A DNA stretch of 35,397 nt. Source: Gemmatimonadota bacterium. Its GTDB lineage: Bacteria; Gemmatimonadota; Gemmatimonadetes; Gemmatimonadales; Gemmatimonadaceae. The notes under the pieces are model-generated. The model did not search any database, had not been told where the DNA came from, and saw nothing but the letters and a program-made list of their open reading frames with translations. Positions 1 to 35,397 of this stretch are shown in pieces. The position numbers were made by a program, and so were the translations under genes. The DNA is taken from positions 1-35,397 of the forward strand of contig JAEKKK010000117.1 in NCBI GenBank assembly GCA_019510405.1. The letters run 5' to 3'. How positions within the stretch are numbered: the stretch's first letter is position 1; every line of letters begins with the position of its first letter.

Positions 1-111
1 GTGCGGGGCGGAAGCACATGCCCGCAGGGTGGCGGCGCGCGCGCGCTCGTGCGTGATCCCATGCACGCCGATCAGCGCGAACGCGTGCGTCGGTTGATCG
101 TGCCGACGCAC

Positions 112-128
112 GGCGCCATCTTGGCGCC
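112..128. promoter_or_regulatory. 17-bp perfect inverted repeat abutting a start codon
   Basis: GGCGCCA-TCT-TGGCGCC is a perfect 7-bp inverted repeat with a 3-nt loop, ending directly before the ATG of the small lipoprotein. It occupies the place of a Shine-Dalgarno, so it could be an operator or an mRNA hairpin that limits initiation. This is seen only as sequence symmetry, and in GC-rich DNA it could be chance. Confidence 0.3.
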
Positions 129-386
129 ATGCCGACTTCCTCGCGCCGCATCCTCCTTGCCCGACGATGCCTGCTCACGGCGGTACTGGCGTCGGTCGCC
201 GGCTGCCGCAGCCCGCAATCGGATGCCTACCTGCTCGAGCAGATGAAGCAGATGGGCGACGAGCTGAACGCCTCCCGCCAACAGGCGGCCGATCTGCAGG
301 CCCAGATGGACTCGTTGCGCACCGTGGTCGCGAAGCAGGACACGCTCCTGACGCGACTGGCGGGGATGGCGGGACTACCGCGATGA
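129..386 (+). CDS. Small coiled-coil lipoprotein
   Basis: 85-aa protein with an Arg-rich n-region, a short hydrophobic core and a lipobox ending SVAGC (Cys26), so it should be lipidated and anchored in a membrane. The mature part (about residues 30-80) is an amphipathic helix rich in Gln, Leu, Met and Asp with heptad spacing (LEQMKQMGDELNAS), predicting a coiled coil. The first ATG is used. There is no Shine-Dalgarno, and an inverted repeat sits immediately upstream. Its 3' end overlaps the stop of the convergent glycosyltransferase by 12 nt. No specific family is recognised. The shape resembles Lpp-like or other small envelope lipoproteins, but that is only an analogy. Confidence 0.7.
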   Translation: MPTSSRRILLARRCLLTAVLASVAGCRSPQSDAYLLEQMKQMGDELNASRQQAADLQAQMDSLRTVVAKQDTLLTRLAGMAGLPR

Positions 387-2019
387 GTCCGGCGAGATGT
401 AGTAGAGGCGCATCGAGGGCCCGATGCGGGCGACGGGCGTGCGCCGCGCGAGCCAGCGCAGCGACGTGTCCGACCAGACGCCGGCGAGGAAGGTCTCGCT
501 CGCGGCGACCCAGCCCGTGGTGCGCTCATTAGGGTCGAGTCGACGCGCGTTGGTCAGGCCGACGGCTTCGAGGCTCGATGATCCGAAGTAGTGCACGCGC
601 ACCGAATCGATGTGTCGCGCCTTCACAGTGTCGGCGAGTCGGTAGAGGTCCTGACCCCAATCGAGATTGCTGTCGACGAGCACGCGTTCGGGCCGCGCGC
701 GGGCGACGGGATTGAAGTAGGCCAGATAGTCGGGCCACGCCTGCACGGGAATGACGAGCGTCGCAGCGAGCAGCGCAACGAGGGCGCTGCGCCGCATGAC
801 GAGCATGGTGGCCGAACCAGCGCGGTTCCACGCCGACACGACACCGCGCGCGGCGAGGATGGCGAGGAAGGGATAGATGGTGAGCACGATGCGCACGCCG
901 AGATCGACGTGCGACAGGAGTGCGATGACCAGCACGGCGCAGGTGCCCGCGAGGGGAACGACGGCGGGCCAGCGCTCGGTGCGCGCGGCCCGCGCACTCT
1001 CCACCGTCCCCACGATGGCGAGGGTGAGCAGCGGCAGCGGCGTCTTCACCGCGAGCACGACGAGGTAGTAGTACCACCAGCCGCGCTGTGACACGTGGCC
1101 GAGGAGGAAAGCGGGATGCCCGCCGCTGGCGTGCTGGAGGAACGGCCGCACACCGCGGATGAGCGCCGGCGCCGGCACCCAGACGCCGCCCGGATGGAGC
1201 GGGCCGACGTCGAAGCGATACATCGCCCAGATGATCAGCGCGGCGGCGGCGCAGCCCGCGATCGCCTCGCGCCACGGGATGGAGATCGTGTCGCGGGGCG
1301 CCGCCTCGCGAGGGAAGCGCAGGCGCGCGACCTCGCCGAACAGGAGCGCAGGAGCGAGATAGGCGAGCGCGGAGAACTTGGCCGCCGCGGCGAGCCCCAC
1401 CGCGACGCCGAAGGCGAGGGCGCGACCGGTAGTGGGCTGCTCGCGCCAGCGCATCCACGCGAAGAGGGCGGCGACGGCGAGCGCCGCGGGAGCGAGGTCA
1501 GTGCCGGCGACGCCGGCGTGCGCGAGCAGGTTGGGATTCGTCGCCGCGAAGACGACGGCGAGCGCTCCGCCGGCGGGACCAGCGACGCGCGCGCCCCAGA
1601 CGGCACACAGCGCGAGCGTGAGCCACAGAAAGGGAAGCATGCCCAGACGGGCCAGCGTGAGCATGCGGCGGTAGTGCGCGCCCTCGCCGAGCAGCGCGCG
1701 TCCCTCGCCATAGATCTTGGGTTGTCCGATCGTGCCCGCGCCGACGAGGTCCGGTCCAATCGCGTCGGCGACGCGCGCGAGGGGAGGATGGTCCAATCGC
1801 GGCGGCGACGCGCGCGAGGGGAGGATGCTGCGGCTCGTACGTATACTGGCCGCGGCTCAGCCACTCCATCCCGGCGGCGAGATGCGCGGGCTCATCCCAC
1901 ATCTGGCTGAAGACCGCGTACGTCGAGATGACGGCGAGCGTGGCCAGTGACACGACGAGGGCGGTGACTGCACGCCACCGCCCTCGGGACTTCGTGAACG
2001 GGGGCGTCGCGTCGCCCAC
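375..2019 (-). pseudogene. GT39-type membrane glycosyltransferase, frameshifted by tandem duplication
   Basis: The gene reads from a GTG at 2019 through the N-terminus (MGDATPPFTKSRG) and the acidic catalytic-type loop MWDEPAHLAAG, then loses frame. A second frame (ORF 375..1796) carries the rest: multiple hydrophobic segments and a soluble C-terminus with SNLDWGQDLYRL. These are features of dolichol/polyprenol-phosphate-sugar-dependent glycosyltransferases of the GT39/PMT-ArnT type, which transfer sugars on the outer face of the inner membrane. The break is a 37-bp direct tandem repeat (1754-1790 and 1791-1827). Removing one copy restores a continuous protein of about 535 aa. The start lies 14 nt after the peroxiredoxin stop, so the two are probably cotranscribed. 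Either this is a genuine recent mutation, possibly revertible, or an assembly error; family confidence is high. Confidence 0.8.
1754..1827. repeat. 37-bp imperfect tandem duplication inside the GT39 gene
   Basis: Two adjacent 37-bp copies (GTCCAATCGCG... to ...GAGGATG on the plus strand) differ at a single base (T at 1765, G at 1802). Because 37 is not a multiple of three, the second copy shifts the reading frame. In translation HPPLARVA(A/D)AIGP appears once in each of two frames, which is how it was noticed. Confidence 0.95.
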
Positions 2020-2033
2020 CGGCCGGCGCAGAG

Positions 2034-2612
2034 TCAGCGCGCCTTCGCGACCGCCGCAGCGAGGGCGGTATACGCGTCCTCGTTCAGCGCGTTGAACTTC
2101 ATCTCACGGTACGCCACGCGGCCGTCCTTGCCGATGACGAACACCGTGCGATTGGCGACGGGGCGTCCGGAAAGGTGCGAACCGTACAGATCGGCCGTGG
2201 TCAGCTGGGGATCGGAGACCAGCGCGAAGGGGAACTTCGCCTCCGACGCCCAGGAGACGTGGCTCGAGACGCTGTCCGCGGAGATCGGCAGCACGACGAC
2301 GCCCTCACCGAAGAGCGTCTTGTACTGGTCGCGGAACTTCGTCAGCTCAGCGGTGCAGCCGCTGGTACGGTCCTTCGGGTAGAACGCGAGGACGACGACC
2401 TTGCCCCGCTGTGCGGCGAGGCTGACGGGCGTGCTGCGCGCCCCGGCCGAATCGGCCCACGCGGCGGTGAAATCGGGGGCGCGCTGACCGACGTCAGGGC
2501 CGGCGGGAGCCGCGGGAGTGGCGGCGCCCGCCTGTGTCGCTGACTGGGCACCGGCGTTCACGGCAAGCACAGCGAGGGCGATGACGGCGAGCAGCGAGGA
2601 GCGGCGGGACAT
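2034..2612 (-). CDS. Secreted peroxiredoxin (AhpC/TSA, Bcp/PrxQ-like)
   Basis: 192-aa thiol peroxidase that should reduce hydrogen peroxide or organic peroxides in the periplasm. A signal peptide spans residues 1-23 (ending NAGAQ). The thioredoxin-fold domain starts at VGQRAPDF. The peroxidatic motif PxxxTxxC is present as PKDRTSGC with Cys86; the more common TPGC is TSGC here. The Cys five residues later, used for resolution in many PrxQ proteins, is absent (TAELTKF), so it is probably 1-Cys and depends on an external thiol. The ATG at 2612 was chosen because GGAGG lies about 7 nt upstream and the signal peptide starts there; the track ORF extends 67 codons further without support. It is divergent from the selenoprotein gene, making a redox-themed pair. 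Confidence 0.9.
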   Translation of the reverse strand: MSRRSSLLAVIALAVLAVNAGAQSATQAGAATPAAPAGPDVGQRAPDFTAAWADSAGARSTPVSLAAQRGKVVVLAFYPKDRTSGCTAELTKFRDQYKTLFGEGVVVLPISADSVSSHVSWASEAKFPFALVSDPQLTTADLYGSHLSGRPVANRTVFVIGKDGRVAYREMKFNALNEDAYTALAAAVAKAR

Positions 2613-2872
2613 GGAAGACCTCCGGACGTGGAACTGCGGACTGCGGACGCAGGAGCGTCCCTGGCCGCGCCTGGAACGATGGCGACCGCACGAGGCAAAT
2701 ACCAGTCGTCGAGCAGTAGCTGCGGCGGGGCCGCGAGGACGCCGAGCGGGACGCGGAGCGGGGGCCGGCTTTCGCCACTCCGACGTGCTAAATCGGAAGC
2801 TCGTCTCGCGCACTCGACCGTGGTTCGCGCTATATTGTCACGGCTGTGTTGGACCAGCCTTTAGAGCCTGAG
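2605..2872. promoter_or_regulatory. Divergent intergenic region, peroxiredoxin / selenoprotein
   Basis: About 260 bp between two divergent starts with no convincing gene on either strand. On the minus strand a clear GGAGG precedes the peroxiredoxin ATG. On the plus strand TATATT at 2831-2836 is the best -10 candidate for the selenoprotein gene, giving a 5' leader of roughly 30 nt. No good -35 is visible. The region is locally AT-richer than its surroundings near 2785-2840. Confidence 0.35.
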
Positions 2873-3100
2873 ATGACGATCACAATCGAATACTGCACGG
2901 TTTGAAGCTACGAGCCACGGGCCGCCAGGTTGGCGGCCGAGCTCTCGGAGGAGTTCCCTGCTGCGGCGATCGAGTTGAAGCCCAGCTCGGGAGGACGGTT
3001 CGAAGTCTATCGAGACGGGACGCCGGTCTTTCAGAAATCGAAGCTCGGACGTCACGCCGAAGCGGGAGAAGTCGTAAGTTTGTTGCGCGCAGGACGCTGA
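2873..3100 (+). CDS. SelW/Rdx-family selenoprotein (in-frame TGA = Sec)
   Basis: Reading from ATG 2873 through TGA 2903-2905 to TGA 3098-3100 gives 75 residues: MTITIEYCTV-U-SYEPRAARLAAELSEEFP... then SGGRFEVYRDGTPVFQKSKLGRH... This matches the SelT/SelW/SelH (Rdx) thioredoxin-like family: a beta strand, then YCxxC/U at residues 7-11, helix PRAARLAAEL, strand GGRFEVYRDG and a C-terminal helix. The TGA falls exactly at the second redox position of CxxC, giving C-T-V-U. A 7-bp perfect hairpin starts 14 nt after the TGA, as bacterial SECIS elements do. Such proteins are small thiol/selenol oxidoreductases, probably cytosolic. Standard ORF calling missed it because it stops at UGA. The start has only a weak ribosome site (GAG). 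The gene lies 99 nt before pfk. The alternative is a decayed Cys homologue, but codon use and family conservation stay intact after the TGA. Confidence 0.88.
2912..2944 (+). promoter_or_regulatory. Bacterial SECIS-like hairpin
   Basis: Perfect stem GGCCGCC / GGCGGCC (2920-2926 with 2932-2938) closes a 5-nt loop AGGTT with an exposed G at its second position. The loop begins 22 nt after the TGA. A lower 4-bp stem GAGC (2912-2915) / GCTC (2941-2944) can form with an internal loop. Known bacterial SECIS elements lie within the coding sequence just after UGA, with a short apical loop carrying an early G about 16-37 nt from the UGA, and they bind SelB. All these features are met. Confidence 0.8.
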
Positions 3101-3199
3101 CCACCATCACGAGGACCTGATCCGGGCCGATGCGTCGTCTGGACGCGTTGGCCCGTGGCACGTCGCACCCACGCACCCACAGCAGGCATCACACCCCAG

Positions 3200-4279
3200 A
3201 TGCGCATTGCAATCTCCACCGGCGGCGGCGACGCCCCGGGTCTCAACGCCGTCATCCGTGCGGCGGCCCTCTCCGCGATCAACCGTGGCTGGGAGGTGCT
3301 CGGCATCAAGCGAGGATTCGCCGGTCTCATGGGCGAGGACGAAGTCATCACCCTCACCAAGGACTCGGTGCGCGGCATCGCCCACATGGGCGGCACGATC
3401 CTGCGCTCGACGAATCGGGGCAATCCGTTCTTCTATCCGCGCAAGCAGGCGGACGGCACGTTCAAGGAAGAGGATCGCTCCGACGAGCTGATGGAGAATG
3501 CAACCCGCCTCGGGATCGACGCGCTCATCTCGATCGGAGGTGACGGCTCGCTCGACATCGCGCGGCGCCTCTGTAGCAAGGGAATGAAGATCGTCTGCGT
3601 CCCAAAGACGATCGACAACGACGTGAGCGGCACGGTGACGACGTTCGGCTTCGACACGGCGGTCAACACGGCGCTCGATGCGATCGATCGGTTGCACACG
3701 ACCGCGGAGAGCCACGACCGCGTGATGGTGATGGAAGTGATGGGGCGCGATGCCGGGTTCATCGCGCTGCACGCCGGCGTCGCGGGCACGGCGGACGTGA
3801 TCCTCATCCCCGAAATCCCGTACGACATCGGGAAGGTGTGCGAAAAGATCCGGGCGCGTGACGCAGCGGGCCGGCTCTTCTCGATCGTCATCGTCGCCGA
3901 GGGCGCATTCCCGCGCGGTGGCGCGTCGCACACGCTCGGCGAGTCGATGCCGGGCCAGGCGCGGCGCATCGGTGGTGTCGCGGACGCGATCGCACGCGAA
4001 ATCCAGACGATCACGGGGAAGGAGACGCGGTCGCTGGTTCTGGGACACCTGCAGCGCGGCGGCATGCCGACGGGCTACGACCGCCTGCTGGCGACGCGGT
4101 TCGGCGGGGCGGCGGTGCGGGCGATCGCCGACGAGAAGTGGGGACAGATGGTCGCGCTGCAGTCGCCGCACATCGTCACGATCCCGATCGACGAGGTCCT
4201 TGGCGAAGTCAAGCGTGTGGACCCGACGCACGACGTCGTCCAGACGGCCAGGGCGACGGGGATCAGCTTCGGCGACTGA
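3200..4279 (+). CDS. pfkA: 6-phosphofructokinase
   Basis: 359-aa phosphofructokinase converting fructose-6-phosphate to fructose-1,6-bisphosphate in glycolysis (cytosol). Visible motifs are ISTGGGDAPGLN at the nucleotide site, GGDGS at 113-117, the catalytic loop PKTIDND at 135-141, MEVMGRDAGFIA and LGHLQRGG near the C-terminus. The glycine in GGDGS is the state found in ATP-dependent enzymes (PPi enzymes have GGDDS). The lysine of PKTIDND is the PPi/group III-like state (E. coli has PGTIDND). This Gly/Lys combination is known in group III PFKs that use ATP. The ATG at 3200 was chosen because the fold begins at MRIAISTGGG; the track start adds 15 unlikely residues. No strong Shine-Dalgarno is seen. 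Confidence 0.93.
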   Translation: MRIAISTGGGDAPGLNAVIRAAALSAINRGWEVLGIKRGFAGLMGEDEVITLTKDSVRGIAHMGGTILRSTNRGNPFFYPRKQADGTFKEEDRSDELMENATRLGIDALISIGGDGSLDIARRLCSKGMKIVCVPKTIDNDVSGTVTTFGFDTAVNTALDAIDRLHTTAESHDRVMVMEVMGRDAGFIALHAGVAGTADVILIPEIPYDIGKVCEKIRARDAAGRLFSIVIVAEGAFPRGGASHTLGESMPGQARRIGGVADAIAREIQTITGKETRSLVLGHLQRGGMPTGYDRLLATRFGGAAVRAIADEKWGQMVALQSPHIVTIPIDEVLGEVKRVDPTHDVVQTARATGISFGD

Positions 4280-4331
4280 GGGTACATGGAGGGGCGCCGC
4301 CGAGCGCGCTCGTGAACGGAGGACGGAACCT

Positions 4332-4347
4332 GTCCGTAGCTATGGAC
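4332..4347. promoter_or_regulatory. 16-bp near-palindrome, possible operator
   Basis: GTCCGTAGCTATGGAC is symmetric except for one mismatched pair. It lies in the 227-bp gap between pfk and the small secreted protein. No hairpin plus T-run follows, so it is more like a protein-binding site than a terminator. This is symmetry only; the rest of the gap holds no gene. Confidence 0.2.
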
Positions 4348-4506
4348 ACTCCGGCCGACGTCCGGACGACACTCGATCGAGCTCGGCGGTGCTAACCGTT
4401 ACTCCTTACGGCAGTTGGACGTCGAGGATCGGCTGGTCGCGACCTGGCACCATGCCTGCCTTTCTCATCGGTGCCGCGCGATGTCCGCGTGGCACTGGAG
4501 ATTCTG

Positions 4507-4815
4507 ATGAAGCTTCGTATCGCCTTCCTCACTCTCGTCTGCTCGGCCGGTCTGGTCGGGACTGCGCACGCGCAGAAGAGCGAGGACGACGTTCCCAAGG
4601 AGTACCGGCCCCCGAAGGGCATGTGCCGCGTCTGGTTGGACAAGGTGCCGCCCAAGCAGCAGCCGGCGCCGACCGACTGCCCGACGGCCGTGAAGAACCG
4701 TCCGTCCAACGGCAGGGTGATCTTTGGTGACGACTACAAGGACGGGGCGGACAAGGGCGGCAAGCGAGAGCTCCCGATCATCCGGAAGTTCATCGACAGC
4801 AGCAAGAAGCCCTAG
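4507..4815 (+). CDS. Small secreted protein with CRVW motif and Cys pair
   Basis: 102-aa precursor with a clear Sec signal peptide (MKLRIAFLTLVCSAGLVGTAHAQ). The mature, Pro/Lys-rich part has PPKGMCRVWLDKVPP...QPAPTDCPTA, two cysteines about 20 residues apart that could form a disulfide in the periplasm, followed by VIFGDD and a charged tail. The pattern PPxGxCRxW...QPxPTxC recurs in uncharacterised periplasmic proteins of many bacteria. I know of no assigned function. The ATG at 4507 was chosen because GGAG sits about 8 nt upstream and the signal peptide begins there; the track start at 4471 adds 12 residues. It stands alone between pfk and the helicase gene. Confidence 0.8.
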   Translation: MKLRIAFLTLVCSAGLVGTAHAQKSEDDVPKEYRPPKGMCRVWLDKVPPKQQPAPTDCPTAVKNRPSNGRVIFGDDYKDGADKGGKRELPIIRKFIDSSKKP

Positions 4816-4857
4816 CCGGCTCGCCCGCCGCGCACGTTTCTCGCCGAGCGGGCGCGC

Positions 4858-7659
4858 ATGCGCGACGTAAGAGACCAATACCTCCCTCCCGACCACGACG
4901 CATTCGTCGGGGCGGAGCCGTCCACGGGGCGCGTGATCGTGATCGCGCCGACCCGCGCCGCGTGCGAGACGATCGAGCTCGCCGTGGGCCTCCATATCGA
5001 GACGTACCTGGAGCGGCACTTCGGTGCGCGCGTGCGCGAGCTGGCACGCGCGCGGCGCGGCTTCGGCATCGTCGCCGGCACCGGGTCCGGAAAGACGCTC
5101 GCCATCCGGCCGATCGCCGAGGAGCTGCTCGGCACCACCGACCTGCGCGTCGGTGTGATCAACCGCGAGCGCGAGGCGACGCCGGAGACGCCGAGCTGGA
5201 ACATCGTCATCGTGACGACCGGCATCGCGCGGCGCTGGTTCCAGGACGGCGACATCCTGCCGCAGGACACGCTCATCATCGACGAGATCCACCAGACATC
5301 GGCCGAGCTGGAGCTGTGCCTGGCGCTCGGCAAGCGGGTGGGCTGCCGATTCATCTGGCTCTCGGCCACGGTGGATCCGGCGTTCTACCGGCGGTATCTC
5401 GACAGCGCGGACGTGCTCGAGGTGTACGCCTTCGATCCTGAAAAGGCGGCGAAGGTCGAGGTGGTGAACAAGGAGCCGACCGAGTTCCTCGACGACCGCT
5501 TCCTGCAGGGCGTCTACAAACAGAAGCGCGGCGTCGCGCTGTTCGTACCGACGCGCAAGGGTGTCGAGCAGGCCGCCGGATACGTGGAGGAGCGCGCGCC
5601 GCGCATCAACACCGCGTTCTACCACGGCGGTGAGCCGATCCGGAAGCTGCGCCCCTTCCTCGAGGGGGGAGAGCAGAAACCGTATTTCCTCGCGATGACG
5701 GCGGCGGGGCAGAGCGCGCTCAACGTACACGGGCTGGATACCGTCGTGATCGACGACGTGCGCTTCACCTCGATCGTCGAGCGCGGCAAGAACGTGCTCA
5801 CGAAGCTGCACCTCGGCGCGAACGAGATCCTGCAGATGGCGGGGCGCGTGCATGGACGCGTCGCGGGCGGTCGCGTCTTCATCCTCAGCGACCGCGACAT
5901 CGACTTCTTCTCGCTGAAGCCGACGGAGCCCGAATTCCAGCTCGCGGGAGATTCCGAGCGCGTCGCCATCACCTGCGCCGACCTGGGGGTGGACGCGTCG
6001 GACCTCGCGCTGCCGGTGCCGCTGGACCGGGTGGCGTATCGGCGCGCGCTCCAGTTCCTCGAGTCGCGCGGCATCATCGAGGACGGGCGACTCACGCGAT
6101 ACGGGCGCGCCGTGGAGGCGATGCCGGTGGAGCGCGAGTGGGCCGAGCTGCTCGTGAATGCCGACGACGCGATGGTGCCGTACCTCGCCGTGATGAGCGG
6201 CGTGGAGTCGCTGCACCGGATGACGCGCGACGAACGCGACCTCGACGGGTTGATCGTGCCGGGCAGCGACCACCTCACCGCGTACAACGTGTACGCCGAG
6301 GCGTTCCGCGTCGCGGGATACATCGGCGAGGTCTATGGACTGGAGCGGCATCTGTTCCACGAGGAGGAGATCAACGAGTGGGCGGAGCGGCGCGGCGTGC
6401 TGGTGAAGTCGATCGAGGATGCCGCGCTCGGGATGGCGAGCGTGTATCGCGGTCTGAGCATGCGACTTCCCGCCGACATGCCGATGGCGCACGAGGGGAC
6501 GCGTCGCCAGTTCGCGCTGCTGCTCGCCGAGTACATGCCGTTCGATCTGGTGATCGACGAGCAGACGTCGTGGGGCGAGGAGGCTCGCGTCTCCAAGACG
6601 AGCGTGTGCGGCAGCTGGGGCGCGATCGCGGGTGAGCTGCGCTACTTCGCCGACAAGTTCGGCCGCCCGCGCGCGTCGATCGAGGGGACGCAGCTGCCGA
6701 TGGATCTCGTGCGTCGCTTCGCGACGGGCGACGAAGCGACGATGGCGTACGATGGCGAACGGCGAAAGGCGCCGCTCGTGCTCACGCGCCGCGTCGAGTA
6801 CTTCGGCTTCGAGCTCGATCGCGAGATCGAGGTGGTGGATGTCTTCCCTGAAGGGAAGGAAGATGACGCGCGCCGCGTGCTGGCCGATGCGCTCGCGCGG
6901 GGCGAGGCGCGGCACTTCTCGGTGCGCGACAATCTGCCGCGCATCGATGCCGTGCGAGAAGCGTGGCGGCGCTCGGGGGGGACGCTGCCGCGACTGAACC
7001 AGTCGGAGCTCGCGGCGTTGTACGTCGACAAGCTGCGCAACGTCCACTCGCTCACGGAATTCAAGAGCACCGATCTCGATCTGTCGGCGGAGCTGGAGAC
7101 GCGCTCGCCTCGCGCGCAGCGGGCGCGCTACGATGCACTGCCGACGCGCACGACGGTGCGCGACCGCGAGGTGGAGATCGATTACGACGTGGAAGAAGCG
7201 GACGGCCAGACGATCGGTGTGGCGCGGCTTCGCCTGCCGGAGAAGGTCGCGCGGACGCTGACGGAGGCAGAGGTGCCCGCGCTGGATCGGCCGGTGCGCT
7301 TCGTCGTACCGCGGGGACAGCGTGGCTCGGTGCGGGCGCGAACGCTCGACGAGCTGCAGACGTTGCTCGATCAGCCGTGGACGGAAGAGGAGATCGCGCG
7401 GTTCAATCGGAAGCGCGACGAGCAGCGGGAGTCGGCGCGCTCGGCGTCGCGCGAGCGACGCGATCGGATCGGCGGGGGACAAAAGCCGAAGCGCGGACTG
7501 CGCGACCGGCCTCGCAGCCAGCGGCCGGGCCGCGGCGAGCGCCAGGCGCAACGCGACGAGACCGGCGGCGGCGAGCGGCCGGGCGGTGGGCGCGGAGGCA
7601 AGCCGCGTGGTGGGCCCGGACGGGGCGGGGGACGCGGTCCTGGGAGAACGCGACGGTAG
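4858..7659 (+). CDS. DEAH-type superfamily 2 helicase with RG-rich C-terminal tail
   Basis: 933-aa ATP-dependent nucleic-acid helicase. Walker A is AGTGSGKT at 73-80, Walker B is DEIH at 142-145 and motif III is SAT at 169-171. RecA-like domain 2 spans roughly 205-350. Motif VI reads QMAGRVHGR at 326-334, one residue longer than the usual QRxGRxGR and lacking its first Arg. A winged-helix/ratchet-like region follows (about 370-470), then an alpha/beta C-terminal part, and the last 80 residues are a basic RG/GGR-rich disordered tail typical of RNA-binding proteins. An RNA helicase role (HrpA/HrpB-like) is inferred; the exact subfamily is uncertain. No clear Shine-Dalgarno is visible; the first ATG is used. 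It converges on the GNAT gene with a 22-bp gap. Confidence 0.85.
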   Translation: MRDVRDQYLPPDHDAFVGAEPSTGRVIVIAPTRAACETIELAVGLHIETYLERHFGARVRELARARRGFGIVAGTGSGKTLAIRPIAEELLGTTDLRVGVINREREATPETPSWNIVIVTTGIARRWFQDGDILPQDTLIIDEIHQTSAELELCLALGKRVGCRFIWLSATVDPAFYRRYLDSADVLEVYAFDPEKAAKVEVVNKEPTEFLDDRFLQGVYKQKRGVALFVPTRKGVEQAAGYVEERAPRINTAFYHGGEPIRKLRPFLEGGEQKPYFLAMTAAGQSALNVHGLDTVVIDDVRFTSIVERGKNVLTKLHLGANEILQMAGRVHGRVAGGRVFILSDRDIDFFSLKPTEPEFQLAGDSERVAITCADLGVDASDLALPVPLDRVAYRRALQFLESRGIIEDGRLTRYGRAVEAMPVEREWAELLVNADDAMVPYLAVMSGVESLHRMTRDERDLDGLIVPGSDHLTAYNVYAEAFRVAGYIGEVYGLERHLFHEEEINEWAERRGVLVKSIEDAALGMASVYRGLSMRLPADMPMAHEGTRRQFALLLAEYMPFDLVIDEQTSWGEEARVSKTSVCGSWGAIAGELRYFADKFGRPRASIEGTQLPMDLVRRFATGDEATMAYDGERRKAPLVLTRRVEYFGFELDREIEVVDVFPEGKEDDARRVLADALARGEARHFSVRDNLPRIDAVREAWRRSGGTLPRLNQSELAALYVDKLRNVHSLTEFKSTDLDLSAELETRSPRAQRARYDALPTRTTVRDREVEIDYDVEEADGQTIGVARLRLPEKVARTLTEAEVPALDRPVRFVVPRGQRGSVRARTLDELQTLLDQPWTEEEIARFNRKRDEQRESARSASRERRDRIGGGQKPKRGLRDRPRSQRPGRGERQAQRDETGGGERPGGGRGGKPRGGPGRGGGRGPGRTRR

Positions 7660-7681
7660 TCACCGCCAGGATGACGCGGAG

Positions 7682-8260
7682 TCAGCTCCGGGTCGTCAGT
7701 CGCTGCAGATCCGTCTGGCGCTGCACGCTCGTCTCGGGGACGTCGAGCAGATACTGGTCCTCACGCACGATCGTGAAGCCGCGGGCGAGATAGTTGGGCA
7801 GCGCCTGGGGCGCATCGAGCGTGCAGGTATTGAGGATCGCGCGCGATGCATCCAGCGCGAACGCTTCCTCCGCCGCACGGGTGAGCAGCCAGCCGCCAAG
7901 CCCGCGCCCGATGAACGCGGGCGCGAGCCCGAAGTACATCACTTCGACGACTCGATCGGGATGGCGCTTCAGCTCGAAGTAGCCGGCGGTGTGGCCGCGC
8001 AGGTGAGCCGACCAGACGTGAACGTCGGGGTTCTCCAGATAGCGCTGCAGCTCCTCGACGCTCCATGCGAGTCGGTCGCGCCAGAGCCAGCGTTCGCCGA
8101 CCAGCGTGTAGAGCTCGAGGTAGTCGGCCGGCTCGATCGGGAAGCGGCGACGCAGCTCGACGTGCTCGGCGGGGAGGCGCCCGGGTTTGAGCTCCGCGAG
8201 CGACCGCAGCTCGAGGTAGGTGCGTCGCACGGCGACGCGCGTCCAGCCTTCGCGTGACAT
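7682..8260 (-). CDS. GNAT-family N-acetyltransferase
   Basis: 192-aa GNAT protein. The acetyl-CoA binding motif A is FGLAPAFIGRGLGGWLL (R/Q-x-x-G-x-G/A), preceded by the strand VVEVMYFGL, and motif B includes NTCTLDAPQALPNYLARGF with the usual late Tyr-containing helix. It should transfer an acetyl group from acetyl-CoA to an amine; the substrate cannot be read from sequence. The ATG at 8260 has TAGCTT 7 nt upstream and no Shine-Dalgarno, suggesting a leaderless message. It stands between the convergent helicase and the CGNR regulator on the same strand (75-bp gap). Confidence 0.87.
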   Translation of the reverse strand: MSREGWTRVAVRRTYLELRSLAELKPGRLPAEHVELRRRFPIEPADYLELYTLVGERWLWRDRLAWSVEELQRYLENPDVHVWSAHLRGHTAGYFELKRHPDRVVEVMYFGLAPAFIGRGLGGWLLTRAAEEAFALDASRAILNTCTLDAPQALPNYLARGFTIVREDQYLLDVPETSVQRQTDLQRLTTRS

Positions 8261-8267
8261 AGCAGAA

Positions 8268-8273
8268 AAGCTA
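8268..8273 (-). promoter_or_regulatory. -10-like TAGCTT, leaderless candidate
   Basis: TAGCTT on the minus strand ends 7 nt before the GNAT start codon, so transcription would begin at or near the A of ATG. No -35 consensus is seen. Confidence 0.4.
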
Positions 8274-8335
8274 ACGACGGGGCGGGGACGCGGCGATGAT
8301 CGAAGGACTGCTGCGGTGCAGCAGAACTTCAGGCC

Positions 8336-8986
8336 TCACGCGTGCAGCTTCATGCGGTGTCGCGCCGCCTTCGCGCGGTTCCCGCAGGTCGCCATGTCGC
8401 ACCAGCGCCGCCGGCCGTTCTTCGTCTCGTCCTGGAAGACGCGGCCGCAGCGCGGGTCGGCGCAGCGGCGCACGCGGCCGAGCTGATCGAGGATCAGTGC
8501 GTCGGCCGCATTCTCGACGACGGGGATGAGCAGCCCCGCGAAGGCGTCGCCGACGGGGACGAAGGCGCGGGCGAAGCTGCCATCGGGGCGCAACTCGACG
8601 CGCCGCGTACCGGCGCTGCGGCCGAGCACACGATTGATCTCGCTGAGCGCCGCCATGCGCACATCGCTGGCGAACACGCCGCGCTCGGCGAGCGCACGCA
8701 GCACGGTGCGCACGCGCCGTGCGTCGCCGAGTACCGCGAGCGCGCCGGCCGGCTGCTGCTCCGAGCGCCGCCGCATCGTCGCACTGCGCTCTGCGTCGAG
8801 CACGTGTGCCGCCTCGAGCCAGAGCACGAAGCGATTGAAATCGTGCAGCGCGTCGGGGCCGCGCACACCGGTGTCGGTGTTCACGAAATCGAGCCACAGC
8901 CGCTCGGCGACGAACGCGAACTGCGGACGGTCACGTCGTTCGCGATCGTGGTGTACGTGCGCGCTGAGCTCGAGCGAGGGAGACAT
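8336..8986 (-). CDS. CGNR zinc-finger (ABATE domain) putative regulator
   Basis: 216 aa. The N-terminal part matches the stress-induced ABATE domain (FVAERLWLDFVNTD near the start, then helices). The C-terminus is a CGNR zinc finger: CADPRC...RRRWCDMATCGNRAKAARHR, with four Cys for zinc and a basic segment likely to bind DNA. Members of the family are treated as transcription regulators; targets are unknown. The ATG at 8986 was chosen because the preceding 48 track residues look non-coding. TAGGGT lies just 2 nt before it and no good Shine-Dalgarno is seen, so the start is moderately certain. Confidence 0.85.
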   Translation of the reverse strand: MSPSLELSAHVHHDRERRDRPQFAFVAERLWLDFVNTDTGVRGPDALHDFNRFVLWLEAAHVLDAERSATMRRRSEQQPAGALAVLGDARRVRTVLRALAERGVFASDVRMAALSEINRVLGRSAGTRRVELRPDGSFARAFVPVGDAFAGLLIPVVENAADALILDQLGRVRRCADPRCGRVFQDETKNGRRRWCDMATCGNRAKAARHRMKLHA

Positions 8987-9142
8987 TGACCCTACGTTAC
9001 GGCGCGGTTCGACGGCCAGCAACCAGTGTCCGGAAGGGCTCGGGTTCAGCTGAGGCTGGCGAGCGACGATCGTTGCGCGCCGGTGTGACGCCCGGCACAC
9101 ACGATGCAACTCGCACCGGTGACTCATCACAGGAGCTCGAGC

Positions 9143-9337
9143 ATGGCACGCAAGCGTGAAATGATCGAACCGAATCAGGGCGACAAGCGCTACGTACGCC
9201 GCGACGCGGCGGGGCGCTTCACAGACGATCAGGCGAACGTGGGGCGCTCGCTCTCGGCCGACAAGCGGAGCAAGTCGAAGACGGTCGTCCCGAAAGGGAT
9301 GGGGGACAAGGGCGACCAGAAGCGCTCCAAGCGCTGA
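9143..9337 (+). CDS. Small basic hydrophilic protein
   Basis: 64 aa, very rich in Lys, Arg, Asp and Gly, with no signal peptide and no hydrophobic segment (MARKREMIEPNQGDKRYVRRD... then GRFTDDQANVGRSL). Similar short proteins with GDKRYVRRD and GRFTxDQ occur in many bacteria without assigned function; this is from memory of the family pattern and not from a search. An intrinsically disordered, possibly nucleic-acid-associated protein is a guess. AGGAG lies 7 nt before the ATG at 9143, which fixes the start; the track ORF begins 13 codons too early. It converges on the SthA-like gene with 6 bp between the ends. Confidence 0.8.
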   Translation: MARKREMIEPNQGDKRYVRRDAAGRFTDDQANVGRSLSADKRSKSKTVVPKGMGDKGDQKRSKR

Positions 9338-9343
9338 ACCGCG

Positions 9344-10810
9344 TCAGCCTCGGACGTCGGTCGCCGCCTCGGCGTGCACCGGCGTCCGGAGGCGCGCCTG
9401 CCGGCGCTGCAGCTGCTGGAGCCCGTCGTAAGCAGCGTACTTGTACGTCTCGCCGAGCGAGGGGAAGCCGAACGCCGCCTGGATGAAGAAGTCGAGCGTG
9501 CCCTCGAGGGCGATGACGCTCATCCCGACGTGGATCAACTCGCACGCGCCTTCGCCGACGACCGTGACGCCGAGCACGCGCTGGGTCTCCGGGTCGAAGA
9601 GCAGCTTCACGAACCCATCGACGTCGCCGAGGATCTGCCCGCGCGCGGTGTCACGGAAGCTGGCGCGTCCAATCTCGAAGGGGACGCCGCGCGCGAGGAG
9701 CGACTCCTCGCTCTCGCCAACGGTCGCGAGCTCGGGGATCGTCCACACGGTGTACGGCAGCACGCTGGAGACGGCGCGCTTGTAGCGCAGATCGAAGGCG
9801 TGGCAGACGGCGACGCGCGCCTGCTCCATGCCCGCCGAAGCGAGCGCGGGGAAGCCGACGACGTCACCCGCGGCGTAGATGCTCGGCACGGCCGTGCGAT
9901 GGTTGGCGTCCACCTGCACGAAGGCGCGCGCGTCCGTGCGCACGCCGAGCGCCTCGAGACCGAGCGACTTCGTATTGCCGATCCGGCCCGTGGCGACGAG
10001 CACGAGATCGGCGGCGATGATCGTTCCGTCACGCAGGGTGACGGCGGCGCGACGGTCGGTCACCTCGACGCTCCGGATCTCGGCGTTGCCGTACACGGTG
10101 ACGTTGAGCCGCGCCGTCATCGCGCGCCGCAGTGCATCGCTCACCTCGCGGTCGAGGTGCGAGATGAGGCGCCCGCGCTCGTTGATCACCGTGACGCGGC
10201 TGCCGAGCGCGGCGAAGGTGCAGGCGTACTCACAGCCGATCACACCCCCGCCGACGACGATCATCGACGGCGGAATGCGCTGGAGGGTGAGCAGGGAGTC
10301 GCTGTCCACCACGACCTCGCCGTCGAGCGCGTAGCCGACCGGCGGCTCGGGCCGCGCTCCCGTGGCGACGAGAAAGACGTCGGCGGTGAGGCGGCGCGGC
10401 GTCGTGCCGTAGCGCGTCACCTCCAGGGTGTGCGCGTCGACGAAGCGCGCCGTGCCCTGGATCGTGGTGATGTGATGGCGCTGGAGGTTGTGGTCGATCA
10501 GCTCCCACGCGGTCTCGATCACGTTCCGCTCGCGCTGCATGAAGTCGCCGATGGTGATGCCGGGCTTCACGCGCAGGTCCACGCCGTACACGCCGCGCTG
10601 GCGGAAACCGGAGAAGTACGTCGCCGTCTCGCGCAGTGTGCGAGAGGGAACGGTGCCCGTGTTCACCATGGCGCCGCCCGGCTTGGGGGCGCGCTCGACG
10701 ATGCAGACGCGCTTCCCGAAGTACGCCGCCTGCGCGGCGCCTTTCTCGCCGGCAGGGCCGGCGCCGATCACGACGAGATCGAAATGCTCGCTGTCGGCTG
10801 ATTCGGTCAC
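9344..10810 (-). CDS. SthA-like soluble pyridine nucleotide transhydrogenase / FAD-NAD(P) oxidoreductase
   Basis: 488-aa flavoprotein of the disulfide-reductase fold: FAD-binding VIGAGPAGEKGA at 14-25, a second dinucleotide site VVGGGVIGCEYA in the middle, ATG/AAGD motifs (YAAGDVVGFPAL) and the C-terminal dimerisation domain. The redox-disulfide position reads GGAMVNTGTVPSR (45-57), so both Cys of the classical CxxxxC are missing; soluble transhydrogenases SthA typically lack the second one. Exchange of reducing equivalents between NADH and NADP is the best guess, but loss of the first Cys too makes this variant unusual. The GTG start at 10810 shares a base with the stop of the LD-carboxypeptidase (TAGTG), implying translational coupling. 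Confidence 0.85.
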   Translation of the reverse strand: MTESADSEHFDLVVIGAGPAGEKGAAQAAYFGKRVCIVERAPKPGGAMVNTGTVPSRTLRETATYFSGFRQRGVYGVDLRVKPGITIGDFMQRERNVIETAWELIDHNLQRHHITTIQGTARFVDAHTLEVTRYGTTPRRLTADVFLVATGARPEPPVGYALDGEVVVDSDSLLTLQRIPPSMIVVGGGVIGCEYACTFAALGSRVTVINERGRLISHLDREVSDALRRAMTARLNVTVYGNAEIRSVEVTDRRAAVTLRDGTIIAADLVLVATGRIGNTKSLGLEALGVRTDARAFVQVDANHRTAVPSIYAAGDVVGFPALASAGMEQARVAVCHAFDLRYKRAVSSVLPYTVWTIPELATVGESEESLLARGVPFEIGRASFRDTARGQILGDVDGFVKLLFDPETQRVLGVTVVGEGACELIHVGMSVIALEGTLDFFIQAAFGFPSLGETYKYAAYDGLQQLQRRQARLRTPVHAEAATDVRG

Positions 10811-11766
10811 TACGCAGAGGGCGGGGAGGGGACGCCACTGGCCAGCGCATCCTCACGGTACACGAGCCAGCCAGTCGTGTCCTCGACGACCAGCTCGACT
10901 TCGGTCCCGAGCGGCAGCGTCAAGTTAGGACTGTCGTGTCCGGCTGGAAAGTCCATCAGCACCGGAACGCCGAGATCGGCGACCAGATCGAGGAGGAAGT
11001 CCTCGAAGTCGTCCTCCTCGGAGCGGTCGAGGGAGAGGTGGCCGAAGACGATCCCGCGCACCTTGGCGAGCAGTCCCGCGGCGCGGAGCTGGACGAGCCG
11101 CTCGTCGACGAACGACATCGGGTCGCGGACCTCTTCGAGGAAGAGGATCGCGTCGGTGGTGTCGATCTCGTACGGCGTACCGATGGTCTGCTGCACGAGC
11201 GCGAGGTTGCCGCCGACGAGCCGTCCCGTCGCGCGGCCCGGGCGCGCGCTGCGCGCGACGTCGCGTCCCATGCGCGTGGTCGGACGCGAAGTGGTGAGCG
11301 CGGTGAGGAGCGACGCCGTGGTGATGTCGCGGGCGCTGGGAATGAGGTCGTCCACCGTCGGTCCGTGAAACGCGCGCAGGCCGGCGAGGCGCTCGAGCCA
11401 GATGTGCAGCACCGTGATGTCGGAATAGCCGACGAACGACTTGGGGTGCGCGGCGAAGATGGCGGGTTCGAGATAGGGGAGCATGCGCACCGCGCCGTAG
11501 CCGCCGGTGCCGCCGATGATGGCGTCGACGCGCGGGTCGATCCACATCTCGGTGAAGCGTGCCGCGCGGCGCTCGTCTTCGGCACGCGTGTAGCGCCGCA
11601 CGGTGGAGAGCTCGGGGTCGACGATGACGCCGTAGCCGGCGCGCTCGAGCGCCCGGATGCCGCGTGCCAGCCAGCGGGCGCGCGGGGCGTACGACGAAGC
11701 GACGATGCCGATGGTGTCCCCCTTCTGCAGCGGCTTCGGGCGCAGCAGCGGAGGGCGTTCAGTCAC
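10810..11766 (-). CDS. ldcA: LD-carboxypeptidase (peptidase S66)
   Basis: 318-aa serine peptidase of family S66 that trims the terminal D-Ala from tetrapeptide stems during murein recycling. The catalytic Ser115 lies in FVGYSDITVLH, the Glu in ILFLEEVRDP (about 211) and the His277 in FPAGHDSPNLTLPLG, a complete Ser-Glu-His triad. The N-terminal KGDTIGIVASS strand is typical of the family. There is no signal peptide, so it acts in the cytosol. It starts with GTG 3 bp after the stop of the small membrane protein and ends overlapping the SthA-like start, so it is the middle gene of a three-gene operon. Confidence 0.93.
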   Translation of the reverse strand: MTERPPLLRPKPLQKGDTIGIVASSYAPRARWLARGIRALERAGYGVIVDPELSTVRRYTRAEDERRAARFTEMWIDPRVDAIIGGTGGYGAVRMLPYLEPAIFAAHPKSFVGYSDITVLHIWLERLAGLRAFHGPTVDDLIPSARDITTASLLTALTTSRPTTRMGRDVARSARPGRATGRLVGGNLALVQQTIGTPYEIDTTDAILFLEEVRDPMSFVDERLVQLRAAGLLAKVRGIVFGHLSLDRSEEDDFEDFLLDLVADLGVPVLMDFPAGHDSPNLTLPLGTEVELVVEDTTGWLVYREDALASGVPSPPSA

Positions 11767-11769
11767 GGA

Positions 11770-12051
11770 TCAACTCTGCGCCGGCAGGGCCTGACGACTC
11801 TCCCGCTCGGCCTCGAGTCGGGCGGTGAAACGCTGCGCTTCGGCCATCCGCTCCACCTCGATCGCGATCGCGTCGATCGATTGCTGGAGCTGGTCGATGC
11901 GCTGGCTGACGTCGGTGTTCGCGGGGAGGTGCTTGTTGTCGGTGTGCTTGACGGAGCGGTAGGTGGCGACGGCGATACCGCAGATGGCGCCAACAAGGCC
12001 GGCGGAGATCGCGGCGACCTGAGCGAAGACCTGGACCTCGGGGATCATCAT
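11770..12051 (-). CDS. Small membrane protein with coiled coil
   Basis: 93 aa. One N-terminal membrane helix (about 8-30, VAAISAGLVGAICGIAVATY) is followed by a charged helix with heptad-like spacing (RIDQLQQSIDAIAIEVERMAEAQ), predicting a membrane-anchored coiled coil. No family is recognised. It is the first gene of the operon with ldcA and the SthA-like gene. The start may be the first or second of two consecutive ATG codons; no Shine-Dalgarno is visible. Confidence 0.7.
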   Translation of the reverse strand: MMIPEVQVFAQVAAISAGLVGAICGIAVATYRSVKHTDNKHLPANTDVSQRIDQLQQSIDAIAIEVERMAEAQRFTARLEAERESRQALPAQS

Positions 12052-12166
12052 GATCGGGTGGGATGAGAGGATCGGTGACGAGCACTCGACCCTACGTCCT
12101 CGCGGGCGTGCTGGTTCCGCTCGCGCCGGTATGTCGCAATGATCGGGCGCGAGCGCAAGAGCGCGG

Positions 12167-14191
12167 TCAGCCGCCCGCGGCCGCTACCCCTTCGACCGGA
12201 GTGTCGGACTGGTCGTCCTCGCCGTCGACCGGCGCGGCGGACGGATTGCGCAGGAGCGCCTCTACGGCGGCCTGGGCCTCGAGCGAGTCGGCGATCAGGT
12301 CACCGATGCTGCGCGCGGCATCGAGAGAGGCGGTGACCGATTCGATTCCCGCCGCGCCCATCTGGAGGCGCAGCAGGTCGAGCCGGATGCTCTCGAGCGC
12401 GGCGACCGTCGTGGCGAGGCGCTGCGCGGCGGTGGCGCGCGTGCCGCGGAGCTCCTCGGCGACGCCGGCGCGCTCGTCGCCGGCGAGGGTCTCGCCACCG
12501 CGCTCGAAGACGGCGAGCTGGTCGTCGAGCCTGACGATGCTGTCGCGGAGGCGGCCGGCGTCGGCCTCGAGACGGCGGACCGTCTCGGGGAGCGCGGCGA
12601 GCTCGCGGCGCGCCTCCTTCGGGAGCGCCTCGTAGAGGTGATCGGTGGCGCGGCCGAGCGCGATCTCCGTCAGAAGCGGCATCCCGATCGCGGGCCTGTC
12701 TGTCTTCCTCAGGCCAAGTGATGCGAGTTTCCCGACGCGCGCGCCCCACTTGCTTTTCCAGAAGCCGATGGCGCGCGAAGCAATGCGGTGTGCGAGGTGA
12801 AGGCGTACGTACTCACCGCCAAGTGCCACAGCCGCGATGGTGACGGCCGACGCGGAGAAGAAGAGCGTCCGAACCGCCAGCTCCTGAATCTCCCAGTAGA
12901 CACCGAGAGCGTTCTCCTTCAATCCGAGATGAAAGGCATCGGTCGCGTGGTCCCAGATGTACGCCCCTATCCCCAGTCCGCCGAGGCCAGCGCCGAGCAG
13001 GATGCGCATGACCCGTCGGAACCGCGGGGAGCTCTGACGCCGTTCGTACTCGATCTCCTCGGCGAGTGCGAGCTGATGTTCTCGCATGGCAGCATGCAGG
13101 TCGTCGACCCGATAGCCCTCAGCGAGAATGCGCCGTAGTCGGAAGTAGCTCGGCACGAAGCTCAGGCCAAGCAGCGGAAAGAAGGGCACCACGAACCAGC
13201 CCGCGAGCTGGAGCGGCGTCCCGAACCCGTTCGTGATGTTCGAGGCGAACGCGACGCCGGTCATCGCTCCGATGCCGACGAACGCGAGCCGCGCGGGCAG
13301 CTCCTTCTGTCCCTGACTCAGCCACACGCGCAGCGGCGCCGGGATCTCCTTCGCGTGCTCGAACGCGAGGTCGATCGCTTCGGCGAAGCTCTCCGCATTG
13401 CGGTAGCGCCGGATCGGCTCCTTGTGCAGGCAGCGCTCGACGGCGGCGGCGAGGCGCGGCGGCACGCTGGGCGCCACGCTGGTGATCGACGAGGCAGTGG
13501 CGGTGAGATGCTGGCGGACGACGTCGCCGCTCGTCTCGCCATCGAAGGGGAGCCGGCCGGTCAGTGCGTAGTAGCCCGCGACACCCAGCGAGTAGAGATC
13601 GCTGCGGGCGTCGACCGGCTCGCCGCTCGCCTGCTCGGGGCTCACGTAGTGGGCGTTGCCCATCACGCGCCCATCCGCGGACAGCGCGTTGGTCTGCGCG
13701 GCGCTCGCGATGCCGAAGTCGGTGACGAGCGCACGCTCGCTGCCATGCTCGAGGAGAATGTTCTCGGCCGAGACGTCGCGGTGGACGAGCCGCGCGCCGT
13801 GGGCGTATGCCAGCGCCCAGGCGACCTCGCGGAGCACGCGCGCGGCCTGGCCGGGCAGGAGGGGGCCGCGCTGGCGGATCCGCTCGCCGAGCGTCGTCCC
13901 CTCGACGAACGCCATGACGATGTAGACGAAGCCCCCGCGTTCCCCGACCGCGTACACGGGCACGATGTTCGGGTGCGTCAGCGCGGCGGCGGTCTGCGCC
14001 TCGCGGAGGAAGGCCTCGCGCAGCTCGTGGCGCTCGGCGAGCGCGGGCGGAAGGACCTTGATCGCGACGGGCCGCGCGAGCCGCACCTCGCGGGCGAGGT
14101 AGACGATCCCCATTCCCCCGCGGCCGATCTCGCGATCGAGCGAGTATTCGCCGGCGAGGGCGGATTGGAGGGCGATGAATTCGGCGTCCAT
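12167..14191 (-). CDS. Membrane-bound Hanks-type Ser/Thr protein kinase
   Basis: 674 aa. Kinase domain about 16-275: Gly loop GRGGMGIVY, ATP-anchoring Lys45 in VAIKV, HRDVSAEN at 137-144 and DFG at 158-160, then SPEQASGEP and a normal C-lobe. The catalytic-loop Lys of HRDxKxxN is Ser here, as in some bacterial kinases with HRDVSP. Hydrophobic segments near 295-345 and 410-490 suggest about four membrane passes. Residues about 530-650 form a long charged coiled coil. The start is uncertain: ATG 14191 is chosen, but ATG 14248 (MEGRLNSPNPP...) follows TCTATT by 7 nt and could be a leaderless start whose N-terminus is encoded by GGGATG-type repeats. The track start at 14473 runs through tandem repeats and is rejected. 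Confidence 0.85.
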   Translation of the reverse strand: MDAEFIALQSALAGEYSLDREIGRGGMGIVYLAREVRLARPVAIKVLPPALAERHELREAFLREAQTAAALTHPNIVPVYAVGERGGFVYIVMAFVEGTTLGERIRQRGPLLPGQAARVLREVAWALAYAHGARLVHRDVSAENILLEHGSERALVTDFGIASAAQTNALSADGRVMGNAHYVSPEQASGEPVDARSDLYSLGVAGYYALTGRLPFDGETSGDVVRQHLTATASSITSVAPSVPPRLAAAVERCLHKEPIRRYRNAESFAEAIDLAFEHAKEIPAPLRVWLSQGQKELPARLAFVGIGAMTGVAFASNITNGFGTPLQLAGWFVVPFFPLLGLSFVPSYFRLRRILAEGYRVDDLHAAMREHQLALAEEIEYERRQSSPRFRRVMRILLGAGLGGLGIGAYIWDHATDAFHLGLKENALGVYWEIQELAVRTLFFSASAVTIAAVALGGEYVRLHLAHRIASRAIGFWKSKWGARVGKLASLGLRKTDRPAIGMPLLTEIALGRATDHLYEALPKEARRELAALPETVRRLEADAGRLRDSIVRLDDQLAVFERGGETLAGDERAGVAEELRGTRATAAQRLATTVAALESIRLDLLRLQMGAAGIESVTASLDAARSIGDLIADSLEAQAAVEALLRNPSAAPVDGEDDQSDTPVEGVAAAGG

Positions 14192-14220
14192 GGCGGGATG
14201 CGGGGATGCGGGGATGGGGG
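14192..14220. repeat. GCGGGGATG-type short repeat tract
   Basis: GCGGGATGCGGGGATGCGGGGATGG: three near-copies of an 8-9 bp unit immediately upstream of the kinase start. The same unit recurs in inverted orientation at 14424-14460 and in the three convergent intergenic palindromes elsewhere in the window. Confidence 0.8.
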
Positions 14221-14326
14221 GATTTGGACTATTGAGACGGCCCTCCATGTGGGCGAATAGACACCGGCGAGCGTAACACGGTTGTCGGGGCGAGACGGCC
14301 CACCAAACTGTCGAGGTGCAGATCCC

Positions 14327-14415
14327 TCGACTCGCTGCGCTCGCTCGGGATGACAGGGCTCTCCATGCGCTCGCTCGGGATGACAGGGCTCTCCATGCGC
14401 TCGCTCGGGACGACA
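14327..14415. repeat. 30-bp tandem repeat, about 2.5 copies
   Basis: The unit TCGCTCGGGATGACAGGGCTCTCCATGCGC occurs at 14341-14370 and 14371-14400 exactly, then partially (TCGCTCGGGACGACA) to 14415. It is preceded by a related TCGACTCGCTGCGC. The wording 'tcgactcgctgcgctcgctcgggatgaca' resembles intergenic repeats scattered in many GC-rich genomes. It lies in the divergent kinase/ispH gap, and its translation (RASAWRALS) creates a false N-terminal extension of the kinase ORF. Confidence 0.9.
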
Positions 14416-14423
14416 TGGGGCGT

Positions 14424-14460
14424 TCCGCATCCCCGCATCTCCGCATCCCCTCATTCCCGC
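14424..14460. repeat. CGCATCCCC-type short repeat tract
   Basis: CCGCATCCCCGCATCTCCGCATCCCCTCATTCCCGC, the reverse-complement orientation of the GCGGGGATG unit, just before the ispH promoter candidate. Confidence 0.75.
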
Positions 14461-14463
14461 GAC

Positions 14464-14469
14464 TAGATT
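14464..14469 (+). promoter_or_regulatory. -10-like TAGATT, leaderless candidate for ispH
   Basis: TAGATT ends 6 nt before the ispH ATG (14476) and there is no Shine-Dalgarno. A start of transcription at the ATG is implied. No clear -35 is seen. Confidence 0.45.
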
Positions 14470-14475
14470 TCACGC

Positions 14476-15690
14476 ATGGCCGACGAGCCCAGCACCTACT
14501 ACCGCAAGGGCTTCGGCCTGAAGGCGGACGTCCAGGGCGATCTGTCCGCGGACTACAACGCGCGCATCGTGGATGCGCTGCGCGAGCACGAGTACACGCT
14601 CCAGGTCGAGGACGTCACCATCCGCCTGGCGAGCGAGTTCGGCTTCTGCTATGGCGTGGAGCGCGCGGTCGAGTATGCCTACCAGACGCGGCGCAAGTTC
14701 CCTGACCGGCGCCTGCTGCTCGTCGGCGAGATCATCCACAACCCGCACGTCAACGCCAAGCTGCGCGGCATGGGGATCGAGATCCTCGAGCCGAACAGCG
14801 AAGGCATCTTCGATTTCTCCGGCGTCCGTGCCGAGGACGTGGTGATCCTCCCGGCGTTCGGCGTGACGATCGCGGCGTTCGAGGCACTGCGGGCGATCGG
14901 GTGCGTGCTCGTGGACACGACGTGCGGCTCCGTGCTCAACGTGTGGAAGCGGGTCGAGGTGTATGCGCGCGACGGCTATACGGCGCTGATCCACGGCAAG
15001 CATTACCACGAGGAGACGCGCGCCACGGCGTCGCAGGTGCTCAAGTATCCGGCCGGCGCGTTTCTCGTAGTGCGCGACATGAACGAGGCGCGCGAGGTGT
15101 GCGACTACGTGGAGGGCCGCGGCGATCGTGACGCGTTTCTCGCCAAGTTCGCCCGCGCGGCGTCGCCCGGCTTCGACCCCAACGTGCACCTGCGACGCAT
15201 CGGCGTGGCGAACCAGACGACGATGCTCGCGCGCGAGTCGCTCGCGATTGGTGAGGAGGTCGGTCAGGCGATCGAGCGCGCGCGCGGCGCTGCGGCCCGT
15301 GCCGCCGACTTTCGTACGTTCGACACGATCTGCAGCGCGACGCAGGAGCGGCAGGACGCGGTGACGGCGCTGCTCGAGGAGCCGCTGACGGCGATGATCG
15401 TCATCGGCGGCTTCAACTCGAGCAACACGATCTCCCTCGCGGCGCTGTGCGACGAGCGGGTGCCGACGTACCATATCGAGGACGCGAGCGGGATCGACCC
15501 CGAGTCGGGCACGGTCCACTTCCGCCGCGCCGGCATCAAGCACGTCGAAGCCACCGTCGCCGACTGGCTGCCGGCGGAGGGGCCGGTGCGCGTCGGACTC
15601 ACCGCGGGCGCCAGCACGCCGAACAACAAGATCGGCGAGACGGTGGCGCGCATCCTCGCCACGCGCGGCCTGGTGCTGCAGACGGCGTGA
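14476..15690 (+). CDS. ispH: 4-hydroxy-3-methylbut-2-enyl diphosphate reductase
   Basis: 404-aa [4Fe-4S] enzyme that performs the last step of the MEP pathway, reducing HMBPP to IPP and DMAPP. The three cluster cysteines are visible: Cys58 in FGFCYGVERAV, Cys150 in DTTCGSV and Cys286 in TICSATQERQDA. Substrate-binding His residues occur in GEIIHNPHV and the HGKHYHEET region, and SNN-type motifs in GGFNSSNT and GASTPNN. At about 400 aa it is the long form (as in cyanobacteria and plants), with about 50 extra N-terminal residues compared with the E. coli enzyme. Its stop overlaps the GTG start of the SGNH hydrolase by 4 nt. Confidence 0.95.
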   Translation: MADEPSTYYRKGFGLKADVQGDLSADYNARIVDALREHEYTLQVEDVTIRLASEFGFCYGVERAVEYAYQTRRKFPDRRLLLVGEIIHNPHVNAKLRGMGIEILEPNSEGIFDFSGVRAEDVVILPAFGVTIAAFEALRAIGCVLVDTTCGSVLNVWKRVEVYARDGYTALIHGKHYHEETRATASQVLKYPAGAFLVVRDMNEAREVCDYVEGRGDRDAFLAKFARAASPGFDPNVHLRRIGVANQTTMLARESLAIGEEVGQAIERARGAAARAADFRTFDTICSATQERQDAVTALLEEPLTAMIVIGGFNSSNTISLAALCDERVPTYHIEDASGIDPESGTVHFRRAGIKHVEATVADWLPAEGPVRVGLTAGASTPNNKIGETVARILATRGLVLQTA

Positions 15691-16454
15691 GCGCCGACGA
15701 GTCGTTCACCGCGTACGTCGCGCTCGGCGATTCCATGTCGATCGATCTCTACCCGGCGCTCGACGCGGGGGAGATCGACGTCGCAGTCGCGCTGGAGCGC
15801 GTCGCGAGCGCGGGGGCCGTCGCGCCGATCGGCGCGGCCTCGCTGCTCTACCGGAACGACGATCAGCGATACCCTGAAGAGCAGGGCGCGGATCTCGTGT
15901 CGTGGTACCCGGGCATCGAGCACCAGAACCTCGCCGAGGACGGCGCGACGATCGGCGACGTGTTCGGCGCGCAGCTGCCGCAGCTCACCGAGAGCGACGA
16001 GCGCACGCTGATCACGATCACCATCGGCGGAAACGACCTGCTCAGCGCGTTCGCGAATCAGCCGCGACGCTCGCTGCTGGAAGCCATCGCGCGCGACGTG
16101 GCCGAGGCGTACGACTTCCTGCTCGACGCGCTGCGCCGCACCCGTCCGAACGCACTCGTCCTCCTCACGACGATCTACGACCCGTCGGACCGGCTCGCGC
16201 GCATCCCCGGCGTGCTGGAGGAGGCAGGGAAGCTTCCACTCCCCGTGCTCGACGGGCTGAACGCGCACATCCGCACGCTCGCGCGCGGCACACCGGGCGT
16301 GGCGCTCGCGGACGTGTACGAGCACTTCCTCGGTCACGGCGCGAGCGTGGGCGAAGCGGATCGATGGTACTGGCACCGGTCGCTCATCGAGCCGAACGCG
16401 CAGGGCGCGCACGAGATCCGGCGCGTCTGGCGCAGCGCGCTCGACGCGGGCTGA
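15687..16454 (+). CDS. SGNH/GDSL-family hydrolase
   Basis: 255-aa esterase/lipase-like hydrolase. Block I is YVALGDSMSID with nucleophile Ser16, block III is TITIGGNDLLSAF and block V is EPNAQGAHEI with His242. No signal peptide is visible, so a cytosolic esterase or acyl hydrolase is inferred; the substrate is unknown. The GTG at 15687 overlaps the ispH stop (GTGA), and the fold starts a few residues in, so this start is preferred over the track's earlier one. It is cotranscribed with ispH and the mocA-like gene. Confidence 0.87.
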   Translation: MSADESFTAYVALGDSMSIDLYPALDAGEIDVAVALERVASAGAVAPIGAASLLYRNDDQRYPEEQGADLVSWYPGIEHQNLAEDGATIGDVFGAQLPQLTESDERTLITITIGGNDLLSAFANQPRRSLLEAIARDVAEAYDFLLDALRRTRPNALVLLTTIYDPSDRLARIPGVLEEAGKLPLPVLDGLNAHIRTLARGTPGVALADVYEHFLGHGASVGEADRWYWHRSLIEPNAQGAHEIRRVWRSALDAG

Positions 16455-16457
16455 CGT

Positions 16458-17054
16458 GTGATCGCGGGCATCCTGCTCGCGAGCGGTGCGAGCACCCGGT
16501 TCGGCGGCGACAAGCTGCTCGCGATGCTCGACGGCCGTCCGGTGGTGCGCTGGAGCGCCGAGGCGCTCGCCGGCGCGGTGGACGTGCTGGTGGTCGTCGT
16601 GCGGGACGACGGATCAGCAATTCGCGCCGCGCTCGACGGGCTGCCGGTCCGCTGGGCGATCAACCGCGACGCCGAGCGCGGCATGTCCACCGCGATTCGC
16701 GCGGGGATCGCCACGCTGACGGACGACGTCGGCGCCGCGATCGTCGCACTGGGCGATCAGCCGCTCGTGGATGCACGTGTCGTCGAGCAGCTCGTCGCGC
16801 GCTGGCGCAACGGTGAAGCGCGTGCCGTGCAGCCGCACTACGACGATGGACGCGGACATCCCGTTCTGTTCGACCGCACGCTGTTCCCGGCACTGCGCGC
16901 GCTCGAGGGCGACGTCGGCGCGCGGGCCGTGCTCGACTCGGTTGGCGACGGAGTCGACCTGCTCACCATCGCCGGGCCGCGCCCGATCGACGTGGATACG
17001 CCCGACGCGTTGCGCGCCGTGGCCGAGGAGCTCGAGCGGCGCGGCCGCGCCTAG
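16458..17054 (+). CDS. MocA-like nucleotidyltransferase (molybdenum cofactor cytidylyltransferase family)
   Basis: 198-aa NTP transferase of the MobA/MocA group. The nucleotide-binding signature is ILLASGASTRFGGDKLL. RDAERGMSTAIRAGI, ALGDQPLVD (metal-binding Asp) and GRGHPVLFDR are the other family motifs. MocA members join CMP to molybdopterin for xanthine-dehydrogenase-type enzymes, but no such enzyme is nearby, so the substrate is inferred only from the family. GTG start, 3 bp after the hydrolase stop. It ends with a CTAG in which its stop overlaps the stop of the convergent histidine kinase. Confidence 0.87.
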   Translation: MIAGILLASGASTRFGGDKLLAMLDGRPVVRWSAEALAGAVDVLVVVVRDDGSAIRAALDGLPVRWAINRDAERGMSTAIRAGIATLTDDVGAAIVALGDQPLVDARVVEQLVARWRNGEARAVQPHYDDGRGHPVLFDRTLFPALRALEGDVGARAVLDSVGDGVDLLTIAGPRPIDVDTPDALRAVAEELERRGRA

Positions 17055-18271
17055 CGCCCGCCGCTGCCGTCGTTCGGCATCGGATCGGTGGCGCGACGCG
17101 CCGGCAGCGAGAAGGCGAACACGCTCCTGTCCTCGGGGAACTCGGCCCATGCGCGTCCGCCGAGCGCCTCGACGGCCTCGCGCACGATACTGAGGCCGAG
17201 CCCCGTTCCCTCGACGCCGGTGACGGAGTCCGCGCCGGCGCGGAAGAATCGCTGGAACAGCTTGTCGCGATGCTGAACCGGCACGCCGAGCCCATTGTCC
17301 GTCACCTCGATCACGACGTAGGATGGCGCGTCGTGCGTCGCCGGCTGTATGCGCCCGGAGATCTGGACCCAGCGCTCGCCCTTCTCCTCGTCCGCGTACT
17401 TGAGCGCGTTGGACAGGTAGTTCATGAGGCAGAGCTCCACCGCGGCCGCGTTCACCTCGACCTCGGGAAGATCCGGCTGCACGCGCACGGTCGCCTGCCG
17501 TGAGCGCGCGAGCTCGCGCAGCTGGCGCACGACTTCGGCCGCGGCACGTGGCAGAAGAACGTGGCGCTGCTGTCGGCTGTCGCTCGAGAGGCGCGTCAGC
17601 TCGAGGAGGTTGTCCAGTGCGACGCGCATGTTTTCCATATTCCGCACGATGACGCCGACGAGGCGTTCGCGCTCCGCCTCGGCGATCTCCGGAATCTGAA
17701 GCAGCTGGCCGGCGCCCATCGTGGCGCCGATGCGATTGCGCAGCTCGTGCGTGAGCGTGCGGTTGAAGGCACGAAGCCGGTCCTCGCGCTCCCTGAGGCG
17801 CTCCTTCATCAGGGCGAGGAACTGGGTCGTCGTCGCCTGCTGGATGACCGAGATGGCGTGATACAACCGGTGTGCGCAAAGAATCAGCTCGCTGCGCGTG
17901 CACGGCTGGTCGATCTCGGCGACGGCGGTGGCGAGGAAGGAGTAGAGGATCCCGCCGAAGATCTCGTATTCCTTGAGCAGCTCGTACTCGTCGAAGCCCT
18001 GCGAGTGGCGGAGCGCGCCGAGCTCCATCGCCTTGGCGATGACGGGGGTGTCCGCGCTGACCGGCTGTCCGGGATTCTCGACGTAGGTCGCAATGCCGAG
18101 GATGAGGATCGGCACGTGGTCGAGCAGCTCCTCCGTCGGGAAGATCCGATTCGGATGGAGATCGACGCGCTGGCTGATGCGCTCGAGCCAGCGCATCGTG
18201 AGATGCTCCTGCTCGTCGCGCATGCGCTGCGCCAGCACGCCGGCAAGGGGGCAGGGAGCGGTCAGATCCAT
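17051..18271 (-). CDS. Cytoplasmic sensor histidine kinase with RsbRD-like N-terminus
   Basis: 406 aa, no transmembrane segment. The N-terminal 150 residues are all-helical with HSQGFDEYELLKEYEIF, the pattern of the RsbRD N-terminal sensory domain. The HisKA helix has the phosphoacceptor His175 in LTHELRNRIG. The HATPase_c domain shows the N box NYLSNALKYAD, G1 DNGLGVP, F box FQRFF and G2 GTGLGLSIV. It should autophosphorylate and pass phosphate to a response regulator not found in the window (orphan kinase). ATG 18271 was chosen because upstream track codons run into the divergent DinB gene; no Shine-Dalgarno is seen. Confidence 0.88.
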   Translation of the reverse strand: MDLTAPCPLAGVLAQRMRDEQEHLTMRWLERISQRVDLHPNRIFPTEELLDHVPILILGIATYVENPGQPVSADTPVIAKAMELGALRHSQGFDEYELLKEYEIFGGILYSFLATAVAEIDQPCTRSELILCAHRLYHAISVIQQATTTQFLALMKERLREREDRLRAFNRTLTHELRNRIGATMGAGQLLQIPEIAEAERERLVGVIVRNMENMRVALDNLLELTRLSSDSRQQRHVLLPRAAAEVVRQLRELARSRQATVRVQPDLPEVEVNAAAVELCLMNYLSNALKYADEEKGERWVQISGRIQPATHDAPSYVVIEVTDNGLGVPVQHRDKLFQRFFRAGADSVTGVEGTGLGLSIVREAVEALGGRAWAEFPEDRSVFAFSLPARRATDPMPNDGSGGR

Positions 18272-18391
18272 GACACACAAGCGTACCGGCCGGGCAAGCC
18301 TGCGTCGAGGGTGCACGCGATACGTGCCGCCGACTCGGCTTGCGTGGCCGTGCGCGCGTCGGCAGCTTCGACGAGTCCCACACCACAGACC

Positions 18392-18937
18392 ATGCATTCG
18401 CGATTGGCCGAGCTTTCCGAGCGGCTTGCGGCGCAGCGCCGCGAACTGCTCGACGTTGCGTCCGCCGTTCCCGCCGACCGCTGGCAGACCCGTCCCAGCG
18501 CGGATCGCTGGTCGGTGTCGGAGATCTTCCAGCATCTGCATCAGGTAGAGACGGGGAGCGCTGCCGTGCTGGCGAAGCGGATCGCGCAGGCGCGTGAGGC
18601 AGGTCACCCCGCCGAGCGCGAGGAGAGCTCCGTATTGGGAACCCTCGATCACTTTGGGGTGTCTCAGCTCGACCGCAAGCTGGTGGCGCCGGAGCGCGTC
18701 CAGCCGGCGGAGAATCCCGATCGCGAGACGGCGCAGCGCCGGCTCGCCGAGTCGCGCGCCGCGCTTCTCGCTGCGATGCAGAACGGCGACGGGCTGGCGC
18801 TTGGTGAGATACGTCACACGCACCCGCGGTTTGGAGAGCTGGATCTGTATCAGTGGTGTCTGTTCGTCGCGGAGCACGAGAAGCGACACGTCACGCAGCT
18901 CCGCGAAGTGGTCGCACAGGTCGCACCGGCATCCTGA
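18392..18937 (+). CDS. DinB-family protein
   Basis: 181-aa four-helix-bundle protein of the DinB/YfiT superfamily, named after a DNA-damage-induced gene of Bacillus. These proteins often bind a metal through three His; here they are in IFQHLHQVE and VAEHEKRHVTQL. Some relatives are thiol-dependent S-transferases, but the reaction of this one is unknown. It starts at ATG 18392 (MHSRLAELSERLAAQRREL), 120 bp from the divergent histidine kinase. It is followed after 43 bp by the secreted protein gene. Confidence 0.85.
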   Translation: MHSRLAELSERLAAQRRELLDVASAVPADRWQTRPSADRWSVSEIFQHLHQVETGSAAVLAKRIAQAREAGHPAEREESSVLGTLDHFGVSQLDRKLVAPERVQPAENPDRETAQRRLAESRAALLAAMQNGDGLALGEIRHTHPRFGELDLYQWCLFVAEHEKRHVTQLREVVAQVAPAS

Positions 18938-18980
18938 TCGGATGTCCGGCGCATCATTTCACTCTCGGAGGCTCGACCCG

Positions 18981-19637
18981 ATGCTTCGCCGTTCACTGAC
19001 CACACTTTCGCTCCTCGCGCTCGCCGCCGCACCGCTCGCGGCCCAGGACGCGTCCGATCCCACGCACAAGATCGCGGGTGGCGCGCTCCCCGCCGGCTGG
19101 ATGGGACGCACCGATCACGCAACCGACAAGCTGACCGACGCGAAGTTCGTCGCGATGGGACCCGGCTATCACGTCACCTCCGGTCCCGCGGCGATCTACT
19201 GGAACCCGAAGAACGTGACGAGCGGTCCGTTCACGGCCTCGACGACGATGACGCAGACGAAGGCGCCGATGCACCCCGAGGCGTACGGGCTCTTCTTCGC
19301 CGGCAGCAATCTGGACAAGCCCGACCAGAGCTACGCGTACTTCATCGTGCGCGGCGATGGGAAGTTCCTCGTGAACCACCGCGCCGGTGAGCAGGTGCAC
19401 AAGCTCATTCCGTGGACGGAGAACGCGGCCGTCGTGAAGGCCGACGCGAACGGCAAGGCGACGAACAAGCTCACGGTCGACGCGACGAAGGCCGATTCGA
19501 TCCGCTTCCTCGTCAACGACAAGCAGGTCGCCGCGCTGCCGGTGAGTCAGCTGGGCGCCGGGCATGGGCTCGTCGGTCTGCGCGTGAACCACAACCTCGA
19601 CGTCCACGTCGGCGACCTGACGATCGCGAAGAAGTGA
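18981..19637 (+). CDS. Secreted protein with LamG/3-keto-hydrolase-like beta-sandwich
   Basis: 218 aa with a clear signal peptide (LSLLALAAAPLAAQ). The mature part alternates short strands with Gly/Asn turns (YGLFFAGSNLD..., YAYFIVRGDGKFLV, LVGLRVNHNLDVHVGDL). This resembles the jelly-roll of concanavalin-A-like/DUF1080 domains that bind or cut carbohydrate, but no catalytic motif is recognised, so function stays open. GGAGG lies about 9 nt before ATG 18981. It is followed after 4 nt by the permease gene and is probably cotranscribed with it. Confidence 0.78.
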   Translation: MLRRSLTTLSLLALAAAPLAAQDASDPTHKIAGGALPAGWMGRTDHATDKLTDAKFVAMGPGYHVTSGPAAIYWNPKNVTSGPFTASTTMTQTKAPMHPEAYGLFFAGSNLDKPDQSYAYFIVRGDGKFLVNHRAGEQVHKLIPWTENAAVVKADANGKATNKLTVDATKADSIRFLVNDKQVAALPVSQLGAGHGLVGLRVNHNLDVHVGDLTIAKK

Positions 19638-19641
19638 TCGC

Positions 19642-21105
19642 ATGCCGGTGAGCGAGGCCGGCACGTCGGCGCTGCACGGATCCTTCCGCGGCGACGACGC
19701 ACCATCGCTCGACCGTGCACTCGGGCTCCGCGACCTGGTGTTGTTCAACCTGGTCGCGGTGCTCGGGCTCCGCTGGCTCGCCACGGCGGCCAGGGCGGGA
19801 CCGAGCGCCATCGCGCTCTGGCTGCTCGCCGCGCTGTTCTTCTTCGTGCCGCAGGGACTCGTCGTCACCGAGCTCTCGTCGCGCTTCCCCGAAGAAGGCG
19901 GCATCTACCAGTGGACCAAGCGCGCCCTCGGCGAGCGACACGGATATGTGTGCGGGTGGTGCTACTGGGTCAACAACGTCCTGTACTATCCGAGTCTGCT
20001 CATGTCGACCGCCGTCATCGCGACGTATGCGATCGGCAAGGGCGATTCGGCGCTCGCGTCGAGCTGGACGTACGTGCTCTCGGTGACGCTGGCATGCCTG
20101 TGGCTCGCCGTGCTGCTCAACATCGTCGGCGTGGGCACCGGCAAATGGCTCCAGAACGCCGGCGGGATCGGCTCCTACATCCCCGGCGTGATCCTCGTGG
20201 TGCTCGGCGCTGCGTTCATGATCGGCGGCCGGCCGTCGGCGAATCCGATCACGGCGCAGAACGTCGTCCCCGATCTGGCCAACTTCGATGAGCTGAACCT
20301 GTGGGCGTCGATCGCCTTCGCCTTCGCCGGCCTCGAGCTGTCGAGTGCGATGGGCGGCGAGGTGCGGAACCCGCGCCGCACGCTGCCGCGCGCGATCCTC
20401 ATCTCCGCGCCGCTCATCGCCGCGGCGTACGTGCTCGGGACGGGTGCACTGCTGCGGCTCGTCCCGAAGGGCGACATCAGCGTCGTGTCGGGCTTCCTGC
20501 AGGGGATCGACGTCGGCGCGCGCACACTCGGGCCCGGACTCGCCTGGCTCGCGCCGCTCGCCGCGATCGCCTACACGCTCGGCAACATCGGTGGCGTCGG
20601 TGCATGGCTCACCGGGCCGGCGCGCGTCGCCTTCGCGATCGGGCTCGATAGCTATTTCCCGCCCGCGTTCGGGAAGATCCACCCGCGGTGGAAGACGCCG
20701 TACGTGGCGATCATCGTGCAGGCCGCGCTGGCGACGGTCTTCCTCTTCCTCTCCGTGCTCGGCAAGGGAACGACGGTGGAGAAGGCGTACCTCATCATTC
20801 TCGACACGCAGCTGCTCATCTACTTCATCCCGTACGTCTACCTCTTCATCGCCTTCCTGCTGCACCGGCGCACCGAGGCACCCGTCGATACGATCCGCGT
20901 GCCGGGCGGCGCAGCGGGTGCATGGCTCGTGGGGCTGAGCGGTCTGCTCGTCACGCTGTTCGCGATGGGCGTGGCCATGGTGCCGCCAGGCGACACGGAT
21001 CCCTTGCTCTTCGAGCTGAAGGTGATCGGCGGCGCGCTGGCGTTCGTGGCGCTCGGCGGGGTGGTGTATTGGAGGCGGAGACGAGGGGATGCGGGGATGA
21101 GGTGA
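19642..21105 (+). CDS. APC-superfamily amino acid permease
   Basis: 487 aa with about 12 membrane segments. The first helix region RDLVLFNLVAVLGLRWLATAA and the FPEEGGIYQWTKRALG segment are typical of amino acid/polyamine permeases (APC family, close to glutamate/GABA-antiporter and PotE-like members). EVRNPRRTLPRAI after helix 6 is also a family signature. It should import or exchange amino acids or amines at the inner membrane; the substrate is not readable. The last residues (RRGDAGMR) are encoded by the left arm of the downstream repeat palindrome, so the C-terminus has been rewritten by the repeat. Confidence 0.88.
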   Translation: MPVSEAGTSALHGSFRGDDAPSLDRALGLRDLVLFNLVAVLGLRWLATAARAGPSAIALWLLAALFFFVPQGLVVTELSSRFPEEGGIYQWTKRALGERHGYVCGWCYWVNNVLYYPSLLMSTAVIATYAIGKGDSALASSWTYVLSVTLACLWLAVLLNIVGVGTGKWLQNAGGIGSYIPGVILVVLGAAFMIGGRPSANPITAQNVVPDLANFDELNLWASIAFAFAGLELSSAMGGEVRNPRRTLPRAILISAPLIAAAYVLGTGALLRLVPKGDISVVSGFLQGIDVGARTLGPGLAWLAPLAAIAYTLGNIGGVGAWLTGPARVAFAIGLDSYFPPAFGKIHPRWKTPYVAIIVQAALATVFLFLSVLGKGTTVEKAYLIILDTQLLIYFIPYVYLFIAFLLHRRTEAPVDTIRVPGGAAGAWLVGLSGLLVTLFAMGVAMVPPGDTDPLLFELKVIGGALAFVALGGVVYWRRRRGDAGMR

Positions 21106-21197
21106 TGCGGGGATGTGGGAAGACGAACGGCCTCGGGAGGCAGGTGCTTCCCGAGGCCGTTCCGCATCTCCACATCACCTCATCTCCGCATCCCCGC
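21084..21197. terminator. Palindromic element A between convergent genes
   Basis: Perfect 13-bp stem AACGGCCTCGGGA (21126-21138) / TCCCGAGGCCGTT (21149-21161) with a 10-nt loop. Outside it, about 34 bp of left arm (GGGGATGCGGGGATGAGGTG...) is an imperfect inverted copy of the right arm, giving a palindrome of about 110 bp. It lies exactly between the permease and diguanylate cyclase stops, so it is best read as a bidirectional terminator made from a repeat. The T-tract is short. Confidence 0.7.
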
Positions 21198-23111
21198 TCA
21201 CGCCAGCATTCCATCCTCAAATGCCCGATGCAGTCCGCGGCCGCTGCGCTTCGCGGCGTACATCGCGACGTCGGCGTAGCGCATGATCTCGTCGAGACCG
21301 CCGGTGAGCGTGGACGCGCTGCCGACGCTCGCCGAGATCGTGACGTCGCCCATCGCGAGCGAGAAGGGGAAGGCCATCTGCTCGCGGATCCGCTCGACCA
21401 GCACCTCGGCGCAGCTCGCCGAGTCGGGATCCTCGACGAGGATCGCGAACTCGTCGCCGCCCAGCCGCGCCACCGTGTCGGTCGACCGCGCGCACGCGCG
21501 CAACCGGCCGGCGATGAGGGCGAGCAGCCGGTCGCCCTCGGCGTGGCCGAACGAGTCGTTGACCTGCTTGAAGTCGTCGAGGTCGAGGTAGAGCACCGTG
21601 ACGGCGTGGCCCTGACGCCGCGCGAGCGTGATGGCGTGCATCACGCGGTCGTGGAACAGCGCGCGGTTCGCGAGCCCGGTGAGCGGGTCGTGGAAGGCCT
21701 GGTGCGCGAGCTGGTCGAGCAGCGCCTTGCGCTCGCCGACGTCGCGCGCGGTGAGCACCAGCCCGCCGACGGATTCGTCCGCGAGCAGATTGCTCGAGAT
21801 GGCCTCGACCTCGACGTCCTCGCCGTCGGGTCGCCGCATCCGCCACTCCACCAGCGGCGAGACGCCGGGCAGGTTGGTCGTCATCTCGATGAACGAGGCG
21901 ACGCGGCTGGAATCCTCCGGATGGCTGAGCGCCGAGAGGGCGACGCCGATGAGCGACTCCGGGCTGTAGCCGATGATCCGCGACGCCGACGAGCTGGCGA
22001 ACTGGATCAGGCCCCGCGCGTCGAGCACGAAGATCAGGTCGGACGATTGCTGCACGAGTGAGCGGAAGCGCGCCTCGCTCGCGCGGAGCGTCTCTTCGGC
22101 GACGACGATCGCCTGCTCGCGCTGCGTGAGGATCTGGCGCGCCCCGAGGAGGCACGACACGAGGATGGCGCCGAGCGCGAGCCCGCTGAGCGGCGCGACC
22201 CAGCGCTCCATCGCGACGGCGAACAGGAGAGCGTAGGTGATCCCCGCCGCGACGAAGGGGAGCGCCGGCACGAACCGGAAGCGCGGCCCCGCGGCGCGGA
22301 CACCCTCCGCCGGCTGCTGCGCCCGCAGGAAGAGCTCCGCGGCGACGACGAGCGCGATGCTCGCCGCGAGATGCAGCGCGTCGGCCCACACCGTTCCCAG
22401 CGAGCCGCCGCGCGCGAGGAGCAGGGAGCGGAACAGATCGTCCGCCACGCCGAGCGTCGCGCTCACCGCGAGCCAGGTGATCGCGGAGCGATTGCCGTCC
22501 GTCGGATGCCGAAGCAGGACGGTGACGATCGCGACCAGGATCAGCAGGTCGGCGAGCGGATACACCAGGGCAAGGGCGACGCCCAGCGGGGGCGCACCGC
22601 GGGCCGCCGTGTCGCGCAGGACGAAATACCAGAGCGCGACGCCGACCCCCGAGATGACCATCCCGGCGTCGAGCGCCAGCTTCCAGCGATCCGTCGGACG
22701 CCCGCCCGTCGGGATCGACAGGAACGCCGCGAGGGTCAGCGGATAGATCGCGAGGAGGAAGGGGTCGGCCAGGGAGACGACGGCAGCGGTCCCGCCCCCG
22801 AAATCCAGCCAGAGCGCCAGCGAACGTCCGACCACCGCGAGCGCGGCGACCGTCGTCATCAGCCGGAGTGCGCGCCGCGTGCCTCTGGCGAGAACGTCTC
22901 GCTTCGACGCGCGCCAGAAGAGCACCAGCAGCGCCACATCCAGCGCGATGAACAGGCTGGAGACCACCCGGCCGTGCGCGCCCGGGCTTCCCCCGCTCAG
23001 GCGGAGCCAGAGCAGGTAGGCAGCGGCGGCGGCGACGGAGGTCGCCGACACGGGGAGTCGCGGTGTGGGAGGGTGCGCCTGAAGGGCGCGGGGAGGGAGG
23101 AGGGTGCTCAT
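21198..23111 (-). CDS. Membrane PAS-GGDEF diguanylate cyclase
   Basis: 637 aa. About eight to ten membrane helices fill residues 20-320, then a coiled linker, a PAS domain (SEARFRSLVQQSSDLIFVLD... about 335-455) and a GGDEF domain (about 465-635) with the intact active site LGGDEF. The product-binding I-site RxxD is present as RSTD five residues before GGDEF, so feedback inhibition by c-di-GMP is expected. It makes c-di-GMP from two GTP at the inner membrane in response to an unknown signal. The ATG at 23111 is preferred over the GTG at 23129. It is divergent from the KirBac gene. Confidence 0.9.
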   Translation of the reverse strand: MSTLLPPRALQAHPPTPRLPVSATSVAAAAAYLLWLRLSGGSPGAHGRVVSSLFIALDVALLVLFWRASKRDVLARGTRRALRLMTTVAALAVVGRSLALWLDFGGGTAAVVSLADPFLLAIYPLTLAAFLSIPTGGRPTDRWKLALDAGMVISGVGVALWYFVLRDTAARGAPPLGVALALVYPLADLLILVAIVTVLLRHPTDGNRSAITWLAVSATLGVADDLFRSLLLARGGSLGTVWADALHLAASIALVVAAELFLRAQQPAEGVRAAGPRFRFVPALPFVAAGITYALLFAVAMERWVAPLSGLALGAILVSCLLGARQILTQREQAIVVAEETLRASEARFRSLVQQSSDLIFVLDARGLIQFASSSASRIIGYSPESLIGVALSALSHPEDSSRVASFIEMTTNLPGVSPLVEWRMRRPDGEDVEVEAISSNLLADESVGGLVLTARDVGERKALLDQLAHQAFHDPLTGLANRALFHDRVMHAITLARRQGHAVTVLYLDLDDFKQVNDSFGHAEGDRLLALIAGRLRACARSTDTVARLGGDEFAILVEDPDSASCAEVLVERIREQMAFPFSLAMGDVTISASVGSASTLTGGLDEIMRYADVAMYAAKRSGRGLHRAFEDGMLA

Positions 23112-23164
23112 CGAACCGGGGTGGGCCACACGAGCCCCGCCCTAAGGTGCGACCATTTCGTCGT

Positions 23165-23192
23165 TTGACGCAAGCTTTCCCGACACTAGCTT
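23165..23192 (+). promoter_or_regulatory. Promoter for KirBac gene: TTGACG-N16-TAGCTT
   Basis: TTGACG (23165-23170) and TAGCTT (23187-23192) are separated by 16 nt, a good sigma-70-type arrangement. The -10 ends 8 nt before the ATG at 23201, so the transcript would have almost no leader. This is the clearest two-box promoter in the window. Confidence 0.55.
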
Positions 23193-23200
23193 CTGCCTCG

Positions 23201-24292
23201 ATGACCGATTCCGACCTTCGCGAGCCCCCTCCCGAGTCACCCCCGCTCCGGCCCTCGCACCCGCAGCCCATTCTCGATGAGCCGAAGGACCTCGGCTTCG
23301 GGTCGATCATCGGCGGTGCGCACGAGAAGCGCCTCCTCAACCGGGACGGCAGCTTCACCTCGCGGCGGCTCGGCTTTTCGCCGCTCAGCTACCTGAACGG
23401 CTATCACGCCCTGCTCACCGTCACCTGGCCGCGGTTCCTCGGCCTCGTGTCGGCAGGGTACCTCGTGCTGAACGCGATGTTCGCCTGGGCGTATCTGCTC
23501 TGCGGGCTCGGGAGCCTGGGCGGCCAGAGTGAGCTCAGTATGGGTGGACACTGGCTCCGCGCGTTCTTCTTCAGCGTCGAGACCTTCGCCACCATCGGCT
23601 ACGGCCACGTCTTTCCGCTCGGCAGCGCGGCGAACGTCGTCGTGACGCTCGAGTCGCTCGTGAGCCTCTTCTTCGTCGCGCTGATGACGGGGATCGTGTT
23701 CGCGCGCTTCTCGCGTCCCACCGCGGCCGTGCTGTTCAGCGAGGTCGCCGTCGTCGCGCCATACCAGGGAGTGACGGGCTTCATGTTCCGCATCACCAAC
23801 GCGCGGAGCAATCAGCTCATGGAGCTCGAGGCCAAGGTGCTGTTCAGCCGTCTGGACGGTCGCGGCCGCCGCTACGATCAGCTCAAGCTCGAGCGGACGC
23901 GCGTCGTCTTCTTCCCGTTGAGCTGGACGATCGTGCATCCGATCACGGAGGACAGCCCGCTCTGGGGGTGCTCGCACTTCGATCTCATCGACCAGGACGC
24001 CGAGTTTCTCATCCTGCTGAGCGGCATCGACGAAACGTTCGCGCAGACCGTGCACGCGCGCTCGAGCTACAAGCCCGACGAGATCGTGTTCGGCCGGAAG
24101 TTCGCCAGCATCTACAATCCCGTGCTGGAGGACGGCACCATCACGATCGACGTGTCGCGGCTGAGCGAGACGGAGGACGCGCCGGTCGAAGGCGACGCGA
24201 GCATGTACACCCAGACCTTCCGCCACACCGGGCACTTCACCGGCTTCGCCGCCCCGCGCCCGCCAACGAAGCCGCGCGATGGCAAGCGCTGA
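23201..24292 (+). CDS. KirBac-type inward-rectifier potassium channel
   Basis: 363 aa. Outer helix around 78-103, pore helix and selectivity filter TIGYG at 131-135, inner helix around 143-170 ending FARFSRP, a Kir-family signature. Then comes the C-terminal Ig-like cytoplasmic domain (about 175-330) that gates the pore, with strands such as FMFRITNARSNQLMELEAKV. It should form a tetrameric K+ channel in the inner membrane. The N-terminal 50 residues are Pro/Glu-rich and longer than usual. The start at ATG 23201 is supported by the promoter just upstream. It is probably cotranscribed with the next gene (12-bp gap). Confidence 0.92.
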   Translation: MTDSDLREPPPESPPLRPSHPQPILDEPKDLGFGSIIGGAHEKRLLNRDGSFTSRRLGFSPLSYLNGYHALLTVTWPRFLGLVSAGYLVLNAMFAWAYLLCGLGSLGGQSELSMGGHWLRAFFFSVETFATIGYGHVFPLGSAANVVVTLESLVSLFFVALMTGIVFARFSRPTAAVLFSEVAVVAPYQGVTGFMFRITNARSNQLMELEAKVLFSRLDGRGRRYDQLKLERTRVVFFPLSWTIVHPITEDSPLWGCSHFDLIDQDAEFLILLSGIDETFAQTVHARSSYKPDEIVFGRKFASIYNPVLEDGTITIDVSRLSETEDAPVEGDASMYTQTFRHTGHFTGFAAPRPPTKPRDGKR

Positions 24293-24304
24293 GCGAGTGC
24301 GCAC

Positions 24305-25108
24305 ATGACCGATCCCGGAGCGACTCCCAGCCGCCGCTTCAACGAGAAGGAGGTCGCGCTCATCATCAAGCACGCCTCCGAGCTGCAGCAGCTCGAAACG
24401 ACGACCGAATCGAGCACGGGGATGTCGCTCGCGGAGCTGGAGCAGGTTGCGCGCGAGGCCGGCCTCGATCCCGCGCTCGTGCGCCGCGCCGCGGTCGATC
24501 TCGATACGCGCGTCACCGACCAGACGCCGAACAGGTTCCTCGGCGCGGCGACGGCGCTGCGACTCGAGCGCACGATCGACGGCGAGGTGCCCGCCGACGA
24601 ATACGAGCAGCTGGTGCTCGAGATCCAGCGGCAGCTCGGCGAGGTGGGCTCGGCGTCGACGATCGGGCGCAGCCTGCAGTGGACCGTTCAGGGTGCGGGC
24701 CGCCGGCGCGCCTCCACACGCACGGTGCAGGTGACGATCTCGCCGCGGAATGGCCGCACGACGATCCGGATCGAGGAGCGGCTGGGCGGGCTAGCCGGTG
24801 GCCTCTTCGGTGGGCTGATGGGAGGGATCGGCGGAGGGACGACGGGCATCTCCGCCGGCATCGGGATGGGTGTGCTCCACTCGTGGGCCGCGTTCGCCGG
24901 CATCTGGGGCGGCGTCGTCGCCGGCAGCTATCTCCTCGCGCGCACCATCTTCGGACGCGTCGCACGCGGGCGGGGCGAGGCGTTGCAGACGCTCATGTCG
25001 CGGCTCGTCGAGCACGCCTCCGCGACGGCCGTGCGCGCGCCCGGGCTCGCCCGCCCCTCCGACGAGCCACGTTCGCTCGAGGGGGGCGGGAAGCCGTTCG
25101 GTAGCTAG
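24305..25108 (+). CDS. Hypothetical membrane protein with N-terminal helical domain
   Basis: 267 aa. The N-terminal 70 residues are helical (RFNEKEVALIIKHASELQQLE, then MSLAELEQVAREAGLDPALVRRAA), a pattern common at the start of uncharacterised proteins in this phylum and reminiscent of short DNA- or protein-binding helix pairs. A beta-rich region follows (about 90-160). A Gly-rich membrane hairpin (GGLAGGLFGGLMGGIGGGTTG... and FAGIWGGVVAGSYLLA) is at about 165-225, with a charged C-terminus. Function unknown. Its TAG overlaps the TAG of the convergent small gene (CTAG). Confidence 0.75.
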   Translation: MTDPGATPSRRFNEKEVALIIKHASELQQLETTTESSTGMSLAELEQVAREAGLDPALVRRAAVDLDTRVTDQTPNRFLGAATALRLERTIDGEVPADEYEQLVLEIQRQLGEVGSASTIGRSLQWTVQGAGRRRASTRTVQVTISPRNGRTTIRIEERLGGLAGGLFGGLMGGIGGGTTGISAGIGMGVLHSWAAFAGIWGGVVAGSYLLARTIFGRVARGRGEALQTLMSRLVEHASATAVRAPGLARPSDEPRSLEGGGKPFGS

Positions 25109-25380
25109 GACTCGCGCGAGTCCGGATCGGGGACGTTGTTCGGCTCGTTGTCGATCGAGAATTCCGGGGTGATCGCGCGCGGATCGCGCGGCGCCGAGGC
25201 GCGTTTCGCCTGTTCCTGAGCGAACCGCTCCTTGTCGCGATCGGGTAGGCCGGACTTCTCGCGGAGCATGTCCTTGTCCGCGCCGCCCGATTCCGGCCGA
25301 TCACTCTGGAAGAAGTTGCTGGCCTTGGATCCCATGCCGTGCTCCATGCTGAAGGTGCTCGCCATGGAGTCAGAAAGCAT
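25105..25380 (-). CDS. Small hydrophilic acidic/basic protein
   Basis: Up to 91 aa. It has no signal peptide and no membrane segment, and is very rich in Asp, Glu, Lys, Arg, Pro and Ser (KDMLREKSGLPDRDKERFAQ and ITPEFSIDNEPNN). The low-hydrophobicity, protein-like composition and the neat CTAG stop overlap with the convergent neighbour argue for a real gene. The track shows it only as the tail of a much longer shadow ORF. The start is unclear: ATG at 25380, 25365 or 25347 are all possible and none has a good Shine-Dalgarno. No family recognised. Confidence 0.55.
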   Translation of the reverse strand: MLSDSMASTFSMEHGMGSKASNFFQSDRPESGGADKDMLREKSGLPDRDKERFAQEQAKRASAPRDPRAITPEFSIDNEPNNVPDPDSRES

Positions 25381-25446
25381 GCCGCCGGCAGAGAGGAACC
25401 CGCTCCCGGAATCCCGGGTAGAGCCATCAAGCGACCGCTTCCGCCC

Positions 25447-25452
25447 TATATT
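25447..25452 (+). promoter_or_regulatory. -10-like TATATT, leaderless candidate
   Basis: TATATT ends 6 nt before ATG 25459 of the plug-domain protein, placing the likely transcription start at the A of ATG. AGAGA between them is a weak ribosome site at best. Confidence 0.5.
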
Positions 25453-25458
25453 CAGAGA

Positions 25459-27051
25459 ATGCGACTGACTACGCTCATCGCCCCCGTGCTGGGTGCGCTT
25501 CTGCTCGCGCACCCGCTCGCGGCCCAGGGCCCGACGTCGCGGCCCAAGGTCACCCCACTGCCGGGCTCGTCGGGCGCGCCCAGCGCGCCGGCTGCGCCGA
25601 CGACGAAGCCATCGGCCGCGCCGCCGAGGACTGCCGCACCCAAGTCGGGCGCGTCGGGCGCCGGCGAGCCTGGCGGGATCACCACGGGATACCTCCAGGG
25701 TGTCGCCGTGGACAGCATCCATGGTTTGCCCCTCATCGGCGCTGCGATCCAACTCGAGGGCACCGATCGGCTCGGCATCACCGATTCGCTCGGGCGGTTC
25801 CTGATCGACAGCATCAAGCCGGGCAACTACAAGGTGCTCGTCGACCACGACATCCTCGACACGCTCGGGATCTCGCTGAGCACGAAACCGATGGAGTTCG
25901 CCGCGAACAGCGTGACGCGCGTCGTGATCGGGATCCCGAGCCCCGACTTCCTCGTCAGTCGGTTCTGCACGCCGGCACGGCGCGCGCTCGGGCCCGGCGT
26001 GCTCGTGGGTCGCGTCCGCGAGCCGGACAGCCCCAAGGCAGCGGTGGGCGCGCGGGTCTCCTTCGTCTGGTACGACCCTGATCCGCCACCGGTGGCGGGG
26101 TTGCCGATCAAGATCAAGAAGGAGCCGCGCGTGCGTGAGGCCACCGTCGGCGAGGATGGCACCTACCGGCTGTGCGGGCTCCCCGAGAAGTACGAGGGCA
26201 AGCTGCAGGCGCAGCGCAAGGATGGTGGGACCACGGCCGAGGTGCCGGTCGAGCAGGATGGCGGACTGCTCACGCTGCGCAGCATGAGCGTCGCGCCCCT
26301 CACCGTCACGGCGGCGAACACGGATACGGCGAAGGGAGCGCCGGTGCGCATCCCGAAGGGAAGCGCTCGCGTGCTGGGGCGCGTGACGAACAAGGCCGGC
26401 GCGCCGGTGGATGGCGCGCGTGTCAGCCTCCTGGGCGGAGGCTCGTCGACGACGACGCGGGCGAGCGGTGACTTCTTGCTCGATTCGCTTCCTGCCGGCA
26501 CGCAGGCGATCACCGTGCGACACCTCGGCTACGCACCGAAGGAAGTCACCGTCGAGCTGTCCTCGCGCACGCCGGCGCGCGTGAACGTGGAGCTCGGCGC
26601 GTACGTCCCCGAGCTCGCGCCGGTGGAAGTCGTCTCGCAGATAGACCAGGGACTCGACCGCGTCGGATTCACGGGCCGCAAGCGCGGCGGCGCGGGCGGC
26701 TACTTCATCACGCCGCAGATGATCGAGAACCGCAAGGCGGCGCAGTTCACCGACCTGCTCACCACCGCGCCGGGCATCCGCATCGAGGGGACGATGGGCC
26801 ACATGGCCATCAGGTCCACGCGCACCGTGGGGCGCCAGGGCTGCGTGACCGTGTACGTGGACGGCTCGCAGTGGCAGCAGCTCGAGGCCGGCGATCTCGA
26901 TTCCTTCGTCCGTCCGGAAGAGGCCGCGGCGATCGAGGTGTATGCCGCCGGGGCCGCGACGCCGGTCGAGTTCCAGACGTCGGGCTCCGACTGCGCCGCG
27001 GTCGTCATCTGGACCAAGTTGAACGTCAACCGCAAGGCAAGATCGAAATGA
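25459..27051 (+). CDS. Secreted carboxypeptidase-regulatory-like / orphan TonB plug-domain protein
   Basis: 530 aa with a signal peptide (about 1-23) and a Pro/Ala linker to about 70. Two carboxypeptidase-regulatory-like beta domains follow: about 72-165 (GYLQGVAVDSIHGLPLIGAAI) and about 305-390 (ARVLGRVTNKAGAPVDGARV). The C-terminal 125 residues look like a TonB-dependent receptor plug (MIENRKAAQFTDLLTTAPGIRI, then VTVYVDGSQWQQ), but the 22-strand barrel that should follow is absent because the gene stops. Such barrel-less proteins may act as periplasmic or outer-membrane-associated binding partners; this is inference. The stop overlaps the lgt-like ATG (ATGA), so the two are coupled. Confidence 0.82.
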   Translation: MRLTTLIAPVLGALLLAHPLAAQGPTSRPKVTPLPGSSGAPSAPAAPTTKPSAAPPRTAAPKSGASGAGEPGGITTGYLQGVAVDSIHGLPLIGAAIQLEGTDRLGITDSLGRFLIDSIKPGNYKVLVDHDILDTLGISLSTKPMEFAANSVTRVVIGIPSPDFLVSRFCTPARRALGPGVLVGRVREPDSPKAAVGARVSFVWYDPDPPPVAGLPIKIKKEPRVREATVGEDGTYRLCGLPEKYEGKLQAQRKDGGTTAEVPVEQDGGLLTLRSMSVAPLTVTAANTDTAKGAPVRIPKGSARVLGRVTNKAGAPVDGARVSLLGGGSSTTTRASGDFLLDSLPAGTQAITVRHLGYAPKEVTVELSSRTPARVNVELGAYVPELAPVEVVSQIDQGLDRVGFTGRKRGGAGGYFITPQMIENRKAAQFTDLLTTAPGIRIEGTMGHMAIRSTRTVGRQGCVTVYVDGSQWQQLEAGDLDSFVRPEEAAAIEVYAAGAATPVEFQTSGSDCAAVVIWTKLNVNRKARSK

Positions 27052-27872
27052 TCGAGTCGCCGATCACGCACTATCCGTTCAAGTTCTACCTCGGCGCGAT
27101 CGAGCTCACCGGTTTCGGCCTCGCCATGATGGCGGCGTTCGGCGTGGCGCACTTCGTCGCGCAGCGCGTGCTCGAGGAGCGCGGCGACGACCCGGACATC
27201 ATGAACGACGTGACGTTCGCCGCGCTACTCGGGACGATCATCGGCGGCAAGATCTACTTCGCGATCAACGAAGCGCGCTTCTCGGCGCTGTTCAGCCGCG
27301 CGGGCTTCGTGTACTGGGGCGGCTTCATGGGCTCCGTGCTGCTCTCGTGGCTCGTCATCCGCTGGCGGAAGCAGAACTTCCTGCGCGTCGCGGACGGCGC
27401 CGCGGTCGGCATCGCCGCGGGCTACGCGATCGGACGCACCGGGTGCTGGGCGGTGGGCGACGACTACGGCCGCGTGTGGGATGGTGCGCTCGCCGTCGCG
27501 TTCCCACAGGGCGCGCCGCCGTCCACCGTCTACAACATGAATCACGAGTTCCACGCCAACCTGCCGGCAACGCTGCCGCCGGACATGGTGGTGGGCGTCT
27601 ATCCGACGCAGCTCCTCGAGGTGCTGCTCGGCTTCGTCATGTTCGTGATCCTATGGCGGTATCGTCACCACGCGCGCGGGGCAGGGTGGCTGTTCGGCCT
27701 GTACTGCGTGCTCGCGGGCGTCGAGCGGTTCCTCGTCGAGTTTTTCCGCGCCAAGGGCGACATCGTCGGTCCGCTCACCTCGGCGCAGTGGGTCGCCGCC
27801 GCCATCACGGCGGTCGGTGTCTTCCTGCTCACCTCACGGCGGCCGGCGACGCCGCTCGCCGTCGCTCGCTGA
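27048..27872 (+). CDS. Lgt-like prolipoprotein diacylglyceryl transferase homologue
   Basis: 274 aa with about seven membrane helices and the Lgt fold. IGRTGCWAVGDDYGR corresponds to the Lgt signature GRIGNFINGE, but the Asn essential in the E. coli enzyme is Cys133 here. YWGGFMG at 89-95 matches the HGG region with Trp in place of the His. The late RFLVEFFR segment is conserved. Lgt moves diacylglycerol from phosphatidylglycerol to the lipobox Cys of prolipoproteins. This copy is either a divergent Lgt subfamily or a paralogue with changed chemistry. The start overlaps the preceding stop by ATGA. Confidence 0.82.
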   Translation: MIESPITHYPFKFYLGAIELTGFGLAMMAAFGVAHFVAQRVLEERGDDPDIMNDVTFAALLGTIIGGKIYFAINEARFSALFSRAGFVYWGGFMGSVLLSWLVIRWRKQNFLRVADGAAVGIAAGYAIGRTGCWAVGDDYGRVWDGALAVAFPQGAPPSTVYNMNHEFHANLPATLPPDMVVGVYPTQLLEVLLGFVMFVILWRYRHHARGAGWLFGLYCVLAGVERFLVEFFRAKGDIVGPLTSAQWVAAAITAVGVFLLTSRRPATPLAVAR

Positions 27873-27892
27873 CCTCTCGCTCCCTTCGCGAC

Positions 27893-28423
27893 ATGGCGTC
27901 TTCGCTTCGCACCCGCCCCGACACGTCGGAGTACGCATCCTTCTATCACGGCTACGTCGCTACGGTCCCCGAGGGAGACGTCGTCGCGCTCCTGCGTCAG
28001 AGCGGCCGCGAGCTGCTCGACACCGTGGCCACGATCCCCGAGGATCGCGGCGGATTCCGCTACGGCGAGGGCAAGTGGTCGATCCGCGAGGTGCTCGGCC
28101 ACATGATCGACGCCGAGCGGATCTTCACGTACCGCGCGCTGCGCATCGCGCGCGGCGACACGACGCCGCTCGCCTCGTTCGACGAGAACGAGTACACGAA
28201 GACGGCGGGCTCCGAAGCGCGCACATTGTCGAACCTGGCGCGCGAGCTCGGCGCGGTGCGCGAGGCGAGCGTTCAGCTCTTCGAGTCGTTCCCCGACGAC
28301 GCGTGGGGACGGTCCGGTGTGGCAAGCGGCAAGGACATCAGCGTGCGTGCGCTCGCCTACATCACCACGGGCCACGCGATGCATCACCTCAAGATTCTGC
28401 GGGAGCGATACGGGGTGAGGTGA
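27893..28423 (+). CDS. DinB-family protein (second copy)
   Basis: 176-aa DinB/YfiT-type four-helix bundle. The putative metal ligands are His in VLGHMIDAER and HAMHHLKILRERYG. KWSIREVLGHMIDAERIFTYR is the typical first-core motif. The role may be metal-dependent thiol or transferase chemistry; the substrate is unknown. It lies 20 bp after the lgt-like gene on the same strand and is the last gene before palindromic element B. Compared with the first DinB in the window (18392) it is clearly a different subfamily. Confidence 0.85.
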   Translation: MASSLRTRPDTSEYASFYHGYVATVPEGDVVALLRQSGRELLDTVATIPEDRGGFRYGEGKWSIREVLGHMIDAERIFTYRALRIARGDTTPLASFDENEYTKTAGSEARTLSNLARELGAVREASVQLFESFPDDAWGRSGVASGKDISVRALAYITTGHAMHHLKILRERYGVR

Positions 28424-28426
28424 CGG

Positions 28427-28513
28427 CGGTGAGTTGGTGAGTTGGTAAACGGCCTCGGGAGCTGAAAGCTTCCCGAGGCCGTTTCGCATCCCCGCATCCC
28501 CGCATCCCGCATC
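28427..28513. terminator. Palindromic element B between convergent genes
   Basis: Perfect 14-bp stem AAACGGCCTCGGGA (28447-28460) / TCCCGAGGCCGTTT (28471-28484) with a 10-nt loop in which GCT/AGC can pair. The right flank is four CGCATCCC-type units. The left flank is a different short repeat (GAGTTGGTGAGTTGGT). It has A3 on one side and T3 on the other, suiting termination in both directions between the DinB and lipoprotein stops. Confidence 0.72.
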
Positions 28514-29281
28514 TCACTTGAGAATACAGCACCCCCGCGCGCACTCGACCCAGATCGGGTCCGTCGCGTCGAACATCATCAGGTTCGACGTCTGCGCCGA
28601 GTCGCTCCCGGAGGGAGAGTTTGCGCACGTGTAGAAGTTGACGCGATTGACTCGGCCCGGCCGGAAGGGATGGTTGCACGGCTCGAAGGTGCCCGTGCCG
28701 AAGCTGGAGTGCTTGCGCGCGCCGGGTGTCGTGTCGAGCTCCTCGATGCGCCAGCTGCCGTTCTCCCCCGCGCCCGGCAGCACGATCGCGTAGTACTCGA
28801 ACTTCTTGTCGGCCTTGAAGCCGTACCGCTCCTCGTCGAGCGAGCCGCGATTGAGCGCGCGCACCGTGACCACACCGTTGGGCGGCAACGTCGTCGTCGT
28901 GATCGAGTCCTGCCGGTCGACGGCGTCGACGCGCACCTTTGTCGACTGTGAGGGCTTCGTGCCGCCGCAGCCAGGATTCCCCTTGCACGTGCGGTCCTTC
29001 TCCACGCCGCCGCCCCACTTGAGCTTCTGCACGAAGTCGTAGAACTCGTCGCCGGTGTACTGGTCGATCGGCTTGGTGAGCGCACCCGGCAGCGACGCCG
29101 AGGTGGGCGCCGCGGCCGCGACCGAGTTCGCCGGCGCCTGTGGCGGCGCACCGCCGGCCGCAGAACCGGCGCGGGCGCTGTCAGGTGCGCGCTCCTTGGA
29201 TGAGCAGGCAGTGAGCGCCGAGCCGGCGAGCAGCGCGGCGAGGCCGACGCGCACGGCCGATGGAACGAGGTATCGTCTCAC
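28514..29281 (-). CDS. Cys-rich lipoprotein of unknown function
   Basis: 255-aa precursor with a lipobox LTAC (Cys26), so the mature protein is anchored in a membrane. An Ala/Pro/Ser-rich linker of about 40 residues follows, then a folded domain with conserved-looking segments KPIDQYTGDEFYDFVQKL and NPGCGG, and a C-terminus with CARGCCILK. At least six Cys suggest disulfides or metal binding in the periplasm. No family recognised. The GTG start at 29281 is chosen because the signal peptide begins there (RRYLVPSAVRVGLAALL). It lies 65 bp downstream of the large kinase on the same strand and may be its cotranscribed partner. Confidence 0.78.
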   Translation of the reverse strand: MRRYLVPSAVRVGLAALLAGSALTACSSKERAPDSARAGSAAGGAPPQAPANSVAAAAPTSASLPGALTKPIDQYTGDEFYDFVQKLKWGGGVEKDRTCKGNPGCGGTKPSQSTKVRVDAVDRQDSITTTTLPPNGVVTVRALNRGSLDEERYGFKADKKFEYYAIVLPGAGENGSWRIEELDTTPGARKHSSFGTGTFEPCNHPFRPGRVNRVNFYTCANSPSGSDSAQTSNLMMFDATDPIWVECARGCCILK

Positions 29282-29346
29282 GAGAGTTGGGGATCGGGAG
29301 GACTTCCTGGTGCGCCGGTGCCGGCGCGCGAACCGACGACCGCGAA

Positions 29347-32300
29347 CTACGACAGCGGCTGGCGCGCCGCAAGGCGGCGCATGCGGGCCAGCGTCGGCTC
29401 GAGGCTCGCGTCGGCGTGCCCCCACAGGGTGAGCTCGCGGCTGGCCCAGAGCGCCGCCGCCGACGGATCGCCGAGCCGCGACGCGAGCTCGGCGCGATAC
29501 GCCATCGCGCGTCCGACCGAGGCGGCCATCGCCGGCTCCGTGACGATGAACGTCGATAGCGTCGGCAGCGCGGTGAGCGACACGTCGAGCCGCGCCGCCG
29601 CACGAGGGACGTCGCCGGAGAAGTCGGCCAGCCACGCTTCCTCGAGAATGGCGTCGAGCGAGATCGAGCCGGGGCGCGTGCCGCGGCGCGACACATCGAT
29701 CGAGTCGAGCATCCGACGCACGCCGGCGCGATCGCCGCGGCCCGCTGCCTGCTGCATCCGCAGCATCGTGCTCGTCGGCTCCTGTACCATCAGCGTTGCC
29801 GCGGGACCGAGACAGGGCACCGCGAGCGAGAGCGGTCGCGCGAGCAGACGGTCGGTTGCGCGCTGGCGCTCCGCCGGCTGGACGTAGCTCGTCAACGTCC
29901 GGACGATCGCCTGCGGCAGCGCGCGCAGCGAGTCGTCGCACACGCCGAGCGCCGCGCGCATCAACAACGCGGCCAGTGGCTGCTTCACCGCGGGGACGGC
30001 CTCGCTGCTGAACTGGAACTCGCTCGCGCCGAGATAGTGTGTGGCGCGTCCCGTCCGGCCGGTGAACGCCGCGAGCGCTGCGAGCTGTGACGCATGCGGC
30101 GACGCCGTGGCCGTTTCGGCGTTCAGGACGGAATCGGCGGTCGCGGTGGCGCGGCCGAAGTCGCCCAGCTTGAGGTGGAGGCGCACGTCGGCCGCAGCGA
30201 GACGGAGGCGCTGTTCCGGATCGGTGCTCAGCGCGCGCGCCCGCTCGAGCGCCGAGAGTGCGGAGTAGCGTCCGTTGGGCGTCCCGATGATCTCCTCACG
30301 TGCCTCGAGGAGATTCGTCATCGCCTCGAATGCATCGGGACTCGCCGGCATCCGCTGCGTCAGCAACTCGAGCAGCGCGAGCATCCGGTCGCGATTGAAC
30401 CGGAGCGCGGCGTCGTTCGTCGCCGGCAGGGGCGATGAGCGGAACGCCGCGATCGGGAGCGGCACATAAGCGATGGTGTCGTTCTTCAGCGCGATCATGG
30501 CGCCGAACAGATCGTTCCCCGCCGTGCCCCATCTGAAGCTGTTCTCTTCGATGCGTGCGACCTGGATGAGGAAGTCGCTCGGCAGCGCGGCGAAGGCTTC
30601 GGGCGCCAGCTCGAGGACGCGGGTCGTCGCACGCCACGCGGCTTCGTGGCTGCCGCGGAACGCCCATCCCGACGGCGATGCCGGCGCGCGCACGACGGCC
30701 GGGTCGTAGGCCTGGCACATCGCGAGGCCGAGCCATGCCATCGCGTCGAGCGTGTCGCGGTCGCGCATCTCGCCGTAGCTTCGGCACGCCGCCGGATAGT
30801 CTTCACGCGAGAGCGCGCCGAGCGCCGCGGCAAGCGCCTGCTCGCGCGGGTCGAGCGAAGTGCGTCCCTTGTCGGCGGCGATCCACGTCGGCGTCCATTC
30901 CTGCGCCGGCTTGTGGCGCCACGCTTTCGCCTGCGCGAGCCAGAGGTTCGCCTGTGGATACGCCGGATCGGCGGCCACCGCGCTGTCGAGCGCGGGGATC
31001 GCGGCGTCCACGTCCCATCGCGCGAGTGCGGTGGCGCCGCGCTCGAACGCACGCCACGCCGCGTAGGAGGTCGTCCCCCGGTCGGCGCGCGTCGAGATGC
31101 CGCGCGCCTTCGGCGTGCGCAGGAGGTCGGCGACGATCCCGCGATAGTCCAACCCGCGCAGCGCCGCGGCGCCCCCCGCCGCCGGCAATGCCTCCGTCAC
31201 CTCGCGCAGGCTCTCGCCGGTCTGCGCGTCGTACAGTGCCGCGCGCACGACGATCGAATCGTGCTGCGTCACGACGCGGCCCCACACCACGCGTCCGGCC
31301 CGCACCGAGCGCGCGACCCGCGTGACGTCGTCGATCAGCGTGACGCGATTGCCGCGCCGCTGCAGTGCCTCCTGCACGCTCGCGTCGCTCGCGAGCTTGA
31401 GCCCGTCCCAGCGCCTCAGCGCGTCGTACAGTCCCACGGCCGCCGGTTCCGCCGCCGCGTCGGGGGTGCGCGCGCCGACGTACTGGAACGGCACGACCGC
31501 GAGCTGCGTCGTGTCCACGCGGACCGTGAGGCGGTCGATCCGGTCGCGCACCGGCGGCATCAGCGACGCCACGCCGAGCGCCGCGAGCGTCAACCCGGCG
31601 ACCCACATCCACGTGCCGCGCGACAGGCGCCGCCGCGCCGTGAGCGTCTCACCCGAGTTGCCGATCGCCGTCGAGAGCGCGGCGCTGAACGCGCGCGCGT
31701 CCGGGTAGCGGTCGTCGGGCGAGGTGGCGAGCGCCTTCGCGATCACCGCCCCGATCGGCGGAGGCACGTCGTGCCGGTACTCGCTCAGCGGCGGGGGCGT
31801 CTTGTTCAGCCGCGCCTGGAGCTGCTGCATCGGCGTCTCGCCGGGGAAGGGCGGGGCCCCCGCCATCGCCTCGTACAGCACGCAGGCCAGCGAGTAGACG
31901 TCGCTCCGCCCGTCGAACGCGCGGTCGCGCGCCTGCTCGGGGCTCATGTAGGCCGGCGTGCCGGTGATCGTCCCCTGCTGCGTGATCTTCTCGCTCGCCC
32001 GATCGATCGCGCGCGCGATGCCGAAGTCCGCCACCACGGCGTGACCGCCGGAGAAGAGAATGTTCTCCGGCTTGATGTCGCGGTGCACGATCCCGCGCTC
32101 GTGCGCGTACGCCAGCGCGCCCGCCACCTCGCGCCCGATCCGCACGGCCTCCTCGATCGAGAGCCGGTTGTCGGCGGTGAGCCGCTGCCGGAGCGAGTCG
32201 CCCTCGACGTACGGCATCACGTAGTACAGCTGATCGTCCGACCCGCCGGAGTCGTGGATCGGCAGGATGTGCGGATGCTGCAGGCTGGCCGTGAGCTTGA

Positions 32301-32493
32301 TCTCGCGGAGGAACCGCTGGGCGCCGATCGCGTGCGACAGCTCGGCGTGCAGTACCTTGATCGCGACGAATCGCTCGTGGCGCTCGTCGCGCGCCAGATA
32401 GACCGTGGCCGCGCCGCCGCGCCCGATCTCGCGCTTCAGCGTGTATCGCCCCCCGCCCAGGTCTCGCTTGAAGACGTAGTCCCCGGCGAGCAT
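29347..32493 (-). CDS. Transmembrane Ser/Thr protein kinase with large extracytoplasmic TPR-like region
   Basis: 1048 aa. Canonical kinase domain 17-275: GRGGAATVY, Lys46 in VAIKV, HRDIKPEN at 137-144, DFG at 156-158 and SPEQARDRAFDGRSD. One membrane helix lies at about 295-313. Then a TolB/CsgG-like alpha/beta part (TTQLAVVPFQYVG..., about 330-450) and a long helical region that looks like degenerate TPRs (DSAVAADPAYPQANLWLAQAKA). This architecture recurs in Gemmatimonadota and Acidobacteria and suggests a membrane receptor kinase. ATG 32493 has TACACT 7 nt upstream. An in-frame GTG at 32523 (VKDTPPTLKD) is an alternative. All key catalytic residues are present. Confidence 0.9.
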   Translation of the reverse strand: MLAGDYVFKRDLGGGRYTLKREIGRGGAATVYLARDERHERFVAIKVLHAELSHAIGAQRFLREIKLTASLQHPHILPIHDSGGSDDQLYYVMPYVEGDSLRQRLTADNRLSIEEAVRIGREVAGALAYAHERGIVHRDIKPENILFSGGHAVVADFGIARAIDRASEKITQQGTITGTPAYMSPEQARDRAFDGRSDVYSLACVLYEAMAGAPPFPGETPMQQLQARLNKTPPPLSEYRHDVPPPIGAVIAKALATSPDDRYPDARAFSAALSTAIGNSGETLTARRRLSRGTWMWVAGLTLAALGVASLMPPVRDRIDRLTVRVDTTQLAVVPFQYVGARTPDAAAEPAAVGLYDALRRWDGLKLASDASVQEALQRRGNRVTLIDDVTRVARSVRAGRVVWGRVVTQHDSIVVRAALYDAQTGESLREVTEALPAAGGAAALRGLDYRGIVADLLRTPKARGISTRADRGTTSYAAWRAFERGATALARWDVDAAIPALDSAVAADPAYPQANLWLAQAKAWRHKPAQEWTPTWIAADKGRTSLDPREQALAAALGALSREDYPAACRSYGEMRDRDTLDAMAWLGLAMCQAYDPAVVRAPASPSGWAFRGSHEAAWRATTRVLELAPEAFAALPSDFLIQVARIEENSFRWGTAGNDLFGAMIALKNDTIAYVPLPIAAFRSSPLPATNDAALRFNRDRMLALLELLTQRMPASPDAFEAMTNLLEAREEIIGTPNGRYSALSALERARALSTDPEQRLRLAAADVRLHLKLGDFGRATATADSVLNAETATASPHASQLAALAAFTGRTGRATHYLGASEFQFSSEAVPAVKQPLAALLMRAALGVCDDSLRALPQAIVRTLTSYVQPAERQRATDRLLARPLSLAVPCLGPAATLMVQEPTSTMLRMQQAAGRGDRAGVRRMLDSIDVSRRGTRPGSISLDAILEEAWLADFSGDVPRAAARLDVSLTALPTLSTFIVTEPAMAASVGRAMAYRAELASRLGDPSAAALWASRELTLWGHADASLEPTLARMRRLAARQPLS

Positions 32494-32500
32494 GTCTTTC

Positions 32501-32506
32501 AGTGTA
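32501..32506 (-). promoter_or_regulatory. -10-like TACACT, leaderless candidate
   Basis: TACACT on the minus strand ends 7 nt before the kinase ATG at 32493. If the GTG at 32523 is used instead, this hexamer lies inside the gene and the call is wrong. Confidence 0.35.
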
Positions 32507-32614
32507 GGCGGAGTATCTTTCACGGCTCGTTGAGGCTCGGCGGGTCGCGCTAAACTACCTGCTTCCGTGCGGTGCTTCCAGTACGAATTACGCCCGACAT
32601 TCCCCCTTGCCACT

Positions 32615-33130
32615 GTGAGTGACGTCACCGCGCCCGCCGAGGCCGCCGGCTTCCGGCTCCGTACCGCCACGCCCGCCGATGTGTCGCTCGTCCTGCAGGG
32701 CATTCGCGCCCTCGCCGAGTACGAGCGTCTCGCGCACGAGTGCGTGGCGACGGAAGCGCTGCTCCACGAAACGCTGTTCGGCGCGAATCCCGTCGCCGAG
32801 GTCGTCCTCGCGTTCGATGGCGACACGCCGGCCGGCTACGCGCTCTGGTTCCGCAGCTATTCCACCTTCCTGGCGCGCCCCGGGCTCTACCTCGAGGATC
32901 TCTTCGTGTATCCCGCGTTCCGGAAACGCGGGCTCGGCCGACGCCTGCTCGCGCACCTCGCCGGCATCGCGGTGGAGCGCGGCTACGGCCGCATGGAGTG
33001 GATGGTGCTCGACTGGAACGAGAACGCGATCCGCTTCTACCGCTCGCTCGGCGCGAACATGGTGGAGGGATGGGAGCTCTGCCGGGTGACGGGCGACGGG
33101 CTGCGCTCGCTCGCGGAGCGGGCGTCGTGA
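32615..33130 (+). CDS. SSAT-like GNAT N-acetyltransferase
   Basis: 171 aa. It follows the spermidine/spermine or thialysine acetyltransferase pattern closely: YSTFLARPGLYLEDLFVYP, then the acetyl-CoA loop RKRGLGRRLL, then MEWMVLDWNENAIRFYRSLGA. It should acetylate a small amine or diamine in the cytosol; the exact substrate is not readable. GTG 32615 was chosen because the upstream 16 codons of the track ORF (from GTG 32567) use codons rare here (TTA, ACA). However, TAAACT at 32551 would fit a near-leaderless start at 32567. The 3' end overlaps the DUF2461 start by GTGA. Confidence 0.85.
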   Translation: MSDVTAPAEAAGFRLRTATPADVSLVLQGIRALAEYERLAHECVATEALLHETLFGANPVAEVVLAFDGDTPAGYALWFRSYSTFLARPGLYLEDLFVYPAFRKRGLGRRLLAHLAGIAVERGYGRMEWMVLDWNENAIRFYRSLGANMVEGWELCRVTGDGLRSLAERAS

Positions 33131-33852
33131 GCACCGCCGAGTTCCGCGGGTTCACCCCCGCCGCGATTCGCTTTCTCTCCGCGCTCAAGCGCAACAACAC
33201 GCGCGAATGGTTCCAGGCACATCGCGAGGAATACGAGCGCGACGTCCGCGCGCCGCTCGCCGCCTTCGTGGAGGAGATGGACGTCCGCTTCGCCGAGCTC
33301 GCACCGGAGATCGTCGGCGACCCGAAGCGGTCGCTCTTCCGCATCCATCGCGACGTGCGCTTCTCGAGCGACAAGTCGCCGTACAAGACGAACGCGGCGT
33401 GCTGGTTCTATCACGGCGACGCCGGCCGCGGGGTCGGCAGCACGACGCCGCACGGGGGTGCCGGCTTCTACTTCCACATGGAGCCGGGCGGCTCGATGAT
33501 CGGCGGCGGGATCTGGATGCCGCCCCGTCCGACCCTCGCGCGCATCCGCGAGCGGATCGACGAGGACCATCGCGCGCTCGCGCGCGCGCTGGGCGACGCA
33601 ACCATCAAGAAGCGGTTCGGCCGCCTGGAGGAATCGGCGATGCTCACCCGCATGCCGCGCGGGTACGCCGAGTCGCACCCTGCCGCCGCGCTGCTCCGTC
33701 ATCAGTCCTACACCCTCGGGCGCGATCTCACGGAGAAGGAGCTGTACAGCCCGAAGCTCCCCGACCTGCTCGCGCGCGACTACGCGCGGCTGCTGCCGGT
33801 CGTGCGGTGGTTCAATGCTGCGCTCGGGCTTCGCACGCTCGCGCGCCGCTGA
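33127..33852 (+). CDS. DUF2461-family protein
   Basis: 241 aa. It matches the DUF2461 (TIGR02453) pattern: FTPAAIRFLSALKRNNTREWFQ at the N-terminus, FRIHRDVRFSSDKSPYKTN in the middle, GAGFYFHMEPGGSMIGGGIW and a late RMPRGYAESHPAAALLRH. The family is widespread in bacteria and fungi with no established function; conserved Arg, Asp and Lys suggest a binding pocket. No signal peptide is visible, so it is cytosolic. The GTG start overlaps the preceding stop (GTGA), which implies coupling to the acetyltransferase. Confidence 0.88.
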   Translation: MSTAEFRGFTPAAIRFLSALKRNNTREWFQAHREEYERDVRAPLAAFVEEMDVRFAELAPEIVGDPKRSLFRIHRDVRFSSDKSPYKTNAACWFYHGDAGRGVGSTTPHGGAGFYFHMEPGGSMIGGGIWMPPRPTLARIRERIDEDHRALARALGDATIKKRFGRLEESAMLTRMPRGYAESHPAAALLRHQSYTLGRDLTEKELYSPKLPDLLARDYARLLPVVRWFNAALGLRTLARR

Positions 33853-33861
33853 CCGCCATCG

Positions 33862-33867
33862 TAGGTT
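33862..33867 (+). promoter_or_regulatory. -10-like TAGGTT upstream of GNAT
   Basis: TAGGTT ends 9 nt before ATG 33877. It belongs to the same TANNNT-near-start pattern; no -35 is evident and the 24-bp gap would place any -35 inside the DUF2461 gene. Confidence 0.3.
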
Positions 33868-33876
33868 GAGCGAGCA

Positions 33877-34425
33877 ATGCCCAGCAATGACGGGAAGTCA
33901 CTCATCACGGTGCGACGCGCCGTCGGCGCGGATGCATCCACGCTGGCCGAGCTCGGCGCGGCGACCTTCACCGAGACCTTCGCCGAGGCGAACACGCCGG
34001 AGGATTTCGCCGCGTACATGGCGGCGTCGTTCAGCGAGGCGGTCCAGCGCGCGGAGCTGGAGGACCCGAACGTCATCGTGTTCCTCGCCGAGCGGGACGC
34101 CGAGGCCGTCGGCTACATCATGGTGCGCGAGGGACGCACGCCTTCGTGCGTCGCGGCCGAAGAGGCGCTCGAGATCGCGCGGCTGTACACCCGCAAGTCG
34201 ACCCTCGGCACCGGCGTCGGCGCGACGCTGATGCAGCACGCGCTCGCCGAAGCGGCGGGCCGCGGCAAGGACGCCGTCTGGCTCGGCGTGTGGGAGCACA
34301 ACGCGCGCGCGATCCGGTTCTATGAGCAGTGGGACTTCCATCCGGCGGGAACTCAGCCGTTCCTGCTCGGCACCGATCTGCAGACCGACCTCGTCATGGT
34401 GCGACGTATCGCCCGGGAGTCCTGA
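33877..34425 (+). CDS. GNAT-family N-acetyltransferase
   Basis: 182 aa. The N-terminal strand-helix ITVRRAVGADASTLAELGAATFTETFA is a common GNAT start. Motif A is IARLYTRKSTLGTGVGATLMQHAL, and motif B WLGVWEHNARAIRFYEQWDF carries the catalytic-type Tyr. Members close to this pattern acetylate small molecules or protein N-termini; the substrate is unknown. It is followed with a 1-bp gap by the next gene, so the two are cotranscribed. It is one of three GNATs in the window, unrelated in detail to the SSAT-like one. Confidence 0.88.
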   Translation: MPSNDGKSLITVRRAVGADASTLAELGAATFTETFAEANTPEDFAAYMAASFSEAVQRAELEDPNVIVFLAERDAEAVGYIMVREGRTPSCVAAEEALEIARLYTRKSTLGTGVGATLMQHALAEAAGRGKDAVWLGVWEHNARAIRFYEQWDFHPAGTQPFLLGTDLQTDLVMVRRIARES

Positions 34426-34426
34426 C

Positions 34427-34807
34427 ATGCGGCACACCCTCAAGCTCAACGACGTCATCCTCGGCCACTCTCTGCTCGAGGAAGTGGACGCGGTCGATCG
34501 GCGGGTGTGGGGCCAGTTCCATCCCGGATTCGGCTACGAGCTCGTGCAGCCGATCTTCCGCCTCTTCAGCGAGGCCACGCCGATGCCGGGCGGCGAGCCG
34601 CGCGACGAGATCAAGCTCGCCCGCTATTTCGCCGCGCGCGATCAGCTCCCGCTCCGCCTCGAGGACGACCGCGGCCGCACCATCGAGACCGCCGCGATCC
34701 ACATTGCCGACTACAGCCTGGAGCGCGGCCCCGGCGCCATCTCACTGGACGTGCTCGTGCCGGACGATGCGTACTGGGAGAAGCGCGGGGGTGTGGGGAT
34801 GAGGTGA
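34427..34807 (+). CDS. Hypothetical protein, 126 aa
   Basis: Soluble 126-aa protein with no signal or membrane segment. It begins MRHTLKLNDVILGHSLLEEVD, then VWGQFHPGFGYELVQPIFRLF and LPLRLEDDRGRTIETAAIHI, an alpha/beta pattern ending in a strand-rich half. I recognise no family. ATG 34427 follows GGGAG by about 6 nt, so this start is preferred to the track's 34322, which overlaps the GNAT gene. The last six residues (GGVGMR) come from the GGGGATGAGGTG arm of palindromic element C, as with the permease C-terminus. Confidence 0.75.
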   Translation: MRHTLKLNDVILGHSLLEEVDAVDRRVWGQFHPGFGYELVQPIFRLFSEATPMPGGEPRDEIKLARYFAARDQLPLRLEDDRGRTIETAAIHIADYSLERGPGAISLDVLVPDDAYWEKRGGVGMR

Positions 34808-34889
34808 TGCGGCGATGCGGAAGGGCCTCGGGATGCACGAGATTCCCGAGGCCGTTCGTCTTTCCGCATCCCCTCACCCCCGCATCCCC
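34795..34889. terminator. Palindromic element C between convergent genes
   Basis: Perfect 10-bp stem GGCCTCGGGA (34824-34833) / TCCCGAGGCC (34844-34853) with a 10-nt loop. The left arm GGGGATGAGGTGATGCGGCGATGCGG and right arm CCGCATCCCCTCACCCCCGCATCCCC are imperfect inverted copies. It sits between the hypothetical gene and the DUF3224 gene, in the same convergent setting as elements A and B. Confidence 0.68.
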
Positions 34890-35273
34890 TCATCCCCGCA
34901 GTTCGTAGTCGATCGTGTAGTAGTGCTTCTTCTCCACGATCTCGATGCCGATCGTCCCCGTGATTCCCGTGAGCTGCCCCGTCCCCGAGCCGGGCACGAT
35001 GACGACGTCGAGTGACTGCCCCTCGGCGTTGCGCAGGCCACGGTGCGCGAAGAGAAAGCTCCCCGCCTTGCCGTGCAGCGTGCCGGTGAGCCGGTCGATC
35101 GCGACGTAGACGGCCGCTCCCGTCAGCGGCTCGTGCGCCGCGAGCATCTCTCCGTTCGCCACGGCCTCCAGGTCGCCGTGGAACTCCTTGTACAACGTCA
35201 TCCGCGCGACCGGCGCATCGTCGGCGGTCTGCTGCGGCGTGATGGTGACGTCGAAGGTGCCCTTTCCGTGCAT
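34890..35273 (-). CDS. DUF3224-family protein
   Basis: 127 aa. It shows the DUF3224 pattern: MHGKGTFDVTITPQ at the start, VYVAIDRLTGTLHGKAGSF in the middle, VIVPGSGTGQLTGITGT and a final HYYTIDYEL strand. The family forms a small beta-barrel of unknown function; allene-oxide-cyclase-like folds are the closest analogy. No signal peptide. GGAG 6 nt before ATG 35273 fixes the start; the track ORF to 35373 runs through repeats and is rejected. Confidence 0.88.
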   Translation of the reverse strand: MHGKGTFDVTITPQQTADDAPVARMTLYKEFHGDLEAVANGEMLAAHEPLTGAAVYVAIDRLTGTLHGKAGSFLFAHRGLRNAEGQSLDVVIVPGSGTGQLTGITGTIGIEIVEKKHYYTIDYELRG

Positions 35274-35290
35274 TGTTGGCTCCGCGAGAA

Positions 35291-35323
35291 ATCGGTGAAC
35301 AGTGATCGGTGAACGGTGATCGG
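35291..35323. repeat. 14-bp tandem repeat
   Basis: ATCGGTGAACAGTG (35291-35304) and ATCGGTGAACGGTG (35305-35318) are adjacent near-identical copies followed by a partial ATCGG. It lies upstream of the DUF3224 gene. Function unknown. Confidence 0.8.
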
Positions 35324-35337
35324 TTTACTGCGTCAAC

Positions 35338-35397
35338 TGGGCACTGCCGCGGCGTGATTGGCCGGCACACCAACCAATCACGCCGCGGCAGTGCCCA
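35338..35397. repeat. Perfect 24-bp inverted repeat at window end
   Basis: TGGGCACTGCCGCGGCGTGA... (35338-35361) is followed by a 12-nt spacer and its exact reverse complement (35374-35397), which is also the last base of the window. It could be a strong intrinsic hairpin, a mobile-element end, or an assembly fold-back at a contig break. Confidence 0.95.

What the first reader, a model, noticed from the sequence alone, without database searches (positions are those of the whole stretch)
21084..21197. Repeat-derived palindromes occupy all three well-spaced convergent gaps
Elements A (21084), B (28427) and C (34795) share the core GGCCTCGGGA/TCCCGAGGCC and GCGGGGATG / CATCCCCGC arms. Each lies between two stop codons facing each other. 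In element A the arms make an imperfect palindrome of about 110 bp. This looks like a family of dispersed repeats used as bidirectional terminators, or a REP-like element that prefers terminators as landing sites.
Basis: partly seen in the sequence, partly recalled or inferred. Interest (0 to 1): 0.6.

Follow-up and report, generated by a model that had tools for sequence, protein, structure and literature searches.

The report
Repeat-flanked hairpins between converging genes
In one small group of uncultured soil bacteria, the short gaps where two genes run towards each other often hold the same DNA hairpin, flanked on both sides by 8-letter tandem repeats; it most likely marks the end of transcription in both directions, and its flanking repeats have been replaced between related species.

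Summary
Elements A, B and C fill the window's three convergent gaps of 60 bp or more. They belong to a dispersed family: 55 exact GGCCTCGGGA...TCCCGAGGCC hairpins in this 3.74-Mb Gemmatimonadota draft genome (0 with the pattern reversed).

In 50 fetched copies: 31 convergent, 15 tandem, 1 divergent, 3 at contig ends, none inside genes (convergent versus other gaps, Fisher p = 1e-16). The median distance from stop codon to hairpin is 41 bp.

The two sides of one hairpin can differ (B does). The arms run G-rich into the hairpin and C-rich out of it.

The core occurs in 2 of 10 genus members. At orthologous gaps the arms differ, and the hairpin is often replaced by another hairpin or an ordinary terminator.

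Best reading: a REP-like dispersed palindrome working as a bidirectional transcript end, with a weak U-tract and C-rich flanks that may load Rho. No RNA data exist here, so function is inferred. REP membership is incomplete: a Y1 transposase is present in exactly the same two genomes, but it is not flanked by the core, and there is no consistent GTAG/CGTC tag.

The parts
21083..21119 (+). Element A left arm: 8-bp array (GCGGGGAT/GAGGGGAT/GAGGTGAT)n; the stop codon of the left gene (21103-21105) lies inside it
21126..21161 (.). Element A hairpin: AAC-GGCCTCGGGA-GGCAGGTGCT-TCCCGAGGCC-GTT
   Evidence: -36.9 kcal/mol for the 53-nt core region, z -6.3
21161..21197 (-). Element A right arm: 8-bp array, C-rich on + strand
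28428..28445 (+). Element B left arm: (GGTGAGTT)n, a different octamer class from its right arm
28447..28484 (.). Element B hairpin: AAAC-GGCCTCGGGA-GCTGAAAGCT-TCCCGAGGCC-GTTT
28485..28513 (-). Element B right arm: (CATCCCCG)n 8-bp array
34784..34820 (+). Element C left arm: 8-bp array; encodes the C-terminal residues and stop of the left gene
34821..34856 (.). Element C hairpin: AAG-GGCCTCGGGA-TGCACGAGAT-TCCCGAGGCC-GTT
34864..34900 (-). Element C right arm: 8-bp array (CCGCATCC/CCTCACCC)n
19648..21105 (+). Gene left of A: amino-acid permease (AA_permease_2)
21198..23051 (-). Gene right of A: PAS-GGDEF diguanylate cyclase
27893..28423 (+). Gene left of B: DinB_2 family protein
28514..29254 (-). 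Gene right of B: protein of unknown function, with orthologues in G153, G022 and G151
34427..34807 (+). Gene left of C: unknown protein, orthologues in most genus members
34890..35273 (-). Gene right of C: DUF3224 protein

Best explanation
The element is a modular, two-way transcript-end signal. Its centre is a sequence-conserved 10-bp stem, GGCCTCGGGA/TCCCGAGGCC, usually extended outwards by AAC/GTT and inwards by a GC/GC pair around a four-base loop. It sits about 40 nt after a stop codon, or after two facing stop codons. Transcription arriving from either side folds the same hairpin, which ends transcription or fixes the 3' end of the message. The U-tract is short (GTT or GTTT). Just downstream on either strand lies about 40 nt of C-rich, G-poor RNA, which probably serves as a back-up Rho loading site for transcripts that read through; such transcripts would be trimmed back to the hairpin. 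The core spread as a REP-like dispersed repeat in one lineage and replaced earlier terminators at individual gaps. The flanking octamer arrays turn over independently of the core. SHOWN here: family, anatomy, placement, polarity, turnover at orthologous sites. INFERRED: termination, Rho back-up, spread by copying.
For: 55 exact copies, control 0. 31 convergent, 15 tandem, 1 divergent, 0 inside genes; convergent versus other gaps of 60 bp or more Fisher p 1.4e-16; stop-to-core median 41 bp, IQR 35-48. In tandem gaps the element lies 26-80 bp after the upstream gene's stop. Folds are far below shuffles on both strands. T is enriched at tail positions 2-4 (0.89, 0.64, 0.50). The downstream strand has 48% C and 13% G. 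Five pair changes that keep pairing occur among 13 variant copies in G000. At the orthologous convergent gap B, G022 and G151 carry unrelated ordinary hairpins, in G151 AAAGGGCGGATGCG...CGCATCCGCCCTTTT. At other orthologous gaps G056 has the core, another palindrome or arrays only. A Rho RNA-binding domain is encoded in G000, G056 and G064. Rho back-up at weak intrinsic terminators and trimming of Rho-terminated ends back to stable structures are reported in PMC12350095.
Against: There is no transcript data. The U-tract is weak: mean 3.0 T in the first 8 nt, and only 29% have 4 or more. The simple terminator scan did not call these sites. One copy, L024, is called divergent, and an inverted pair of arrays without a core lies in a divergent gap in the window (14195-14460). 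Stem mismatches are more frequent (10) than compensated pairs (5) among changed pairs. The exact 10-mer stem is more conserved than a plain terminator would need.
Confidence: 0.62

Rival explanations
1. A REP-type selfish palindrome mobilised by the Y1 (RAYT-type) transposase; it accumulates after stop codons because those sites are harmless or are preferred targets, with no required role in termination.
For: PF01797 is found in exactly the two of ten genus members that carry the core. Di Nocera 2013 (PMC3733652) reports REPs mainly in convergent and unidirectional gaps close to 3' ends. Loops retain a shared consensus near GGCAGAAGCT, which suggests descent from one sequence. About half of the G000 sites with a G056 orthologue lack the core there.
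Against: No core-like palindrome flanks the Y1 genes in the 1.8-3.3 kb loci. Only 7 of 50 copies matched the CGTC-like tag test, and none showed a consistent tag. Copies with the same loop have different arms, so no whole-element recent copies were seen. G000 and G056 may share one ancestor, so the co-occurrence may be a single event.
Confidence: 0.25
2. A DNA-level element: a cruciform or gyrase-binding palindrome that relieves the supercoiling that builds up between convergent genes, as proposed for E. coli REP/BIME.
For: Convergent-gap preference, near-perfect palindrome, and stem sequence kept beyond what pairing needs.
Against: 15 of 47 copies with two flanking genes lie in tandem gaps right after one stop. 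Orthologous sites in relatives have a short ordinary terminator instead. Arms of different class cannot extend a cruciform.
Confidence: 0.08
3. The octamer arrays are G-quadruplex or multi-frame stop-codon signals; the hairpin is secondary.
For: Arms hold 2.1 TGA per 40 nt (0.64 when shuffled, 0.53 after other stops), and 29% have stops in all three frames (6% shuffled, 4% null). Heptamer G-rich arrays at stops in Xanthomonas form G-quadruplexes (PMC4692102).
Against: Only 20% of G000 arms fit a canonical G4 motif. The classes in G056 (CAGTGACT, GCGCGGGC and others) do not share G-runs or TGA consistently.
Confidence: 0.1
4. A DNA uptake sequence used in inverted pairs as terminators, as in Neisseria and Haemophilus.
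For: A fixed 10-mer occurs as inverted pairs between convergent genes.
Against: Of 109 exact 10-mers in 530 kb, 100 are paired and only 2 are singles in genes, no more than shuffled 10-mers (mean 5.3). Uptake sequences occur as hundreds to thousands of motifs, also inside genes (PMC2346458 abstract).
Confidence: 0.01

Closest known systems
REP elements (GTAG- and CGTC-tagged palindromes; Di Nocera 2013, PMC3733652)
   Same: 20-40 bp palindrome, tens of copies, extragenic, near 3' ends in convergent and unidirectional gaps; genome has a Y1/RAYT-type transposase
   Different: No consistent GTAG/CGTC tag; transposase gene not flanked by the palindrome; usually embedded in 8-bp tandem arrays
Heptameric G-rich tandem repeats of Xanthomonas and Nostoc (Rehm 2015, PMC4692102)
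   Different: 8-bp not 7-bp units; several unrelated unit sequences in one genome; a conserved hairpin lies between the two arrays; only about 20% fit a G4 motif
Bidirectional intrinsic terminators
   Same: GC-rich hairpin about 40 nt after the stop; A-tract/U-tract symmetry (AAAC...GTTT); such hairpins occupy the orthologous gap in related genomes
   Different: Stem sequence fixed across roughly 70 sites; weak U-tract; array arms
DNA uptake sequences paired as terminators (Pasteurellaceae, Neisseriaceae)
   Same: Conserved 10-mer as inverted pairs at gene ends
   Different: No singletons in genes

Membership tests
REP element (Di Nocera 2013) | Small palindrome (20-40 bp), high copy, extragenic | tested here: met
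   30-36 bp hairpin, 55 exact copies, 0 of 50 inside genes
REP element (Di Nocera 2013) | Unpaired GTAG or CGTC tag at one end | tested here: not met
   7 of 50 copies match a CGTC-like tag at one foot, 43 none; feet listed. The test pattern was strict about position and some feet show a shifted CGTC.
REP element (Di Nocera 2013) | RAYT (Y1_Tnp) gene in the genome (GTAG REPs) | tested here: met
   PF01797 in G000 (2) and G056 (1), absent in the 8 other genus members
REP element (Di Nocera 2013) | RAYT gene flanked by the same palindromes | tested here: not met
   No core in L226-L228; the palindromes near these genes are unrelated to the core
Intrinsic terminator | Stable GC-rich hairpin after the stop codon | tested here: met
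Intrinsic terminator | U-rich tract after the hairpin | tested here: inconclusive
   T enriched at positions 2-4, mean 3.0 T in 8 nt, 29% with 4 or more; not called by the consensus scan
Intrinsic terminator | RNA 3' ends at the hairpin | not testable with these tools
   No transcriptome is available for this genome
Rho-dependent terminator | C-rich, G-poor unstructured RNA before the release zone | tested here: inconclusive
   48% C and 13% G in the 40 nt after the hairpin on either strand; the stretch is short; Rho use not tested
Rehm-type G-rich tandem repeat | 7-bp unit of GGGNATC type able to form G4 | tested here: not met
   Period 8 in 45 arrays, at most 2 arrays for any other period tested from 5 to 13; 20% G4
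DNA uptake sequence | Many single copies, including inside genes | tested here: not met
   2 singles in genes in 530 kb
Rfam RNA family | Match above gathering score | tested here: not met
   0 matches in window, L031 and L054

The most novel reading that the evidence does not exclude
The 8-bp arrays are a class of their own: a lineage-specific 3'-UTR satellite of Gemmatimonadaceae. The period (8) and the strand polarity are fixed while the unit sequence is free and changes between species at the same gene junction. This would imply an unknown process that writes or copies octamer arrays next to stop codons, into which different palindromes settle. Gemmatirosa kalamazoonensis shows a version with no separate core: inverted (GAGGGCAG)n arrays close to stops.
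Probability: 0.3. Interest if true: 0.75.

Novelty: new variant of a known kind. Interest (0 to 1): 0.5.

Why it matters
It gives a clear natural experiment on how bacterial gene ends evolve. At the same convergent junctions in related species, one finds the conserved hairpin, another palindrome or a plain terminator, with arrays of unrelated octamers. That makes it directly testable whether dispersed REP-like palindromes are taken over as terminators, and whether C-rich arrays serve Rho. A fixed 8-bp period with free sequence is not explained by any process that I know of. I found no description of it for this phylum in the open library.

Tried and rejected
Uptake sequence: rejected, no singletons. 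Single ancestral whole-element transposon: not supported, since copies with the same loop have different arms. Arms as mere stem extension: rejected, since in 13 of 37 copies with both arms classified the two classes differ. G-quadruplex as the common property: rejected, 20% fit. Arms as a property of the gene they follow: rejected, since in tandem gaps the start-side arm is as periodic (10 of 15) and as polar (14 of 15) as the stop-side arm. Known RNA family: none. Loop-flanking pair 11/20 as evidence of covariation: not supported, 22 of 41 paired against 20 by shuffle. Integron attC: considered because of AAC...GTT; the feet do not read as GTTRRRY by eye, not formally tested. Core elsewhere: absent in the other order-level relatives sampled; single hits in many other taxa lack array arms in the 16 listed. 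A viral-contig search with one flanking protein found nothing. My first simple gene caller misjudged some orientations and was replaced.

Full report
WHAT IS THERE. Each lies between two stop codons facing each other. These are the only three convergent gaps of 60 bp or more in the window; the other convergent junctions overlap or are about 22 bp long. The exact 10-mer is found nowhere else in the window.

FAMILY. The window is contig C195 of a 3,744,049-bp draft genome (327 contigs, 77% complete, 69% GC in the fetched stretches). The paired pattern occurs 55 times exactly and 0 times when read backwards. I fetched 46 stretches totalling 530 kb, holding 50 copies. A relaxed search found 13 variant hairpins within 4 changes, one of them (L017:4286) inside a called gene.

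ANATOMY. The stem is nearly invariant: 49 of 62 distinct hairpins are exact. Changed pairs include 5 compensated, 6 wobble and 10 mismatched. The loop is variable but keeps a consensus near GGCAGAAGCT. Outside the stem come AAC/GTT, then the arms. The arms are 8-bp tandem arrays: 76 of 99 arms have best period 8 or 16. In the 530-kb sample there are 45 arrays of period 8 against at most 2 for any other period tested from 5 to 13; 34 of the 45 touch a core and none lies inside a gene. Several classes exist: (GCGGGGAT)n, (GGTGAGTT)n, (GGGAATGA)n and (GTGAACGG)-like, the last often with an extended GGCC stem. In 13 of the 37 copies with both arms classified, the two arms differ in class. Polarity is strict: read into the hairpin, GC skew is +0.56 and positive in 96% of arms, against -0.02 and 40% in the 43 nt after other stop codons. 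So each strand downstream of the hairpin is C-rich and G-poor (48% C, 13% G). Arms also hold 2.1 TGA per 40 nt against 0.64 in shuffles.

PLACEMENT. With a GC3-trained gene caller of my own, 31 copies are convergent, 15 tandem, 1 divergent and 3 at contig ends; none of the 50 is inside a gene. Among gaps of 60 bp or more, 31 of 50 convergent gaps, 15 of 156 tandem and 1 of 69 divergent hold a copy (Fisher convergent versus other, p = 1.4e-16; tandem versus divergent, p = 0.03). The sample was drawn around copies, so these fractions are not genome-wide rates; the contrast between gap types is what counts. The median distance from stop codon to core is 41 bp (IQR 35-48). In tandem gaps the element sits right after the upstream gene's stop, yet keeps both arms. 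The arrays often begin at, or include, the stop codon: in A and C the last residues and the stop of the left gene are array sequence.

DISTRIBUTION AND TURNOVER. The core is in 2 of 10 genus members, G000 and G056 (29 exact copies), and in none of the other order-level relatives sampled. G056 corresponds to the named record QHVE01, Gemmatimonadetes bacterium AG11 (matching positions). G056 has the same core but mostly other octamers, such as (CAGTGACT)n and (GCGCGGGC)n; (GCGGGGAT)n is essentially private to G000, while (GGTGAGTT)n occurs in both. Orthologous junctions were compared directly. Gap C in G056 has the same two genes around a (CTCAGTGA)n array and no hairpin. Gap B in G022 has an unrelated hairpin, in G151 a canonical two-way terminator AAAGGGCGGATGCG...CGCATCCGCCCTTTT, and in G153 no evident hairpin. 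Of eight further G000 sites with clear G056 orthologues, four have the core or a decayed core there (L019, L025, L026, L056), one a different 80-bp palindrome with GGTGAGTT arms (L022), one arrays without the core (L027) and two other hairpins (L036, L053). L054/L090 share the core with different arms; at L060/L097 G056 has a plain short hairpin. Thus something able to form a hairpin is nearly always kept, while its sequence and arms turn over.

GENERALITY. Gemmatirosa kalamazoonensis (G064, identified through NZ_CP007129) has inverted (GAGGGCAG)n/(CTGCCCTC)n palindromes without the core, close to stops in most of the 12 examined (5 convergent, 6 tandem, 0 divergent, 1 edge by a rough caller). 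Octamer arrays are therefore not tied to the GGCCTCGGGA core.

MECHANISM. The best reading is a two-way transcript end. Shown: stable folding on both strands, fixed spacing after stops, ordinary terminators at the orthologous site in relatives, and some pairing-preserving changes. Inferred: termination itself. The U-tract is weak (mean 3.0 T in 8 nt), so I suggest a Rho back-up acting on the C-rich arm, with trimming back to the hairpin. Both behaviours are documented in other bacteria (PMC12350095), and Rho is encoded here. Compensated changes can also arise by template switching at palindromes, so they are not proof of selection.

ORIGIN. A shared loop consensus and a lineage-limited spread suggest copying from one source. 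A Y1 (RAYT-type) transposase gene is present in exactly the two genus members with the core, but the core does not flank it and the REP tags are not consistently present. I therefore call it REP-like, not a REP. The near-invariant stem against a diverse loop suggests sequence-specific constraint or homogenisation beyond pairing.

CLOSEST KNOWN. REPs (PMC3733652) match the placement. The heptameric G-rich arrays of Xanthomonas (PMC4692102) match the arms: within 50 bp of stops, sense-strand G-rich, often inverted pairs. The combination of octamer array, conserved hairpin and octamer array, with free exchange of octamer sequence, was not found in the papers searched.

LIMITS. Gene calls are computed, not curated. 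The genome is a draft metagenome assembly. No transcript data exist. The paper library holds open-licence papers only.

Noticed in passing
window 14195-14460: Divergent gap (protein kinase / LytB) with inverted GCGGGGAT arrays flanking three 30-bp copies of CTCGCTGCGCTCGCTCGGGATGACAGGGCT and no core: an exception to the 3'-end rule.
   Followed up: partly
window 35291-35397: A (ATCGGTGAACAGTG)n array followed by a 23-bp inverted repeat TGGGCACTGCCGCGGCGTGATTGG...CCAATCACGCCGCGGCAGTGCCCA at the contig end; another palindrome next to the GTGAACGG-type array.
   Followed up: no
G064 (Gemmatirosa kalamazoonensis), L182-L201: At least 12 distinct inverted octamer palindromes (GAGGGCAG)n..(CTGCCCTC)n at gene ends; loops often contain CTAACG or TTCG-like sequence.
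   Followed up: partly
G056 loci L230, L240, L241, L242, L244: A second, about 80-bp palindrome GAACGGCCCTGGCTACGAACCAGCGTGGAG...CCAGGGCCGTTC sits inside the same (GGTGAGTT)n arms.
   Followed up: partly
L029:1768-2080, L037, L041, L057 and others in G000: Two more dispersed palindrome families: GGGGTCAGA (69 in 530 kb) and TCATCCCGAGCG...TCGAGGGATCTGCAC (27 in 530 kb).
   Followed up: no
window 21083-21105 and 34784-34807: The octamer array supplies the C-terminal residues (..GDAGMR, ..GGVGMR) and stop codon of the left gene; the G056 orthologue of C ends differently, so arrays change protein ends.
   Followed up: partly
window 1753-1826: Two tandem 37-bp copies (97% alike) at the start of the minus-strand gene 375-1796.
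   Followed up: no
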